Assembly (NCBI RefSeq): GCF_020616595.1
Contig: NZ_CP085278.1
Location: 186,001-250,000, forward strand
DNA from: Lentilactobacillus laojiaonis
Lineage (GTDB): Bacteria; Bacillota; Bacilli; Lactobacillales; Lactobacillaceae
Direction of reading: 5' to 3'
Length of the DNA stretch: 64,000 nucleotides
Of the stretch, positions 1 to 64,000 are shown in pieces; position 1 is the first letter of the stretch; every line of letters starts with the position of its first letter. The position numbers and the translations under genes are program-made. The notes beneath the pieces were generated by a model. That model ran no database searches and was not told where the DNA came from. It worked only from the letters and a program-made list of their open reading frames with translations.

Positions 1-1401
1 CCTAAAATTAAGGTAGAAACTTTATCTCAACGCTTTAGTGATCAATTTATCGAAGAACTCAAACCGATTAATAATTTAAAAAATAGTTTACAATATTTTA
101 AAGCCGTTTCTGCTTATGCTAACCATTTGAATAAAGAAGATATGTTATTTAAAAACATTGTCTTTAATGGTGAAATTTTAATTTCTAAAGAAAAAATCGC
201 TGAAATTTATTATAGCTTCAACGAAAACTATAATTTAAGAAATCGTTTGTCTGAAACTAAAGAATCACTATTAAAACTTTTAAATCGCAAAATTTCTGCA
301 GAAATGCGAAAAGATTGGGTTGAAGAAGCAGTTCAAAATTTAACCAAACAAGACATTCAAGAAATGCATAAAAGTGCGGAAGAAGAAATTTTAAATGCTG
401 ATAAGGAATTTAATTTCTTGGCTCGTCAAATTGTCATTAAAGCCTTTGGTAAAGCTCAAAAGCAAATCACACGTGCAAGATTTTTACGCATTAACAATCA
501 ATTCATTCATATGTTACGCAGTATTCCACAAATTATTAATTTAGAAAAACATGGTTTAACTAGAGATCAATGGAATAAGGAAGTTGATCGAGTAATTGGT
601 GATTTTAAAGAAGGTAAATTATCTATGGCGGACGTTTCTCCATATCTTTATCTCTATGATCTAATTACTGGAAAACGCGGGGATCGCGAAATGCGATATG
701 TATTTATTGATGAAATTCAAGATTACTCGGCTTTCCAATTGGCTTATCTAAAATATAATTTCCCACGGGCTAAATTTACTTTATTGGGAGACTTAAACCA
801 GGCTATTTTTACACACGAAAATAGTCATCGCTTATTGTCGGAATTAAGTACCATGTTTGATCCTGATAAAACTCAAGTAGTACAATTAACTAAGTCTTAT
901 CGATCAACCAAACAAATTACCGACTTTACTAAGCACTTACTCAAAGATGGAGAAGCTATTGAAGCGTTTGATCGTCAAGGAGAAGTCCCTCATATTTATG
1001 TAACTGACGGTTTAGATGCAGCGGTTAAGCAAGTTGAACGCCAAGTTAAAATTAATTTAGATGAACATGGAACCACTGCAATTATTGGTAAAAACTTAAA
1101 AGAATGTGAAGCTATTACGGAACGCTTAAAAGCTGACGGCTTAACTCCTAATTTGATTAAGACAGAAAATCAACGGTTAACCAATGGTACTTTGGTGATT
1201 CCATCTTATCTTGCCAAGGGATTGGAATTCGATAGTGTAATTATGTGGGATGCTTCATCGTTAGCTTATCATGATGAAGATGATCGCCAATTAGTTTACA
1301 CCATTGGAACTAGAGCCATGCACCGCTTAACGATTGTGGCCATCGGTCATTTATCACCATTGTTTGAGCTAGTTCCTAAAGATGAATATGAATTAAATTA
1401 G
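1..1401 (+). CDS. helD: HelD-like RNA polymerase recycling ATPase (3' part, start outside window)
   Basis: The frame is open from the first base with no start codon, so this is the C-terminal 466 residues of a longer protein. It is a UvrD/Rep-like superfamily 1 ATPase; HelD, which uses ATP to free stalled RNA polymerase from DNA, fits best. Visible motifs are the Walker B-like DEIQD followed by GDLNQAIF (bases about 709-810), SYRST (near 898), the motif V-like GLEFD (near 1220) and the motif VI-like GTRAMHR (near 1306). Walker A must lie upstream. The DEIQDYS sequence and the short tail after motif VI suit HelD better than PcrA or Rep. It ends 11 bases before the next gene's start, so the two are probably cotranscribed. 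Confidence 0.75.
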   Translation, partial: PKIKVETLSQRFSDQFIEELKPINNLKNSLQYFKAVSAYANHLNKEDMLFKNIVFNGEILISKEKIAEIYYSFNENYNLRNRLSETKESLLKLLNRKISAEMRKDWVEEAVQNLTKQDIQEMHKSAEEEILNADKEFNFLARQIVIKAFGKAQKQITRARFLRINNQFIHMLRSIPQIINLEKHGLTRDQWNKEVDRVIGDFKEGKLSMADVSPYLYLYDLITGKRGDREMRYVFIDEIQDYSAFQLAYLKYNFPRAKFTLLGDLNQAIFTHENSHRLLSELSTMFDPDKTQVVQLTKSYRSTKQITDFTKHLLKDGEAIEAFDRQGEVPHIYVTDGLDAAVKQVERQVKINLDEHGTTAIIGKNLKECEAITERLKADGLTPNLIKTENQRLTNGTLVIPSYLAKGLEFDSVIMWDASSLAYHDEDDRQLVYTIGTRAMHRLTIVAIGHLSPLFELVPKDEYELN

Positions 1402-1412
1402 GGGAATGTAAG

Positions 1413-2339
1413 ATGATTACCAAAAACCAATTATCGCCAAATTGCGAAATTATTAGTGTTTTAAACGAATCCTTAGAAGATATCGATACGTTAAGTCAAG
1501 ATTATGATATTGATGCTGAAATGCTAATGTATGCTCGGGATTATGATGAACGTTCACGAATTGAATTTTCTCCCGGAGGAGATTGGAATTTAATTGTTTA
1601 TGATATTGCTACTCTAAAGGATAAAGATAGTTCCAACGTGAAAGATCCGACAGCGCCAATTACTTTTATATTTAAAGCTGATAAACTTTTGATTTTTATG
1701 ACTAGTGTAACTAAGTTTGATCCGCAAAAGTTGATTAAAATTCCTGAAGACATGGATCTCGATCAACTTAATCCCATGGATACAATTTTGCTAATTATCT
1801 ACTCATTGGCATATCGGTATTACGATGTAATTCATGCGATTGATAAACGGCGTCAGATGGTACAAAAAGGCTTAAACCAAACGACTAGTCGTAAATCGAT
1901 TACCCAATTAATGGGATTACAAACTCAATTAGTCTACTATTTAACGGCTCTAGATTCTGATAATCGAGTTTTAAATGAATTAGAATACAATAAGTTTGTA
2001 AAATTAAACCAAGTTCAATCAGAACAATTAAAAGATGTCCAAATTGAAATTTCTCAAGGATTAGAAATGGCTCAAATGGCTAGTGCGGTTATTAAGCACG
2101 TTTCGGATGCTTACTCGAATATCTTAGACAATAGTTTGAATAACACTATGAAATTTTTAACTATTTGGTCGATTATTTTGGCAGTTCCTACTATTATTTT
2201 TGGATTTTTTGGACAGAACGTGCAATTACCGATGGTATCGTCAAAAATGGGATGGTTAGTAACAATTGGTGTTGCGGTATTCTTTACTTTACTACTATGG
2301 GGATTTTATGAGTTATACCAACATCTTAGTAATCGCTGA
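1413..2339 (+). CDS. corA: CorA-like magnesium/divalent cation transporter
   Basis: A 308-residue protein of the CorA (MIT) family: a large N-terminal cytoplasmic part rich in helices and two closely spaced transmembrane segments near the C-terminus (about residues 248-266 and 281-299), ending in a short polar tail. Family members form pentameric channels for Mg2+ or Co2+. The usual YGMN signature after the first membrane helix is replaced by FGQN (residues 266-269, bases 2208-2219), which is unusual because GMN forms the selectivity loop. A GGGGAATGTAAG ribosome site lies just before the ATG. Transport specificity cannot be read from the sequence; a paralogue with altered selectivity is possible. 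Confidence 0.8.
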   Translation: MITKNQLSPNCEIISVLNESLEDIDTLSQDYDIDAEMLMYARDYDERSRIEFSPGGDWNLIVYDIATLKDKDSSNVKDPTAPITFIFKADKLLIFMTSVTKFDPQKLIKIPEDMDLDQLNPMDTILLIIYSLAYRYYDVIHAIDKRRQMVQKGLNQTTSRKSITQLMGLQTQLVYYLTALDSDNRVLNELEYNKFVKLNQVQSEQLKDVQIEISQGLEMAQMASAVIKHVSDAYSNILDNSLNNTMKFLTIWSIILAVPTIIFGFFGQNVQLPMVSSKMGWLVTIGVAVFFTLLLWGFYELYQHLSNR

Positions 2340-2464
2340 AAATTAATTTTCCGAATTAACAATTTTTAATTATTTAATTTCTTTACTTTTTCTTAAGATT
2401 TATCTTTAAATTATGAATATTTTAATTTATGATAGTAAGGGAAAGAATAAAGGGGAAGCTTAAA

Positions 2465-2716
2465 TTGATTAAATCATTGTTGGTAATGTTTTGCATTATC
2501 TTAATAATTGGAATATTTTTTCAGGATTGGCTAGATCAACATGGATTTAGTCTTCTAGTACCGGTATTTTATACGGTATTTCTAATTGGAATTACCTTTG
2601 CTTCAGTCTTAGGTTTTAAAATTTTTAATTTTTTAGAATTTTCAATTGCGCTACTGGCTTGCTTATACTTATGGGTGCGCTGGTATTATCAAATGAATAA
2701 TAATAAAGACCGCTAA
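2465..2716 (+). CDS. small membrane protein of unknown function
   Basis: An 83-residue hydrophobic protein with about three predicted membrane segments (residues 4-20, 27-48 and 56-73) and a basic C-terminal end. I do not recognise the family. The TTG at 2465 is chosen because AGGGGA at 2451-2456 stands eight bases upstream; an ATG at 2429 in the same frame would add a charged N-terminus and has no ribosome site of its own. The stop codon lies inside the terminator hairpin that follows. Confidence 0.55.
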   Translation: MIKSLLVMFCIILIIGIFFQDWLDQHGFSLLVPVFYTVFLIGITFASVLGFKIFNFLEFSIALLACLYLWVRWYYQMNNNKDR

Positions 2717-2738
2717 CTTTAAAGTTAGTGGTCTTTTT
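2708..2738 (+). terminator. Rho-independent terminator
   Basis: GACCGCTAACTTT and AAAGTTAGTGGTC form a 13-pair stem (one G.T pair) followed by TTTTT. The left arm includes the stop codon of the small membrane protein gene. Confidence 0.85.
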
Positions 2739-2741
2739 AAA

Positions 2742-2750
2742 TGCTATAAT
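2742..2750 (+). promoter_or_regulatory. extended -10 promoter of coaA
   Basis: TGCTATAAT is an extended -10 box 29 bases upstream of the coaA start and just after the terminator. No good -35 hexamer is seen, as expected for an extended -10 promoter. Confidence 0.5.
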
Positions 2751-2778
2751 TTAATAAAATTAAAGATGGAGAAGTTCA

Positions 2779-3702
2779 ATGGAAGATTTAATGAATTACT
2801 ACGTTTTTTCTAAAGATGAGTGGAAAAAATTTTATATTGAAAATGATTTACCAATTGACCAATTAGATTTAAAAAAAATCAAAGCGTTTAATGATAAAAT
2901 TTCGCTACAAGATGTTTCGGATATTTACATTCCATTAATTCATTTAATAAATTTACAAAATAAAAACTTTGATCAATGGCAAGATACTAAATCTAGATTT
3001 TTAAAGAAACCTGAAAGAAAAGTTCCTTTTATTATTGGAATTTCAGGGAGTGTGGCGGTCGGGAAATCTACTACTGCTCGCTTACTAGAAGAGTTACTGG
3101 ATTATTATTTGCCCGATAAAAAAATCCAGTTAATTACTACGGATGGTTTTTTGTTTTCCAATAAGGAGTTACGCCAGCGTAATTTATCGGATCGAAAAGG
3201 ATTTCCGGAAAGTTATGATATGGCCAAATTAATTACCTTTTTAAATAATGTTAAATCCGGGATGCCTAACGCGATGGCACCGGTGTATTCACATCAAGTA
3301 TACGATATTATTCCCAACCGTTTTGATATTATTGATCGTCCAGATATTTTAATTGTGGAAGGAATTAATACTTTACAATTACCATCGAACGAGCAAATTT
3401 ATATTAGTGATTTTACAGATTTTTCAATTTATGTGGATGCTGACACTGATCTAATTGAAAGTTGGTATTTAGAGCGTTTTGGTAAATTAATGGAAACAGC
3501 TTTCCAAGATCCTAGTAACTATTATTATCGATATGCAGTGGGGGATCGAGCAGAAGCTTTTGATATGGCTAAATTAGTTTGGAAGAAAATTGATTTACCC
3601 AATTTAGAAGAAAATATTTTACCAACCAAGAGTCGAGCCGACATGATTATGCATAAAGTTAAGCATCATCGAGTCGATAAATTATATCTGAGAAAATATT
3701 AA
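2779..3702 (+). CDS. coaA: type I pantothenate kinase
   Basis: A 307-residue cytoplasmic enzyme that phosphorylates pantothenate with ATP, the first and rate-setting step of coenzyme A synthesis. The P-loop GISGSVAVGKST (bases about 3040-3075) is the typical CoaA Walker A. The DGFLFSN, PVYSHQVYDI and VEGINTLQ stretches that follow are also characteristic of bacterial type I enzymes. Length matches the family (about 305-316). The start has GGAGAAG nine bases upstream. It sits between two promoters and is probably monocistronic. In other Lactobacillaceae coaA is also found beside guaA. Confidence 0.95.
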   Translation: MEDLMNYYVFSKDEWKKFYIENDLPIDQLDLKKIKAFNDKISLQDVSDIYIPLIHLINLQNKNFDQWQDTKSRFLKKPERKVPFIIGISGSVAVGKSTTARLLEELLDYYLPDKKIQLITTDGFLFSNKELRQRNLSDRKGFPESYDMAKLITFLNNVKSGMPNAMAPVYSHQVYDIIPNRFDIIDRPDILIVEGINTLQLPSNEQIYISDFTDFSIYVDADTDLIESWYLERFGKLMETAFQDPSNYYYRYAVGDRAEAFDMAKLVWKKIDLPNLEENILPTKSRADMIMHKVKHHRVDKLYLRKY

Positions 3703-3724
3703 TGTTTGTGTTTTAAGATAACCA

Positions 3725-3753
3725 TTGACTATCATTGGTTTATGAATTATCAT
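3725..3753 (+). promoter_or_regulatory. sigma-A promoter of guaA
   Basis: TTGACT, a 17-base spacer and TATCAT. The -10 box overlaps an upstream in-frame ATG at 3752, which therefore cannot be the translation start of guaA. Confidence 0.8.
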
Positions 3754-3784
3754 GGTAAATAACAAATTTGAAAGGGTGTTTTAT

Positions 3785-5335
3785 GTGTCTAACGTTGATC
3801 TATCAGTTTTTGACGAGATATTAGTGCTAGATTTTGGTAGTCAATATAACCAATTGATTACAAGACGAATTCGTGATTTAGGCGTATATTCCGAACTAAA
3901 ATCTCATAAAATGTCCGTAGATGAGATTAAGAAACTTAATCCCAAGGGAATCATTTTTTCAGGTGGTCCTAACAGTGTTTATGGTAAGGATGCTTTTAAA
4001 GTAGATCCTGAGATTTTTAAATTAGGAATTCCAATTTTAGGTATCTGTTATGGTATGCAATTGATGACTTATGATCTTGGAGGCCAAGTAAAGAAGGCTG
4101 AAAACAGTGAATACGGTCATGCTGATATTGAAGTTACCACAGATAATGCCCGTTTATTTAAAGGTTTACCTAAAAAGCAAAGTGTATGGATGAGTCATGG
4201 GGACTTAGTTACTGAAGTACCAGCTGGCTTTGAGGCGGTTGCTACCAGTAAAGATTGTCCTATCTCTGCTATGCAAGATTTAGACCGTAATTTTTATGGA
4301 GTACAATTCCATGCCGAAGTTCAAAATACAGAATTCGGTAAAGAGATGTTGCAAAACTTTATTGAAGTTTGTGGTGCCAAAACTAATTGGACCATGGATG
4401 ACTTCATTGAGTTAGCAGTTAAAGATATCCGTGAAAAAGTAGGCGACAAAAAAGTCCTACTTGGATTATCTGGCGGGGTAGATTCTAGTGTTGTTGGAGT
4501 ACTTTTGCATAAAGCTATTGGGGATCAATTAGTATCAATTTTTGTAGATCATGGATTGCTTAGAAAATATGAAGCTGATCAAGTAATGAATAGTTTAGCC
4601 GATAAATTAGGTCTAAACATTATCAAAGTTGATGCTAAAGATCGCTTCTTAAATAAACTTAGTGGTGTTTCTGATCCAGAAACTAAACGTAAGATTATTG
4701 GTAATGAATTTATTGAAGTCTTTAATGATGAAGCTCAAAAATTATCTGGAATTGATTTCTTAGCGCAAGGTACTTTATATACTGACATCATTGAAAGTGG
4801 TACTGATACCGCTCAAACTATCAAATCACACCATAACGTGGGTGGTTTACCAGAAGATATGCATTTTGAATTAATCGAACCTTTGAATACCTTATTCAAG
4901 GATGAAGTTCGAGTTCTAGGTGAAAAATTGGGCATTGACCATGAATTGGTTTGGCGTCAACCTTTCCCAGGACCAGGACTTGGTATTCGAGTAATCGGTG
5001 ACATTACTGAAGATAAACTTCAAATTGTTCGTGATAGTGACTACATCTTACGTGATGAATTTGCTAAAAACGGACTTGATCAAGAAGTTTGGCAATACTT
5101 CACGGTACTTCCTGGCTTTAAGAGTGTGGGAGTAATGGGTGATGGTCGTACTTATGACTACACTATTGCTATTCGTGCCGTTAATTCAATCGATGGAATG
5201 ACAGCTGACTTTGCTAAAATTCCATGGGATATCTTACAAAAGGTATCTGTTAGAATTGTAAATGAAATCGATGGAATTAATCGAGTAGTGTATGACATTA
5301 CGAGCAAGCCACCGGCAACTATTGAATGGGAATAA
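3785..5335 (+). CDS. guaA: GMP synthase (glutamine-hydrolysing)
   Basis: Converts XMP to GMP with ATP and glutamine. The N-terminal class I glutamine amidotransferase domain shows the nucleophile in GICYGMQ (C88) and the His/Glu pair in QFHAEV (H176, E178). The ATP-pyrophosphatase loop SGGVDSS follows (near base 4470), then the C-terminal dimerisation domain ending in PPATIEWE. The GTG at 3785 is taken as start: AAAGGG lies eight bases upstream, the ATG at 3752 overlaps the promoter -10 box, and the resulting 516 residues match the usual length. In QFHAEV an Ala replaces the common Pro of HPE. Own promoter, followed by a strong terminator. Confidence 0.96.
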
Positions 5336-5365
5336 AATAAGCGATTCTATTTAATTGTAAAAATT

Positions 5366-5409
5366 CATTAATAGGGTTAACCTATTAATGGCGATTATTT
5401 AATAATCGC
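5366..5409 (+). repeat. two adjacent hairpins in the guaA 3' untranslated region
   Basis: CATTAATAGG-GTTAA-CCTATTAATG (5366-5390, ten pairs) is followed without gap by GCGATTAT-TTA-ATAATCGC (5391-5409, eight pairs). Neither has a T-tract. They lie between the guaA stop and its terminator. They may stabilise the mRNA 3' end or serve as a protein site. Confidence 0.6.
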
Positions 5410-5430
5410 TGCTAAATCATAACTCTAAGG

Positions 5431-5460
5431 CCTCCAACTAATTTTAGTTGGGGGTTTTTC
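5431..5460 (+). terminator. Rho-independent terminator of guaA
   Basis: CCTCCAACTA and TAGTTGGGGG pair over ten positions with loop ATTT, followed by TTTTT. Confidence 0.85.
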
Positions 5461-5616
5461 CGTACCAAATTACTGATTAATATCTCATAAAAAAATAAAC
5501 AGTGGTTTTATTAAAATGCTGATATATCAGTATTATAACGACAAAAATATTGGAATTGATTTGTTACAAGTCCATGACAAACGAATGATTTTACTAAAAT
5601 TAACGTTAATAAATGG
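5461..5616. other. non-coding interval between terminator and candidate small RNA
   Basis: AT-rich, no reading frame with a ribosome site. The only structure seen is the perfect palindrome CTGATATATCAG at 5519-5530, which could be an operator. Confidence 0.4.
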
Positions 5617-5753
5617 TATATTTTATTAGCTCACTTGATTGCCATTTATATTCAATTAACTGAATATAGACAATGATTTGTTTATAACACACCCCATAGT
5701 TACACATACATTTAATAAAAAGCGCCTCCTTATTTAATAAGGGGGCGTTTTTT
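5617..5753 (+). ncRNA. candidate small RNA with its own promoter and terminator
   Basis: An extended -10 box, TG-G-TATATT, has its hexamer at 5617-5622 and predicts a transcript start near 5629. The transcript would contain a hairpin TATATTCA-ATTAAC-TGAATATA (5647-5668), a C/A-rich single-stranded stretch, and a strong terminator CGCCTCCTTA-TTTAA-TAAGGGGGCG plus TTTTTT (5723-5753). The guaA terminator upstream separates it from guaA, and apbE starts only after it. No coding potential is visible. The alternative is a remnant of a lost gene whose terminator survives. Confidence 0.4.
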
Positions 5754-5809
5754 ATTAAAATAAATTATATGCTATTCTAAACAATAAATTAAAACAAAGG
5801 AACTTTAAC

Positions 5810-6724
5810 ATGCAAAAAAGTCATAAACTTCATTTAATGGGAACGATTATTACTATCACGATTGAACATGCCGATCCAGAACCGATTTTAGTGGCTGTGG
5901 ATGAATTATTAAAAGAATATGAACATCGCTTCAGTGCAAATGATTATACTTCAGAATTGATGCAAATAACTAAATTTGCTGGTAAACAAGCGGTTAAAGT
6001 TGATGAAAAACTCTATGAATTAATTGAAATTGGAAAAATTTACAGTCAACTACCAAATAGTAATTTAAATATTGCGATTGGACCGTTAGTTCAAACTTGG
6101 CGAATCGGGTTTAAAGATGCTCGGGTGCCAACCGATCAAGAAATTCAACAAAAATTACAATTAACTGATCCGGCTAATATCATTTTAGATGCATATGATA
6201 AATCAGTGTATTTGGCTAACCCCCAAATGACCATTGATTTAGGAGCTTTAGCTAAAGGTTTTATTGCTGACTTAATCATTGAGTATTTAAACCAGCAGCA
6301 AGTTAAAGCAGCCTTAATCAATCTAGGTGGAAACATTGTAGCTTTAGGTAATCCAGTGGGTCGTCCATATTGGCAAATTGGGTTACAAGATCCTAGCCAA
6401 CCTAGAGGGCATTCGCTGGGGACTTTAAAAATAAAGGATCAATCAATTGTAACTTCCGGAATTTACGAACGGCATTTAGAGCAAAATGGTAAATCTTATC
6501 ATCACATCTTTGACGTTAAAACCGGTTATCCAATTCAAACCAACGTAGTAAGTTTGACTATTCTATCACAAAAATCTATTATGGGTGAGGTCTGGACCAC
6601 GATCTTATTTGGTAAGCCAGTCACAAAAATTCTAAAAATCGTCAATCAATTAGAAAATATCGAATGCATTATCGTAACTGATGATGGTAAAGTTTACCAA
6701 TCTAATAAGGAATTGTTAAAATAG
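5810..6724 (+). CDS. apbE: ApbE-type FAD:protein FMN transferase, cytoplasmic form
   Basis: A 304-residue ApbE-family enzyme. The family splits FAD with Mg2+ and links FMN by a phosphoester bond to Thr or Ser of target proteins. Visible are NLGGNI, the DLGALAKG motif (residues 143-150) and HIFDVKTGYP (H232, D235). The Mg2+-site segment usually read as aDaLxTalf is GEVWTTILF here, so Glu seems to stand in for Asp. The N-terminus has no signal peptide or lipobox, so the enzyme should act in the cytoplasm. It sits directly before two FMN-reductase-like genes, one with acceptor-like motifs in its tail. A TGCTATTCT extended -10 at 5770-5778 may be its promoter. Confidence 0.88.
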   Translation: MQKSHKLHLMGTIITITIEHADPEPILVAVDELLKEYEHRFSANDYTSELMQITKFAGKQAVKVDEKLYELIEIGKIYSQLPNSNLNIAIGPLVQTWRIGFKDARVPTDQEIQQKLQLTDPANIILDAYDKSVYLANPQMTIDLGALAKGFIADLIIEYLNQQQVKAALINLGGNIVALGNPVGRPYWQIGLQDPSQPRGHSLGTLKIKDQSIVTSGIYERHLEQNGKSYHHIFDVKTGYPIQTNVVSLTILSQKSIMGEVWTTILFGKPVTKILKIVNQLENIECIIVTDDGKVYQSNKELLK

Positions 6725-6726
6725 TG

Positions 6727-6755
6727 TTGAAATTCACTTTAAAAGCTTTTATTAT
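6727..6755 (+). promoter_or_regulatory. sigma-A promoter of the two FMN reductase genes
   Basis: TTGAAA, 17-base spacer, TATTAT, starting three bases after the apbE stop. The reductase pair can thus be transcribed separately from apbE as well as by read-through, since no terminator lies between. Confidence 0.7.
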
Positions 6756-6815
6756 AATCTTATTGTGATTTTAATAATAAAATATAATAATTTTAAAAAA
6801 TTAGGAGACTTTTAA

Positions 6816-7415
6816 ATGAATAAATTCATCGCATTAGTTGGTACTAATTCCGATAAATCTACCAATCGTAAACTTTTGCAATATATGAAAAACCATTTTG
6901 CTGATAAAGCAGAGCTAGAATTGGTTGAAATTAGAGATATTCCGATATTTGATATGCCGGAAGACATGAAATTACCAGCCATTGTTGAAGAAATTTCTAA
7001 TAAAATCAATGATAGTGATGGAGTGATCATTAGTACTCCCGAGTATGATCACTCGGTTCCAGCTAGTTTATCCAACGCTTTGGCCTGGTTATCATACGGT
7101 AATTACCCATTTGTTAACAAGCCAGTAATGATTACTGGAGCTTCATATGGATCTCTGGGTACTTCAAGAGCCCAAGCTCATTTAAGACAAATTTTAGATG
7201 CTCCTGAATTACATGCTCGAATTATGTCTAGTTCAGAATTTCTTTTAGATCACTCCTTACAAGCATTTGATAATGCCGGTAATCTCACTGATACTAAGGC
7301 TGCCGAAAATTTGGATGATCTATTTGATGACTTTGTTACTTTTGCCGATTTAAATAAACATCTCGACAATAGCAAAGATAAACAAAAAGCCGAATCATTT
7401 AATTGGCAAGCATAA
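6816..7415 (+). CDS. NAD(P)H-dependent FMN reductase family protein
   Basis: A 199-residue flavodoxin-like protein of the NADPH-dependent FMN reductase family (PF03358 type). The N-terminal VGTNSDKSTNRKLL loop corresponds to the FMN phosphate site, STPEYDHSVPASLSNAL to the isoalloxazine-side loop, and GASYGSLGTSRAQ to a third conserved loop. Members use NAD(P)H to reduce flavin or small substrates, or serve as electron-input domains for flavinylated reductases. It is the first of a tandem pair of clearly homologous genes and lacks the acidic motif tail of the second. GGAG stands upstream of the ATG. The substrate is unknown. Confidence 0.85.
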   Translation: MNKFIALVGTNSDKSTNRKLLQYMKNHFADKAELELVEIRDIPIFDMPEDMKLPAIVEEISNKINDSDGVIISTPEYDHSVPASLSNALAWLSYGNYPFVNKPVMITGASYGSLGTSRAQAHLRQILDAPELHARIMSSSEFLLDHSLQAFDNAGNLTDTKAAENLDDLFDDFVTFADLNKHLDNSKDKQKAESFNWQA

Positions 7416-7440
7416 TAATTAAAATATAAGAGGTATAATA

Positions 7441-8253
7441 ATGAAATTAGTCGGTATTGTTGGTTCAAATTCCACCAAATCATATAACCGCATGTTAATG
7501 AAATATATTGCTGTGCATTTTGATAATATTGCAGAATTAGAAATTTTAGATACTAATGATGTACCACTATTTAACCAAAGCAACAATCAAACTAATAGTG
7601 ATGCAATTCAATTTCTAAATAAGAAAATTTTAGCCGCTGATGGGGTAATTATTGCTACTCCTGAGCATAATCATACGGTTCCAGCTAACTTAAAGAGCTT
7701 AATCGAATGGCTATCTTTTGATATTCATCCCTTTGAAAAGAAACCGGTAATGATTATTGGCGCATCTTATTTTGGTCAAGGAACTTCTAGAGCTCAATTA
7801 CACCTTCGTCAAATTTTAGAAGCCCCCGGAGTAAATGCCTTAACCCTTCCAGGAAATGAATTTTTATTAGCTAATGTAAGAGGTTCATTTGATGAACATG
7901 GTGATCTTAAGGATGAACGTACTAGTGATTTCTTAAAATCAACATTAGAAAAATTTGTTAAATTTGTTAGTGTTATTAAAGCTTTAGATGATGTAGAAGA
8001 CGTCAGTGCCGATGAAAAGGTAACTGAAAGTCCTGCTGAAGAAGATGAAATTGATGCTATGGCTAGTGTTTCTTTAGATGATGAAGAAGAAACTACTCCA
8101 GCTACTAAAGAAGTCGAAGATGATGGCACCGCTAGTGTTTCAATCGACGATGAAGAAGTTGAAGAAAAACCAGTGGAAAAACCAGTTGAAACTAATTCAA
8201 CTGAAAAATCCACCGAAGATGATGCAACAGCTAGTGCTTCTTTAGATTTCTAA
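7441..8253 (+). CDS. NAD(P)H-dependent FMN reductase family protein with acidic triple-motif tail
   Basis: A 270-residue protein. Residues 1-182 are a flavodoxin-like FMN reductase domain close to its upstream neighbour (VGSNSTKSYNR, TPEHNHTVPANLKSLIEWL, GASYFGQGTSRAQ). Residues 183-270 form a low-complexity tail rich in Asp, Glu, Pro and Thr that holds three copies of D-[AG]-[MT]-A-S-[VA]-S-[LI]-D; the last copy forms the very C-terminus except for one Phe. The motif resembles the short ApbE acceptor sequence of kinetoplastid fumarate reductase (DGRSSAS), in which the last Ser carries FMN. With apbE two genes upstream, I infer that this tail may carry up to three covalent FMN groups (S211, S234, S267). 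The function is not proven. Confidence 0.85.
   Translation: MKLVGIVGSNSTKSYNRMLMKYIAVHFDNIAELEILDTNDVPLFNQSNNQTNSDAIQFLNKKILAADGVIIATPEHNHTVPANLKSLIEWLSFDIHPFEKKPVMIIGASYFGQGTSRAQLHLRQILEAPGVNALTLPGNEFLLANVRGSFDEHGDLKDERTSDFLKSTLEKFVKFVSVIKALDDVEDVSADEKVTESPAEEDEIDAMASVSLDDEEETTPATKEVEDDGTASVSIDDEEVEEKPVEKPVETNSTEKSTEDDATASASLDF
8053..8247 (+). repeat. three copies of a putative flavinylation motif
   Basis: Copies encode DAMASVSLD (8053-8079), DGTASVSID (8122-8148) and DATASASLD (8221-8247), at residues 205-213, 228-236 and 261-269. Acidic linkers separate them. The match to an ApbE acceptor is by motif similarity only. Confidence 0.6.
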
Positions 8254-8260
8254 AAAATAA

Positions 8261-8290
8261 AAAGGAATTCCATGATGGAATTCCTTTTTT
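8261..8290. terminator. bidirectional terminator between convergent genes
   Basis: AAAGGAATTCCA-TGA-TGGAATTCCTTT, twelve pairs, with T-rich tails on both strands. It serves the FMN reductase gene on the plus strand and the NADH oxidase gene on the minus strand. Confidence 0.9.
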
Positions 8291-8292
8291 GT

Positions 8293-9636
8293 TTAATTAT
8301 TTTCTTGAGCTTGAGCTGCTTGGCCTAATTCATTTAAGTAGTTAAATGGTCGGTCAAATTGTGGTTGGAATAACATATCAACCATTGCTAAATCGTCAAT
8401 AGTGTTTCCATTTTGGATACATACTGATAAAGTATTAGCTGATTGAGAAATATCATATTCACTTAAGAGTGAACCACCCAAAATTTTGCGGGTGTCAGGA
8501 TTGTAAACTAAGGACATTAAAACAGGAGTAGTGGATTTCATGAATTCCGGACGATAGTTATCTTTTAGAGTAACTTCTTTAGCAGAAATACCAGCTGCTT
8601 TAGCAGCATCTAAAGTTAGTCCCGTTCCAGCAAGATTTAAGTCAAATAGTTTAAGTCCCGATGATGATTGAGTTCCCATGTATTTAACAGTTGGTTTAGA
8701 AATATTTTTACCTACCAAAATACCTTGACGAACTGCATTAGTAGCTAGTGGAATATAGTTGTTACTATGAGTAGGGTTATAGTGTACGGCCACACTGTCA
8801 CCAGCTCCAAAAACATCTGGAACGGAAGTTTGCATGTAGTCGTCGGTGATGATGGCACCATTTGGCATCATATCTAATTGACCCTTGAATAATTCAGTGT
8901 TTGGTTTAAAACCAACGCAAAGAATAACTAAATCCACTTCATATGAGTTTTTATTAGTTTTAACGGTAATAGGAGCATCACCAACTAATTCATTAACTTG
9001 TTCACCTAAGCCTAGGTTAATGTTATGATCGCTAAATTGTTGTTCAATAATTTCGGTAAATTCACCATTATAGTACTTGTTCATGATATGATCACTACCG
9101 TCAATTAAAGTAACTTCGTGTCCGTTACGTTGGTAGGCTTCAGCTAATTCAACCCCGATATAGCCAGCCCCAATAATAGCGACACGTTTTTTGTCGGGTG
9201 AGATTTCAAATAATGTTTTAGCATCGTTCCAGTTTTTACAGAAGTAAACATTATCATTATCCATTCCTTTAATAGGTGGAACAATGGGTAGTGAACCAGT
9301 GGTAATAACTAATTTATCGTATGTATCTGTAAATGAATTGTTATCTTCTAATTTATTAACTGATAAAGTTTTATTTTTAGTGTCTACACTAGTTACTTCA
9401 TGGAGCATTTTAACGTCAGCACCTAGGTCGGCTAACTCTTCGGGACTAGAATAAAATAATCCACTTGGATCATCATTTTTAATTTGACCGCCTAAATATA
9501 AAGCAATTCCGCATGATAAAAATGAAACATTATCGTTACGTTCGTATACAGTAACTTCAGCATCGGGATGCTCTGTTAAAATTTGTTTAATCGCAAATGT
9601 TCCGGCATGAGTACAACCAATTACAACAACCTTCAT
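8293..9636 (-). CDS. nox: NADH oxidase (H2O-forming)
   Basis: A 447-residue FAD/NAD(P)-dependent oxidoreductase of the pyridine nucleotide-disulfide family. The N-terminus MKVVVIGCTHAGT and the redox-active Cys42 in SFLSCGIAL are the marks of H2O-forming NADH oxidases of lactic acid bacteria, which reduce O2 to water and regenerate NAD+. GAGYIGVELAE is the NAD-binding loop, and GAGDSVAV the second FAD contact. The ATG at 9634-9636 is preceded by a GGGGG ribosome site; the longer frame upstream adds 30 residues unlike the family. A CoA-disulfide reductase is the main alternative. A minus-strand TATACT box lies in the upstream gap. Confidence 0.88.
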   Translation of the reverse strand: MKVVVIGCTHAGTFAIKQILTEHPDAEVTVYERNDNVSFLSCGIALYLGGQIKNDDPSGLFYSSPEELADLGADVKMLHEVTSVDTKNKTLSVNKLEDNNSFTDTYDKLVITTGSLPIVPPIKGMDNDNVYFCKNWNDAKTLFEISPDKKRVAIIGAGYIGVELAEAYQRNGHEVTLIDGSDHIMNKYYNGEFTEIIEQQFSDHNINLGLGEQVNELVGDAPITVKTNKNSYEVDLVILCVGFKPNTELFKGQLDMMPNGAIITDDYMQTSVPDVFGAGDSVAVHYNPTHSNNYIPLATNAVRQGILVGKNISKPTVKYMGTQSSSGLKLFDLNLAGTGLTLDAAKAAGISAKEVTLKDNYRPEFMKSTTPVLMSLVYNPDTRKILGGSLLSEYDISQSANTLSVCIQNGNTIDDLAMVDMLFQPQFDRPFNYLNELGQAAQAQENN

Positions 9637-9708
9637 AATAAATCCCCCTAAATTATTTACAATTTTACCATTTAAGTATAACTTACATTTAATAGGTAAT
9701 AAAATAAT

Positions 9709-9737
9709 TTGTTTGTAAATTAACAAGACTGTAATAC
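9709..9737 (+). promoter_or_regulatory. putative sigma-A promoter of the pseudouridine synthase gene
   Basis: TTGTTT, 17-base spacer, TAATAC, in the gap between the divergent nox gene and the synthase gene. Confidence 0.5.
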
Positions 9738-9794
9738 TAAAAAATCGATTTTAGGTATTATAAATATTAAATTAAAAATGATCAGGAGAATAAT

Positions 9795-10661
9795 TTGAAA
9801 TTTACTTTTAAAAATCAATCCAATCAACCCATCGGAATTAAAAAATTTTTAGCTTTAAATGGCATTAGTCACCGCATGTATAGCAGCTTAAAAAAAGGCC
9901 AAGGCAAGATTAATTTTAACCAAGCAGAAGTTTTACCTAATCAAGAAGTCGAAGTATATTTAGCAGATGAACCAGCTGACCCTAACGTTTTAGTTAGTCA
10001 TCAGCCGATTGAAATTATGTACGAAGATGCTAACTGGTTAGTGGTAAATAAGCCAGCTGGTTTAACGTCAGTTCCAGGACCGGCTAATCGAGAAGATACT
10101 TTAGTTAATCGGGTTAAAGGTTATTTAATTACCCAAGGGGCTAAGAATTTAGTGCCCCATATAATTACTCGACTAGATCGGTTTACTAGTGGGATAGTTT
10201 TGATTGCCAAACATCATTTAGCTAATAGTTTGGCTAATGTCATGCTATCTGAACAGAAAATTAACAAAGAATATTTAGCATTGGTGGCTGGCGGTCAACT
10301 TGCCCAACATGGTGAAATTAATAAACCGATTGGTAAAGTAGAAGATCAATATTTTCAGGCAGTTCGACCAGATGGCAAAGCTGCCCGGACGGAATACTGG
10401 CTAGTCAAGGAATATGCTGATTACAGCTTAGTTAAAATTAAATTGCATACTGGCCGGACTCATCAAATTAGAGTGCATTTTACTGATATGCAACATCCAC
10501 TATTAGGTGATGAGCTCTATTACGGTCCATTAGATCGAGGTATTAAACGGCAAGCTTTACATGCTTATTTATTAGAATTTGTAGATCCATTTACTAAACA
10601 AACGCTTCATTTTGAAAGTAAATTACCTGCAGATATGCAAAAATTAATAGCCAACAACTAA
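9795..10661 (+). CDS. RluA/RluD-family RNA pseudouridine synthase
   Basis: A 288-residue enzyme that isomerises uridine to pseudouridine in rRNA or tRNA. The catalytic Asp lies in the motif TRLDRFTSG, and RTHQIRVHF marks the C-terminal core of the RluA branch. NKPAGL marks its N-terminal edge. The first 75 residues correspond to a short S4-like part. Translation starts at a TTG with AGGAGA six bases upstream. The family has several members per genome with different target uridines, so the exact site is not assigned. Promoter just upstream, divergent from nox. Confidence 0.88.
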   Translation: MKFTFKNQSNQPIGIKKFLALNGISHRMYSSLKKGQGKINFNQAEVLPNQEVEVYLADEPADPNVLVSHQPIEIMYEDANWLVVNKPAGLTSVPGPANREDTLVNRVKGYLITQGAKNLVPHIITRLDRFTSGIVLIAKHHLANSLANVMLSEQKINKEYLALVAGGQLAQHGEINKPIGKVEDQYFQAVRPDGKAARTEYWLVKEYADYSLVKIKLHTGRTHQIRVHFTDMQHPLLGDELYYGPLDRGIKRQALHAYLLEFVDPFTKQTLHFESKLPADMQKLIANN

Positions 10662-10664
10662 ATT

Positions 10665-10693
10665 TTGACAAATGACTTTAATATGAGTAATAT
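10665..10693 (+). promoter_or_regulatory. sigma-A promoter of the acetyltransferase operon
   Basis: TTGACA, 17-base spacer, TAATAT, directly after the pseudouridine synthase stop codon. It probably drives the next four genes. Confidence 0.8.
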
Positions 10694-10746
10694 ATCTCTG
10701 TAATTAAAACGATGGAAATAAGTTTAGATTTTATAGGAGGATTTTT

Positions 10747-11337
10747 GTGATTACGATTAGAGATGCACAACAAGAAGACGCTGGACAGATAGCCCCGCTG
10801 ATGGATATTATTTTCGATGAAATGGAACTTGATGTATTAGATGATGTTTCAGAACCTGGATTAGCCAAGGTCATCACGAAAGCTTATCAAACGGATACTT
10901 ATTTGTATGATAAAGCTACTACCGTGGTGGCCGAGGCCGATGGTCAAGTTGTGGGTGTTGCCTTTGGTTACCCCAGTGAAAATGAAACGGATATTAATCA
11001 AGTTTTATATAATTTATCCAAACAAAGTGCAGACTTTACTAAGCCGTTTATTGCTGATTCAGAAACTAACTTAGACGAATGGTATTTAGATTCCATTGCA
11101 GTAGATCCTAATTACCAAGGGCATGGAATTGGTAGTAAGTTATTAAGGGCCGTTCCTAATTTAGCAAAGAACGATCATAAAGCAGTAGTTGGTTTAAATG
11201 TGGATTATGAAAATCCGAATGCCAAACGTTTATATGAAAAGATGGGATTTAAAACCATTCAAACCCAAATGATTGGCGATCACCAATATTTTCATATGCA
11301 AAAAAAGGTAAATCAAAACGAATTAATCAGTGCATAA
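10747..11337 (+). CDS. GNAT-family N-acetyltransferase
   Basis: A 196-residue acetyltransferase. The acetyl-CoA binding motif A reads YLDSIAVDPNYQGHGIGSKLL (residues about 115-135) with the Q/R-x-x-G-x-G/A type loop at QGHGIG, and NPNAKRLYEKMGF is the usual motif B. The substrate, which may be a small molecule or a protein, cannot be told. GTG start with AGGAGG about seven bases upstream. It leads a compact run of four genes that ends at 12105. Confidence 0.85.
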   Translation: MITIRDAQQEDAGQIAPLMDIIFDEMELDVLDDVSEPGLAKVITKAYQTDTYLYDKATTVVAEADGQVVGVAFGYPSENETDINQVLYNLSKQSADFTKPFIADSETNLDEWYLDSIAVDPNYQGHGIGSKLLRAVPNLAKNDHKAVVGLNVDYENPNAKRLYEKMGFKTIQTQMIGDHQYFHMQKKVNQNELISA

Positions 11338-11350
11338 AGGAAAGAAATAC

Positions 11351-11467
11351 ATGAGTGCAAATACTTCAACAATGGTAGTTGCAATAGTTGCTTTAGGTGT
11401 AAATTTAGCAATTAGTGCAACTTATATCGCGTTAATATCATCTACTAAGGAAAAAGGAAATAAATAG
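11351..11467 (+). CDS. 38-residue single-span membrane peptide
   Basis: A short frame with a good ribosome site (AAGGAAAG about eight bases upstream of the ATG). The peptide has a polar N-terminus, one hydrophobic stretch (about residues 8-29, with VVAIVALGVNLAISATYIAL) and a Lys-rich end SSTKEKGNK, the layout of a single-pass membrane protein. It lies 13 bases after the acetyltransferase gene and two bases before the next, and its end carries the ribosome site of that gene, so it is probably translated as part of the operon. Family unknown. Confidence 0.6.
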   Translation: MSANTSTMVVAIVALGVNLAISATYIALISSTKEKGNK

Positions 11468-11469
11468 TT

Positions 11470-11868
11470 ATGGAAGACAATATTAAACTAGGTGATCCAG
11501 TTTTTAATAAAATGATGTTTGTTTTAGATCAACCAGTCACTAAAGATAATTTTAAAGACTATAAATATGATCAATATGAATTAGCCGAAATTAGTGATGG
11601 AATTTGGGCCATGCCAGCTTATATGGTAGAAGATGATGAATTTAGTTTATTTTTCATTATTACTCAAATTGAAACTGGGGAAGAAGTAATTGCGTTTTCA
11701 ACTGGTGAAAATCATGATGGTAACTTTGCTTTAAGTGAACCAATGACCACTGGAGCTGGTTTAAATCTAGCTAATGAACATGATGAAAAGCATGCTCAAT
11801 CTATTTTGCATTTTATTAATCAAATTTCAAAAGCCGCTGAAGGCGACTGGCGAATGATTGAGGACTAA
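11470..11868 (+). CDS. conserved-looking hypothetical cytoplasmic protein
   Basis: A 132-residue acidic soluble protein with no signal peptide or membrane segment. I do not recognise a family. It has alternating short strands and an amphipathic C-terminal helix (about residues 100-130) and is rich in Glu and Asp. Ribosome site AAGGAAA overlaps the preceding 38-residue frame. The tight spacing within the GNAT-MerR operon supports it as a real gene. Confidence 0.6.
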   Translation: MEDNIKLGDPVFNKMMFVLDQPVTKDNFKDYKYDQYELAEISDGIWAMPAYMVEDDEFSLFFIITQIETGEEVIAFSTGENHDGNFALSEPMTTGAGLNLANEHDEKHAQSILHFINQISKAAEGDWRMIED

Positions 11869-11880
11869 GAGGAGATTGTC

Positions 11881-12105
11881 ATGAAATGGACATTAGAAGA
11901 ATTTTCTAATCAAGTAAATTTGGATGAAAAAACAATTGTTAAATATATTGATTTGGGATTAATATCAGGACGTAAACCTGGTGAAAAAGTCAATAATTTT
12001 GATGAAACCGATAAATATTGGTTTGATTTGATTCAATGTTTTATCAGTAATGGTTCAACTCTTGATGACTTACGTTCAATCATTGGTCATTGTCAGCTAA
12101 ACTAA
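11881..12105 (+). CDS. minimal MerR-like helix-turn-helix protein
   Basis: A 74-residue protein whose pattern (TLEEFSNQVNLDEKTIVKYIDLGLI, then a wing with one Arg/Lys turn, then a helix ending STLDDLRSII) follows the MerR-family winged helix. There is no effector-binding or dimerisation extension, so it is either a stand-alone DNA-binding module or an adaptor. GAGGAG precedes the ATG. Last gene of the small operon; it could control it. The DNA-binding assignment rests on pattern similarity only. Confidence 0.5.
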   Translation: MKWTLEEFSNQVNLDEKTIVKYIDLGLISGRKPGEKVNNFDETDKYWFDLIQCFISNGSTLDDLRSIIGHCQLN

Positions 12106-12115
12106 GGCAAATCAA

Positions 12116-12144
12116 TTGTCTCAATCTTTTTGAGATGATATTCT
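12116..12144 (+). promoter_or_regulatory. promoter of the 6S-like RNA
   Basis: TTGTCT, 17-base spacer, TATTCT; predicted start near 12151, just before the closing stem of the RNA. Confidence 0.65.
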
Positions 12145-12150
12145 AGTAAT

Positions 12151-12373
12151 AGGCCAGCTGCATGTTAATTATTGACAATTATTGTTGAATGAAATTTAAT
12201 CGTTTGTATGTTAAATTGCGTAGGTAATGTAACAAAAGAAGTGAATCAACAGTGCGTTAAAGCACATTGAGAATCCAAATAAATTTGGATCAGATTTCGA
12301 TTATGAACGAGTTAATTTGATTAAAACTTTATAGCAGCTGGTCGAAAGGACATAGTAATCTATGTCCTTTTTT
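12151..12373 (+). ncRNA. structured RNA with 6S RNA architecture
   Basis: A non-coding stretch with its own promoter and terminator. GGCCAGCTGC (12152-12161) pairs with GCAGCTGGTC (12334-12343) as a closing stem. Inside lie long unpaired flanks, then a second stem of 13 pairs (12196-12208 with 12302-12315, one bulge), then apical hairpins including ATCCAAAT-AA-ATTTGGAT. A closing stem, a large central bubble and a long apical arm are the layout of 6S RNA, which mimics an open promoter and binds RNA polymerase. The terminator AAAGGACATAG-TAAT-CTATGTCCTTT follows at 12345-12373. A riboswitch for the CDF gene downstream is the alternative, but I find no antiterminator sequence. Confidence 0.5.
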
Positions 12374-12434
12374 ATTTTTAATAGCTTATTTTGATGACAA
12401 ATGTAATAATAAAACAAGGTAGGAGGTGGAAGCT

Positions 12435-13334
12435 ATGGATGAACACCAGAACTTGTCTAGTAAGCAATTTCTATTTGTAACTTTATTAAATGTTCTAATT
12501 ACAATTGTCGAATTTATCGGGGGAGTTTTTTCCGGTAGTCTATCATTAATATCTGATGGATTTCATAACCTAGGAGATTCCTTTTCAATTGTGTTAAGTT
12601 ATTTTGCCAGTGAAATTAGTAAAAAACCGCAGAGTAAAACTAATACATTTGGTTATAAACGTGCGCAAATAATTGCCGCTTTTTTAAATTCAATCTTTTT
12701 AGTAATTATTTGTTTAGGCTTGATCTATGAAGCCGTTAAACGTTCCTTTAATCCTAGTCCCATTAATGGAAATCTGATGTTGGTAGTAGCAATTATTGGC
12801 TTACTGGCTAATTTTATTTCTGCCTTTATATTAGCTAAAGGAACCAAAAATAATTTAAATATTAAATCCACATATTTACATGTATTAAGTGATGCTTTAT
12901 CATCAATAGCGATTATTGTTGGTGGCGTTTTAATTAAGACCTTTGATTGGGAATTTATTGATCCGTTAGTGACTATTTTAGTAGCGGTATATATTATTTA
13001 CGAATCAATTCCGATTGTTAAAGAATCGCTAGTGATTTTGATGCAAAACGCTCCTAAACTGGATTATGATCAAATTAAAATGGATCTATTAAAGATTAAA
13101 GATGTTAAAAGTGTACATCATATTCATGCATGGTTAATTGATGAAAATAACATTGTATTTTCAGCCCATATTAATTTAAGTGATATGCCGATTAGTCAAG
13201 CCGAAATAATTTATAATCAGATTACTGAAATTTTGAAGAAAAAGTACCATATTGCTCATGTTACCCTGCAAGCGGAAGTTAACCGTGGTAAGGATGAAAG
13301 TATAATTTACAATCGTGGAAAGGATATCCCATAA
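12435..13334 (+). CDS. czcD: cation diffusion facilitator (zinc-type efflux protein)
   Basis: A 299-residue CDF-family membrane protein with six predicted membrane helices and a C-terminal cytoplasmic metal-sensing domain. The transport-site ligands appear as HNLGD in helix 2 and HVLSD in helix 5, the HxxxD pair typical of Zn2+ exporters driven by proton antiport. The ATG at 12435 has AGGAGG eight bases upstream; the GTG nine bases earlier overlaps that site and is rejected. Its stop is directly followed by the start of a DtxR-like regulator gene, so the two are cotranscribed and the regulator may sense the exported metal. Mn2+ export cannot be excluded. Confidence 0.85.
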   Translation: MDEHQNLSSKQFLFVTLLNVLITIVEFIGGVFSGSLSLISDGFHNLGDSFSIVLSYFASEISKKPQSKTNTFGYKRAQIIAAFLNSIFLVIICLGLIYEAVKRSFNPSPINGNLMLVVAIIGLLANFISAFILAKGTKNNLNIKSTYLHVLSDALSSIAIIVGGVLIKTFDWEFIDPLVTILVAVYIIYESIPIVKESLVILMQNAPKLDYDQIKMDLLKIKDVKSVHHIHAWLIDENNIVFSAHINLSDMPISQAEIIYNQITEILKKKYHIAHVTLQAEVNRGKDESIIYNRGKDIP

Positions 13335-13982
13335 ATGACTCCGATGAAGGAAGATTATCTTAAAATTATTTTTGAATTAGGAGGCACTAAAAACCAAGTA
13401 AGTAATAAACAAATTGCTATCAGCTTAAGTATTGCTGCTGGCTCAGTAACCGAAATGGTTAACAAGTTAGTCGATGAAAAATTAGTTACGCATAAACCAT
13501 ATGCGGGTGTTAAATTAACGGATCAAGGAATTAAATTGGCTGAAGAATTGGTTAGAAAACACCGCATTTGGGAAACTTTTTTAATTGATAAACTTGGGTT
13601 TGCTTTACCTGATATCCATATGGAGGCTGAAAAGTTAGAGCATGTTACTAGTGATGAAATGATTGATCACTTAGATGATTTCATTGGTAACCCTAAAAAA
13701 TGTCCGCATGGTGGAGTGATTCCTGATCGTAATGGCAATTATGACATTGAGACGCATCAAGTTTTAAATGACACTAAGGTCGGACAAATTGTTACCGTAG
13801 ATCGATTCATTGATAATCATGATTTGTTAACTTACATGGGAGACATTAAATTAGATTTAGGGGATCAATTAAAAATTTTAAGTCGAAATTCTTTTGATAA
13901 ATCGATGCAAGTTCAAAATCTAACTGATAATAAAGAATTAATGATTGGGTACAAAACGGCTCACTATGTATTTGTAAAATAA
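13335..13982 (+). CDS. DtxR/MntR-family metal-dependent regulator
   Basis: A 215-residue repressor-type protein: winged helix (residues 1-65, SNKQIAISLSIAAGSVTEMVNKL), a dimerisation and metal-binding region (about 66-130, with HRIWETFL, CPHGGVIP and several His/Glu ligands) and a C-terminal SH3-like FeoA-type domain (about 140-215). This three-domain length suits the DtxR/IdeR/ScaR branch more than the two-domain MntR. The start abuts the CDF stop codon. Family members repress Mn or Fe uptake or act on export genes; which metal is sensed here is not clear. Confidence 0.85.
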   Translation: MTPMKEDYLKIIFELGGTKNQVSNKQIAISLSIAAGSVTEMVNKLVDEKLVTHKPYAGVKLTDQGIKLAEELVRKHRIWETFLIDKLGFALPDIHMEAEKLEHVTSDEMIDHLDDFIGNPKKCPHGGVIPDRNGNYDIETHQVLNDTKVGQIVTVDRFIDNHDLLTYMGDIKLDLGDQLKILSRNSFDKSMQVQNLTDNKELMIGYKTAHYVFVK

Positions 13983-13994
13983 GGAGTGATGAAG

Positions 13995-14756
13995 ATGGAT
14001 CAACAATTTACCGATGATTATAAAAATATGGTTATGAAGACCTGTTTAAGCGCAGCTAGAATCATGATTGAAAGTGGGGCCGATATGGATCGAGTTAATG
14101 ATACGGTTAATCATATCGCCTGTAATGCGGGATTCTATGAATCACAATCATATATTACGATTACTGGAATTGTATTATCCATTTCGTCAGATTTTGGGGC
14201 CCGTGTGAGTATTATCAAGAAACGAAGCTTTGATTTAGAAAAGGTAACCTTAGTTAATGAATTATCTCGAGAATTTGGAGAGAAAAAAATTGACTTGCAA
14301 TTATTTTATGATCGTTTAAAAGCAATTGATAAATATATCATGGTCTTTCCTTTGTGGGTTCAATTGATTGGGGCTGCATTAGTTAGTGGTCCCCTAGCTT
14401 TAGTTTTTCAAAATAATGTGCATGATTTTTTGATTACTTGTTTGGTAGGTATGCTCGGCTGGGCAGTATTTTATTTTCTGAGTAAGTATGTCCAAATTAG
14501 ATTTTTAAGTGAATTTATTGCTGCCCTAGTCATTGGTGTGTGTGCGATTCTTTCTGTGAGGCTAGGCATTGGGCTTAATAGTGATGACATAATTATTGGC
14601 AGTTTAATGCCGCTAGTTCCGGGAGTGCCACTGACTAATTCTGTTCGTGATATTTTATATGGCAATTTGGTTAGTGGGCAGGCGCGAGCACTGGAAGCCC
14701 TAATTAGTGCTACGGCATTAGGCTTTGGCATTGCAGTAGTACTTAAATTACTTTGA
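13995..14756 (+). CDS. ThrE-family exporter, N-terminal half protein
   Basis: A 253-residue protein of the threonine/serine exporter family (DUF1212 type). Residues 1-115 are the cytoplasmic part with the conserved opening (AARIMIESGADMDRVNDTV); the rest holds about four or five membrane helices and the PLVPGVPLTNSVRD motif. The ATG at 13995 is eight bases after AAGGAG; GTG 13986 and ATG 13989 are too close to that site. ThrE is one fused protein in Corynebacterium, while in Firmicutes it is commonly split in two adjacent genes, as here. The substrate is presumed to be a small amino acid. Confidence 0.8.
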   Translation: MDQQFTDDYKNMVMKTCLSAARIMIESGADMDRVNDTVNHIACNAGFYESQSYITITGIVLSISSDFGARVSIIKKRSFDLEKVTLVNELSREFGEKKIDLQLFYDRLKAIDKYIMVFPLWVQLIGAALVSGPLALVFQNNVHDFLITCLVGMLGWAVFYFLSKYVQIRFLSEFIAALVIGVCAILSVRLGIGLNSDDIIIGSLMPLVPGVPLTNSVRDILYGNLVSGQARALEALISATALGFGIAVVLKLL

Positions 14757-14767
14757 GGTATGCGATT

Positions 14768-15217
14768 ATGACAATGTTTATTTTAAAAGTTATTTGTGTA
14801 TATTTATCAACCGTGGGCTTTGGATTGATTGTTAACTTGCCTCGTCGGGCTTTAAATGAAGCTGGAATAATTGGTTTGATTGGTTGGTTAGTTTATTATG
14901 GAATTACCTATTTTGGTGGAGGGATGGGTACGGCTAATTTCGGTGGATCGCTAGTAATTGGATTACTATCCATTGGATTTGCTCGATTTAAAAAAATGCC
15001 CGGAATTATTTTTCAAATTCCCGCTTTAGTTCCGTTAGTTCCTGGAGGACAAGCTTACCAATTTATTAAAAACTTTGCGATGTCTAAATATGTCATGGCG
15101 CTAGATTACTTATCACAAGTTATTTGGATTGCTGGGGCTATTGCTTTGGGATTTATTGTGGCTGAGATTGTTTTTAAGGTAAATATGAAACTAAACAAAA
15201 AAAGACTTAAAAGTTAA
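14768..15217 (+). CDS. ThrE-family exporter, C-terminal half protein
   Basis: A 149-residue membrane protein (DUF3815 type) with about five membrane helices and a PALVPLVPGGQAYQ motif that mirrors the VPGVP motif of its partner. The ATG at 14768 has GAGGT eight bases upstream; the TTG at 14753 in the same frame overlaps the previous stop and lacks a site. Together with the upstream gene it should form one transporter. A terminator overlaps its 3' end. Confidence 0.8.
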   Translation: MTMFILKVICVYLSTVGFGLIVNLPRRALNEAGIIGLIGWLVYYGITYFGGGMGTANFGGSLVIGLLSIGFARFKKMPGIIFQIPALVPLVPGGQAYQFIKNFAMSKYVMALDYLSQVIWIAGAIALGFIVAEIVFKVNMKLNKKRLKS

Positions 15218-15235
15218 ATTTTAGGTCTTTTTTTA
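15201..15235 (+). terminator. Rho-independent terminator
   Basis: AAAGACTTAAAA and TTTTAGGTCTTT pair (one T.G pair) around loop GTTAAA, followed by a T-run. Ends the CDF-DtxR-ThrE operon. Confidence 0.75.
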
Positions 15236-15274
15236 TATGTTAAATGGGGAAAGGGCCCATTAAAACGGTAAATA

Positions 15275-15283
15275 TGATATACT
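15275..15283 (+). promoter_or_regulatory. extended -10 promoter of the PAP2 gene
   Basis: TGATATACT, an extended -10 box, about 40 bases upstream of the start codon; the -35 region is weak. Confidence 0.5.
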
Positions 15284-15322
15284 CATAAAGAATTTGTATT
15301 AATTGAGAGGGTCGAGTTTACT

Positions 15323-15988
15323 ATGTTAATAGAGAAAAGTAAAAATAGAACTGCCAAAATAATTGTTGGATTGATTTTTTCAATCCTTGCTTGCTTTTTT
15401 ATAGTTTTAAATTCAGATTATATGCAATTTTTAGATTCAACGGTAATTCAACTAGTTCAAAAAAATGTAACTGGATTTTTGAACGGATTTTATACATTTA
15501 TTACCTCAATAGCTAGCCCAAAATTTGATATTTTTTGGATATTAGTTACGTCATTTTTTCTTTGGGGCTTTAAATATAAAATTCCAGCTCTTTGGGCATT
15601 ATTTACCTTAGGTTTTGGTGACATTATTGGTTTTGTGATTAAGAATGCCGTTAAGCGTACGCGTCCTTTAGCTCACTTAATTTCAGATGATGGTTATAGT
15701 TTCCCTAGTGGCCATGTCTTGGGAATAGTCCTAGTTTGTGGAATTCTTTGGGTAATGGTTTTACCGTTAATTAAAAATCACTTAATCAATATATTACTTA
15801 AAATTATCTTGGTAATTTTTGTGTGTTTAGTAATGCTTTCTAGAATTTACCTAAATGCTCATTTTCCAAGTGATACCTTAGGAGCATTGATTATTGGATA
15901 TACTTGGCTACAAATCTCAGAAAGTCTTTATCCAATTATTTCTCCTAAATTAGCTAAGCTACGTATAGTGAGAAATACTAAGTATTAA
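15323..15988 (+). CDS. PAP2-family membrane phosphatase
   Basis: A 221-residue membrane protein with about six helices and all three phosphatase motifs: KNAVKRTRP, then FPSGH, then SRIYLNAHFPSD. These enzymes remove phosphate from lipid phosphates such as undecaprenyl pyrophosphate or phosphatidic acid on the outer face of the membrane. The motif order and length match PgpB/BcrC-like proteins; the substrate cannot be told. GAGGGTCGAG upstream of the ATG is a plausible ribosome site. Monocistronic. Confidence 0.88.
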   Translation: MLIEKSKNRTAKIIVGLIFSILACFFIVLNSDYMQFLDSTVIQLVQKNVTGFLNGFYTFITSIASPKFDIFWILVTSFFLWGFKYKIPALWALFTLGFGDIIGFVIKNAVKRTRPLAHLISDDGYSFPSGHVLGIVLVCGILWVMVLPLIKNHLINILLKIILVIFVCLVMLSRIYLNAHFPSDTLGALIIGYTWLQISESLYPIISPKLAKLRIVRNTKY

Positions 15989-15999
15989 GAACCTTATAC

Positions 16000-16028
16000 T
16001 TGCCTAATTGACTAATTTAAGTTATATT
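16000..16028 (+). promoter_or_regulatory. promoter of the lysine riboswitch transcript
   Basis: TTGCCT, 17-base spacer, TATATT. Confidence 0.6.
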
Positions 16029-16054
16029 GTGATCAACATTATTAATTTAATATT

Positions 16055-16290
16055 TCATATAGAGGCGCGAAAACGATGAGTAGACATTATGAGCTTGAAA
16101 AGAAGCCATGATTAATGTTGAAAGGTGAATTCGCCGAAATGATTAATTACTTTTCGAATTAATTGTTGGGTCTTGACTGAATAAGCCAAGGACTGTCGCA
16201 TCAATTGGATTGATGCGGAGTGCTATTAATAAAAGCTGGGATTAATTTCTAGGCTAAGGCCTCTTCTAATTTTTAGAAGAGGCCTTTTTT
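16055..16290 (+). promoter_or_regulatory. lysine riboswitch (L box) with terminator
   Basis: The leader contains the L-box core elements in order: AGAGGCGCGAA (16061), GATGAGTAG (16075), GAAAGGTGAATTCGCCGAAA (from about 16120), GGGTCTTGACTG and a final GCATCAATTGGATTGATGC arm. A perfect 12-pair terminator GGCCTCTTCTAA/TTAGAAGAGGCC with a T-run follows (16258-16290). Lysine binding should favour termination and shut off the permease gene downstream. Confidence 0.9.
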
Positions 16291-16347
16291 ATTAGCATAT
16301 TTGAATTCAAATGATAATGAAATTTGAAGCTAATAGGAGAATTACTT

Positions 16348-17787
16348 ATGGAAAATACTAGTAATGATGTAAAGCGTGGATTAAAGTCACGACATATTTC
16401 AATGATTGCCCTGGGGGGAAGTATTGGTACCGGATTATTTGTAGCCAGTGGATCAGCAATTAGTAAGGCTGGACCTGGTGGGGCCTTAGTAGCTTATGCC
16501 TTAATGGGAATTATGGTTTACTTTTTAATGACTAGCTTAGGAGAAATGGCTACTAATATGCCAGTTTCCGGCTCGTTTGCAGCGTATGCTTCTAAGTATG
16601 TGGATCCAGCGTTAGGGTTTGCCATGGGCTGGAATTACTGGTTTAACTGGGCGATTACGGTAGCGGTTGATATTAGCACCGTGGCTTTAGTAATGCGTTA
16701 TTGGTTACCTAACTTTCCTTCCTGGATTTGGAGTGCGATTGCCTTAGTCATCATTCTGGGGATCAATTTAATGTCAGTTGGAGTCTTTGGAGAAACTGAA
16801 TTTTGGATGTCGGTAATTAAAGTCGTAACGATCTTTTTATTCTTAGGAATTGGAGTTTTAACTATTTTGGGAATTATGGGTGGACACTTTGTTGGTTTGC
16901 ATAACTTCACCTATAAAAAAGCTCCCTTTGTGGGAGGAATTCCCGCTATTATTGGAGTCTTTGTAGTTGCAGGGTTTTCGTTTCAAGGTACTGAATTAGT
17001 CGGAATTTCAGCTGGGGAATCTGAAGATCCCCATAAAAATGTTCCCAAGGCCATTCACGAAGTTTTCTGGAGAATCATTTTATTTTACATTTTAGCAATT
17101 GCCGTCATTGCGGCCATTATTCCTTATAGTAGCTCCCAGCTACTCGGATCAGGCGCCCAAGATGTGGCGATCAGTCCATTTACAATCGTATTTCAAAGAG
17201 CCGGGCTAGCAGCGGCAGCTAGTGTAATGAACGCAGTGATTTTAACCTCCGTGATTTCTTCCGCTAATTCAGGGATGTATGCTTCGACACGAATGTTATA
17301 TTCACTAGCTCAACATGGGTTTGCACCTAAAATACTGGGTAAAACAGCTAAAAATGGGATTCCTATGTATTCCTTACTAGTTACTGTAATAGTGTCATTA
17401 TTAGCCTTTATTTCTAGTATTTTTGGACCACAACTATATTTATGGTTAGTGGCAGCATCTGGATTGACTGGCTTTATTGCTTGGTTTGGGATTGCCATTT
17501 CTCATTATCGATTTAGAAGAGCGTTTATCAAACAAGGTCATCATCTTGATGAACTTCAATATCATGCTAAATGGTTCCCGTTTGGACCAGCGCTTTGTTT
17601 AATTCTATGTATTATGGTAATTATTGGTCAAAATCCTTCAGCCTTTATTCATTTTGATTGGCAAGAAATTTTAGTAACGTACATGAGTGTGCCATTGGCA
17701 TTGGTATTATATTTTGGTTACAAAATCAAACATCACACATGTATAATTCCGTTGGATCAGGTAGATGTTAAACCACATGATAGATAA
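16348..17787 (+). CDS. lysP: lysine-specific permease (AAT family)
   Basis: A 479-residue amino-acid permease of the APC superfamily with about twelve membrane helices. The N-terminal signature is GGSIGTGLFVASG, and GTELVGISAGES lies in helix 6. The start at 16348 has AGGAGA about seven bases upstream; the upstream in-frame start at 16324 lacks a site. Sequence alone gives only the AAT family (lysine, arginine or aromatic permeases), but the lysine riboswitch directly upstream makes lysine import the clear inference. Single gene. Confidence 0.88.
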   Translation: MENTSNDVKRGLKSRHISMIALGGSIGTGLFVASGSAISKAGPGGALVAYALMGIMVYFLMTSLGEMATNMPVSGSFAAYASKYVDPALGFAMGWNYWFNWAITVAVDISTVALVMRYWLPNFPSWIWSAIALVIILGINLMSVGVFGETEFWMSVIKVVTIFLFLGIGVLTILGIMGGHFVGLHNFTYKKAPFVGGIPAIIGVFVVAGFSFQGTELVGISAGESEDPHKNVPKAIHEVFWRIILFYILAIAVIAAIIPYSSSQLLGSGAQDVAISPFTIVFQRAGLAAAASVMNAVILTSVISSANSGMYASTRMLYSLAQHGFAPKILGKTAKNGIPMYSLLVTVIVSLLAFISSIFGPQLYLWLVAASGLTGFIAWFGIAISHYRFRRAFIKQGHHLDELQYHAKWFPFGPALCLILCIMVIIGQNPSAFIHFDWQEILVTYMSVPLALVLYFGYKIKHHTCIIPLDQVDVKPHDR

Positions 17788-17836
17788 ATATACAAAATTG
17801 GTATAGATTGATTTATAAATGAAAAATCCTAATTAC

Positions 17837-17864
17837 TTGATAATATATTGTGAAGTGATAAAAT
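17837..17864 (+). promoter_or_regulatory. lacD promoter with operator-like motif
   Basis: TTGATA, 16-base spacer, TAAAAT. The spacer begins with AATATATTGTG (17842-17852), the same sequence found twice at the next promoter downstream. Confidence 0.5.
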
Positions 17865-17912
17865 AATATAAAAATTGGTATAAATATTATTTTTAGGGGA
17901 GGCTTCATAATT

Positions 17913-18956
17913 ATGAGTAAAAATATTACTGAAAATAAAATGAAGAGAATGCAAAAATTAGCTAATGATAAGGGGATTATTACTGCTTTAGCTTTAGACC
18001 AAAGGGGTTCATTAGTTAAAGCTTTACAAAAAGCAACCAAAAACGCTGGCAAAGATTTTGATATGGAAATGGTTTATGATTTTAAAAAAATTGTAATTAG
18101 CGTTTTAAGTTCTTATAGTTCGGCAGTGTTATTAGATGAACAAATGGGCTTTAAAGCAATTAAGGCTAAAGACCCTAAAACTGGTTTAATCATGTCTTAC
18201 GAAGAAACCGGATATGATGTAGACACTCCCGGTAGACTACCTCGCTTAATTCCAAATCAATCTGCTCAAATTATGATTGAAAAAGGCGCTGATGCTTTAA
18301 AAGTCCTAATTTACTACAATCCTAATGATAGTGATGAAATCAATGATGTTAAGAAAGCCTTCGCACAACGATATGGTACGGAAGCTATGGCTGCGGAAGT
18401 ACCAACCTTCTTTGAAGTAGTTACTTATGATGATAAATATGCTAGTGATTCACTAGAATTTGCTAAAGAAAAACCACAATTAGTAATTGATTCGATGAAA
18501 GAATTTACTAAGGATATTTACCATATTGATGTTTTAAAAATGGAAATGCCATTTAACTACAAATATATTGCTGGCTGGAATGACGATCCTGATGGACAAA
18601 GTGCTTACACTGAAGAGGATGCTAAGAAGTATCTTAGAGATTTAAGTGATGCTGCTACTCGTCCATTTATTTTCTTGAGTGGTGGGGTACCTACTAATGT
18701 TTACCAACGTGAATTAAAATTAGCCGGTGATGCAAATGTTGCCTTCTCAGGAGTTTTAAGTGGCCGTGCTACTTGGGCCGATGGAGTTGACATCTTCGTT
18801 AATGAAGGTGAAGCTGGTTTAACAGCTTGGCTTGAAACTCAAGGAAAACAAAATGTTGAAGACTTAAATGAAATTTTAAGTACTACTGCTAAACCTTGGT
18901 ATGACATCTATGGTGGGATGGATGAACTAGAAATAATCAAACGTCCCAAACTTTAA
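17913..18956 (+). CDS. lacD: class I tagatose-1,6-bisphosphate aldolase (LacD-like)
   Basis: A 347-residue aldolase of the LacD family, which splits tagatose-1,6-bisphosphate (and often fructose-1,6-bisphosphate) to dihydroxyacetone phosphate and glyceraldehyde-3-phosphate through a Schiff-base Lys. Recognisable stretches are ALDQRGSL near the N-terminus, VLKMEMPFNYKYI with the likely catalytic Lys, and FIFLSGGVPTNVY near the phosphate site. It stands alone: no lacA, lacB, lacC or PTS gene is nearby. An orphan LacD could act as a general ketose-bisphosphate aldolase. GGGGAGG ribosome site upstream of the ATG. Confidence 0.88.
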   Translation: MSKNITENKMKRMQKLANDKGIITALALDQRGSLVKALQKATKNAGKDFDMEMVYDFKKIVISVLSSYSSAVLLDEQMGFKAIKAKDPKTGLIMSYEETGYDVDTPGRLPRLIPNQSAQIMIEKGADALKVLIYYNPNDSDEINDVKKAFAQRYGTEAMAAEVPTFFEVVTYDDKYASDSLEFAKEKPQLVIDSMKEFTKDIYHIDVLKMEMPFNYKYIAGWNDDPDGQSAYTEEDAKKYLRDLSDAATRPFIFLSGGVPTNVYQRELKLAGDANVAFSGVLSGRATWADGVDIFVNEGEAGLTAWLETQGKQNVEDLNEILSTTAKPWYDIYGGMDELEIIKRPKL

Positions 18957-18961
18957 TTTTT

Positions 18962-19007
18962 CACAATATATTGCACCTATCGACAAATATTAGTACAATA
19001 TATTGTG
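18962..19007 (+). promoter_or_regulatory. deoxynucleoside kinase promoter flanked by paired palindromes
   Basis: TTGCAC (18971-18976), 17-base spacer, TACAAT (18994-18999). CACAATATATTG (18962-18973) overlaps the -35 box, and its exact inverse CAATATATTGTG (18996-19007) overlaps the -10 box. Each contains the palindrome CAATATATTG. The layout suggests a repressor with two operator sites about three helical turns apart. Confidence 0.6.
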
Positions 19008-19036
19008 TTAAATTAAAAGAAAAAGGAAGTTGAATT

Positions 19037-19675
19037 ATGCTTGTATTAGCCGGAACAATTGGTGCGGGGAAGACCTCATTGACCCAAATGTTAGCTGAAC
19101 ATTTTGAAAAACCAGCATTTTACGAATCAGTAGATGATAACAAGATATTACCAATGTTTTATGAGAATCCGAAGAAGTATGGTTTCTTACTTCAAATTGA
19201 TTTTCTAAATAAACGCTTAGGCGATATTAAAAATGCCTGGAAATATGATGGAAGTATTATGGATCGTTCAATTTTTGAAGATTCTCTACTATTTCATTTA
19301 AATGCCGATCTTGGTCGAGCTACTGAAACAGAAGTTGAGATCTATGATTCACTTCTTCAAAATATGATGCAAGAATTAGCCGATACAGAACATTCAAAAA
19401 ATCCCGATCTTTTAATCCACATTAATATTTCATTTGAAACGATGCTTGAACGTATTAAAAAACGAGGTCGTTCATTTGAACAGGTTGATGTAGATCCTGA
19501 ATTGTACGAATATTATAAAGACTTAAACAGTCGTTATAACAATTGGTATGAACAATATAATAAATCACCTAAAATTCAAATTAATGGTGATCGTTACGAC
19601 TTTGTTGAAAATCTTGAAGATCGTAAAGCCGTTATTAGTATGATTGAAGATAAAATAGCGGAACTTGCTTTATAA
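19037..19675 (+). CDS. deoxynucleoside kinase (dAK/dGK type)
   Basis: A 212-residue kinase that phosphorylates deoxyadenosine, deoxyguanosine or deoxycytidine in nucleoside salvage. The P-loop is GTIGAGKTSLT at the N-terminus, the DRS motif appears in MDRSIFEDS (near residue 76), and RIKKRGR is the Arg-rich LID. Lactobacilli depend strongly on such kinases. They are often paired as two genes; only one copy is present here, so its specificity (dA, dG or dC) is open. Good ribosome site GGAAG. Own promoter with operator-like palindromes. Confidence 0.88.
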   Translation: MLVLAGTIGAGKTSLTQMLAEHFEKPAFYESVDDNKILPMFYENPKKYGFLLQIDFLNKRLGDIKNAWKYDGSIMDRSIFEDSLLFHLNADLGRATETEVEIYDSLLQNMMQELADTEHSKNPDLLIHINISFETMLERIKKRGRSFEQVDVDPELYEYYKDLNSRYNNWYEQYNKSPKIQINGDRYDFVENLEDRKAVISMIEDKIAELAL

Positions 19676-19692
19676 ACCAAATTTGATATAAT
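19665..19692 (+). promoter_or_regulatory. serS promoter
   Basis: TTGCTT, 16-base spacer, TATAAT with an upstream TG (extended -10). The -35 box lies inside the 3' end of the kinase gene. Confidence 0.65.
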
Positions 19693-19699
19693 TATATTC

Positions 19700-19912
19700 A
19701 ATATAAAACGTTCATTTGTACCCATAAGTAGATTAAAGAGAGGCAGATAGGTGAGAACTGCTATCGAAAATTCCAGTACAATTTAAAACGGGTAGGTAAT
19801 GCTACACGGACAGTAACCGTTATTACTTTAAAGAGTGTAGAAGAAATTCTGCAAACTTGGGTGGTACCGCGAAAAGGAATCCTTCGTCCCATAGACGAGG
19901 ATTCCTTTTTTT
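19700..19912 (+). promoter_or_regulatory. T-box leader of serS
   Basis: A full T-box riboswitch. AGAGAGGCAGATAGGTGAGA marks stem I, and TCC at 19772-19774 is a likely serine specifier codon (TCC followed by A). The T-box core TGGGTGGTACCGCG lies at 19858-19871. The terminator AAAGGAATCCTTCGTC with its partner GACGAGGATTCCTTT and a T-run ends at about 19912. Uncharged tRNA-Ser should stabilise the antiterminator and turn on serS. Confidence 0.93.
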
Positions 19913-19937
19913 ATTTACAATTTAGGAGGAATTAACT

Positions 19938-21212
19938 ATGTTAGATATTAAAATGATTCGCCAAAAACCAGATTTTGTTAAAGAGAAATTAGCTCAACGT
20001 AATGTTAAGCCTGAAATGATTGATGAATTATTATCTTTTGATGCTAAACGACGTGATTTAATTCTTGAATCAGAAACTTTAAAGGCTCAAAGAAATGAAG
20101 TATCTGATCAAATTGGACAATTAAAACGTAACAAAGAAGATGCTAGTGAAGCTATCAATAAAATGAAATCAGTTAGTCAACAAATTAAAGATTTAGATGA
20201 CCAATTGCGTGAAGTTGAGGAAAAGCAAACTAGTGTAGCAGCTCATTTACCAAATATTCCGGCTACCGAAGTACCAGTTAGTTTAACTGAAGAAGGATCA
20301 GAAGAACTTAGAAAAGTGGGAACCCCTAAGGAATTTTCATTCCAACCTAAAGAACACTATGAAATTGGTGAGAATTTAGGGATATTAAATTTTGAACGTG
20401 CTGCTAAAGTTTCAGGTAGTCGTTTTGTTTACTATGTTGGTGATGGAGCTCGCTTAGAACGCGCGGTTTATAATTTCTTCTTAGACCAAAATAACAAAGC
20501 TGGTTTCACGGAAATGCTAACACCTTACATGGTAAATGAAGCTTCTATGTATGGAACTGGCCAATTTCCTAAATTTAAAGAAACTAAGGCTGGTTATGAA
20601 GTGGATGATGGTGAACTATCATTAATTCCTACTGCTGAAGTTCCGCTAGTTAACTATTACCGTGATGAAGTGATTCCAAGCGAACAATTACCAATTTCAG
20701 TAACTGCTTTATCACCAGCATTTAGATCAGAAGCTGGTAGTGCCGGTAAAGACACTAAGGGATTAATTCGCTTGCACCAATTTAATAAGGTCGAAATGGT
20801 TAAAATTACTAAGCCAGAAGATTCTTGGGATGCTTTAGAAGCTTTAACTCACCATGCGGAAGAACTATTACAATTATTGGGTCTTAGCTACCATGTAATT
20901 ACTTTAACTACAAGTGATATGAGTTTTACAGCCGCTAGAACTAACGATTTAGAGGTTTGGTTCCCAGCTCAAGCTCGTTACCGCGAAATCTCTAGTTGTT
21001 CTAATACTACTGATTTCCAAGCTCGTCGTGCACATATCCAATATCGCGATGATGATGGTAAACTTAAATTTGTGCATACTCTAAATGGTTCTGGATTAGC
21101 AGTTGGTCGAACTGTAGCTGCTATTTTAGAAAACTACCAAAATGAAGATGGTTCAGTAAATATTCCCGAAGTTTTACAACCTTACATGAATGGACAAACT
21201 ATTATCAAATAA
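19938..21212 (+). CDS. serS: seryl-tRNA synthetase
   Basis: A 424-residue class II aminoacyl-tRNA synthetase that charges tRNA-Ser. Residues about 30-105 form the long antiparallel coiled-coil arm that grips the long variable arm of tRNA-Ser. The catalytic core shows motif 2 ([15 protein letters not shown], about 265) and motif 3 ([16 protein letters not shown], near the C-terminus). Length and ends match bacterial SerRS. AGGAGG precedes the ATG, the T-box leader controls it, and a strong terminator follows. Confidence 0.97.
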
Positions 21213-21216
21213 ATTA

Positions 21217-21248
21217 AAAAGACTTGATTAGTATCAAGTCTTTTTTTG
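21217..21248 (+). terminator. Rho-independent terminator of serS
   Basis: AAAAGACTTGAT-TAGT-ATCAAGTCTTTT, twelve pairs, followed by T residues. Confidence 0.9.
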
Positions 21249-21292
21249 TGGCCTTTTTTTATACTGGATATAACTTAAATGGAGGTGACAAG

Positions 21293-23200
21293 ATGAGTAT
21301 ATGGTTAAATCAACATAAAAACCAAATTATGATTGCTAACGGCGGGTTGATTTTAATTTCCTTAGCTAGTTATGGTTTTAAATTAACTTCAATAGCACAA
21401 TTAAGTATGTTAATTGCTGGGGTAATTGGTTTACTACCAATTATTAGTACAGCTATTTCTGCTCTGAGAGTTAAAGTAGTTAGTATCGATTTATTAGTCA
21501 GTATCGCCATGATCGGGGCGCTTTTAATTGGTGAATACCATGAAGCGGCGATTGTTGCATTTTTATTTTTAATTGGTGAATGGCTAGAAAAAATTACGTT
21601 AAAAAAGACTCGCTCGGCCATTAAGCAGCTAACTGATTTAGCGCCCAAAACAGCGATTTTATTGACTGATGGTCAAGAAGTCGAAGTGGATGTTGATGAG
21701 GTCGAGGTAGGGGATCACGTGATAGTTAGAACGGGACAACAAATTCCCGTTGATGGTACCGTCGTTGATGGTTCGGCCTTAGTAAATCAAGCCAGTGTTA
21801 CGGGAGAATCTAAATTAGTTAGTAAAACTTTAGATACAGAGGTTTATTCAGGAACGGTAGTTGATAACGGTGATTTAGAAGTGCTGGCGACTCAAGTTGG
21901 TGAAGATTCTACGTTTGGTAAAATCATTGAGTTAATTGAAGAGGCTGAGGATAGTAAATCTAAACAACAGACTTTTATTGATAAATTTGCCACCTACTAT
22001 ACGCCGTTAGTTTTAGTGCTAGGAGTGATAGTTGGTTTTATAACTAAAGATCTTAACTTAGCCATCACGATTTTAGTGCTGGGATGCCCGGGGGCCTTAG
22101 TGATTGGAATTCCAATTTCTAATGTGGCAGGAATCGGTAATGGTGCTAAAAATCAAATTTTGGTTAAAGGTAACAATGCAATGGATGCTTTGCATCAAAT
22201 TGACACCTTTGTCTTTGATAAGACAGGTACCTTAACCCAGGGAAATGCCCAAGTTAAAGTAGTCGAAAAATTTAATGACCAAGCCCTACAAGCCTTTATG
22301 TATGCTGCCAGTTTAGAAAACCATTTAAAACATCCTTTAGGGGAAGCGATTATCAAACGATTTGGTGATGCATCAATGGATTATCAAGTTACACATTCAG
22401 ATGTAATTAAGGGCCAAGGGGTTGTTGGAAAAGTAGATGGTCATGAATTAATAGTTGGTAATCAACAATTAATGCTTAATTCGCACATTCAATTATCGAC
22501 CGAAAACCTGACAACCATAAACCGAATTCAAGACCAGGGATTATCTACAGTCATTGTGGCAGTAAATCAGCAGTTGGCTGGCATTTTAGGAATCGGAGAT
22601 GTCTTAAGAGCTGATGCTGTTTCAGCGTTAAACGAATTAAGGAACTTGGGAGCCCAAAAATTAGTAATGCTAACTGGGGATGATCAAAAGGTGGCTGATC
22701 AAATTGCTAAAGAGTTAAATTTAGATGCAGTTTATGCCAATTTAATGCCACAAGATAAAGAACAGCTAATTAGTAAATTTCAAGCTAATCACCAGCGAGT
22801 AGCCTTTGTAGGTGATGGAATTAATGATAGTCCATCCTTGGTTAAAGCCGATGTAGGTATCGCAATTGGTAGTGGAACGGATGTAGCCATCGAGTCAGCA
22901 GATATCGTCTTAATGAGATCCAAATTAAGTTCCTTGGTGCACGTCTATGGTTTAAGTAAAGCTAACATGAAAAACATGACTGAAAACATTGTGTTAGCTA
23001 TTGCTACAGTGGTTCTTTTGTTGGTAGGCCTTATCTTTAATAAAGTCAATATGGCTAGCGGAATGTTTATTCATGAAATTAGCATTTTATTGGTAATCCT
23101 AAATGGAATGCGTTTACTAAAATATCATCCCAAACTTGATGATGATCAAGGAAAATCCGCAATGGATAAATTAAAATTAAATCAAAAATTGGAGGAATAG
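21293..23200 (+). CDS. heavy-metal P1B-type ATPase, CPG variant
   Basis: A 635-residue metal-translocating P-type ATPase. The phosphorylation site is D309 in DKTGTLTQG, the actuator TGES motif is present, and GDGINDSP forms the hinge. The metal-site membrane motif reads GCPGALVIG (C265-P266-G267), so the usual second Cys or His is Gly. There is no N-terminal HMA domain; a separate HMA protein is encoded two bases downstream. The ATG at 21293 follows GGAGGTGA; the longer frame begins inside the serS terminator. The context with a Dps-like protein and an FLP regulator suggests a role in metal and oxidative stress. The metal (Zn, Fe, Cu or Cd) is not determined. Confidence 0.85.
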   Translation: MSIWLNQHKNQIMIANGGLILISLASYGFKLTSIAQLSMLIAGVIGLLPIISTAISALRVKVVSIDLLVSIAMIGALLIGEYHEAAIVAFLFLIGEWLEKITLKKTRSAIKQLTDLAPKTAILLTDGQEVEVDVDEVEVGDHVIVRTGQQIPVDGTVVDGSALVNQASVTGESKLVSKTLDTEVYSGTVVDNGDLEVLATQVGEDSTFGKIIELIEEAEDSKSKQQTFIDKFATYYTPLVLVLGVIVGFITKDLNLAITILVLGCPGALVIGIPISNVAGIGNGAKNQILVKGNNAMDALHQIDTFVFDKTGTLTQGNAQVKVVEKFNDQALQAFMYAASLENHLKHPLGEAIIKRFGDASMDYQVTHSDVIKGQGVVGKVDGHELIVGNQQLMLNSHIQLSTENLTTINRIQDQGLSTVIVAVNQQLAGILGIGDVLRADAVSALNELRNLGAQKLVMLTGDDQKVADQIAKELNLDAVYANLMPQDKEQLISKFQANHQRVAFVGDGINDSPSLVKADVGIAIGSGTDVAIESADIVLMRSKLSSLVHVYGLSKANMKNMTENIVLAIATVVLLLVGLIFNKVNMASGMFIHEISILLVILNGMRLLKYHPKLDDDQGKSAMDKLKLNQKLEE

Positions 23201-23202
23201 TT

Positions 23203-23433
23203 ATGCAAAAAGTTATTATGCAACTAGATGAATTGAGTTGCCCATCATGTATGCAAAAAATTCAAAATGCACTTACCCATGAAAATGGAGTAGCTAAAGT
23301 CAAAGTTTTATTTAATGCTAGCAAGGTAAAAGCTGAATACGATGAAAATCAAGTTGATAGTGAAACTTTAAAACAAGCTATTTTGAAACAAGGTTTTACA
23401 GTTAAAGATTATAAAATTAAGGAGATATCATAA
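23203..23433 (+). CDS. HMA-domain metal chaperone (CopZ-like)
   Basis: A 76-residue ferredoxin-like HMA protein. The metal-binding CxxC is C13-P-S-C16 in LSCPSCMQKI; copper chaperones of the CopZ group usually have MxCxxC in the same loop, so LSCPSC is a variation. It likely hands metal to, or regulates, the adjacent ATPase, which lacks its own HMA domain. It begins two bases after the ATPase stop, and its own stop overlaps the next start by one base, showing translational coupling. Confidence 0.8.
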   Translation: MQKVIMQLDELSCPSCMQKIQNALTHENGVAKVKVLFNASKVKAEYDENQVDSETLKQAILKQGFTVKDYKIKEIS

Positions 23434-23966
23434 TGACCCCACAAGAAAAATTTACTCAAGAACAAGTACAAGTTGAACAAGATCACCATACTCCAACTGC
23501 TGGTGCCATGGATGGTCATGTTTTGGCCAATCTTAAAATTCATCAACAAAAGCTATTGCAAGCAGCTAATGCAGTCAGTGGAATGGAATCCTTAATGCTT
23601 AGAAGGTTATTGATGGATTTGACCGAACAAGAAGGTAAGTGGTATCTTAATTTATTACAAAACCTATGGGATTTAGGTGAGTCGGTTCCAACGATGACTA
23701 ATGAATTTATTGAATATACTATGTTACAAGAAAATGGATCGTTAAAATACGAAACCAATGAAAATTTGTTAGCTGAAATTAGTGCGGATTTAGTAACCCA
23801 AACTTTATTTACTAGTCGTGCGATTAAGTTAGCAGAAAAAGAAGATAAGTTAGGCTTAAGACAAATTAATTTAGATTTGCATAACTGGTTAGTCCACCAA
23901 GTTAAAATTATTCAAGGACTACGAGGTAAGAATGTTCAAGCAGCTTTTGATGAAGATGAAGATTAA
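23433..23966 (+). CDS. Dps-like ferritin-family protein
   Basis: A 177-residue all-helical protein whose length, long helices and C-terminal HNWLVHQVKIIQGLRGK region suggest the Dps/ferritin-like fold. Dps proteins form 12-subunit shells that oxidise and store iron and shield DNA. The usual ferroxidase residues (the His of NYHW and the DEIAER cluster) are not seen at the expected positions; this region reads AANAVSGMESL and NLLQNLWDL. Either the ferroxidase site is lost or the protein is a divergent relative with another function. Cotranscribed with the metal ATPase. Confidence 0.55.
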   Translation: MTPQEKFTQEQVQVEQDHHTPTAGAMDGHVLANLKIHQQKLLQAANAVSGMESLMLRRLLMDLTEQEGKWYLNLLQNLWDLGESVPTMTNEFIEYTMLQENGSLKYETNENLLAEISADLVTQTLFTSRAIKLAEKEDKLGLRQINLDLHNWLVHQVKIIQGLRGKNVQAAFDEDED

Positions 23967-23986
23967 CTTTTTAGGAGGTTAGGGTT

Positions 23987-24649
23987 ATGGATGTTCACCA
24001 CTGTGTTAATTTAGTGCCATTGTTCAGACAGCTATCGTTAAGTGACCAAGCTAAAATTGATCGTTTAGTAAAACATCGTGAATTTAATAGAGGTGAACAA
24101 GTTATAACGCCAAGCCAGGATAAAAAGTTAGTGATTGTAGCTAAAGGATTAATTAAACTTTATCAATTAGCACCTACTGGCAAGGAACAGCTAATTAGGT
24201 TCATCCATCCGGGAGAATATGAGGGTGAAGCAGAATTATTTGACCAAGTTAACTCTAATGTTTTTGGAGAAGCTACCGTGGAAACGACTATTTGCTATTT
24301 GACTCAAGTTGATTTTCAGCTAGTTTTAAAAGAGCATCCAGATATTAGCATCAAAATCATGAATTTAATGGCTCAAAAATTACACCGACTCGAAAAGCAA
24401 ACTAGTTTTCTAACAATGACTAAAGTTGAGGAGCGCTTAGCTACATTTTTAAATGATTTAGAGATTACTAATTCTAGCAATACGATTAAATTACCAATGA
24501 AGTTAAAGGAATTAGCTAATTTTATAGGAACTACTCCAGAAACTTTATCGCGAAAATTAACGATGTTTGAAAATCAGGATGTGATTATTAGGAATAAAAC
24601 CCAGATAAAAATAATTAATCAAGATAAATTAGAAGACTTATTTATGTGA
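23987..24649 (+). CDS. flp: FLP-type Crp/Fnr-family regulator
   Basis: A 220-residue transcription factor: an N-terminal cyclic-nucleotide-like beta-barrel (residues about 10-120), a long dimer helix and a C-terminal winged helix (KELANFIGTTPETLSRKL, about 165-185). It has no four-Cys FNR cluster set. Instead Cys6 and Cys103 match in position the two cysteines reported to form a disulfide switch in the FLP regulator of Lactobacillus casei. It ends the ATPase-HMA-Dps operon with a 20-base gap and an AGGAGG site, so it probably regulates this operon in response to redox state. Confidence 0.82.
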   Translation: MDVHHCVNLVPLFRQLSLSDQAKIDRLVKHREFNRGEQVITPSQDKKLVIVAKGLIKLYQLAPTGKEQLIRFIHPGEYEGEAELFDQVNSNVFGEATVETTICYLTQVDFQLVLKEHPDISIKIMNLMAQKLHRLEKQTSFLTMTKVEERLATFLNDLEITNSSNTIKLPMKLKELANFIGTTPETLSRKLTMFENQDVIIRNKTQIKIINQDKLEDLFM

Positions 24650-24847
24650 ACAAAGTGTGAAGACGCGGTTGTTTTCGTAGGTAATTTGAATATTCTATGA
24701 ATTTATTTGGTAAAAAACAGGTTGCCTAATAAAAAAGTTAGGTATAAACTAAAATGCGTGATGGCATTAACTAATTTGTTGATGATATCACGCTATTTTT
24801 ATATGTTATTCAACATGGGGTTAACTATTTTTATTGGAGTGAAAAAT
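24650..24847. other. non-coding gap upstream of the YhgE-like gene
   Basis: No credible gene. It holds a possible promoter (TTGCCT at about 24721), the inverted repeat CCTAA-N8-TTAGG just inside it, and a GCGTGAT/ATCACGC hairpin (about 24755-24792). These may regulate the YhgE-like gene. Confidence 0.35.
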
Positions 24848-27800
24848 ATGAATAAAAAGAACGTTAAGTGGCTTGCGATTGGTGCAGCAATTATTGCACC
24901 AATCGGAGCGGCAGTTTTATTTGTCCATTCCATCTGGGATCCATTTGGTCGGACAAGTCAATTACCAGTTGCGGTAGTTAATCAAGATCAACCGGTCAAC
25001 TATCAAGGAAAGCAAATGGCGGTTGGAAAAAATTTAGTCAGTCAATTGAAGAACAATAAGCAATTGAACTGGAAGTTTGTATCACCAGAACAGGCTAAAG
25101 ACGGGATGAGTAAAAATAAATATTATACGGTAATTACGATTCCTAAGAATTTTTCTCAAAATGCTACTACAGCAACGGCTAAAACGCCCAAGCAAATGCA
25201 ATTATCGTATAAAACTAACGATTCCTATAATTACATTGGTCGCATAATTAGTGACACAGCAGCTTCACAATTAAATTCACAAGTTAAGTCAGCAGTCACT
25301 AAGGCGTATGCTTTGGCAACGTTTGAATCAGTTAAAACCGCTGGTGCCGGTTTTCAAAGGGCAGCAGGTGGTGCAACTCAATTAAAAGATGGTTCAGTAA
25401 CCTTATCTGATGGATTACATACATATACATCGGGAGTAAGTAAAGTTGATGATGGTTTAATTACACTTAAATCAAGTGTCAGCGCTTTGCCTAGTGGAGT
25501 GTCCAAGTTGGCCACCGGTTCTAAAACTTTGTCTAACGGATTAAATACCTTAAATGGCAGTACCGGAACTTTAGCTAGCGGGGTTTCTAAATTAGCAACG
25601 GGTTCTAAAAAAGAAACTGCGGGACTAAATACACTTAGTGCAAGTATTCCTGCACTATCTAGTGGAGTTATTAAACTTAATAATGGTGGCTTACAACTAA
25701 ATAACGGTTTAAAAACGTTAAATAAAAGTACGCCAGCATTAGCTAGTGGGGTATCGAAGTTAACTACGGGTTCTAAAAAAGAAACCGCTGGCTTGAAGAC
25801 TTTAAATAAAAGCACACCAGAATTAGCTAATGGAGTTTCTAAACTATATTCGGGTTCAAAGGAATTACATACTGGGTTAAATACCCTAAACAAAAGCACA
25901 CCGACATTATCAAGTGGAGTAAAACAATTAAATGATGGTGGGAAAACTTTAAATTCTAGTATGGTTACCTATGTCAATGGTGTTTATCAGGTAAATGATG
26001 GAATTGATACTCTATACAATTCTATGGTTGATTCTGGTTTAGTTTCGATTGATAGTGATGGAAACGCTACTAGTAATTTAAATGCTGATCAATTAAATAA
26101 GCTAAAAGATATTGATACTAGTGGTTTGAAAAATTTAAGCAGTGATGATTTAGCTACCTTAAGTAAACTATTTACTGAATTAAGTAGTGCTGGAATAACG
26201 TCGGACGATTTAAAAGCATTAACTAGTATTGATTTAACTAGTTTAAATAGTGGATTAAGTAAATTAAGTTCACTAAATATGGCATTATTCTCATTAAAGA
26301 GTGAGTTGGGATTAATTAAAAATGATTTGAATATAACGACAAAATCAAATGATAAAGATAATGCTTCAGATAATTCAAATTCAACCGATACTATAAAAGC
26401 AAACTTGGCTAAAGCTAATGAAAATATTAAAAATAGTCAAACTGCTACTAATACAAATTCTTCTCAGGATAATAGTGCAATTCAATCAAAAATTGCAGAA
26501 ATTAAAACTGATGAAGCAAAAATTGCAGATAGTACAGCAACTCAAAGTAAGACGAAAGAACAAGTTAGTGCTACTGCTGATAAATTAAATTTAACGAGCG
26601 CCCAAAAAAGTGCGATGTTAGCTGCGGTAGATTCGGCATCTAATAATAATGATGTTAAAACTGCTCAGGATAAATTAACTGCAGATATTAATGATTTGTC
26701 AAACCAGACCAAGTCTGTAAATTCTACTAGTCAACGTACTGGTAATTCGACAGTTGATCAAGCAGAATCAGAAATTAAGTCAGCAGAATCAGAACTTGAT
26801 ACGTTATCTAACGATACATCTACTGATAAACAGAGTGGTAGCTTAAGCGATGAACAACTTAAGAAGATTCAGGGTCACATAAAAACTTCTGAGGATGTTA
26901 TTTCATTTGTTCAAAAGGAAATGGATAGTTCAGGATTAACAGACGCAAGTAATTTAAGTAAATTAAGTAAGGCGTTAAATACTTTAACCAAATTACAATC
27001 AGTGTTAAAAGATAGTGATCCTAATGGAACGTTAGTAAATACTATCTCTACCATGGAACCAACCTTAGTTAGTTTATTAGCCAATAAAGATGCATTAGTT
27101 TCGGTTATGGATTCATTTAAGAATAATAATATTGATTTATCAGGATTAAATAAAAATGTACCATCATTACCACAATTGCATAATGGTGCCCAACAATTGG
27201 CTGATAATGGTTCAGCAGTGTTAGATGGAACTAACCAGCTATCAACTGGTCTTACCCAATTGAACTCACAAGTTCCAACTTTAGTTTCAGGAGTTAAAAA
27301 ATTAGATACTGGGTCTGGTAGTTTAGAATCTGGACTTTCAACCTTAAATGGTAAAGTACCTACACTAACTAATGGAGTTATGTCATTATTAAACGGCTCA
27401 ACTCAAATTTCTAATGGTTTAACTACCTTAAATGGTAAAGTACCTACACTAACTAGTGGGGTAAGCAAATTAGCTACTGGATCTAACCAATTATCTAATG
27501 GATTAGGTTCATTAAAATCACAAGTACCTACTTTAAGTAGTGGAGTTAATAAATTAACTACTGGATCAACTCAAATTTCTAACGGCTTAACTACCTTAAA
27601 TGGTAAAGTACCTACACTAACTAACGGCGTTTCTAAATTAGCTAATGGTGGTAACCAATTAACTACTGGTTTATCAACACTAAATTCAAGTACGCCGGCC
27701 TTAATGGATGGGGTTAATCAATTAGTCGATGGTGGTAACCAATTAACCACCAATAATGCTAAATTATTAAATGGGGTTGGAAAAATCAGTAATGGAAATA

Positions 27801-28501
27801 AAACTTTGGCAACTTCTCTACAAGCGGGAGCAGACCAAGTTAATGCACAACCATTAAGTGATAAAACAGCCCAAATGTTTGCAGATCCATCAGCATTAAC
27901 ACACAGTAGTATAAGTACCAATAAGAATTTTGGAACCGCCATGATTCCATTTATTGTTTCGTTAATTACCTTTATAGGCGTCACTGCACTAGTTGCCGCC
28001 TTTGCCTATTTAAGATCCTTAAATGATCGTAAACAATTACTAAAATTACTGGGATTAGTTATCGCACAATCTGCAGCATTAGGTTTAGTATTTGGCCTAA
28101 TTACTCAAGCAAATCATGTAGTAGGGTTTATGGCAGTTACCATGCTCTTAGCAACCTTTGTAATGGCATTAGAAACGGCCTTATGGCTTTACCTCGGAAA
28201 GATTGCTTTTGGAATTGCAAGTGTTCTTATTTTTGTCCAACTATGTGTTTCAAATAACATCTTCCCAAGTCAAACAGTTAAAACAGCTTATGCTGGAATT
28301 GCTAAATTTATGCCAATAACATACTCAAATGCTGGCTTAAGTGCAGCCATTGGTTCCGGTATAAGTGGGTTAACCATAGCTCATGGAATTGAAGCAGCCT
28401 TAATTTTAACGATTGCTTTAATCGCTTTGGTAATTATAAAGACCAAACCAAAATCTAAGTCTGGATATGTTAACATTCCCGATGAAGAATTAGATATGTA
28501 G
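24848..28501 (+). CDS. very large YhgE/Pip-type membrane protein with 28-residue repeats
   Basis: A 1217-residue protein with one N-terminal membrane helix (WLAIGAAIIAPIGAAVLF), a large extracytoplasmic region and about five or six C-terminal membrane helices: the YhgE/Pip layout, related to ABC-2 permeases, known from phage-infection proteins and type VII-linked factors. The outer region has two blocks of 28-residue repeats (consensus SGVSKLATGS...LSNGLNTLN.. .PTL) flanking a Ser/Asn/Asp-rich coiled-coil insert of about 430 residues. The ATG at 24848 has GGAG upstream and is directly before the membrane helix; the longer frame adds an unlikely second hydrophobic leader. Likely function is in the cell envelope; its substrate is unknown. 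Confidence 0.82.
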   Translation: MNKKNVKWLAIGAAIIAPIGAAVLFVHSIWDPFGRTSQLPVAVVNQDQPVNYQGKQMAVGKNLVSQLKNNKQLNWKFVSPEQAKDGMSKNKYYTVITIPKNFSQNATTATAKTPKQMQLSYKTNDSYNYIGRIISDTAASQLNSQVKSAVTKAYALATFESVKTAGAGFQRAAGGATQLKDGSVTLSDGLHTYTSGVSKVDDGLITLKSSVSALPSGVSKLATGSKTLSNGLNTLNGSTGTLASGVSKLATGSKKETAGLNTLSASIPALSSGVIKLNNGGLQLNNGLKTLNKSTPALASGVSKLTTGSKKETAGLKTLNKSTPELANGVSKLYSGSKELHTGLNTLNKSTPTLSSGVKQLNDGGKTLNSSMVTYVNGVYQVNDGIDTLYNSMVDSGLVSIDSDGNATSNLNADQLNKLKDIDTSGLKNLSSDDLATLSKLFTELSSAGITSDDLKALTSIDLTSLNSGLSKLSSLNMALFSLKSELGLIKNDLNITTKSNDKDNASDNSNSTDTIKANLAKANENIKNSQTATNTNSSQDNSAIQSKIAEIKTDEAKIADSTATQSKTKEQVSATADKLNLTSAQKSAMLAAVDSASNNNDVKTAQDKLTADINDLSNQTKSVNSTSQRTGNSTVDQAESEIKSAESELDTLSNDTSTDKQSGSLSDEQLKKIQGHIKTSEDVISFVQKEMDSSGLTDASNLSKLSKALNTLTKLQSVLKDSDPNGTLVNTISTMEPTLVSLLANKDALVSVMDSFKNNNIDLSGLNKNVPSLPQLHNGAQQLADNGSAVLDGTNQLSTGLTQLNSQVPTLVSGVKKLDTGSGSLESGLSTLNGKVPTLTNGVMSLLNGSTQISNGLTTLNGKVPTLTSGVSKLATGSNQLSNGLGSLKSQVPTLSSGVNKLTTGSTQISNGLTTLNGKVPTLTNGVSKLANGGNQLTTGLSTLNSSTPALMDGVNQLVDGGNQLTTNNAKLLNGVGKISNGNKTLATSLQAGADQVNAQPLSDKTAQMFADPSALTHSSISTNKNFGTAMIPFIVSLITFIGVTALVAAFAYLRSLNDRKQLLKLLGLVIAQSAALGLVFGLITQANHVVGFMAVTMLLATFVMALETALWLYLGKIAFGIASVLIFVQLCVSNNIFPSQTVKTAYAGIAKFMPITYSNAGLSAAIGSGISGLTIAHGIEAALILTIALIALVIIKTKPKSKSGYVNIPDEELDM
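25493..25912 (+). repeat. five tandem 84-base repeats (block 1)
   Basis: Units start at 25493, 25577, 25661, 25745 and 25829, each encoding 28 residues of the form SGVxKLxxGSxxxxxGLxTLNxSxPxLx. Degenerate half units flank the block. 28 residues equal four heptads, which suits a long helical rod. Confidence 0.85.
27287..27706 (+). repeat. five tandem 84-base repeats (block 2)
   Basis: Units start at 27287, 27371, 27455, 27539 and 27623. Same 28-residue period as block 1 but with NGKVPTLT endings. Some stretches are nearly identical in DNA (for example around 27418 and 27586), so copy number could change by recombination. Confidence 0.85.
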
Positions 28502-28532
28502 AAAAAAGACGACTAATTTAGTCGTCTTTTTT
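28502..28532 (+). terminator. Rho-independent terminator
   Basis: AAAAAAGACGACTA-ATT-TAGTCGTCTTTTTT, fourteen pairs, right after the YhgE stop codon. Confidence 0.9.
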
Positions 28533-28661
28533 GATATATTAAAATAAAATTGAAAAAAATTAAAAAAACACTAGCTTTAGTTCAAAATATACGATATAAT
28601 ATTTTTTGTTGAAAAATGATGAAACATGTGGTTGATCGAAATTAACTAATTAAATTAGTCA

Positions 28662-28690
28662 TTGACATTTGTCACTTGGTAATGTATTAT
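28662..28690 (+). promoter_or_regulatory. strong promoter of the tRNA cluster
   Basis: TTGACA, 17-base spacer, TATTAT, 46 bases upstream of the first tRNA. It is one of the best sigma-A promoters of the window. Confidence 0.85.
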
Positions 28691-28736
28691 TAAATAGTTG
28701 TCATAAGGAAGTACATATTTTCTTATCTCATATTAT

Positions 28737-28809
28737 GGAGGATTAGCTCAGCTGGGAGAGCATCTGCCTTACAAGCAGGAGGTCACAGGTTCGATCCCTG
28801 TATCCTCCA
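28737..28809 (+). tRNA. tRNA-Val (anticodon TAC)
   Basis: Complete cloverleaf with acceptor GGAGGAT/ATCCTCC, TTCGATC T-loop and anticodon loop CTTACAA. The 3' CCA is not encoded. First of eight tRNAs in this cluster. Confidence 0.95.
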
Positions 28810-28817
28810 TTTAATAT

Positions 28818-28890
28818 GAGTCGTTAGCTCAGTTGGTAGAGCATCTGACTTTTAATCAGAGGGTCGGCAGTTCGAGCCTGCCACGACTCA
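28818..28890 (+). tRNA. tRNA-Lys (anticodon TTT)
   Basis: Complete cloverleaf with acceptor GAGTCGT/ACGACTC and anticodon loop CTTTTAA. No encoded CCA. Confidence 0.95.
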
Positions 28891-28918
28891 TTGCCAGTTT
28901 CATATTTTTTAACGTTAT

Positions 28919-29000
28919 GCGGGCGTGGCGGAACTGGCAGACGCGCTAGATTTAGGTTCTAGTGTCTTATGACGTGGGGGTTCGAATCCCTTCGCCCGCA
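28919..29000 (+). tRNA. tRNA-Leu (anticodon TAG)
   Basis: 82 bases with a long variable arm, acceptor GCGGGCG/CGCCCGC, anticodon loop ATTTAGG. Reads CUA-type leucine codons. No encoded CCA. Confidence 0.95.
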
Positions 29001-29020
29001 TTATGCAACATGCATATGTT

Positions 29021-29094
29021 GCCGACTTAGCTCAGTTGGTTAGAGCGCTTCACTAGTAATGAAGAGGTCGGGCGTTCGAATCGTCTAGTCGGCA
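29021..29094 (+). tRNA. tRNA-Thr (anticodon AGT)
   Basis: Acceptor GCCGACT/AGTCGGC, anticodon loop CTAGTAA. The A34 wobble base is less usual for bacterial tRNA-Thr and would need inosine or read ACU preferentially. No encoded CCA. Confidence 0.93.
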
Positions 29095-29098
29095 TTAT

Positions 29099-29170
29099 GC
29101 GGAAGTAGTTCAGTGGTAGAACATCACCTTGCCATGGTGGGGGTCGCGGGTTCGAATCCCGTCTTCCGCT
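29099..29170 (+). tRNA. tRNA-Gly (anticodon GCC)
   Basis: Acceptor GCGGAAG/CTTCCGC, discriminator T, anticodon loop TTGCCAT. No encoded CCA. Only four bases separate it from the preceding tRNA. Confidence 0.95.
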
Positions 29171-29182
29171 TTGTATCACCCT

Positions 29183-29268
29183 GCCGGGGTGGCGGAATTG
29201 GCAGACGCACAGGACTTAAAATCCTGCGGTCAGTGATGACCGTACCGGTTCGATCCCGGTCCTCGGCA
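29183..29268 (+). tRNA. tRNA-Leu (anticodon TAA)
   Basis: 86 bases with a long variable arm, acceptor GCCGGGG/CCTCGGC, anticodon loop CTTAAAA. Reads UUA, the most used leucine codon in this AT-rich window. No encoded CCA. Confidence 0.95.
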
Positions 29269-29288
29269 TTAACTTAATATTTTATTTT

Positions 29289-29362
29289 GCACCCATAGCG
29301 CAACTGGATAGAGTGTCTGACTACGAATCAGAAGGTTGTAGGTTCGACTCCTACTGGGTGCA
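29289..29362 (+). tRNA. tRNA-Arg (anticodon ACG)
   Basis: Acceptor GCACCCA/TGGGTGC, anticodon loop CTACGAA. A34 should be deaminated to inosine to read CGU, CGC and CGA; CGU is the main Arg codon of the ribosomal genes here. No encoded CCA. Confidence 0.95.
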
Positions 29363-29390
29363 TTTTTTTATTTTATAAAATAAAAAATAT

Positions 29391-29464
29391 CGGGAAGTAG
29401 CTCAGCTTGGTAGAGCACCTGGTTTGGGACCAGGGGGTCGCAGGTTCGAATCCTGTCTTCCCGA
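29391..29464 (+). tRNA. tRNA-Pro (anticodon TGG)
   Basis: Acceptor CGGGAAG/CTTCCCG, anticodon loop TTTGGGA. Reads CCN with preference for CCA. No encoded CCA. Last tRNA of the cluster. Confidence 0.95.
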
Positions 29465-29518
29465 TTTTTGTTTACATTTAAATACTAAATCTATAATATT
29501 AATTGTAGATTATGATTT

Positions 29519-29572
29519 CGAGAGATATTTACTTAATTACTATAATAAGGTAAAGATATTTCTCGTTTTTTT
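29519..29572 (+). terminator. probable terminator of the tRNA cluster
   Basis: CGAGAGATATTTAC pairs imperfectly with GTAAAGATATTTCTCG, followed by a run of seven T. Confidence 0.65.
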
Positions 29573-29624
29573 ATGTCTTAATTTTTAATATTGAATGTAT
29601 TTATTTGCTTTTTAGCTGGATTTG

Positions 29625-29650
29625 TATAATAATGGTCAAAAATGGTCAGG
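29625..29650 (+). promoter_or_regulatory. ctsR promoter -10 box with CtsR operator
   Basis: TATAAT at 29625-29630 is directly followed by GGTCAAA-AAT-GGTCAGG (29634-29650). The known CtsR box is a direct heptad repeat GGTCAAA-NAN-GGTCAAA, so this copy matches 12 of 14 heptad bases. It covers the transcription start, as expected for autorepression. Confidence 0.85.
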
Positions 29651-29664
29651 GATTAGGTGATATA

Positions 29665-30129
29665 ATGGCAGGTAAAAATATTTCAGATATGATTGAACAT
29701 TATTTGAAAAAGATCCTTGCTGAAGACGAAAAAATCGAAATAAGTCGTTCACAAATTGCAAATTTATTTAATGTAGTTCCATCTCAAATAAATTACGTAA
29801 TTAATACTAGGTTCACCATTCAAAATGGATACCTAGTTGAAAGTAAACGAGGTGGCGGTGGATATATCCGTATTGAGAAAGTCAATTTACTTGATGATGT
29901 TGATGTTTTAGATACATTAATTGAAATGATTGGTAATCAACTATCATTAAGAGATAGTGAAACTATCGTAAAAACCTTGTATAATAGTGGTCTTATTAGC
30001 AAGCGAGAGGCTAACATTATTTTGGCAGCTTTGATTCCAGATGAAGTTGATTCAAATAATGACCTAATTGATATTTTTAGGGCTAATATAATGATATCGA
30101 TATTAAACCATTTAAGATACGAAAAATAG
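29665..30129 (+). CDS. ctsR: CtsR, repressor of class III heat-shock genes
   Basis: A 154-residue winged-helix repressor that binds tandem heptads upstream of clp genes and loses DNA affinity on heat shock. The N-terminal part shows ISDMIEHYLKKIL, SQIANLFNVVPSQINYVINTR (the recognition region) and ESKRGGGGYIRI, where the Gly-rich turn is the thermosensing wing. The ATG at 29665 follows AGGTGA; the longer frame starts at 29605 within the promoter and operator and cannot be used. Directly followed by clpC. The mcsA/mcsB genes that separate ctsR and clpC in Bacillus are absent, as usual in lactobacilli. Confidence 0.96.
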   Translation: MAGKNISDMIEHYLKKILAEDEKIEISRSQIANLFNVVPSQINYVINTRFTIQNGYLVESKRGGGGYIRIEKVNLLDDVDVLDTLIEMIGNQLSLRDSETIVKTLYNSGLISKREANIILAALIPDEVDSNNDLIDIFRANIMISILNHLRYEK

Positions 30130-30148
30130 AAAGTGAGGGTTATCATTA

Positions 30149-32614
30149 ATGGATAATTTATTTACACCTAGTGCAAAAAGCGTACTATCAATTGCTCAAG
30201 TACAAGCGAAAAATTTTAAACATCAAGCAATTGGCACCGAACATCTACTTTTGGGATTATTAATGGAACAAAATGGTGTAGCTTACAAGTCATTAAATCA
30301 GTTTGCTATTACCGTAGAAGATGTAGTCGAAGAAATTGAACAATTTACAGAATATGGTAATTTAACTAACTTAGGATCAAACGATTATTTACCTTACTCA
30401 CCAAAATCAAAAGAAATCCTTTCAATAGCTGGTGATGTAGCTAAAAAAACCGGTGTTGAAAAAGTTGGTACCGAACACATCTTACTTGCTTTATTAACAG
30501 ATGACTCAATCCTTTCTTCTCGAATCTTAATGAACTTAGGCGTGGATATTGCCCAACTTAGAAAAGTTGTCTTAAGAAAAATGGGTATTAGTGGTAGCGT
30601 GTTAGCTACTACTAAAAACAAAAGTAATAAAACAGATAAAGGAACACCTACTTTAGACTCGTTAGGACGTGATTTAACTGAAATTGCTCGCCAAGGTGGT
30701 TTGGACCCAACGATTGGACGTGACAAAGAAGTTAAAAGAGTTATTCAAATTTTAGCTCGCCGTACTAAAAATAATCCAGTATTAGTTGGAGAACCCGGAG
30801 TGGGTAAAACCGCGATTGCTGAAGGGTTAGCCCTTAAAATCAATAATGGGGAAGTTCCTGCTGATTTAGTTAACAAGCGTTTAATGTTGCTTGATATGGG
30901 TTCACTAGTTGCAGGAACCAAGTATCGTGGTGAATTTGAAGATCGTCTAAAAAAAGTCATTGATGAAATTTATCAAGATGGTAACGTAATCTTATTTGTT
31001 GATGAATTGCACACATTAATTGGTGCAGGTGGTGCTGAAGGAGCAATTGATGCATCTAATATTTTAAAACCGGCTTTAGCTCGCGGTGAAGTTCAACTTT
31101 TAGGAGCTACTACCTTAGATGAATATCAAAAATATATTGAAGCAGATGCTGCATTTGAACGTCGTTTTGCTAAAGTGCTAGTTGATGAACCAACTAGTGA
31201 TGAAGCAATTAATATTTTAAAAGGCTTACGTCCTAAATATGAACAACATCATCATGTAAAAATTACAGATGCAGCCATTGAAGAAGCGGTTAACTTATCA
31301 AGTCGCTATATTAGTGACCGATATTTACCAGATAAGGCCATCGATTTAATGGATGAAGCAGCAGCTAAGGTCCGAATTGATAAAATAGGCACTTCTCCAA
31401 TTGCAGAAGAAGAAACTAAATTAAATGAAGCGTTAAAAAACTTAAACGATGCTTTAATGAATCAAGAATATGATAAGGCTGCTGAGTTTAGAAAAAATGC
31501 TAATGAAATTCAGCAACAAATTGATTCAGCACGAGAACAAAGCGAAACTACTAATTATTCAATTGAAGAAACTCCTCAAGATATTGCAGATATTGTTTCA
31601 GAATGGACGGGAGTACCGGTTAAACAGCTTACTGATACGGAAGCTAAACGATTGGTTAATTTAGAATCTATTCTCCATAATCGAGTAATTGGTCAACGTG
31701 ATGCGATTTCAGCGATTGCTAGATCAATTCGTCGTGCTAGAAGTGGTCTTAAAGATCCTAATCGTCCAATTGGTTCATTTATGTTCCTTGGACCTACCGG
31801 GGTTGGTAAAACTGAATTGGCTAAGGCGGTTGCAGAATCAGTATTTGGCTCAGAAGAAGATATTATTCGAGTTGATATGAGTGAATACATGGAAAAATAT
31901 TCTGCTAGTCGTTTAGTAGGTTCAGCTCCTGGATATGTTGGATTTGAAGAGGGTGGTCAATTAACTGAAAAAGTTCGCCAACATCCTTATTCAGTAGTCT
32001 TGTTTGATGAGGTTGAAAAGGCTCATCCGGATATTTTTAATCTATTACTACAAGTTTTAGATGATGGATATTTAACGGATTCTAAGGGTCGTAAAATTGA
32101 TTTCAGAAACACAATCATTATTATGACTTCTAATTTAGGAGCAACTGTTTTAAGAGATAAAAAGACAGTTGGATTCGGTGCTGAAGAAGTTGAAAATAAT
32201 TATCAAGCAATGGATCAAACTATTCGTGAAACCCTTAAAAAGAGTTTCAGACCTGAGTTCTTAAATCGTATCGATGAAACTGTTGTATTCCATCCATTAA
32301 CTAAGGATGAATTAAGTCAAATTGTTAACTTGATGGTTAAACCAGTAATTAATCGTATTCACGATCAAGGAATTGATGTTAAATTAACTCCAGCGGCTAT
32401 TAGTGTTATTTCGGATAAAGGATACGATCCAGAAAATGGAGCTCGTCCAATTCGTCGCGCTATCCAAACTGAAGTTGAAGATGCCTTAAGTGAACAATTA
32501 CTATCTGGACAAATTAAACCAGGGGATACAGTTACTGTTGGAGGACGAAATAATAAAATTAATATTTCAGTCAAAAAACCCACAAAAAAGGTAACACAAA
32601 AAACTGAAGTGTAA
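30149..32614 (+). CDS. clpC: ClpC ATP-dependent Clp protease ATPase subunit
   Basis: An 821-residue Hsp100 unfoldase that feeds substrates to ClpP. Order of domains: two N-terminal Clp repeats (about 1-145), AAA-1 with Walker [10 protein letters not shown] (about 213), a UVR-like middle helix pair ([15 protein letters not shown], about 440), and AAA-2 with GPTGVGKTE (about 550) and [10 protein letters not shown]. The UVR segment separates ClpC from ClpA and ClpE. It starts 19 bases after ctsR with GTGAGG upstream, so both share the CtsR-controlled promoter. Confidence 0.96.
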
Positions 32615-32617
32615 CTG

Positions 32618-32646
32618 TTGACTATTAAAAAATTATTTGTTAAAGT
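32618..32646 (+). promoter_or_regulatory. rpoB-rpoC promoter
   Basis: TTGACT, 17-base spacer, TAAAGT. It lies directly after the clpC stop codon. Confidence 0.7.
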
Positions 32647-32649
32647 ATA

Positions 32650-32757
32650 AGTTGTATTTATTGTAAATCGAAATGGTTAATGCGATCTATTGTCCGGATT
32701 AACCCTAATAAAAATCCAAAAGCAAGCAACAAAATAGTTTGCTTTTGGCTTTTTTTT
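32650..32757 (+). promoter_or_regulatory. rpoB leader RNA, candidate Lacto-rpoB motif with attenuator
   Basis: The leader holds a stem GGTTAAT/ATTAACC (about 32673-32702) with an internal GCGATCTATTGTCCGG loop, then a terminator hairpin CCAAAAGCAA/TTGCTTTTGG with eight or more T (32716-32757). Position upstream of rpoB in a lactic acid bacterium fits the described Lacto-rpoB motif; I infer the identity from location, not from a model match. The hairpin could also simply end clpC read-through. Confidence 0.45.
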
Positions 32758-32836
32758 GCTTAAAAATAGGGTAAAACGGCAATTGTAATCAAAATGTAAT
32801 ATTTCGACCATGGAATTTTTAGGAGAGGTGAAAAAC

Positions 32837-35800
32837 TTGGCTGGACACTTAGTTAAATATGGAAAACACCGTACAAGACGAAGTTATGCAAGAATTAAAG
32901 AAGTTCTTGATTTACCAAATTTAATCGAAGTTCAAACTAATTCATATAATTGGTTTTTAGATGAAGGACTTAAAGAGACTTTCGATGGCATTATGCCGAT
33001 TGAAGATTTTCAAGGAAAATTATCATTGGAGTATGTTGGTTATCAACTTTTAGAACCAAAATACACTGTTGAAGAAGCAAGAGAACATGAAGCAAATTAC
33101 TCTGCTCCTCTACACATCACCTTAAAATTAACTAACCATGAAACTGGTGAAATTAAAACCCAAGACGTATTCTTTGGCGATTTCCCACTAATGACTGATC
33201 AAGGAACATTTATCATTAATGGTGCTGAACGAGTAATCGTTTCTCAATTAGTACGTTCTCCAGGTGTCTATTATCACAAAGATAAAGATAAGAATGGTCG
33301 TACTTCATTTGGTACTACTATGATTCCTAACCGTGGAGCTTGGTTAGAATTTGAAACCGATGCTAAAAATGTTTCATATGTACGTATTGATCGTACAAGA
33401 AAAATTCCTTTAACTGAACTTGTTCGTGCTTTAGGATTTGGTAGTGACGAAGAAATCATTGATATCTTAGGTAACAATGATAGTTTGGAACTAACTTTAG
33501 AAAAAGATGTTCATAAAGATACTGATGATTCACGTATTGAAGAATCATTAAAAGATATTTATGAACGTTTACGTCCAGGTGAACCTAAGACTGCTGATTC
33601 ATCAAGAAGTTTATTGACAGCAAGATTCTTTGATCCTAAACGTTATGATATGGCTCCAGTTGGTCGTTACAAAACCAATAAAAAACTTAGCTTAAAGACT
33701 CGTTTATTAGGACTAACTTTAGCTGAAACTTTAGCTGATCCTGAAACTGGTGAAGTTATTGCACAAAAGGGCACAGTAATTGATAAAGATGTAATGAAAG
33801 AATTGTCACCTTATTTAGATAATAAGGACTTTAAGGCATATACTTTTAATCCATCTGAAGAAGCTGTTGTTACTGAACCTATGACTGTTCAAATTATTAA
33901 GGTTTACTCAGAAAAGGATCCAGAGCATGTTATTCCAATGATTGGTAACGATAATATCGATCTAGAATTTAAGCATGTTACTCCTGCCGATATCATTGCT
34001 TCAATGAATTATTTCTTTAATTTACAAGAAGGTATCGGATCAGTTGATGATATTGATCACTTGGGTAACCGTCGAATTCGTTCCGTTGGTGAATTACTAC
34101 AAAACCAATTTAGAATTGGTTTATCACGAATGGAACGTGTAGTTCGCGAAAGAATGTCAATCCAAGACACTTCTACAGTAACTCCACAACAATTAATTAA
34201 CATTCGTCCGGTAGTTGCATCAATCAAAGAATTCTTTGGTTCATCACAACTTTCTCAATTCATGGACCAAACTAATCCACTTGGCGAATTATCACATAAA
34301 CGTCGTTTATCTGCTCTTGGACCTGGTGGTTTAACTCGTGATCGTGCTGGATATGAAGTTCGAGACGTTCACTATACTCATTATGGTCGTATGTGTCCAA
34401 TTGAAACTCCTGAAGGACCAAATATCGGTCTTATTAATAACCTTTCAAGTTATGCACGTATCAATAAATATGGTTTTATTGAAACTCCATATCGCCGTGT
34501 TGACTGGAGTACTCATAAAGTTACTAACCGTATTGATTATTTATCTGCTGACGAAGAAGATAACTTTGTAATTGCACAAGCTAACTCACCATTAAATGAA
34601 GATGGTTCATTTGAAAATGATATTGTTATGGCTCGTGCAAAATCAAATAACGTTGAAATTAGTATCAATAACGTTGATTATATGGATGTTTCTCCTAAAC
34701 AAGTAGTTGCAGTTGCTACTGCATGTATTCCTTTCTTGGAAAATGATGATTCAAACCGTGCCTTAATGGGTGCTAACATGCAACGTCAAGCTGTACCATT
34801 GGTTAATCCACATTCTCCACTTATTGGTACTGGTATTGAATACACTGCTGCTCATGATTCAGGAGTTGCTTTAATTTGTAAATTTGATGGAACTGTTGAA
34901 TACGTTGATGCTCGAGAAATTCGTGTTAGACGTGACGATGGTGCTCTAGATACTTACAAATTAATGAAATTCCGTCGTTCAAATGGTGGTAAGAATTATA
35001 ACCAACGTCCAATCGTTAAAACTGGTGACCGTGTTGAAGCTGATGAAGTTTTAGCTGATGGTCCATCAATGGAAAATGGTGAATTAGCATTAGGTCAAAA
35101 CCCAATTGTAGCCTTCATGACTTGGCAAGGATACAACTTCGAAGATGCCATTGCTATTAATGAAAGATTAGTTACTGATGATGTTTATACTTCAATTCAT
35201 ATTGAAGAATACGAATCAGAAACTCGTGACACTAAATTAGGACCTGAAGAAATGACTCGTGAAATTCCTAATGTTGGTGAAGATGCGCTTAAGAACCTTG
35301 ATGAATCTGGTACTATTCGCATTGGTGCAGAAGTAAATGATGGCGATATCTTAGTTGGTAAAGTTACTCCTAAAGGGGTTACTGAATTATCTGCTGAAGA
35401 ACGTTTGTTACATGCTATTTTTGGTGAAAAATCTCGTGAAGTTCGTGATACTTCATTACGTGTACCACATGGTGGTGGCGGTATCGTTCAAGACGTTAAA
35501 GTCTTCACTCGCGAAAATGGTGACGAATTATCACCAGGTGTTAACAAAATGATTCGTGTTTACATTGCTCAAAAACGTAAACTCCAAGTTGGAGATAAAA
35601 TGGCCGGTCGTCATGGTAATAAAGGTACTGTTTCCGTGGTTCTTCCTGAAGAAGATATGCCATTCTTACCAGATGGTACTCCAATCGACATTATGTTAAG
35701 TCCCATGGGTGTTCCTTCTCGTATGAATATCGGACAAGTTCTTGAAATTCATTTGGGAATGGCTGCTCGTAAATTAGGAATTCACATGGCTACTCCTGTT

Positions 35801-36445
35801 TTTGATGGAGCTAGAGATAGTGATATCTGGGATGCAGTTAAGGAAGCCGGAATGGCTTCAGATGGTAAGACTGTTCTTTATGATGGTCGTACTGGTGAAC
35901 CATTTGATAAACGAATCGCAGTTGGGGTTATGCACTATATGAAACTTGCCCACATGGTTGATGATAAGATCCATGCCCGTTCAATTGGACCATACTCATT
36001 AGTTACCCAACAACCACTTGGTGGTAAAGCTCAATTTGGTGGACAGCGTTTCGGTGAAATGGAAGTTTGGGCTCTTGAAGCTTATGGGGCTGCTTATACC
36101 CTTCAAGAAATTCTAACTTACAAATCTGATGACGTTGTTGGTCGTGTTAAGACATATGAAGCAATTGTTAAGGGTGAATCAATTCCTAAGCCAGGAGTTC
36201 CTGAATCATTCCGAGTTCTTGTTAAAGAATTACAAGCATTAGGATTAGACATGAAAGTTCTTGATAATAGCAAACAAGAAATTGAACTTCGTGACTTAGA
36301 TGAAGAAGATGATGACGTGGTAAACGTTGATGCTCTAAGTAAAATTGCTAAACAACAAGAAGAGTTAGTACAAAAAGTAACTGGTGCTAAACAACCGGAA
36401 GCTGATCAAAATACTAAATCAACAAATTTAAATAATAACGATTAA
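32837..36445 (+). CDS. rpoB: RNA polymerase beta subunit
   Basis: A 1202-residue catalytic subunit of RNA polymerase. The rifampicin pocket is intact and wild-type in appearance ([20 protein letters not shown] then [10 protein letters not shown]). [12 protein letters not shown] near the active centre and the C-terminal [16 protein letters not shown] are conserved. The TTG at 32837 is taken as start because AGGAGAGGTG lies just upstream and the resulting [17 protein letters not shown] begins like other lactobacillar RpoB; the ATG at 32810 would place that ribosome site inside the gene. The acidic Asn/Thr-rich tail of about 50 residues is variable in the family. Confidence 0.97.
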
Positions 36446-36462
36446 TTAGGGAGGTTGAATTA

Positions 36463-39400
36463 GTGGTCGACGTTAATAAATTCGAAAGTATGCAAATCGG
36501 ACTAGCATCTCCTGATAAAATTCGTAGTTGGTCATATGGTGAAGTTAAAAAACCAGAAACTATCAACTATCGAACTTTAAAACCGGAAAAAGATGGTTTG
36601 TTTGATGAACGAATCTTTGGACCAACTAAAGATTGGGAATGTGCCTGTGGTAAATACAAACGTATCCGTTATAAAGGAATCGTTTGTGATCGATGTGGTG
36701 TAGAAGTTACTAAATCAAAAGTTCGTCGTGAAAGAATGGGTCATATTGAATTAGCTGCTCCCGTAACTCACATTTGGTATTTCAAAGGAATTCCAAGTCG
36801 TATGGGATTAGTTTTAGATATGAGTCCTCGTGCACTTGAAGAAATTATTTATTTTGCATCATATGTTGTTACCGATTCAGGTAATACACCAATGGAAAAT
36901 AAACAATTACTTTCTGAACGTGAATATCGTGATAAGAAACGCGAATATGGTCCACGTTTTGAAGCACAAGTTGGTGCTGAAGCAATTAAAACATTGTTAA
37001 ACAATGTTGATGTTGAAAAAGAAGTTGCTGAATTAAAAGAAGAATTAAAAAATGCTACTGGTCAAAAACGTACTCGTGCAGTACGTCGTTTAGATATTTT
37101 AGAAGCATTTGTTAATTCAGATAATGAATTATCATGGATGGTAATGGATACCATTCCAGTTATTCCACCTGATTTACGTCCGATGGTTCAACTTGAAGGT
37201 GGCCGTTTTGCTACCTCAGATTTAAATGATCTTTATCGTCGTGTAATTAACCGTAATAACCGACTTAAGAGATTACTAGACTTAAATGCTCCTGGAATTA
37301 TCGTTCAAAATGAAAAACGTATGCTTCAAGAAGCTGTGGATGCATTGATTGATAATGGACGTCGTGGCCGTCCAGTTGCTGGACCAGGTAACCGTCCATT
37401 GAAATCTCTTTCTCACATGCTTAAAGGTAAGCAAGGACGTTTCCGTCAAAACTTATTAGGTAAACGTGTTGATTATTCTGGACGTTCAGTTATTGATGTT
37501 GGTCCTAACTTAAAAATGAACCAAATGGGACTTCCTGTGCCTATGGCTATGGAATTATTCAAACCATTTATCATGAAAGAATTAGTTAGTCGAGGATTAG
37601 CTTCTAACATTAAGAATGCTAAACGTAAGATTGAACGTCAAGATGACGACGTATTCGGTGTCTTAGAAGATGTAATTAAAGAACACCCAGTCTTATTAAA
37701 CCGTGCCCCTACACTTCACCGTCTTGGTATTCAAGCCTTTGAACCAACATTGGTTAGTGGTAAAGCTATGCGATTACATCCATTGGTTTGTGAAGCTTAT
37801 AATGCGGATTTCGATGGAGACCAAATGGCTATTCACGTTCCACTATCTGATGAAGCTCAAGCTGAATCAAGATTATTGATGCTCGCTGCTGGTCACATTT
37901 TGGCACCAAAAGATGGAAAACCAGTTGTGGCACCTTCTCAAGATATGGTTATTGGTAATTACTATGTAACTACTGAAGAATCTGGTCGTGAAGGTGAAGG
38001 TATGATCTTCAACTCACCTAGTGAGGTTGAATTAGCATATCGTAATGGTTTAGTTCACTGGCATACTCGTATTGGTATTAAGACAGCCTTTTATGAACAA
38101 AAACCATTTACTGATGAACAAAGAGATAAAATTATGGTTACTTCAGCTGGTAAGGTTATGTTTAACATGATCCTTCCTGATGGCTTCCCATATTTAAATG
38201 AACCTACTGTAACTAACTTAAATGGTTATGTTCCGGATAGCTATTTCTTAGATGCTGGTGAAGATATTCATGAACACCTTAAAAATACTAAAATTGTTCC
38301 TCCATTTAAGAAAGGTTTCTTAAGTGATATTATTGCTGAAGTTTACAAGCAATATAAAGTTACTGAGACTTCATTATTACTTGATCGCATGAAAGATCTT
38401 GGATACAATGACTCAACTAAATCTGGACTTACTGTTGGTATCGCTGATATTATTGAACTTCCAGAAAAACAAGCAATCATTGATGATGCTCACAAGAAAG
38501 TAAGCATGGTAACTAAACAATTCCGTCGAGGATTAATTACTGATCAAGAACGTTATGAAAGAGTTATTGGTATCTGGAATGACGCTAAAGATGAAATTCA
38601 AGGCAAATTAATGGAAAGTTTCGATTCATATAACTCAGTCTTTATGATGAGTGATTCAGGAGCTCGTGGTAACGTATCAAACTTTACTCAGCTTGCTGGT
38701 ATGCGTGGATTGATGGCCGCTCCTAATGGTGAAATCATGGAATTGCCAATCACTTCAAACTTCCGTGAAGGACTTTCTGTTTTGGAAATGTTTATTTCTA
38801 CCCACGGTGCTCGTAAAGGTATGACTGATACGGCCCTTAAGACTGCCAACTCAGGATATCTTACTCGTCGATTGGTTGATGTGGCTCAAGATGTTATTGT
38901 TCGTGAAAAAGACTGTGGAACTGATCGTGGTTTAACAGTTCATTCAATTGCTGAAGGTAACGAAATGATCGAACCATTATTTGATCGTATTGTTGGTCGT
39001 TATGCAATGAAATCAGTTATTAATCCTAATAATGGTGAAGTTGTAGTTGCCGCAAATCAAATGATTGATGAAGAGATGGCACAACAAATTGATGATTTAG
39101 GAATTGAAAAAGTAACTATTCGTTCAGCATTCACTTGTAATACTGTCCATGGGGTTTGTGAAAAATGTTATGGTCGTAATATGGCTACTGGTGACGAAGT
39201 TGAAGTTGGTGAAGCAGTTGGTACAGTTGCTGCTCAATCAATTGGTGAACCAGGTACTCAATTAACCATGCGTAACTTCCATACCGGTGGTGTTGCTGGT
39301 AACGCCGATATTACTCAAGGACTTCCTCGTGTTCAAGAAATTTTTGAAGCACGTAATCCAAAAGGTAAGGCAGAAATTACTGAAGTTACTGGTACGGTTG

Positions 39401-40113
39401 AATCAATTGAAGAAAATCCTGCTGAAGGAACTAAATCAATCACTATTAAAGGTGATGCAGATACAAGAAACTATACTGTTAATATTAATGCTAGAATGCG
39501 CGTTACTGAAGGTGACTTCATTCGCCGTGGTTCTGCATTAAATGATGGTTCTGTTGATCCTAAAGAGTTATTGAAAGTTCGTGATGTTTTATCAACAGAA
39601 AATTACCTATTGCATGAAGTACAAAAAGTTTACCGTATGCAAGGGGTAGAAGTTTCTGATAAACATATCGAAATTATGATTCGTCAAATGCTTCGTAAAG
39701 TTCGTATTATGGATCCAGGTGATACTGAACTTCTACCAGGTACTTTGATGGATATCAATGACTTCAAACTAAGTAATGCAGATATGGTTGTTTCAGGCGG
39801 AATTCCTGCAACTGCACGACCAGTTATCTTAGGAATTACTAAAGCCGCTCTTGAAACTAACAGTTTCTTATCAGCTGCTTCATTCCAAGAAACTACTCGT
39901 GTACTTACTGATGCTGCAATTCGTGGTAAGAATGATCCACTTGTCGGATTAAAAGAAAATGTTATCATCGGTAAGCTTATCCCTGCTGGTACAGGAATGG
40001 CTGATTATCGTGGTATCAAACCAGAAGAAATTGGTAAATCTTTAACTGAAGGCGTATATTCAATTAGTGAACTTGAAGCGCGCATGAAAGCTGAAGAAGA
40101 AAATTCTAAATAA
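36463..40113 (+). CDS. rpoC: RNA polymerase beta' subunit
   Basis: A 1216-residue subunit that carries the catalytic Mg2+ ions. Zinc site 1 is C60, C62, C75 and C78, the catalytic NADFDGD is at residues 447-453, and a second Cys cluster is seen in [11 protein letters not shown]. The GTG start has GGAGG about nine bases upstream and the gap to rpoB is 17 bases. A strong terminator follows, shared in part with the convergent prepilin peptidase gene. Confidence 0.97.
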
Positions 40114-40114
40114 T

Positions 40115-40149
40115 AAAAAAGACGAATGCTAAAGGCATTCGTCTTTTTT
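40115..40149. terminator. bidirectional terminator between rpoC and the prepilin peptidase gene
   Basis: AAAAAAGACGAATGC-TAAAG-GCATTCGTCTTTTTT, fifteen pairs, functional on both strands. Confidence 0.9.
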
Positions 40150-40810
40150 ATTTGGTAATTAAATTAATGCAGATCCATCCTAAAGTTATAAACGGAATAA
40201 ATGGTAATTTAAATTTATGATTGGGATTTAAAAATATAAATAGTAACGCTAATCCACATGCTACTAAAATAATCTTGGTGACGGTATAAAATGAATACAT
40301 GATTGATAGAATACCAATTAAATCAATATCACCATTGCCAAATTGATGGAACACTAAATTAATCAATTGAATTAAAAAGTAGATAAAGACTATAATAACT
40401 AACATTTTCCAAGAATAAATTGTTTGGTAGACTGCGATTAATGTTAGGGGAGCTAATACCCAGCTAGGAAAAGTATACGAGAGCAAATCCCAAATGCTGA
40501 TATAAAATAGTAACCCCAGCATTAAATAATCTAGCCAGGATTGTTTAGTATACAAAATACAGGTTAATCCTAAGGTGATTTCTGAGATGAAAATTGCTGA
40601 GGAAATTGTGGCTTTGCAGTAGCGACAATGACCCTGTAAAAATAAATAACTAAAAATAGGAATTAATTCATACCAAGCTAATTTTGTCTGACAGGTATCA
40701 CAATGTGATGCGGGAAAAATAATTGATTCATTTCTTAATTTACGCATGACCACTAAATTTAAGAATGAAGCGACAATCGTTCCCAATATAAATTTAAAAA
40801 ATAATATCAT
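40148..40810 (-). CDS. comC: type IV prepilin peptidase (ComC/PilD family)
   Basis: A 220-residue membrane aspartyl protease that cleaves and in many species N-methylates the leader of pilin-like ComG proteins for DNA uptake. The N-terminal cytoplasmic loop has two CxxC pairs (CDTC and CRYC). The catalytic Asp residues are in SIWDLLSY and in the GNGDIDLIG motif. About seven membrane helices. It is convergent to rpoC and divergent from rpsL, an accessory gene set between two core operons. No com operon is in the window, so whether transformation is functional cannot be judged. Confidence 0.9.
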   Translation of the reverse strand: MILFFKFILGTIVASFLNLVVMRKLRNESIIFPASHCDTCQTKLAWYELIPIFSYLFLQGHCRYCKATISSAIFISEITLGLTCILYTKQSWLDYLMLGLLFYISIWDLLSYTFPSWVLAPLTLIAVYQTIYSWKMLVIIVFIYFLIQLINLVFHQFGNGDIDLIGILSIMYSFYTVTKIILVACGLALLFIFLNPNHKFKLPFIPFITLGWICINLITK

Positions 40811-40869
40811 TGTACTTTAAACCTCCTAAAAGGTTAGATACGATAAATAAATTTAATTCACTAGACGTA

Positions 40870-40898
40870 TTGACTCAATTTTAATGGTATGTTAAATT
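40870..40898 (+). promoter_or_regulatory. str operon promoter (rpsL-rpsG-fusA)
   Basis: TTGACT, 17-base spacer, TAAATT, giving a 5' leader of about 150 bases before rpsL. Confidence 0.75.
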
Positions 40899-40966
40899 AT
40901 ACAAGGTACTTTTTATCACAGATTCCTGACAACAGACATACTGACTGTTATTAACAAAAATGTTAC

Positions 40967-41007
40967 GGCGGGTTTGTCTATTCTTTTTTACATAAAAAAG
41001 AACCGCC
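40967..41007 (+). promoter_or_regulatory. hairpin in the rpsL leader
   Basis: TTCTTTTTTA-CA-TAAAAAAGAA is a perfect ten-pair hairpin, extended by GGCGGGTT with AACCGCC. No T-run follows in the sense direction, so it is not a terminator; it may be a regulatory or protein-binding element. Confidence 0.5.
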
Positions 41008-41056
41008 TGGATGTGTGGACTTACATTTATGATATTCAGAAAGGAGAAATTTTTAG

Positions 41057-41470
41057 ATGCCTACAATTAATCAATTGGTCCGTAAAGGACGTAAATCTAG
41101 AAGTTCAAAATCAAATGCACCTGCTTTAAACTTTGGTTACAATAGTTTTAAGAAAAAACAAACTAATACACCAGCTCCACAAAAACGAGGCGTAGCTACC
41201 CGTGTTGGTACTATGACTCCTAAGAAACCTAACTCTGCTTTACGTAAATATGCCCGTGTTCGTTTATCTAACTTAATCGAAGTTACTGCATATATTCCCG
41301 GTATTGGACACAACCTACAAGAACATAGTGTTGTTTTAATCCGTGGTGGTCGTGTAAAAGATTTACCTGGGGTTCGTTATCACGTTATCCGTGGTGCGCT
41401 TGATACTGCCGGTGTTACTGACCGTCGTCAAAGTCGTTCTAAATACGGTACTAAGAAACCTAAAGACTAA
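41057..41470 (+). CDS. rpsL: 30S ribosomal protein S12
   Basis: A 137-residue protein of the decoding centre. The conserved loop [11 protein letters not shown] contains K56 and K57, where streptomycin-resistance changes occur in other bacteria; here the Lys residues are wild type. [13 protein letters not shown], the second resistance loop, is also standard. AAGGAG precedes the ATG. First gene of the str operon. Confidence 0.98.
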
Positions 41471-41517
41471 TTTCTAATCACGTAAAATTACGCTTAGATC
41501 CATGAGGAGGAAAACAA

Positions 41518-41988
41518 ATGCCTAGAAAAGGGAATGTTCAAAAAAGGGAAGTACTTCCTGATCCAATTTACAATTCAAAATTGGTTACTCGTTTAATCAA
41601 CCGTTTAATGTTAGACGGTAAAAGAGGAACTGCATCACAAATTTTATATGATGCATTTGATTTAATTAAAGAAGAAACTGGTAATGAACCAGTTGAAGTA
41701 TTTGAAGAAGCAATGAAGAACGTTATGCCAGTTCTTGAAGTTAAAGCTCGCCGTGTTGGTGGTTCTAACTACCAAGTTCCGATCGAAGTTCGTCCAGAAC
41801 GTCGTTCAACTTTAGCATTACGTTGGATCGTTAACTACTCACGTTCACGTGGTGAACACACTATGAGCGAACGTCTTGCTCGTGAATTAATGGATGCTGC
41901 TAACAACACTGGTGCATCAGTTAAGAAACGTGAAGATACTCATAAAATGGCTGAAGCTAACCGTGCTTTTGCTCACTATCGCTGGTAA
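41518..41988 (+). CDS. rpsG: 30S ribosomal protein S7
   Basis: A 156-residue primary 16S rRNA binder of the small-subunit head, lining the E site. The basic N-terminus ([10 protein letters not shown]) and the [17 protein letters not shown] beta-hairpin are typical. In other bacteria S7 is the feedback regulator of the str operon. GAGGAGG ribosome site; 47 bases after rpsL. Confidence 0.98.
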
Positions 41989-41993
41989 GAGTA

Positions 41994-42049
41994 AACTAAA
42001 TCTTAATTTAGTTAAATTAAAATTGGTGGCTAATATTGGCCACCTTTTT
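41994..42049 (+). promoter_or_regulatory. two intercistronic hairpins between rpsG and fusA
   Basis: AACTAAAT-CTTA-ATTTAGTT (41994-42013) is followed by GGTGGC-TAATATTG-GCCACC-TTTTT (42025-42049), which looks like a weak terminator. It may reduce fusA expression relative to the S12 and S7 genes or act as a feedback site. Confidence 0.65.
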
Positions 42050-42083
42050 GCAAGAGATTTTATTTCGAGAGGAGTACTACTAA

Positions 42084-44180
42084 ATGGCTAACAAACGAGA
42101 ATTTCCACTAGAAAAAACTCGTAATATCGGTATCATGGCCCACATCGATGCTGGTAAGACAACTACAACCGAACGTATTTTGTACTACACTGGTAAAATT
42201 CACAAAATTGGTGAAACTCATGATGGAGCTTCACAAATGGACTGGATGGATCAAGAACAAGAACGTGGTATTACTATTACATCCGCTGCAACTACTGCAC
42301 AATGGAAAGGTTACCGTGTTAACATCATTGACACCCCAGGTCACGTTGACTTCACTATGGAAGTTGAACGTTCACTTCGTGTTTTAGATGGTGCTGTAGC
42401 CGTTCTTGATGCCCAAGCTGGTGTTGAACCTCAAACTGAAACTGTTTGGCGTCAAGCATCAGAATACAATGTTCCTCGTATTGTTTTTGCTAACAAGATG
42501 GACAAAATGGGTGCCAACTTTGACTTTTCAGTTGACTCAATTGGTGAACGTTTAAATGCTAATGCTTTAGCAATTCAAATGCCTATCGGTGCCGAAGATG
42601 AATTTGAAGGTGTTATTGATTTAGTTGAAATGAAAGCCGATCTTTATGATGAAGATGACTTAGGAACTAAATGGGATACTGTTGAAATTCCTGATGAATA
42701 CAAAGAAGAAGCTGAAAAACGTCGTACAATTATGATTGAAAAATTAGCTGACATCGATGAAGACATCATGGAAAAATACCTTGAAGGTGAAGAATTATCA
42801 ATTGAAGAAATTAAGGCTGCCATCCGTAAAGGTACCCTTAACCTTGAATTGTTCCCAGTATTAGCTGGTTCAGCCTTTAAGAATAAAGGTGTTCAAATGA
42901 TGCTTGATGCAGTTGTTGATTACTTACCATCACCACTTGATGTTAAGCCATACAACGCTACTGATCCTGAAAATGGTGAAGAAGTTCAATTAAAAGCTAA
43001 CGATGATGCACCATTTGCTGCCTTAGCATTTAAGATTGCAACTGATCCATTCGTTGGTCGTTTAACTTTCATCCGTGTATACCAAGGAACTTTGGAATCA
43101 GGTTCATACGTGCTTAATGCAACTAAAGGCAAACGTGAACGTGTTGGTCGTTTAGTTCAAATGCACTCTAACCAACGTAAAGAAATTTCTGAAGTGTTCT
43201 CTGGTGATATTGCTGCTGCTATTGGTTTGAAGAATACCACTACTGGTGATTCTTTAACTGATCCAGATCACCCATTACACCTTGAATCAATGGAAATTCC
43301 TGATCCTGTTATCCAAGTGGCTGTTGAACCAAAATCAAAAGCTGACCGTGATAAGATGGAAGATGCAATTCAAAAACTTGCAGAAGAAGATCCATCATTT
43401 AGAGCAGAAACTAACCCTGAAACTGGTGAAACTTTAATTGCCGGAATGGGTGAGTTACAACTTGATATCCAAATTGATCGTATGAAACGTGAATTTAACG
43501 TTGAAGCTAACATCGGTGCACCTCAAGTTGCTTACCGTGAAGCATTTACTAAACAAACTTCTGCTCAAGGTAAGTTTGTTCGTCAATCTGGTGGTAAAGG
43601 TCAATATGGTGATGTTTGGATTGAATTTACTCCAAACGAAGAAGGTAAAGGATTCGAATTTGAAAATGCCATCGTTGGTGGTGTTGTTCCTCGTGAATAC
43701 ATTCCTTCAGTTGAACAAGGATTAAAAGAAGCCTTGAACAATGGTGTTCTTGCCGGATTCCCATTAATTGACTTAAAAGCTAAGTTATATGATGGTAGTT
43801 ACCATGAAGTCGATTCTAATGAATCAGCCTTTAAAGTTGCTGCATCAATGGCTTTACGTAATGCTGCTAAGAAAGCTGCTCCAGTTATCTTAGAACCAAT
43901 TATGAAAGTTGATATCACTGTTCCAGAAGAATACATGGGAGATATCATGGGACAAGTAACTGCTCGTCGTGGTCGTCTAGAAGGTATGGAAGACCGTGGT
44001 GGCGCTAAAGTTATTCATTCATTTGTTCCATTATCAGAAATGTTTGGTTACGCTACAACACTTCGTTCAGCATCTCAAGGTCGTGGTACATTTACTATGA
44101 CAATGGATCACTACGAAGCTGTTCCTAAGAGTATCCAAGAAGAAATTATTAAGAAAAATGGTGGCAACGCCGAAGCTTAA
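42084..44180 (+). CDS. fusA: elongation factor G
   Basis: A 698-residue translational GTPase that drives translocation and, with RRF, ribosome recycling. G1 [13 protein letters not shown]2 RGITI, G3 DTPGH and G4 NKMD are all present in the first 150 residues, followed by domains II-V of normal length. GAGAGGAG precedes the ATG. Last gene of the str operon; a terminator follows. The tuf gene often found next to fusA in other phyla is not here. Confidence 0.98.
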
Positions 44181-44193
44181 TATATAAAAAGCG

Positions 44194-44224
44194 AAAAAAG
44201 AGCGATATTAATCGCTCTTTTTTT
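44194..44224 (+). terminator. Rho-independent terminator of the str operon
   Basis: AAAAAAGAGCGAT-ATTA-ATCGCTCTTTTTT, thirteen pairs. Confidence 0.9.
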
Positions 44225-44251
44225 ATTTTTAATATTAAATTTAAAATAGTA

Positions 44252-44280
44252 TTGATTTAACCGAATAAATTTAGTAAACT
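44252..44280 (+). promoter_or_regulatory. S10 operon promoter
   Basis: TTGATT, 17-base spacer, TAAACT. It is the only clear promoter upstream of the long ribosomal protein run. Confidence 0.7.
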
Positions 44281-44287
44281 ATTTAAG

Positions 44288-44425
44288 TACTTGTTTTTGC
44301 GGGATTAGTTTACCCAAAAACATAAGGAATTTAGCGTTGATGTGAAAGGTTGCGACACACCCGGATGCTTTGCCATGGGTGAATCGGTAATTTCCACGGA
44401 GTTAGTCCTATTTTTAAAATAGACG
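44288..44425 (+). promoter_or_regulatory. structured S10 operon leader
   Basis: About 150 bases of leader with several hairpins: GTTTTT..GGG/CCC..AAAAAC (from about 44291), CACCC..GGGTG (near 44360-44383) and CTATTTT-T-AAAATAG (44408-44422) just before the ribosome site. Such a leader could be the target of L4 or another ribosomal protein; no specific family is recognised. Confidence 0.4.
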
Positions 44426-44440
44426 AAGGAGGTAACACAA

Positions 44441-44749
44441 ATGGCAAAACAAAAAATTCGTATTCGCTTAAAGGCATACGAACACCGTATTTTAGATCAA
44501 TCAGCAGATAAGATCGTTGCAACTGCGCAAAGAACTGGTGCTACTATTTCTGGCCCAATTCCATTGCCAACTGAACGTACTATCTATACTGTTTTAGCTT
44601 CACCACATAAATACAAAGATGCTCGTGAACAATTTGAAATTTTAACTCACAAGCGTTTAATTGATATCTTAAACCCTACTCCAAAAACAGTTGACTCATT
44701 AATGAAGTTAGACTTACCAAGTGGCGTAGATATCGAAATCAAGCTTTAA
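44441..44749 (+). CDS. rpsJ: 30S ribosomal protein S10
   Basis: A 102-residue head protein of the small subunit that also serves as NusE in transcription antitermination. The [18 protein letters not shown] start and the GPIPLPTE loop are typical. GAAGGAGG precedes the ATG. First gene of the S10 operon. Confidence 0.98.
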
Positions 44750-44776
44750 TAAATACATTATATCGGAGGTGTTTTC

Positions 44777-45412
44777 ATGACTAAAAAAGGAATCTTAGGA
44801 AAAAAAGTCGGAATGACTCAAGTTTTTACTGATAATGGTGAATTAGTACCAGTTACTGTTATTGAAGTAACTCCTAACGTGGTTATGCAAGTTAAAACTG
44901 TTGAAAATGACGGTTACGAAGCTATCCAATTAGGTCTTGCTGACAAACGTGCAGTTCTAGGTAACAAACCAGAAGAAGGACATGCTAAAAAAGCAAATAC
45001 TACTCCTAAGCGCTTCATTAAAGAAATCAAAGATGTTGAGCTAGGAGATTACAAAGCTGCTGATGAAATCAAAATCGACATCTTTGAACCAGGTGACATC
45101 GTTGATGTAACTGGAACTACTAAAGGTCATGGATACCAAGGTAACATCCATAAAGATGGTCAACGTCGTGGACCTGAAACTCACGGTTCTCGTTATCACC
45201 GTCGTCCTGGTTCACTTGGTGCGGTTATTAACCGTGTTGTTCCAGGTATGAAATTACCAGGTCGTATGGGTAACAAGACTGTTACTATTCAAAATCTTGA
45301 AGTTATTAGTACTGATGTTGAAAAGAACGTAATCTTAGTTAAAGGTAATGTTCCAGGTGCTAATAAATCATTCGTTACAATTAAAACTGCTGCTCGCGGT
45401 TCAAAAAAATAG
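44777..45412 (+). CDS. rplC: 50S ribosomal protein L3
   Basis: A 211-residue early-assembly protein whose extended loop reaches the peptidyl transferase centre. The start [17 protein letters not shown] and the loop with [18 protein letters not shown] are diagnostic. Resistance changes to pleuromutilins and linezolid occur in this loop in other species; none is evident here. Starts 27 bases after rpsJ with CGGAGGT. Confidence 0.98.
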
Positions 45413-45429
45413 AAAGGAGGAAACCATAA

Positions 45430-46053
45430 ATGACTGATGTAGCATTATTCAAACAAGACGGTAGCCAAAATGGAACTGTTTCTCTTAACGATTCTATTTT
45501 TGCAATCGAACCAAACGAACACGTAGTATTTGATACTATTCTTATGCAACGTGCATCAATGCGCCAAGGTACTCACGCGGTTAAAAACCGTTCTGCTGTT
45601 CGCGGTGGAGGTAAGAAACCATGGCGTCAAAAAGGTACTGGTAGAGCTCGTCAAGGTTCAATCAGATCACCTCAATGGGTTGGTGGTGGAGTTGTCTTCG
45701 GACCAACACCAAGATCATATGCTTACCATTTACCACGTAAGGTAACTCGTTTAGCTATGAAATCTGTATTATCTGCAAAAGTTAATGACGACAAGTTAGT
45801 TGTTATGGATTCCTTACAATTTGATGCTCCTAAGACTAAGGAATTCAAGGAAATGTTAGAAAAATTAAACGTTACTACAAAGACATTAGTAGTTTTAGAA
45901 GATAATAACGAAAACACTGTTCTTTCTGCACGTAACTTAGCTAATGTTAAAGTTATTGCTGCTAAAGAAGTTAACGTTTTAGATGTTGCTAACAGTGATA
46001 AAGTTGTTACAACCAAAGCTGCTCTTTCTCAAGTAGAGGAGGTGCTCGCATAA
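45430..46053 (+). CDS. rplD: 50S ribosomal protein L4
   Basis: A 207-residue protein with a long loop lining the exit tunnel ([21 protein letters not shown]), the site of macrolide-resistance changes in other bacteria; here the sequence looks wild type. In E. coli L4 represses its own operon. The stop overlaps the rplW start by one base. AAAGGAGG precedes the ATG. Confidence 0.98.
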
Positions 46054-46340
46054 TGGAATCACGTGATATCATTTTACGTCCAGTTATTACTGAACAATCT
46101 ACAGCAATGATGGATGACAAACGTTACACTTTTGATGTTGATTTACGAGCAACTAAAACTCAAGTTAAAAAAGCAATTGAAGACATCTTTGATGTTAAAG
46201 TTGTAAAAGTTAACATTATGAATGTTCGTGGTAAATTAAAACGCCAAGGTCGTTACAGTGGTTACACTAAGAAACGTCGTAAGGCTATCGTTACTTTATC
46301 AAGCGACTCAAAAGAAATTAAATTATTCAACGAAGAATAA
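46053..46340 (+). CDS. rplW: 50S ribosomal protein L23
   Basis: A 95-residue protein at the exit of the peptide tunnel, docking site for trigger factor and SRP. The [11 protein letters not shown] start and the C-terminal [10 protein letters not shown] segment are standard. It overlaps rplD by one base (TAATG), a sign of coupled translation, with GAGGAGG inside the end of rplD. Confidence 0.98.
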
Positions 46341-46376
46341 TTAACATAAATATCTCTAATAGAGGAGGAAAACATC

Positions 46377-47216
46377 GTGGCTATTAAAACATACAAGCCA
46401 ACCAGCAATGGTCGTCGTAATATGACTAGTTTAGATTACAGTGACATCACTAAATCTAAACCAGAAAAATCATTACTAGAATCAAACAGTAGAACTGCTG
46501 GTCGTAATAATTCTGGTCGTATGACTGTTAGACACCGTGGTGGTGGTAACAAACGTCAATACCGTATTATTGATTTCAAACGTACAAAAGACAATGTACC
46601 TGCAACTGTTAAAGCAATTGAATACGATCCAAACCGTACTTCAAACATCGCTTTAATTGTTTATGCTGATGGTGTAAAATCATACATTATCGCCCCTAAA
46701 GGATTAAAAGTGGGTGACAAAGTTGAATCTGGTCCAGAAGCAGATATTAAAGTAGGTAATGCATTGCCATTAATGAATATTCCTGTTGGTTCAATTATTC
46801 ATAATATTGAATTAAAACCTGGTAAAGGTGGACAATTAGTTCGTTCAGCTGGTGCATCTGCACAATTATTAGGTCATGACGGTAAATACTCATTAGTTCG
46901 TTTAACATCTGGTGAAGTTCGCATGATCCTTTCAGTTAACCGTGCAACAATCGGTACTGTTGGTAATGAAGAACATGAACTTGTTAACGTTGGTAAAGCT
47001 GGTCGTAATCGTTACCGTGGTCAACGTCCTCATGTTCGTGGATCAGTAATGAACCCTAACGATCACCCTCACGGTGGTGGTGAAGGTAAAGCTCCAGTTG
47101 GTCGTCCATCACCATTATCACCATGGGGTAAGAAGACCGTTGGTAAGAAAACTCGTAATAAGAGAGCTAAATCAGATAAATTTATTGTACGTCGTCGTAA
47201 AGGTTCAAAAATGTAA
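46377..47216 (+). CDS. rplB: 50S ribosomal protein L2
   Basis: A 279-residue protein needed for subunit joining and peptidyl transfer. Diagnostic stretches are [12 protein letters not shown] and the C-terminal [17 protein letters not shown], whose His lies near the catalytic centre. GTG start with GAGGAGG nine bases upstream. Length matches the family. Confidence 0.98.
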
Positions 47217-47265
47217 TTAAATTTATCCATATAAAATACTGATTTTATAGAGGAGGTTAGTAATA

Positions 47266-47541
47266 ATGGGTCGCAGTCTAAAAAAAGGTCCATTTGCCGA
47301 TGAGTACTTACTCAAAAAGGTAGATGCACAAAAAGACCAAGAAAAGAAGTCTGTAATTAAAACTTGGTCACGTCGTTCAACAATTTTCCCTAGTTTCATT
47401 GGATACACATTCGCTGTTTATGATGGACGCAAACATGTCCCCGTTTATGTTCAAGAAGACATGGTAGGTCATAAATTAGGTGAATTTGTTCCAACTCGTA
47501 CTTTCCATGGTCACGGTAGTGACGATAAGAAAACTAGATAA
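47266..47541 (+). CDS. rpsS: 30S ribosomal protein S19
   Basis: A 91-residue protein of the 30S head that forms a complex with S13 near the A-site finger. The [10 protein letters not shown] start and the [16 protein letters not shown] segment are diagnostic. GAGGAGG ribosome site. Confidence 0.98.
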
Positions 47542-47558
47542 AGCAAGGAGGATATCTA

Positions 47559-47915
47559 ATGGCTGAACAAGTTACATCAGCAAAAGCAACTGCGAAGACT
47601 GTTCGTATTGCCGCTCGTAAGGTCCGTCTTGTAGTCGATCTTGTTAGAGGTAAGAGTATTGCTGAAGCTTTAGCAATCTTGGAATTCACCCCTCGTGGTG
47701 CATCACCAGTTGTTTCTAAAGTACTCAAATCTGCTGTTGCGAATGCAGAAAATAACTATGACTTAGATAGTCAAAACTTATACGTAAGTGAAGCATATGT
47801 TAACGAAGGACCAACTTTAAAACGTTTCCGTCCACGTGCAAAAGGCTCAGCTTCACCAATTAACAAACGTACAAGCCACATTACAATTGTAGTATCTGAA
47901 AAAAAGGAGGGCTAA
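47559..47915 (+). CDS. rplV: 50S ribosomal protein L22
   Basis: A 118-residue protein whose beta-hairpin lines the exit tunnel opposite L4. [14 protein letters not shown] and the hairpin [16 protein letters not shown] are typical; macrolide-resistance insertions known in this hairpin elsewhere are absent. Starts 17 bases after rpsS. Confidence 0.98.
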
Positions 47916-47918
47916 TTC

Positions 47919-48584
47919 GTGGGTAACAAGATAAATCCTAATGGTTTACGTGTTGGTATTATTCGCGACTGGGAATCTAAGTGGTATGCTGAAAAAGATT
48001 ATGCTGCTTACCTTCGTGAAGATCTACAAATTCGTAAGTATATTGAAAAACGTCTTGCAAGTGCTTCAGTTTCAACTATCGAAATTGAACGTGCTGCAAA
48101 CCGTGTAAACATCTCAATTCACACTGCCAAACCAGGTATGGTTATTGGTAAAGGTGGTTCTGAAGTTGAAAATCTTCGTAAAGAATTAAACAAATTGACT
48201 GGTAAACGTGTTCACATCAACATCGTTGAAATCAAGAAACCTGATTTAGACGCAAAATTAGTTGGTGAAAACATTGCTAGACAACTTGAAGGACGTGTTG
48301 CTTTCCGTCGTGCAATGAGACAAGCAATGCAACGTACTATGCGTTCAGGCGCAAAAGGTATCAAAACACAAGTTTCTGGTCGTTTAAACGGTGCCGATAT
48401 GTCTCGTATTGAAGCATATTCAGATGGTACTGTTCCATTGCACACACTACGCGCAGATATTGATTACGCATGGGTAGAAGCAAATACTACTTATGGAGTT
48501 ATCGGTGTTAAAACTTGGATCTACCGTGGTGAAATTCTTCCAGAAAAACCAAACAGCAAAAAAGCTGAAAAAGGAGGGGATTAA
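47919..48584 (+). CDS. rpsC: 30S ribosomal protein S3
   Basis: A 221-residue protein at the mRNA entry channel with helicase-like role. The KH domain motif [16 protein letters not shown] and the C-terminal [10 protein letters not shown] stretch are present. GTG start three bases after the rplV stop, with AAGGAGG inside rplV. Confidence 0.98.
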
Positions 48585-48586
48585 AC

Positions 48587-49021
48587 ATGTTAGTACCAAA
48601 ACGTGTTAAGTTCCGTCGTGAGCACCGTGGTAAGTTACGTGGTGCCGCTAAAGGTGGCAAAACAGTTACATTTGGTGAATATGGTTTACAAGCATTAGAT
48701 TCACATTGGATCACTAACCGCCAAATCGAAGCTGCTCGTATTGCGATGACCCGTCATATGAAACGTGGAGGAAAAGTTTGGATTAAAATTTTCCCTCACA
48801 AATCATATACTGAAAAAGGTGTCGGAGTTCGAATGGGTAATGGTAAAGGTACACCTGCAGGATGGGTAGCTCCAGTTAAACGCGAAAAAGTGTTATTTGA
48901 AGTTGCCGGCGTTCCTGAAGATGTCGCTCGCGAAGCATTACGCTTAGCAGCAATGAAACTTCCCGTTCGTACAAAGATTTTAAAACGTGAGGAAGTAGGT
49001 GGCGAATCAAATGAAGGCTAA
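48587..49021 (+). CDS. rplP: 50S ribosomal protein L16
   Basis: A 144-residue protein that helps organise the A-site and tRNA acceptor arms. [15 protein letters not shown] and [13 protein letters not shown] are diagnostic. Starts two bases after rpsC, with AAGGAGGGG upstream; its 3' end overlaps the start of rpmC by 11 bases. Confidence 0.98.
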
Positions 49022-49205
49022 AGAAATTAATGAATTAACCACTGATCAAATGATTGAAAAAGAAGATTCTTACAAAAAAGAATTATTCAATCTTCGTTTC
49101 CAATTAGCCACAGGACAATTGGAAAATACTGCAAGATTAAAACAAGTGCGTAAAAATATTGCTCGTATTAAAACTGCACTTCGTCAAAAAGAATTAAGCA
49201 AATAG
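49011..49205 (+). CDS. rpmC: 50S ribosomal protein L29
   Basis: A 64-residue two-helix protein near the tunnel exit. The ATG at 49011 gives the standard start [10 protein letters not shown] and has AGGTGG eight bases upstream; a GTG at 48999 in frame would add four residues not seen in the family. It overlaps rplP, so the two are translationally coupled. Confidence 0.95.
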
Positions 49206-49229
49206 AATACGATAAGGAGGAATAACTTA

Positions 49230-49496
49230 ATGGCTGAAGAACGTAACCAGCGTAAAGTTTACCAAGGAACTGTAGTTTCTGATAAGAATGACAAAACAAT
49301 TACTGTTTTAGTTTCAACTTACAAGAATCACCCAACTTATGGTAAACGTGTTAAATACTCAAAGAAGTATACTGCACACGATCAAAATAACGAAGCCAAA
49401 GTTGGCGATATCGTACAAATCATGGAAACTCGTCCTTTGTCAAAAACAAAGCGTTTCAGATTAGTTGATATTGTTGAAAAAGCGGTTATTATTTAA
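49230..49496 (+). CDS. rpsQ: 30S ribosomal protein S17
   Basis: An 88-residue OB-fold protein that binds 16S rRNA early in assembly. [16 protein letters not shown] and [13 protein letters not shown] are typical. AAGGAGG ribosome site, 24 bases after rpmC. Confidence 0.98.
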
Positions 49497-49550
49497 GGAT
49501 TATCATTTTTTATCGTATTCTGATTTAAAAAATGAAGGGAGGATATACCT

Positions 49551-49919
49551 GTGATTCAACAAGAAAGTCGTTTAAAAGTTGCCGATAACTCAGGCGCAAA
49601 AGAAATCTTAACTATTAAAGTTTTAGGTGGTTCAACTAGAAGATATGCCGGTATCGGTGATATTATCGTTGCTACTGTAAAACAAGCAACACCAGGTGGC
49701 GTTGTCAAAAAAGGTGACGTTGTTAAGGCAGTTGTCGTTCGTACTAAGGCTGTTACTCGTCGTAATGATGGTTCATATATTCGTTTTGATGAAAATGCTG
49801 CAGTTTTAATTAAAGATGACAAGAGTCCTCAAGGTACTCGTATTTTTGGCCCGGTTGCTCGTGAATTGCGTGATAACAATTTCATGAAGATCGTTTCATT
49901 AGCTCCAGAAGTACTTTAA
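49551..49919 (+). CDS. rplN: 50S ribosomal protein L14
   Basis: A 122-residue protein at the subunit interface that forms bridge B8. VADNSGAKE and the [12 protein letters not shown] stretch are typical. GTG start with GGGAGG upstream. In E. coli the spc operon starts at this gene; here no separate promoter is evident in the 54-base gap. Confidence 0.98.
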
Positions 49920-49951
49920 TCACAACCAGGATATAAGGAGGTGCCCTAATA

Positions 49952-50260
49952 ATGTTCGTTAAAACTGGTGACAAAGTTCGTGTTATTGCTGGTAAAGACA
50001 AAGGTAAAGAAGGAACTATCAAAAAGACAATTTCTTCTAAAAACCGTGTCGTTGTAGAAGGCATTAACATGATTAAAAAACACGTTAAAGCTTCACAAGT
50101 TAACCCACAAGGTGGAATTGTTGATACTGAAGCTCCAATCGATGTGTCAAATGTTATGCTAATTGACCCATCAAACAATGAACCTACTCGTGTAGGATTT
50201 AAAGTTGAAGATGGTAAAAAAATCCGTTTTTCTAAAAAAACACAAAAAGCAATCGATTAA
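49952..50260 (+). CDS. rplX: 50S ribosomal protein L24
   Basis: A 102-residue assembly initiator protein with a KOW motif ([18 protein letters not shown] at the N-terminus). AAGGAGG ribosome site. Part of the S10-spc run. Confidence 0.98.
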
Positions 50261-50292
50261 TTAATATATAGTGAAAGGAGGATCCCTTTTAT

Positions 50293-50835
50293 ATGTCAAG
50301 TCGTTTAAAAGAAAAATTTAATACTGAAATTACACCAAACATGATGAAACAATTCGATTACAAATCAATCATGCAAGCACCAAAGATTGACAAAATTGTC
50401 TTAAACATGGGTGTTGGTGATGCCGTATCTAATGCTAAAAACCTTGATGAAGCAGTTGCTGAATTAGCACTTATCTCAGGTCAAAAACCATTAGTTACTA
50501 AAGCAAAAAAATCAATCGCTGGATTCCGTTTACGTGAAGGAATGTCAATTGGTGCTAAAGTTACTCTACGTGGAGACAGAATGTATGATTTCTTAGATAA
50601 GTTAATCAACGTTTCATTACCACGTGTTCGTGATTTCCACGGTGTTAGCTCAAAATCCTTTGATGGTCGCGGAAACTACACTTTAGGTGTTAGAGAACAA
50701 TTAATTTTCCCAGAAATTGATTATGATAATGTTAACCGTGTCCGCGGTTTAGATATTGTAATCGTCACTACTGCAAATACCGATGAAGAAGGCCGTGCCT
50801 TACTTACTGATTTCGGTATGCCATTTGCTAAATAA
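50293..50835 (+). CDS. rplE: 50S ribosomal protein L5
   Basis: A 180-residue 5S rRNA-binding protein that contacts the P-site t[14 protein letters not shown] near residue 35 and [16 protein letters not shown] near the C-terminus are diagnostic. AAAGGAGG ribosome site. Confidence 0.98.
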
Positions 50836-50850
50836 TGAGGAGGATTCACA

Positions 50851-51036
50851 TTGGCTAAAAAATCTTTAATTGTAAAAAGTGAACGTCCCGCAAAATTCTC
50901 AACACAAAGTTACACTCGTTGTGAACGTTGTGGCCGACCTCGTTCTGTATACAAAAAATTCCACCTATGCCGTATCTGTCTTCGTCAACTTGCCCACAAA
51001 GGTCAAATCCCTGGCATGAAAAAAGCTAGTTGGTAA
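50851..51036 (+). CDS. rpsN: 30S ribosomal protein S14, zinc-binding type
   Basis: A 61-residue C+ form of S14 with a zinc ribbon C24-x2-C27...C40-x2-C43. The zinc-free form, if present elsewhere, would be a paralogue used under zinc limitation. TTG start with GAGGAGG upstream, 15 bases after rplE. Confidence 0.97.
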
Positions 51037-51062
51037 TCAATTAAAAAGGAGGTTGTGCACAA

Positions 51063-51461
51063 ATGTCTATGACTGACCCAATTGCAGACTTTTTAACTCG
51101 TATTCGTAATGCCAACATGGTATACCACGAAACTGTTGAAGTTCCTGCATCAAAAATCAAACGTGATATCGCTGAAATCCTTAAACGTGAAGGTTTCGTA
51201 CGCGATGTTGAATACATTGAAGATGATAAACAAGGTGTTATCCGCGTATTTCTAAAATATGCTAACGATAACCAACGTGTAATTACTGGTATTAAGAGAA
51301 TTTCTAAACCAGGATTACGTTCATATGTTAAGTCAGACGCTATTCCTAAGGTTCTTAACGGACTTGGAATTGCAATCATTTCTACTTCAAATGGAGTTAT
51401 GACTGATAAAGAAGCTCGCGCCCAAAAAATCGGCGGCGAAGTTTTAGCTTACGTATGGTAA
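51063..51461 (+). CDS. rpsH: 30S ribosomal protein S8
   Basis: A 132-residue primary 16S rRNA binder that in E. coli also represses the spc operon by binding its m[19 protein letters not shown] and the [14 protein letters not shown] segment are diagnostic. AAGGAGG ribosome site. Confidence 0.98.
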
Positions 51462-51492
51462 AAAATAAATCATAATATCGGAGGTGTAACTA

Positions 51493-52032
51493 ATGAGTCG
51501 TATTGGTTATAAAACTGTTGTTTTACCTGCAGGTGTGGAAGTAAAACAAGATGGAAATGTTATAACTGTTAAAGGTTCTAAAGGAACTTTAAGCCGTGAA
51601 TTTTCAGATTTAATCAAAATGAACATTGATGGTAATAATGTTAACTTTGAACCAGTTGGCGATTATAATAACAAAGTTCGTGCATTACATGGTACATCAC
51701 GTGCCAACTTTAACAACATGGTTGAAGGTGTAACTAATGGTTTTGGTAAAACTCTTAAGTTAGTCGGTGTTGGTTACCGTGCTCAACTTAAAGGTAGTAC
51801 TTTAACTTTAAATGTTGGTTATTCAAACCCTGTTGAAATGGCTGTTCCTGAAGATTTGACTGTTGAAGTTCCTGATAATACTACTATTAAGATTTCTGGA
51901 ATCAACAAGCAATTCGTTGGAGACTTTGCTGCTTCTGTTCGTGCCGTTCGTTCACCAGAACCTTACAAAGGTAAAGGTATTCGTTACGAAAACGAACACA
52001 TTATTCGTAAAGAAGGTAAGACTGGTAAGTAA
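51493..52032 (+). CDS. rplF: 50S ribosomal protein L6
   Basis: A 179-residue protein near the factor-binding centre, made of two similar domains. [12 protein letters not shown] and the C-terminal [13 protein letters not shown] are diagnostic. CGGAGG ribosome site. Confidence 0.98.
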
Positions 52033-52078
52033 TAATTTATTATTACTTTCAGCTTAATAAAATTTTGAGGTGACTATT

Positions 52079-52432
52079 GTGATTTCTAAACCAGATAAAA
52101 ACAAAAATCGAAAACGTCGTCACAGTCGTGTTCGTAGTAAAATTTCTGGTACTGCCGAGCGCCCACGCTTGAACGTATTCCGTTCTAATAAAAACATCTA
52201 TGCTCAAGTAATTGATGACGTAGAGGGTGTAACGCTTGTTAGTGCCTCAACACTTGATCTTGAAAACGGTGGTAACAAAACCGAACAAGCTACTAGTGTT
52301 GGAAAAATGATCGCAGAACGTGCAGCTGCTAAGAATATCAAAAATGTTGTTTTTGATCGTGGTGGATACATCTATCATGGACGCGTAAAAGCTCTTGCTG
52401 ATGCAGCTCGCGAAAACGGACTAGAATTTTAA
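52079..52432 (+). CDS. rplR: 50S ribosomal protein L18
   Basis: A 117-residue 5S rRNA-binding protein. The GTG at 52079 gives the standard start [19 protein letters not shown] and follows GAGGTG by six bases; the earlier GTG at 52070 is part of that ribosome site. The end is [20 protein letters not shown], which is standard. Confidence 0.97.
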
Positions 52433-52452
52433 TAAAGGAGGAATAACCGCAC

Positions 52453-52956
52453 ATGAAGAAATTTATTGATCCAGATAAATTAGAGCTTGAAGATAACGTA
52501 GTTGCTATCAACCGTATCACTAAAGTTGTTAAAGGTGGACGTCGTCTACGTTTTGCCGCTTTAGTTGTTGTCGGTGACAAGAACGGTCATGTTGGTTTTG
52601 GTACTGGTAAAGCTCAAGAAGTTCCAGAAGCAATCCGTAAAGCTATTGAAGCAGCTCGTAAAAACTTGATTGAGGTTCCGATTGTTGGTACAACAATTCC
52701 TCATAAAGTTATTGGAACTTTCGGTGGTGGTAAGATTATGCTTAAACCAGCTGAAGAAGGTTCTGGGGTCGCAGCCGGTGGCGCTGTTCGTTCCGTTATG
52801 GAACTTGCTGGTATCGGTGATGTTACAAGTAAGAGATTAGGTTCTAACACTCCAGTAAATGTTATTCGTGCTACTTTTGAAGGCCTTAAGGCTATGAAGA
52901 GTGCAGAAGAAGTTTCAGCTTTACGTGGTGTTTCAACCCAACATTTAGCTGAATAA
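52453..52956 (+). CDS. rpsE: 30S ribosomal protein S5
   Basis: A 167-residue protein that controls decoding accuracy; spectinomycin resistance maps to its N-terminal loop. [18 protein letters not shown] and the [18 protein letters not shown] stretch are typical. AAAGGAGG ribosome site. Confidence 0.98.
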
Positions 52957-52970
52957 GGAGGGTGTATCAG

Positions 52971-53156
52971 ATGGCTCAATTAAAAGTTACTTTAATCCGT
53001 AGTGCAGCTCATCGCCTCCCAAAGCAACGTAAAATTGTGAAGGCTCTTGGCTTAGGTCGAATTAATAGTACTGTTGTTAAACCTGACAACGAATCTATTC
53101 GTGGCGCACTATTTCAAATTGCACATTTAATCAAAGTAGAACAAGTTAACGATTAA
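52971..53156 (+). CDS. rpmD: 50S ribosomal protein L30
   Basis: A 61-residue protein of the large subunit. The ATG at 52971 gives [15 protein letters not shown], the standard start, with AAGGAGGG upstream; a GTG at 52962 is too close to that site. The [15 protein letters not shown] core is diagnostic. Confidence 0.97.
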
Positions 53157-53181
53157 AAATCTTTAAGGAGGTGCCGATTTC

Positions 53182-53616
53182 ATGGAAATGAATGAATTAA
53201 AACCTGTTGAAGGTTCACGTCCATCACGTACTCGTAAGGGTCGCGGACGCTCTGCTGGTAAAGGTAAGACTGCCGGACGTGGACAAAAAGGTCAAAAAGC
53301 TCGTAGTAAGACCCGTTTAGGATTTGAAGGTGGCCAAATGCCATTATATCGTCGAATTCCAAAACGTGGATTTAACAATATTAACCGTAAAGAATATGCG
53401 GTTGTTAATGTTGAAAAACTAAATATTTTTGATGATGGTACTGAAGTTACTCCAGAAGTACTTGTAGAAAAAGGCATTGTTAAGAATACTAAGAGTGGTA
53501 TTAAAATTCTTGGTGACGGTGAATTAACTAAGAAATTAACTGTTAAAGCAAACAAGTTTTCTAACAGTGCAAAAACTGTGATCGAAAACGCTGGCGGTAA
53601 AATCGAGGTGATTTAA
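53182..53616 (+). CDS. rplO: 50S ribosomal protein L15
   Basis: A 144-residue late-assembly protein. The Gly- and Arg-rich N-terminus ([20 protein letters not shown]) and [13 protein letters not shown] are diagnostic. Its stop overlaps the secY start by one base, typical of this gene pair. AAGGAGG ribosome site. Confidence 0.98.
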
Positions 53617-54932
53617 TGCTTTCAATTATGAAGGGTGCGTTTAAAGTAAAGGAAATTAGAAAAAAAATTCTCTTTACTTTAGGAGTTTTGGTTATCTTTA
53701 GATTAGGTGCTTATATTACCGTACCAGGTATTAACGCAAAAGCATTAGAATCAGTTGCATCATCTGGATTAGTTGGAATCTTAAACACATTTAGTGGTGG
53801 TGGATTAACTAATTATTCAATTTTTGCAATGGGAGTTTCACCTTACATTACCGCACAAATCATCGTTCAACTTCTTCAAATGGATATCGTTCCACGTTTT
53901 GTGGAATGGGGAAAACAAGGTGAAGTTGGACGTCGAAAGTTAAATCAAGTTACTCGTTACTTAACAGTTGTCCTAGCGTTCTTACAATCAATTGGAATAA
54001 CTGCTGGGTTCAATACGTTAAGTAGTCTAAATCTTGTTTCTAATCCAACTGTTTCAACATTTATTACCATTGGAGTTATTCTAACTGGTGGATCAATGTT
54101 AACAACTTGGATGGGGGACATGATTACCGAAAGAGGAATTGGTAATGGTATTTCAATGATTATTTTTGCCGGAATTATTGCTCGTATTCCTGATGGAGTC
54201 ACGCAATTATATCGTCAATTATTCGTTGGAGTATCTTCAAACGAACTTTGGAAACCAATCCTATTCGTAGTCGCTATTATCATTGCTGTGTTGGCAATTG
54301 TAACTTTTGTTACTTGGTTCCAACAAGCTGAACGTCGTGTACCTATTCAATACACAAGAAGAATTGCTGGATCACCAGATAGCAGTTACCTTCCATTGAA
54401 GGTAAATGTTGCCGGTGTTATTCCCGTAATCTTCGCTAGTTCGTTTATTGCAACCCCACAGACAATTTTAATGGCATTTGCAAATTCTCATTCTGAAGAT
54501 ACTTGGTATAAAGTATTATCGAATGTGTTTAATATGCAAACACCGACTGGAGCTGTTTTATATACAGTTTTAATCATCTTATTCACATACTTCTATGCTT
54601 TTGTTCAAGTTAATCCAGAAAAACTGGCTGAAAACTTGCAAAAACAAGGTAGTTACATTCCTGGTATTTGGCCAGGACATGCAACTCAAACATACGTTTC
54701 AAAACTGCTTATGAGATTAAGTACAGTTGGTTCAATCTTCCTTGGTTTTGTGGCATTAATTCCGTTAATTGCACAAAATGTTTGGAACTTAAATGAATCA
54801 ATTGGACTAGGTGGAACAAGTTTACTAATTGTTGTTGGGGTAGCTATTGAAACAATTCGTCAAATCCGTGGTTTGATGATGAAACGTCAATATGTTGGAT
54901 TTATTCATAATCCAAAACCAGCTAACGATTAG
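53616..54932 (+). CDS. secY: protein translocase subunit SecY
   Basis: A 438-residue channel protein of the Sec translocon with ten membrane helices and a short basic N-terminus. GGGLTNYSIFAMGVSPYITA and ITERGIGNGISMIIF match the lateral-gate helices, and the cytoplasmic loop NPEKLAENLQKQGSYIPGI contacts SecA or the ribosome. Located in the spc operon as in nearly all bacteria. Overlaps rplO by one base. Confidence 0.98.
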   Translation: MLSIMKGAFKVKEIRKKILFTLGVLVIFRLGAYITVPGINAKALESVASSGLVGILNTFSGGGLTNYSIFAMGVSPYITAQIIVQLLQMDIVPRFVEWGKQGEVGRRKLNQVTRYLTVVLAFLQSIGITAGFNTLSSLNLVSNPTVSTFITIGVILTGGSMLTTWMGDMITERGIGNGISMIIFAGIIARIPDGVTQLYRQLFVGVSSNELWKPILFVVAIIIAVLAIVTFVTWFQQAERRVPIQYTRRIAGSPDSSYLPLKVNVAGVIPVIFASSFIATPQTILMAFANSHSEDTWYKVLSNVFNMQTPTGAVLYTVLIILFTYFYAFVQVNPEKLAENLQKQGSYIPGIWPGHATQTYVSKLLMRLSTVGSIFLGFVALIPLIAQNVWNLNESIGLGGTSLLIVVGVAIETIRQIRGLMMKRQYVGFIHNPKPAND

Positions 54933-54958
54933 AATCTTAACCTAAAGGAGACAGTTTA

Positions 54959-55615
54959 ATGTCACTAAATCTTATTTTATTAGGATTACCAGGTGCAGGT
55001 AAGGGTACTCAAGCACAATATATTGTTGATAAGTATCCAATTCCTCACATCTCAACCGGTGATATGTTTAGGGAAGCAATGGCTAATAAAACTCCTATGG
55101 GCTTAAAAGCTAAGGAATTTATTGATAAAGGCGATTTAGTTCCTGATGATGTTACTAATGGGATTGTTAAGGATCGTTTAGGAAACGCAGATACAAAAGA
55201 CGGTTTCTTACTTGATGGTTATCCTAGAACTTTAGAACAAGCAAATGCATTAGCTGAAATGACTGATGTATTAAACAAACCTTTAAATGCTGTTATCAAC
55301 ATCGATGTTGATCCTAATCTACTAACTGAACGACTATCTAGTCGATTCATTTGTAGAAATTGTGGAGCTACTTATAACAAGCTATATCATATGCCTAAGG
55401 TAGAAGATACTTGTGATGTATGTGGTCACCATGAATTTTATCAACGTGATGATGATAAACCAGAAGCAGTTAAAAATCGTCTTGATGTTAACATCAAAAT
55501 GAATACTCCATTAATTGCATACTATAAAGAAAGAAATCTTCTTTATAATGTAGATGGTAACAATAGCATTGATGACGTTTGGCAACAAATTGATTCTATC
55601 TTGAGTTCTTTATAA
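54959..55615 (+). CDS. adk: adenylate kinase, zinc-type
   Basis: A 218-residue enzyme that interconverts ATP, ADP and AMP. P-loop GLPGAGKGT near the N-terminus and [11 protein letters not shown] for the AMP site. The LID holds a structural zinc site with C132, C135, C152 and C155, the Gram-positive form. AAAGGAGA ribosome site, 26 bases after secY. Confidence 0.97.
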
Positions 55616-55740
55616 TGTATTCCTCAATTAAAAATTGTGGTTAGTTTGAAGGAACTTGACAAATATGGTAGACTAACATTTAGCTGTCAAAGTCATGTTT
55701 TATTCAATCTAACTTATAATCCTGTTGGAGGTGTATATAA

Positions 55741-55959
55741 ATGGCTAAAGATAATGTTATTGAAATTGAAGGTAAAATTCTTGAGACCCTTCCAAATGCA
55801 ATGTTTCGTGTTGAATTAGAAAATGGACATGAAATTTTAGCACACGTTTCAGGTAAAATTCGTATGCATTACATTCGTATTCTACCTGGTGATAGGGTAA
55901 CAGTTGAAATGTCTCCATATGATTTAACTAAGGGACGTATCACTTATCGTTTTAAATAA
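55741..55959 (+). CDS. infA: translation initiation factor IF-1
   Basis: A 72-residue OB-fold protein that blocks the A site during initiation. Sequence [19 protein letters not shown] and the end GRITYRFK are typical. GGAGG ribosome site. The 125-base gap after adk has a TTGACA hexamer at about 55657 without a good -10 at normal spacing, so a separate promoter is unproven. Confidence 0.97.
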
Positions 55960-55991
55960 TTTTTTGTCTTCATTTTTGAGGAGGGTTAAAA

Positions 55992-56111
55992 ATGAAAGTA
56001 AGACCATCAGTAAAACCAATGTGTGAACATTGTAGAGTAATTAAAAGAAAAGGCCGAGTAATGATTATTTGCTCAGCTAATCCAAAACACAAACAACGTC
56101 AAGGTAAGTAA
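55992..56111 (+). CDS. rpmJ: 50S ribosomal protein L36, zinc-type
   Basis: A 39-residue protein ([14 protein letters not shown] start) with zinc ligands C11, C14, C27 and the His in [17 protein letters not shown] lies just upstream. It sits between infA and rpsM as is standard. Usual length is 37-38, so the C-terminus is one residue longer. Confidence 0.97.
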
Positions 56112-56132
56112 TTAATAGGAGGTGTATGCTAA

Positions 56133-56498
56133 ATGGCTCGTATTGCCGGAATTGATTTACCTCGTGATAAACGAATCGTTATTGCTTTAACTTATATTTA
56201 TGGTATTGGTAACACTACCGCACAAAAAGTATTAAAAGAAGCAGCAGTATCAGAAGATGTTCGAGTACGTGATTTAACTCCTGATCAAGAAGATAAAATC
56301 CGTGCAGTTGTCGACAACATTAAAGTTGAAGGTGACTTACGTCGTGAAGTAAGTATGAATATCAAACGTCTTCAAGAAATTGGATCTTATCGTGGAATGC
56401 GTCATCGTCGTGGTTTACCAGTACGTGGACAACACACTAAGAACAATGCTAGAACTCGTAAGGGTAAAGCTACTGCAATTGCAGGTAAGAAAAAATAA
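56133..56498 (+). CDS. rpsM: 30S ribosomal protein S13
   Basis: A 121-residue head protein that contacts the P-site tRNA and subunit bridges. The start [14 protein letters not shown] and the end [19 protein letters not shown] are diagnostic. GGAGG ribosome site. Confidence 0.98.
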
Positions 56499-56523
56499 TT
56501 AAAGAAGGAGGTCATCTAACTTT

Positions 56524-56913
56524 ATGGTAAAAAGAAAAACAAGTCGTAAACGCCGTGTAAAGAAGAACGTTGAATCAGGTGTTGCGCACATTCACTCAAC
56601 TTTTAACAACACTTTGGTAATGATTACTGATACACAAGGTAATGCCATTTCATGGTCATCTGCCGGTGCATTAGGCTTCCGAGGAAGTCGTAAATCTACT
56701 CCATTTGCTGCACAAATGGCATCTGAAGCTGCTGCAAAAACTGCAATGGAAAATGGAATGAAGACTGTTGAAGTTGCCGTTAAAGGTCCCGGTTCTGGTC
56801 GTGAAGCTGCTATCCGTGCACTTCAAGCAACTGGTTTAGAAGTTACTGCTATTCGAGATGTTACTCCAGTACCTCATAACGGTTCTCGTCCTCCAAAGCG
56901 TCGTCGAGTTTAA
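56524..56913 (+). CDS. rpsK: 30S ribosomal protein S11
   Basis: A 129-residue platform protein. [26 protein letters not shown] and the C-terminal [18 protein letters not shown] are diagnostic. AAGGAGG ribosome site. Part of the alpha operon. Confidence 0.98.
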
Positions 56914-56980
56914 TTAGTAGAATTTATTTTGTTCAAATTAATTGCAAACTCGTACGTTTTGAAAGGGGTTAATGATAAGA

Positions 56981-57931
56981 ATGATCGAATTTGAAAAGCC
57001 TAACATTCATAAAATAGAAGAAACTGATAATTTTGGTGAAGTAATTATTGAACCACTTGAACGTGGTTATGGAACTACCTTAGGTAATTCCTTACGTCGT
57101 ACTTTACTTTCTTCATTACCTGGAGCTGCTGTCACAAGTATTCAAATTGATGACGTTCTTCATGAATTCTCAACTGTAAAAGGTGTAGTAGAAGACGTTA
57201 CTCAAATTATTTTAAATGTTAAGAAAATTTCTTTGAAATTAGATGGACCAGATGACGAAGAAAAGAATTTAGAAATCGATGTTATTGGACCAGCAGTGGT
57301 TACTGCCGGTGATATTGTTGGTGACAGTGATGTGACTGTCTTAAATCCAGACTTGCACATCGCAACTGTTGCTGATGGAGCAACCTTCCATATGCATTTA
57401 ACTGCAAATAAAGGTCGCGGATTCGTTTCTGCTATGGAAAACAAAAAACGTAGTGCTGAAATGCCAATCGGTGTACTTCCCGTCGATTCTATATATACCC
57501 CAATTGAACGTGTTAACTATCAAGTTGAAAGCACTCGAGTGGGTCAACGTGACGATTTTGACAAACTTACATTAGATATTTGGACTGATGGTTCAATTAC
57601 TCCTAATGAAGCTGTTAGTCTCGCTGCTAAAATTCTAACTGAACATCTTGAAATGTTTGTTAACTTAACTGATGAAGCTAAAAATGCTGAAATCATGGTT
57701 GAGAAAGAAGAAACACATAAAGAAAAAATGTTAGAAATGACTATTGAAGAACTTGATCTTTCAGTTCGTTCTTATAACTGTTTAAAACGTGCCGGAATTA
57801 ATTCCGTACAAGAATTAACAGATAAGTCTGAAGCTGATATGATGAAAGTTCGTAATCTTGGTCGCAAATCACTTGAAGAAGTTAAAGAGAAGCTTGCGGG
57901 TCTTGGACTATCTTTACGTAAAGAAGATTAA
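56981..57931 (+). CDS. rpoA: RNA polymerase alpha subunit
   Basis: A 316-residue subunit. The N-terminal domain ([20 protein letters not shown]) dimerises and nucleates polymerase assembly; the C-terminal domain ([17 protein letters not shown] and [16 protein letters not shown]) binds UP elements and activators. The ATG at 56981 gives the standard start MIEFEKPNI; the ATG at 56972 is only three bases from the ribosome site AAAGGGG. That site is somewhat far (12 bases) from the chosen start. Confidence 0.96.
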
Positions 57932-57953
57932 ATGATAAGGAGGACATCCCTTA

Positions 57954-58337
57954 ATGAGTTATCGTAAATTACAAAGAACTAGTGCTCACCGTCGTTCATT
58001 ATTACGTAATTTAACTACTGATTTAATTATCAATGGTCAAATTACTACTACTGAAGCAAAAGCCAAAGAAGTTCGCTCAACTGCAGACAAAATGATTTCA
58101 CTCGGTAAACGTGGTGACTTACATTCACGTCGTCAAGCAGCTGCCTTTCTTCGCGATGTTATTGCTGATGTTAAAGAAGACGGCGATGATATTACTGTAA
58201 CTACTGCCTTACAAAAGGTATTTGGTGAATTAGCTACTAAATACGCAGACCGTAATGGTGGTTACACTAGAATCATGAAAACCATGCCACGTCGTGGTGA
58301 TGGTGCCCAAATGGTTATTTTACAACTAGTTGACTAA
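57954..58337 (+). CDS. rplQ: 50S ribosomal protein L17
   Basis: A 127-residue protein near the tunnel exit. [19 protein letters not shown] and the [14 protein letters not shown] stretch are diagnostic. AAGGAGG ribosome site. Last gene of the alpha operon; no clear terminator follows, so read-through into the ecf genes is likely. Confidence 0.97.
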
Positions 58338-58522
58338 TTATTTTAATATAAGTTAATTAATAACATATTTTTCACGAGAATCACTCGGATTTTCGGTATA
58401 AAACGTAACGATGGTGGATAATTTATCCTAGTCTAGTTTGAATGTGGGAATTATTCTCATGCGCCGTTAATCTGTTAGTGATTTTTTTGTACATAAAAAA
58501 ATATTATGGTAGGCCAAAGCTA
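58338..58522. other. 185-base gap between rplQ and ecfA1
   Basis: No terminator with T-run and no reliable promoter is seen. The only structure is a small GGATAA-T-TTATCC inverted repeat (near 58417). The in-frame upstream extension of ecfA1 here has no ribosome site. Confidence 0.4.
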
Positions 58523-59347
58523 ATGAAAAATATTATTGAGGTAAAAAATATATCGTTTAAATATCCTGAGCAGTCTGAAATTTTTAAGGACCTTTCTTTT
58601 GAAATTAAAAGAGGAGAATGGACTGCTATTATCGGTCAAAATGGTAGTGGTAAAAGTACGATTGCCAAGTTAATAGACGGATTATATCAACCTATGAGTG
58701 GCGAAATTTTTGTTGATGATCTTTTGGTTAATGAGGAAAATATTAATAAAATTCATAAAAAAATTGGATTGGTATTTCAAAATCCCGATGATCAATTTGT
58801 TGGAGCTACTGTGGAAGATGATGTGGCGTTTGGGTTAGAAAATCAATTAATGAGCACTGATGAAATGCATACAATTGTTGAGAAAAGCCTAAAAAGTGTT
58901 AATATGTGGGAGTATCGTGAACGAGTTCCGGAAAGTCTTTCAGGCGGACAGAAACAGCGCGTAGCTATCGCCGGAATAATTGCTTTAGCTCCTCAAATTA
59001 TCATTTTAGATGAATCTACTAGTATGCTGGATCCATTGGGGCGCAAGGATATTATTGACTTAATTTATCGTTTAAAGCAGGAACTGAATTTAACGGTAAT
59101 TTCAATAACTCATGATATTGATGAAGCAGCTTTGGCTGATCGAATAATGATTTTAAATCAAGGTCAATTGGTAGAGGCTACGGATCCCAATGATATGTTT
59201 AGTAATGAAGATAAGTTATTGGAATTAGGCTTAGATGTGCCATATACGGTTAAACTCATGGATGCCTTACGACAACAAGGATTAGATGTTCCGCATAGAT
59301 ATATGGATGAAGGAGAGTTGGTCAAATGGATAACACAATTAAAATAG
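58523..59347 (+). CDS. ecfA1: ECF transporter ATPase EcfA1
   Basis: A 274-residue ABC ATPase, one of the two ATPases of the shared energy-coupling factor module that serves many vitamin-specific S components. Walker A GQNGSGKST, signature LSGGQKQR and Walker B IILDEST are present. The ATG at 58523 begins MKNIIEVKNISF, the usual start; the ribosome site (GGTAGG) is weak. The longer frame from 58442 adds a hydrophobic stretch unlike the family. Its 3' end overlaps ecfA2 by 22 bases. Confidence 0.95.
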   Translation: MKNIIEVKNISFKYPEQSEIFKDLSFEIKRGEWTAIIGQNGSGKSTIAKLIDGLYQPMSGEIFVDDLLVNEENINKIHKKIGLVFQNPDDQFVGATVEDDVAFGLENQLMSTDEMHTIVEKSLKSVNMWEYRERVPESLSGGQKQRVAIAGIIALAPQIIILDESTSMLDPLGRKDIIDLIYRLKQELNLTVISITHDIDEAALADRIMILNQGQLVEATDPNDMFSNEDKLLELGLDVPYTVKLMDALRQQGLDVPHRYMDEGELVKWITQLK

Positions 59348-60195
59348 ATCATTTAAGTCATTTATATGATGACGGCTCAAATAACCCTGTCTATGCCCTA
59401 AAGGACGTTACTTTAACTATTAAGGATAATTCCTATGTATCAATTATCGGACATACCGGTAGTGGGAAATCGACGTTAGTCCAACACATTAATGCTTTAC
59501 TTAAACCAACTACGGGTGAATTATCAGTTGGTGATTTTAAAATCGAGCCCAAGACTTCCAATAAAAATCTAAAAAAATTCCGCCAACATGTTGGCATGGT
59601 ATTTCAATTTCCGGAGAAACAATTATTTGAGGAAACGGTTATTAAAGATATCATGTTTGGACCACTAAATTACGGTAAAAGTGAGTCAGTCGCTGAACAA
59701 TTAGCTCTAGAAGCTATGGATTTAGTTGGTTTAGATAGTAAATTAGCTGAAAAATCACCTTTTGATTTATCTGGGGGCCAAAAACGACGGGTTGCAATGG
59801 CAGGAGTTTTGGCAATGCAACCAGAAATTTTAATTTTGGATGAGCCCACTGCTGGTTTAGATCCGAAAAGTCATCGAGAAATAATGGATTTAATTTACCG
59901 GATGCATATTGATCGGCAGATGACGATTATATTAGTTACTCATCAAATGGATGACGTGGTTCAATATAGTGATCAAGTAGTCGTAATGGATCATGGTGAA
60001 GTCGTTAAAGTGGGTAATTCCACAGAAATCTTTAATGACCCCCAATGGTTAATTCAGCATCAATTAGCATTACCTAGTAACGCAGAATTTGCCTATCGAT
60101 TAAGTCAAGCTGGCTATCAAGTACCTGGTAATTTAGATAATATATGGCAGTTGGCTAAAGCGATTATTGAGGTAGGTGAAGTTGATCATGAGTAA
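59326..60195 (+). CDS. ecfA2: ECF transporter ATPase EcfA2
   Basis: A 289-residue ABC ATPase that pairs with EcfA1. Walker A GHTGSGKST, signature LSGGQKRR and Walker B LILDEPTAGLD are present. The Q-loop region contains VFQFPEKQLFEETV, the EcfA2 variety. GAAGGAGAG inside ecfA1 is the ribosome site. Overlap on both sides shows a tightly coupled operon. Confidence 0.96.
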   Translation: MDNTIKIDHLSHLYDDGSNNPVYALKDVTLTIKDNSYVSIIGHTGSGKSTLVQHINALLKPTTGELSVGDFKIEPKTSNKNLKKFRQHVGMVFQFPEKQLFEETVIKDIMFGPLNYGKSESVAEQLALEAMDLVGLDSKLAEKSPFDLSGGQKRRVAMAGVLAMQPEILILDEPTAGLDPKSHREIMDLIYRMHIDRQMTIILVTHQMDDVVQYSDQVVVMDHGEVVKVGNSTEIFNDPQWLIQHQLALPSNAEFAYRLSQAGYQVPGNLDNIWQLAKAIIEVGEVDHE

Positions 60196-60982
60196 CTTTA
60201 TCTTTGGACGTTATTTACCTGGAAATTCTTGGATTCATAAAATGTCGCCCCAGGCTAAACTATTAATAAGTTTTTTCTTTGTTTTAGTTATCTTTTTGGC
60301 TAACAACTTAATTAGTTATGCCATGCTAATTGTTTTAATATTAGCTACAATTGTTTTATCCGGAATTTCAATTAGCTTTTTTATTAAGGGGATTCGGCCG
60401 TTACTTTGGTTGATAATTTTTACGGTTCTTTTACAAATTTTATTTAGTAGTGGGGGAACTCCCATTTTTAAATGGGGAATTTTTTCCATTACTGATCAAA
60501 GTTTGATTAACGGTGGTTATATATTTATTCGCTTCTTATTAATCATTATGATGTCGACAGTTCTTATGTTAACCACTTCGCCATTAGCATTAGCTGATGG
60601 GATTCAAACCTTACTAAAACCGCTAAAACGACTACATTTTCCAGTGGATACCTTGGCTTTAATGTTATCGATTGCTTTGCGGTTTGTACCTACCTTAATG
60701 GACGAAACTCAAACTATCATGAATGCTCAACGAGCTCGAGGGGTTGACTTTGGTTCTGGTAGTATTAAGCATCGAATCAAAGTGGCGGTTCCTTTATTAA
60801 TTCCTTTATTTACTGGTGCTATTACGCATGCTGAAAACCTGTCAACAGCGATGGAGGCTCGCGGATTTACGGATAGTGAGCATCGAAGTAAGTATCGGAT
60901 TTATAAATGGCAAAAAAGAGATACAATTAGTTTCCTAGTGTATATATTAGTGGCAGTGTTAGTTATATTAGTTAGAAAGTAG
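60188..60982 (+). CDS. ecfT: ECF transporter transmembrane subunit EcfT
   Basis: A 264-residue membrane protein with several helices that transmits ATP-driven movement to the S component. The two coupling-helix motifs are seen as AQRARGVDF and MEARGFTD. The ATG at 60188 gives MSNFIFGRYLPGNSWIHK, the usual start, with AGGTGA eight bases upstream; it overlaps ecfA2 by eight bases. No S component is encoded in the window. Confidence 0.95.
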   Translation: MSNFIFGRYLPGNSWIHKMSPQAKLLISFFFVLVIFLANNLISYAMLIVLILATIVLSGISISFFIKGIRPLLWLIIFTVLLQILFSSGGTPIFKWGIFSITDQSLINGGYIFIRFLLIIMMSTVLMLTTSPLALADGIQTLLKPLKRLHFPVDTLALMLSIALRFVPTLMDETQTIMNAQRARGVDFGSGSIKHRIKVAVPLLIPLFTGAITHAENLSTAMEARGFTDSEHRSKYRIYKWQKRDTISFLVYILVAVLVILVRK

Positions 60983-60989
60983 AGATAAC

Positions 60990-61787
60990 ATGGTTCGATA
61001 CAAAGCAACCGTTGCCTATGACGGTACCTTATTTAGTGGATTTCAACGACAACCTAATAAGCGGACAATTGAAGGAATTTTAACCAAGAAAATTAATTTA
61101 ATGGCTAAAAAGCCTACCCCAGCTATTGAAGTATTTGGATCGGGGAGAACGGATGCCGGCGTACATGCTTTAGGCCAAGTAGTCCATTTTGATTTTCCTT
61201 ATGATTTATCTGAAGAAAGTATGTATATGGGATTAAACAGTATGTTGCCGCTAGACATGCAAATTAAGAAGGTAGAAAAAGTTCCTGATGATTTTCACGC
61301 TCGATATGATGTTTCGGGTAAGCGATATGTTTACCGAGTAACTTTAGATCAATTTATTAATCCGTTTAAAAGAAACTATACTTCTAATTGGAAATATCCG
61401 ATTGATCTGGATAAACTTAACGCGGCCCTCCAAGATTTAATTGGTGAACATGATTTTTCTAGCTTTGTGGCTTCCGGATCTACTGCAAAGACTAACATTA
61501 GAACCATTTATGAAGCATTTGCTAAATTAGATGCAGAAAATAATGAGATTGCTATTGAATTTTATGGCAATGGATTTTTATACAATATGGTCCGAATTAT
61601 GGTGGGAGTAGTTTTAGAAATTGGTTCTGGATTACGAGATCCCCACGATATTATCCGACTTTTTGAAGTCAAAGATCGGACTCAAGCAAGAAGAACTATG
61701 CCAGCAAGTGGACTATATTTAAAGAAGGTTTATTATCAGGGCGAGGATCCTAAACATCCAACCAAATTACCAATGAAGTGGAAGTAA
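60990..61787 (+). CDS. truA: tRNA pseudouridine(38-40) synthase
   Basis: A 265-residue enzyme that converts uridines at 38, 39 and 40 in the anticodon arm. The catalytic Asp lies in GSGRTDAGVHA, and the N-terminus YKATVAYDGTLFSGFQRQP is typical. Starts seven bases after ecfT. The order ecfA1-ecfA2-ecfT-truA-rplM-rpsI is common in Firmicutes. Confidence 0.97.
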   Translation: MVRYKATVAYDGTLFSGFQRQPNKRTIEGILTKKINLMAKKPTPAIEVFGSGRTDAGVHALGQVVHFDFPYDLSEESMYMGLNSMLPLDMQIKKVEKVPDDFHARYDVSGKRYVYRVTLDQFINPFKRNYTSNWKYPIDLDKLNAALQDLIGEHDFSSFVASGSTAKTNIRTIYEAFAKLDAENNEIAIEFYGNGFLYNMVRIMVGVVLEIGSGLRDPHDIIRLFEVKDRTQARRTMPASGLYLKKVYYQGEDPKHPTKLPMKWK

Positions 61788-61803
61788 ATTATCTAAAATG
61801 AGA

Positions 61804-61832
61804 TTGACTTTTTAGGGATTTATTTGTATCAT
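61804..61832 (+). promoter_or_regulatory. rplM-rpsI promoter
   Basis: TTGACT, 17-base spacer, TATCAT, 17 bases after the truA stop. Confidence 0.8.
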
Positions 61833-61837
61833 GATAA

Positions 61838-61905
61838 CTGGTATTGTTTGCCCCACGATAAGCCCCGGAAACTTATTGGTGTCGAACAAACACAGAAACA
61901 TGGAG
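61838..61905 (+). promoter_or_regulatory. L13 leader RNA
   Basis: A short structured leader between the rplM promoter and its ribosome site, with GTTTG (near 61847) facing CGAACAAAC (near 61884) and an inner GGGGC/GCCCC-like arm. Position and size fit the L13 leader family of low-GC Gram-positive bacteria, in which L13 is thought to control its own operon. Identity is inferred from location and pairing. Confidence 0.55.
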
Positions 61906-61914
61906 GAATTTAAC

Positions 61915-62358
61915 GTGCGTACAACTTATATGGCAAAACCTGGTGAAGTAGAACGTAAATGGTACGTTATTGATGCAACTGATGTTCCTTTGGGACGTCT
62001 ATCAACTGTTGTTGCTTCAATTTTACGAGGTAAAAACAAACCAACATTTACACCTAACGTAGATACAGGTGATAATGTTATCGTTATTAATGCAAGCAAA
62101 GTGGCTTTAACTGGTAAGAAGGCTAAAGACAAGATTTACTACCGTCACAGTAAGTTTATCGGTGGTTTAAAACAAAGAACTGCTGGTGACTTCCGTGACA
62201 AGAACCCTGAAGGCTTGATTGAAAAATCAGTTAAGGGAATGCTTCCTCATGGAACATTAGGTCACAAGATTGGTTTGAAATTACACGTTTATGCTGGTGC
62301 TGAACACGAGCAACAAGCACAAAAACCTGAAGTATTAGACATTAGTAACCTAATTTAA
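61915..62358 (+). CDS. rplM: 50S ribosomal protein L13
   Basis: A 147-residue early-assembly protein. The GTG at 61915 follows GGAGG and gives [21 protein letters not shown], the standard start and length. The longer frame from 61831 overlaps the promoter -10 box. [10 protein letters not shown] is the diagnostic C-terminal stretch. Confidence 0.97.
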
Positions 62359-62371
62359 GGAGGAAATTGCA

Positions 62372-62764
62372 TTGGCTCAAGTACAATATTACGGCACAGG
62401 CCGTCGTAAAGATTCAGTTGCTAGAGTACGTTTAGTACCTGGTACTGGAAAAATTATCATGAATGACAAAGCTATCGAAGAATACATTCCATTTGCTAAC
62501 TTACGTGAAGTTGTTATGCAACCATTCAACGTTACTGAAACTCTTGGTAACTATGATGCATTAGTTAACGTTAACGGTGGTGGTTTCTCTGGACAAGCTG
62601 GAGCAACTCGTCACGGTATTGCACGTGCATTACTAGAAGTAGACCCAGATTTCCGTGGACCATTAAAACACGCTGGTTTATTAACACGTGATGCTCGTAT
62701 GAAAGAACGTAAGAAACCAGGTCTTAAGAAAGCTCGTAAAGCTTCACAATTCTCAAAACGTTAA
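62372..62764 (+). CDS. rpsI: 30S ribosomal protein S9
   Basis: A 130-residue head protein whose C-terminal tail ([12 protein letters not shown]) reaches the P-site t[15 protein letters not shown] and [21 protein letters not shown] are diagnostic. TTG start with AAGGAGG upstream, 14 bases after rplM. Confidence 0.97.
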
Positions 62765-62792
62765 TATATATTCTATATTTAGTTTTGAATTC

Positions 62793-62823
62793 AACACCTT
62801 TCCTTTGGGAAGGTGTTTTTTTG
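62793..62823 (+). terminator. Rho-independent terminator of rplM-rpsI
   Basis: AACACCTTTCC-TTT-GGGAAGGTGTT with a T-run. Confidence 0.9.
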
Positions 62824-62919
62824 TGGCTAAAATTAACGGATAGGTAACTTAGTGGGCAAATTATTTTATGAAGGCGATGTCTTGCAGTAAGGTAAAAAAT
62901 ATAAAAGGAGGGTAAAAAG

Positions 62920-63813
62920 ATGGAAAAACCAGTTTTGAAAGATCCTAGAAAATTATACTTTACTGATAAATTTAAAGAACAAGATCAAGCTGCGCCTGCA
63001 CTTCAATCTAAGATGGATCCCGTACCTGATTGTGGAGAACATAGTTATGTTGGTAATCATAGATTGGAAAATCGCCGGGTACTGATTACGGGTGGTGATT
63101 CCGGAATTGGCCGTGCAGCTGCCATTGCGTTTGCTAGGGAAGGAGCAGATGTTGCACTTCAATTTTTACCGGGTGAAGAAGCTGATGCTAAACAAGTCGC
63201 TCAATATATCCAAGATGCCGGCAGAAAAGCGGTTTTACTACCTTATGATTTAAAAGATGACTCAACTCCACATACTATCGTGGAAAAAGCCGTTAAAGAA
63301 TTAGATGGTCTGGATACTTTAGTTTTAAATGCGGCTCATCAAATCTCACAGCCATCAATTGAAGATTTACCCGTTCAACAAATAAAAGATACCTTTAACA
63401 TCAATATTGTTGCTATGTTTGCGATTGTTCAAGCAGCATTGCCACATTTACCAGCTGGTAGCAGTATTATTACTACTACTTCAGTTCAAGCCTTTAAACC
63501 TAGTCCTCATTTAATGGATTATGCAGCTTCTAAGGCAGCGATTGCCAATTTTACTGTTAATTTAGCCCAAGAATTGTCGGCCAAAGGCATTCGTGTAAAT
63601 GGGGTTGCTCCAGGTCCGGTTTGGACACCATTGCAATTAGCTGGAGGCCAACCAGTTAGCGCCTTACCAAACTTCGGCCAAAAATCCTTAATGCAACGCG
63701 CCGGTCAACCTGCGGAATTAGCTCCAGTTTATGTATTTTTGGCTTCCAATGAAGCTAGTTATGTTACTGCCCAAATTTATGGAGTAACGGGTGGCCAACC
63801 AATTAATCTATAG
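62920..63813 (+). CDS. SDR-family oxidoreductase (general stress protein 39-like)
   Basis: A 297-residue short-chain dehydrogenase. TGGDSGIGRA is the cofactor loop, NAAHQ the next conserved element, and YAASKAA the catalytic Tyr-x-x-x-Lys. VNGVAPGPVWTPLQ is the C-terminal side of the active site. The N-terminal extension of about 45 residues before the Rossmann fold places it in the YdaD/YhdF/Gsp39 group linked to stress in Bacillus. The substrate is unknown. AAAGGAGGG ribosome site; monocistronic with terminators on both sides. Confidence 0.9.
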   Translation: MEKPVLKDPRKLYFTDKFKEQDQAAPALQSKMDPVPDCGEHSYVGNHRLENRRVLITGGDSGIGRAAAIAFAREGADVALQFLPGEEADAKQVAQYIQDAGRKAVLLPYDLKDDSTPHTIVEKAVKELDGLDTLVLNAAHQISQPSIEDLPVQQIKDTFNINIVAMFAIVQAALPHLPAGSSIITTTSVQAFKPSPHLMDYAASKAAIANFTVNLAQELSAKGIRVNGVAPGPVWTPLQLAGGQPVSALPNFGQKSLMQRAGQPAELAPVYVFLASNEASYVTAQIYGVTGGQPINL

Positions 63814-63814
63814 T

Positions 63815-63860
63815 AAAAAATCATTCATTGCCTAACTAGGTTAATGGATGATTTTTATTA
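63815..63860 (+). terminator. Rho-independent terminator
   Basis: AAAAATCATTCATTGCCT and AGGTTAATGGATGATTTTT pair with one bulge around loop AACT. Confidence 0.8.
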
Positions 63861-64000
63861 TTAAATCCTATATTTACACGCTTCGGCTTTAATGCTATCA
63901 TTATAAAAAATACAGTTTTACGAGTAAGACGAGTAAAATATTAGCCAATTGTTAGCGAATTGAGGATAGTGGAAGCTCAATCAATTGAGATATTTGAAAA
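63861..64000. other. right end of window, no gene assigned
   Basis: AT-rich. A tandem ACGAGTAAG/ACGAGTAAA repeat (about 63921-63938) is visible. A GTG at 63969 opens a frame running off the window but its ribosome site GAGGA is too close, so I do not call it. Confidence 0.3.

Follow-up and report, generated by a model that had tools for sequence, protein, structure and literature searches.

Flavinylation by ApbE is described, in the available texts of the literature surveyed, mostly for extracytosolic proteins and on folded domains. A flavinylated C-terminal extension on an FMN_red protein has already been published; in the text available, Huang et al. 2024 (PMC11334425) describe apbE-associated FMN_red proteins, mainly from Firmicutes, with one or two motifs on such an extension, and report that two Lactococcus proteins (from L. 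lactis and L. taiwanensis) are flavinylated in E. coli in a Ser/Thr-dependent manner. A separate line of work concerns FRedA/FRedB of Lactobacillus johnsonii, an NADH-oxidising heterodimer with two FMN sites that forms H2O2 (Valladares et al. 2015, PMC4500961). According to the available portions of that paper, FRedA/B has a KD of about 2 uM and purifies with 0.58 FMN per dimer, LjPAS slows the formation of the active FRedA/B and is encoded by an oxygen-responsive gene, and L. plantarum and other species have PAS and reductase in one fused protein, with Lp2732 and EF1227 named in a figure. The words 'ApbE', 'covalent' and 'C-terminal' do not occur in the text of PMC4500961, nor do 'PAS' and 'tail' in that of PMC11334425. 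Among the matches listed in our literature search, outside which subscription papers mostly lay, no paper united ApbE flavinylation with the FRedA/B pair.

We analyzed a window of 64,000 nucleotides of the Lentilactobacillus laojiaonis genome, which, like the FRedA/FRedB system, has two consecutive FMN_red genes. R1 (6816..7415, + strand; 199 aa; Pfam FMN_red, E 5e-35) is a tail-less paralogue that appears FRedA/HcrA-like by its position and sequence, and R2 (7441..8253, + strand; 270 aa; identified from its open reading frame and a Pfam FMN_red match) is tailed and FRedB-like. Upstream of both lies apbE (5810..6724, + strand), which encodes a 304-aa FAD:protein FMN transferase (Pfam ApbE, E 3e-76, residues 10-288); a sequence-only reading of the window had rightly placed this gene two genes upstream of R2 and had described R1 as lacking a tail. 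The apbE product is probably cytosolic, as its ApbE domain starts at residue 10, and the gene looks intact, keeping every residue that is invariant among 95 aligned ApbE sequences in the seven conserved stretches examined. The order apbE, R1, R2 is closed by a bidirectional intrinsic-terminator-like hairpin (8259..8289), which has a 14-bp stem and, on either strand, T-rich sequence after it. Evidence for a promoter-like site in the gap between apbE and the first FMN_red gene (6727..6755, + strand) is weak, since the consensus scan returned 22 sites where shuffled versions of the region gave 15.9 (sd 4.7). An antisense open reading frame at 7809-8213 was rejected as a gene, being a Ser-rich frame opposite the acidic tail. 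Convergent with the module, at 8293-9726 (- strand), is a gene resembling H2O-forming NADH oxidases and CoA-disulfide reductases, with matches below the curated cut-offs; a gene that resembles it by eye is found downstream in 9 of the 79 named loci, which are the best 80 of 535 less L247, dropped from the neighbour count for its fused protein.

The flavodoxin-like FMN_red domain of R2 spans residues 1-185 (7441..7995, + strand), as delimited by the AlphaFold2 model and invariant alignment columns, and the only Pfam matches in the protein are FMN_red and a weaker, overlapping Flavodoxin_2; R2 has no Pfam match to FMN_bind (PF04205) or FAD_binding_2, and none to PAS_10. Residues S9, S14, F44, E75 and S109 are present, the last four of them at positions that match the FMN pocket of FRedA/B as described in the available text of PMC4500961. 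R1 and R2 are counterparts of FRedA/FRedB and probable homologues of HcrA and the N-terminal domain of HcrB.

C-terminal to this domain, residues 183-270 (7987..8250, + strand) form an acidic tail of 88 aa with three copies of the repeat D[AG][MT]AS[VA]S[LI]D, as the sequence-only reading had noticed. The acceptor-like motifs are DAMASVS at residues 205-211 (8053..8073), DGTASVS at 228-234 (8122..8142) and DATASAS at 261-267 (8221..8241), all on the + strand, each followed by L/I-D, and the third lying 3 residues from the C-terminus. Their candidate acceptors, S211, S234 and S267, had been numbered correctly in the R2 translation. The repeats are not a product of chance: none of 200,000 composition-preserving shuffles of the tail contained the 9-residue pattern, and a looser 7-residue pattern was present twice in 48 of them but never three times. 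A degenerate DNA pattern for the repeat has three matches in the 1.24-Mb genome (88.8% complete), all within the R2 tail, and a reversed control pattern has none in the same sequence. An AlphaFold2 model built from a 52-sequence alignment gave a pLDDT of at least 90 for 149 residues, nearly all within residues 1-180, and of about 44-52 for residues 191-270. The tail is thus predicted to be disordered and is probably flexible.

To place the tail among its relatives, homologues were surveyed in a genus sample of 24 genomes and in 397 genomes of the family. The nearest homologues of R2 are mostly longer, with FMN_red followed by PAS_10 (in 8 of the 9 members of group A1) and then the tail. We collected 177 tails, distinct by their last 150 residues and including a few split-gene fragments, each required to match the counting pattern once or more. 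They hold 548 copies of the motif D-x-x-[STA]-[GS]-A-[ST], compared to an average of 14.4 loose copies in shuffled tails, and 379 copies have the strict form D-x-x-[ST]-G-A-[ST]. The number of copies per tail varies from one to seven and is usually three (one in 8 tails, two in 41, three in 74, four in 40 and five to seven in 14). The last copy sits 1-5 residues from the C-terminus in 175/177 tails. The motif is absent from 163 of 164 short FMN_red proteins of the same loci, mostly the tail-less partner, and the sole exception is itself tailed.

Because the counting pattern itself sets the alphabet at positions 1 and 4-7, a fairer measure of conservation leaves one position free while the others are held at consensus. 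Measured this way, position 7 is Ser or Thr in 482/484 copies, position 6 is Ala in 482/486 and position 1 is Asp in 482/497, while no residue exceeds 37% at the flanking positions and the linkers drift. The sequence-only reading had proposed that motif number might vary while the motif stays conserved, with freely drifting Ser residues counting against a role as acceptors; number does vary, and both the motif and its Ser are held. The tail is a real and conserved feature of these sequences, its motifs are strongly supported as acceptors by the comparison, and flavinylation is likely across the tailed FMN_red family. The 177 tails also lend support to the proposal of an ApbE-acceptor array on what would be a mobile arm. 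Two parts of the earlier proposal gave way. The kinetoplastid fumarate reductase acceptor is unneeded and was dropped as the main analogy, as Dxx[ST]GA[ST], the usual motif of bacteria, is present in close relatives. Tails of Bacillus, Lederbergia and Oceanobacillus have the textbook form DAVSGAT...DTVSGAT, and DASTGAS is also found in relatives. Nor is the tail a specific addition in this organism, being widespread in the family; the missing PAS_10 is what differs.

Measured against the strict form, the window copies keep the Asp and the acceptor Ser and deviate at positions 4-6. Positions 4 and 5 are Ala-Ser in every copy, and copies 1 and 2 have an atypical Val at position 6, a residue found there in only 3/548 copies, two of which are these. 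In another protein, according to the available part of the source, G-to-A and A-to-V changes of the motif lowered flavinylation to about 50%. By analogy, the Val in copies 1 and 2 may weaken their loading, so that these two may be loaded in part. Copies of the DxxASAS type recur in other lineages, and copy 3 therefore looks sound; tails with at least two Ala-4 copies number 17/177, that of the window included.

The layout FMN_red-PAS-tail is found in 149/177 tailed proteins. The window protein, L073, L074 and L077 have a tail without PAS, and what is unusual in the window protein is that no PAS_10 stands between reductase and tail, unlike in most relatives. It differs likewise from the FRedA/FRedB-LjPAS system, in that PAS_10 was found neither in the protein nor anywhere in its genome (1.24 Mb of sequence, 88.8% complete). 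The converse arrangement, a tail on PAS alone, occurs in 11 of 14 PAS-only rows and in L269-L271; of the other three rows, L042 and L075 are apparent halves of split genes and L088 has no copy of the motif. In genus g37, genome G059 has separate FRedA/B-like and PAS_10 genes, its PAS protein bears DATTGAT, DTATGAS and DTSSGAS, and the reductase pair has an ApbE gene about 2 kb away in the same orientation; the LjPAS-like protein of G208 has three motifs as well. Some tails depart from these layouts. The PAS tail of L088, from G383, which is counted below as a tail genome, has TGPS/SGPS copies, in which Pro replaces the conserved Ala and which the counting pattern missed; the tail of the LjPAS-like protein of G143, also of genus g37, differs as after a frame change; and in Lentilactobacillus farraginis and Companilactobacillus halodurans (L210, L208) two separate frames make up the tailed gene, through either a true break or a sequencing error.

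The tailed gene keeps the company of R1 and, less uniformly, of apbE. An R1 homologue adjoins it on the same strand in 79/79 named loci (median 16 nt upstream), and 50/79 have apbE in that orientation within the stretch examined; of a second set of 100 tailed genes, 88 have R1 and 37 have apbE nearby, apbE always on the same strand. Across genomes, 119 of 397 were called as tail genomes from the profile matches listed (for some, such as G272, G273, G280 and G304, from the profile match only), and 118/119 have ApbE, as raw counts that ignore kinship; the exception, G273, is 76% complete. FMN_bind is present in 95/119 tail genomes, so ApbE has another substrate in those, and no genome of 199 has FMN_bind without ApbE. 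Within the 198 genomes that lack FMN_bind, a first pass, kinship ignored, found ApbE in 23/24 with a tail versus 31/174 without one. When these 31 ApbE genomes were re-examined, 17 were found to hold a motif tail, four of the remaining 14 matched ApbE weakly (E 1e-4 to 1e-10) and the other ten strongly. In those ten (G133, G135, G293, G300, G310, G317, G345, G354, G390 and G396), neither an FMN_bind match nor a motif tail was found. The re-examination covered ApbE-positive genomes only, and the association rests on the first-pass numbers. One close relative of R2, the 183-aa protein of G171, is tail-less, and ApbE was not detected in that genome. A conjugative-typed plasmid of Enterococcus faecium (AP031222.1; L325) carries a compact cassette of HTH regulator, apbE, FMN_red and FMN_red-PAS_10, the last protein having DAVSSAS/DAVTSAS/DAVSSAS copies.

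The source genome has a second ApbE, at L011:6094-7974 (+ strand), a 626-aa fusion of a complete ApbE with a regulator that resembles LysR by eye. Divergent from it is a 793-aa FMN_red/FAD_binding_2/FMN_bind protein that carries the only FMN_bind match of the genome. Since this second ApbE adjoins the lone FMN_bind protein, the window apbE is left free for the R2 tail, and we rejected the idea that FMN_bind elsewhere is the genome's only ApbE substrate. A fused cousin, built similarly to HcrA/HcrB, is encoded at L326, where an R1-like gene precedes a protein made of an FMN_red domain (58% identical to R2), an FMN_bind-type DAVSGAS and an FAD-binding part, a layout that suggests electron transfer from NADH to covalent FMN to FAD. 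These three domains recur in the 793-aa protein, where FMN_bind comes last.

A candidate for a separate electron acceptor is Frd463, a 463-aa FAD_binding_2 protein that scores above the NCBIfam 'flavocytochrome c' cut-off and has no NADH or FMN_bind domain. In the source genome it follows a class II fumarase, away from the window module, and its family and this neighbour suggest that it is a soluble fumarate-reductase-type flavoprotein. At L159 (G010), one strand carries a fumarase (its C-terminal part), Frd463, a Na_sulph_symp transporter, R1 and R2-PAS-tail, and apbE was not found within that stretch. An FAD_binding_2 neighbour occurs in 14/100 loci and the same-strand 463-aa form in only 4 (L115, L158-L160). 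Frd463 is commoner in tail genomes (116/138) than in others (117/259), kinship ignored. Because 44 genomes have Frd463 but neither tail nor ApbE, we rejected it as an obligatory partner; the pairing of R2 with Frd463 is not obligatory and may be wrong.

On balance we favor the reading that apbE, R1 and tailed R2 form one cytosolic module in which a flavin-carrier arm feeds a second redox protein. As seen in L. johnsonii, R1 and R2 would form a heterodimer whose non-covalent FMN accepts a hydride from NADH. ApbE would join FMN by a phosphoester bond to the final Ser of the motifs in the tail, most readily at the C-terminal copy, and the tethered FMN would be reduced at the shallow pocket of the reductase. 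The reduced arm flavin could then swing or hop to the second redox protein, in place of freely diffusing FMNH2, the likeliest acceptor being Frd463, as operons of other species suggest, while O2 would act as a leak acceptor and yield H2O2. We put forward threefold FMN loading and the relay to a fumarate reductase as hypotheses. A loaded arm would amount to an array of short linear flavin-acceptor motifs along a disordered chain, for which lipoyl and biotinyl swinging arms offer a comparable logic, and would make a candidate NADH donor for those soluble fumarate reductases that have none. A broader version, which we hold tentatively and would not bet on, is a soluble cytosolic flavin wire of Bacilli, in which up to seven ApbE-attached FMN on the disordered arm of an NADH-oxidising FMN_red heterodimer feed separate flavoproteins, soluble fumarate reductase for example, and LjPAS-type proteins supply the same arm in trans. 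If that version is true, the H2O2-forming FRedA/B-LjPAS system would so far have been studied minus its covalent flavins. The carrier-arm reading predicts that PAS/FMN_red proteins made without their cognate ApbE miss part of their cofactor complement.

Alternatively, one tail FMN might be held covalently in the reductase's own pocket, as on a leash, with no relay and with the extra copies as redundancy that makes it likelier for one to be loaded. Huang et al., in the text available, read their proteins in this way, with sites on an unstructured extension near the flavin-binding site (PMC11334425), and a reductase that binds FMN as weakly as FRedA/B (PMC4500961, as available) would be helped by tethering. 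However, 128/177 tails have at least three sites, in contrast to two pockets per heterodimer, PAS sits between reductase and tail in most tailed proteins, and some tails are on PAS alone; we consider the leash unlikely and prefer the mobile carrier arm for its fit to the number of sites and to the PAS-borne tails.

A more pessimistic possibility is that the window tail is a relic in a small genome, its weakened motifs loaded poorly or never, to which the rare Val in two of three copies and the absence of a detected PAS_10 from this 1.24-Mb genome would conform. Yet the adjacent apbE looks intact, the Ser and Asp persist in each of the three copies amid linkers that differ from those of relatives, and the same Ala-4, DxxASAS-type copies are present in other lineages, which together make decay rather improbable. 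The tail FMN might instead be the cofactor of PAS_10, sensing redox state and gating the H2O2-forming reductase. The slowing of active FRedA/B formation by LjPAS and the oxygen response of its gene (PMC4500961, as available) agree with such a sensor, as does the frequency with which PAS_10 and tail occur together, but four tailed proteins without PAS, that of the window among them, leave it very doubtful. Relative to these explanations, the carrier arm remains our preferred reading of the window module.

The module can now be compared to the systems described. Judged from their description, the proteins of Huang et al. (PMC11334425) share with R2 the FMN_red domain (PF03358), an unstructured, motif-bearing C-terminal extension and a nearby apbE; they have one or two motifs, whereas the tails here have one to seven and that of the window three. 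The hydroxycinnamate reductase HcrA/HcrB of L. plantarum (PMC10295242) likewise combines a tail-less FMN_red partner with a second FMN_red domain, but HcrB, as the available text describes it, has its catalytic FAD domain fused, whereas in the window it would be a separate protein. Multi-flavinylated proteins with repeated FMN_bind domains (PMC10339131, as available) bear several covalent FMN per polypeptide, as proposed for R2, though on folded domains instead of short linear motifs in a disordered tail. The engineered Flavin-tag (Tong et al. 2021, as reported in the available text of PMC12052999) indicates that a 7-residue motif is sufficient and works best at a protein terminus; it is a single engineered tag, whereas the R2 tail would be a natural array. 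The comparison links two fields that are separate in the literature searched, ApbE flavinylation and the H2O2-making NADH:FMN reductase pair of lactobacilli. What is new is a tailed FMN_red with more sites than reported, up to seven, and its link to the FRedA/B-LjPAS system, together with the PAS-plus-tail proteins and, in some relatives, an operon that also encodes a possible soluble partner resembling fumarate reductase.
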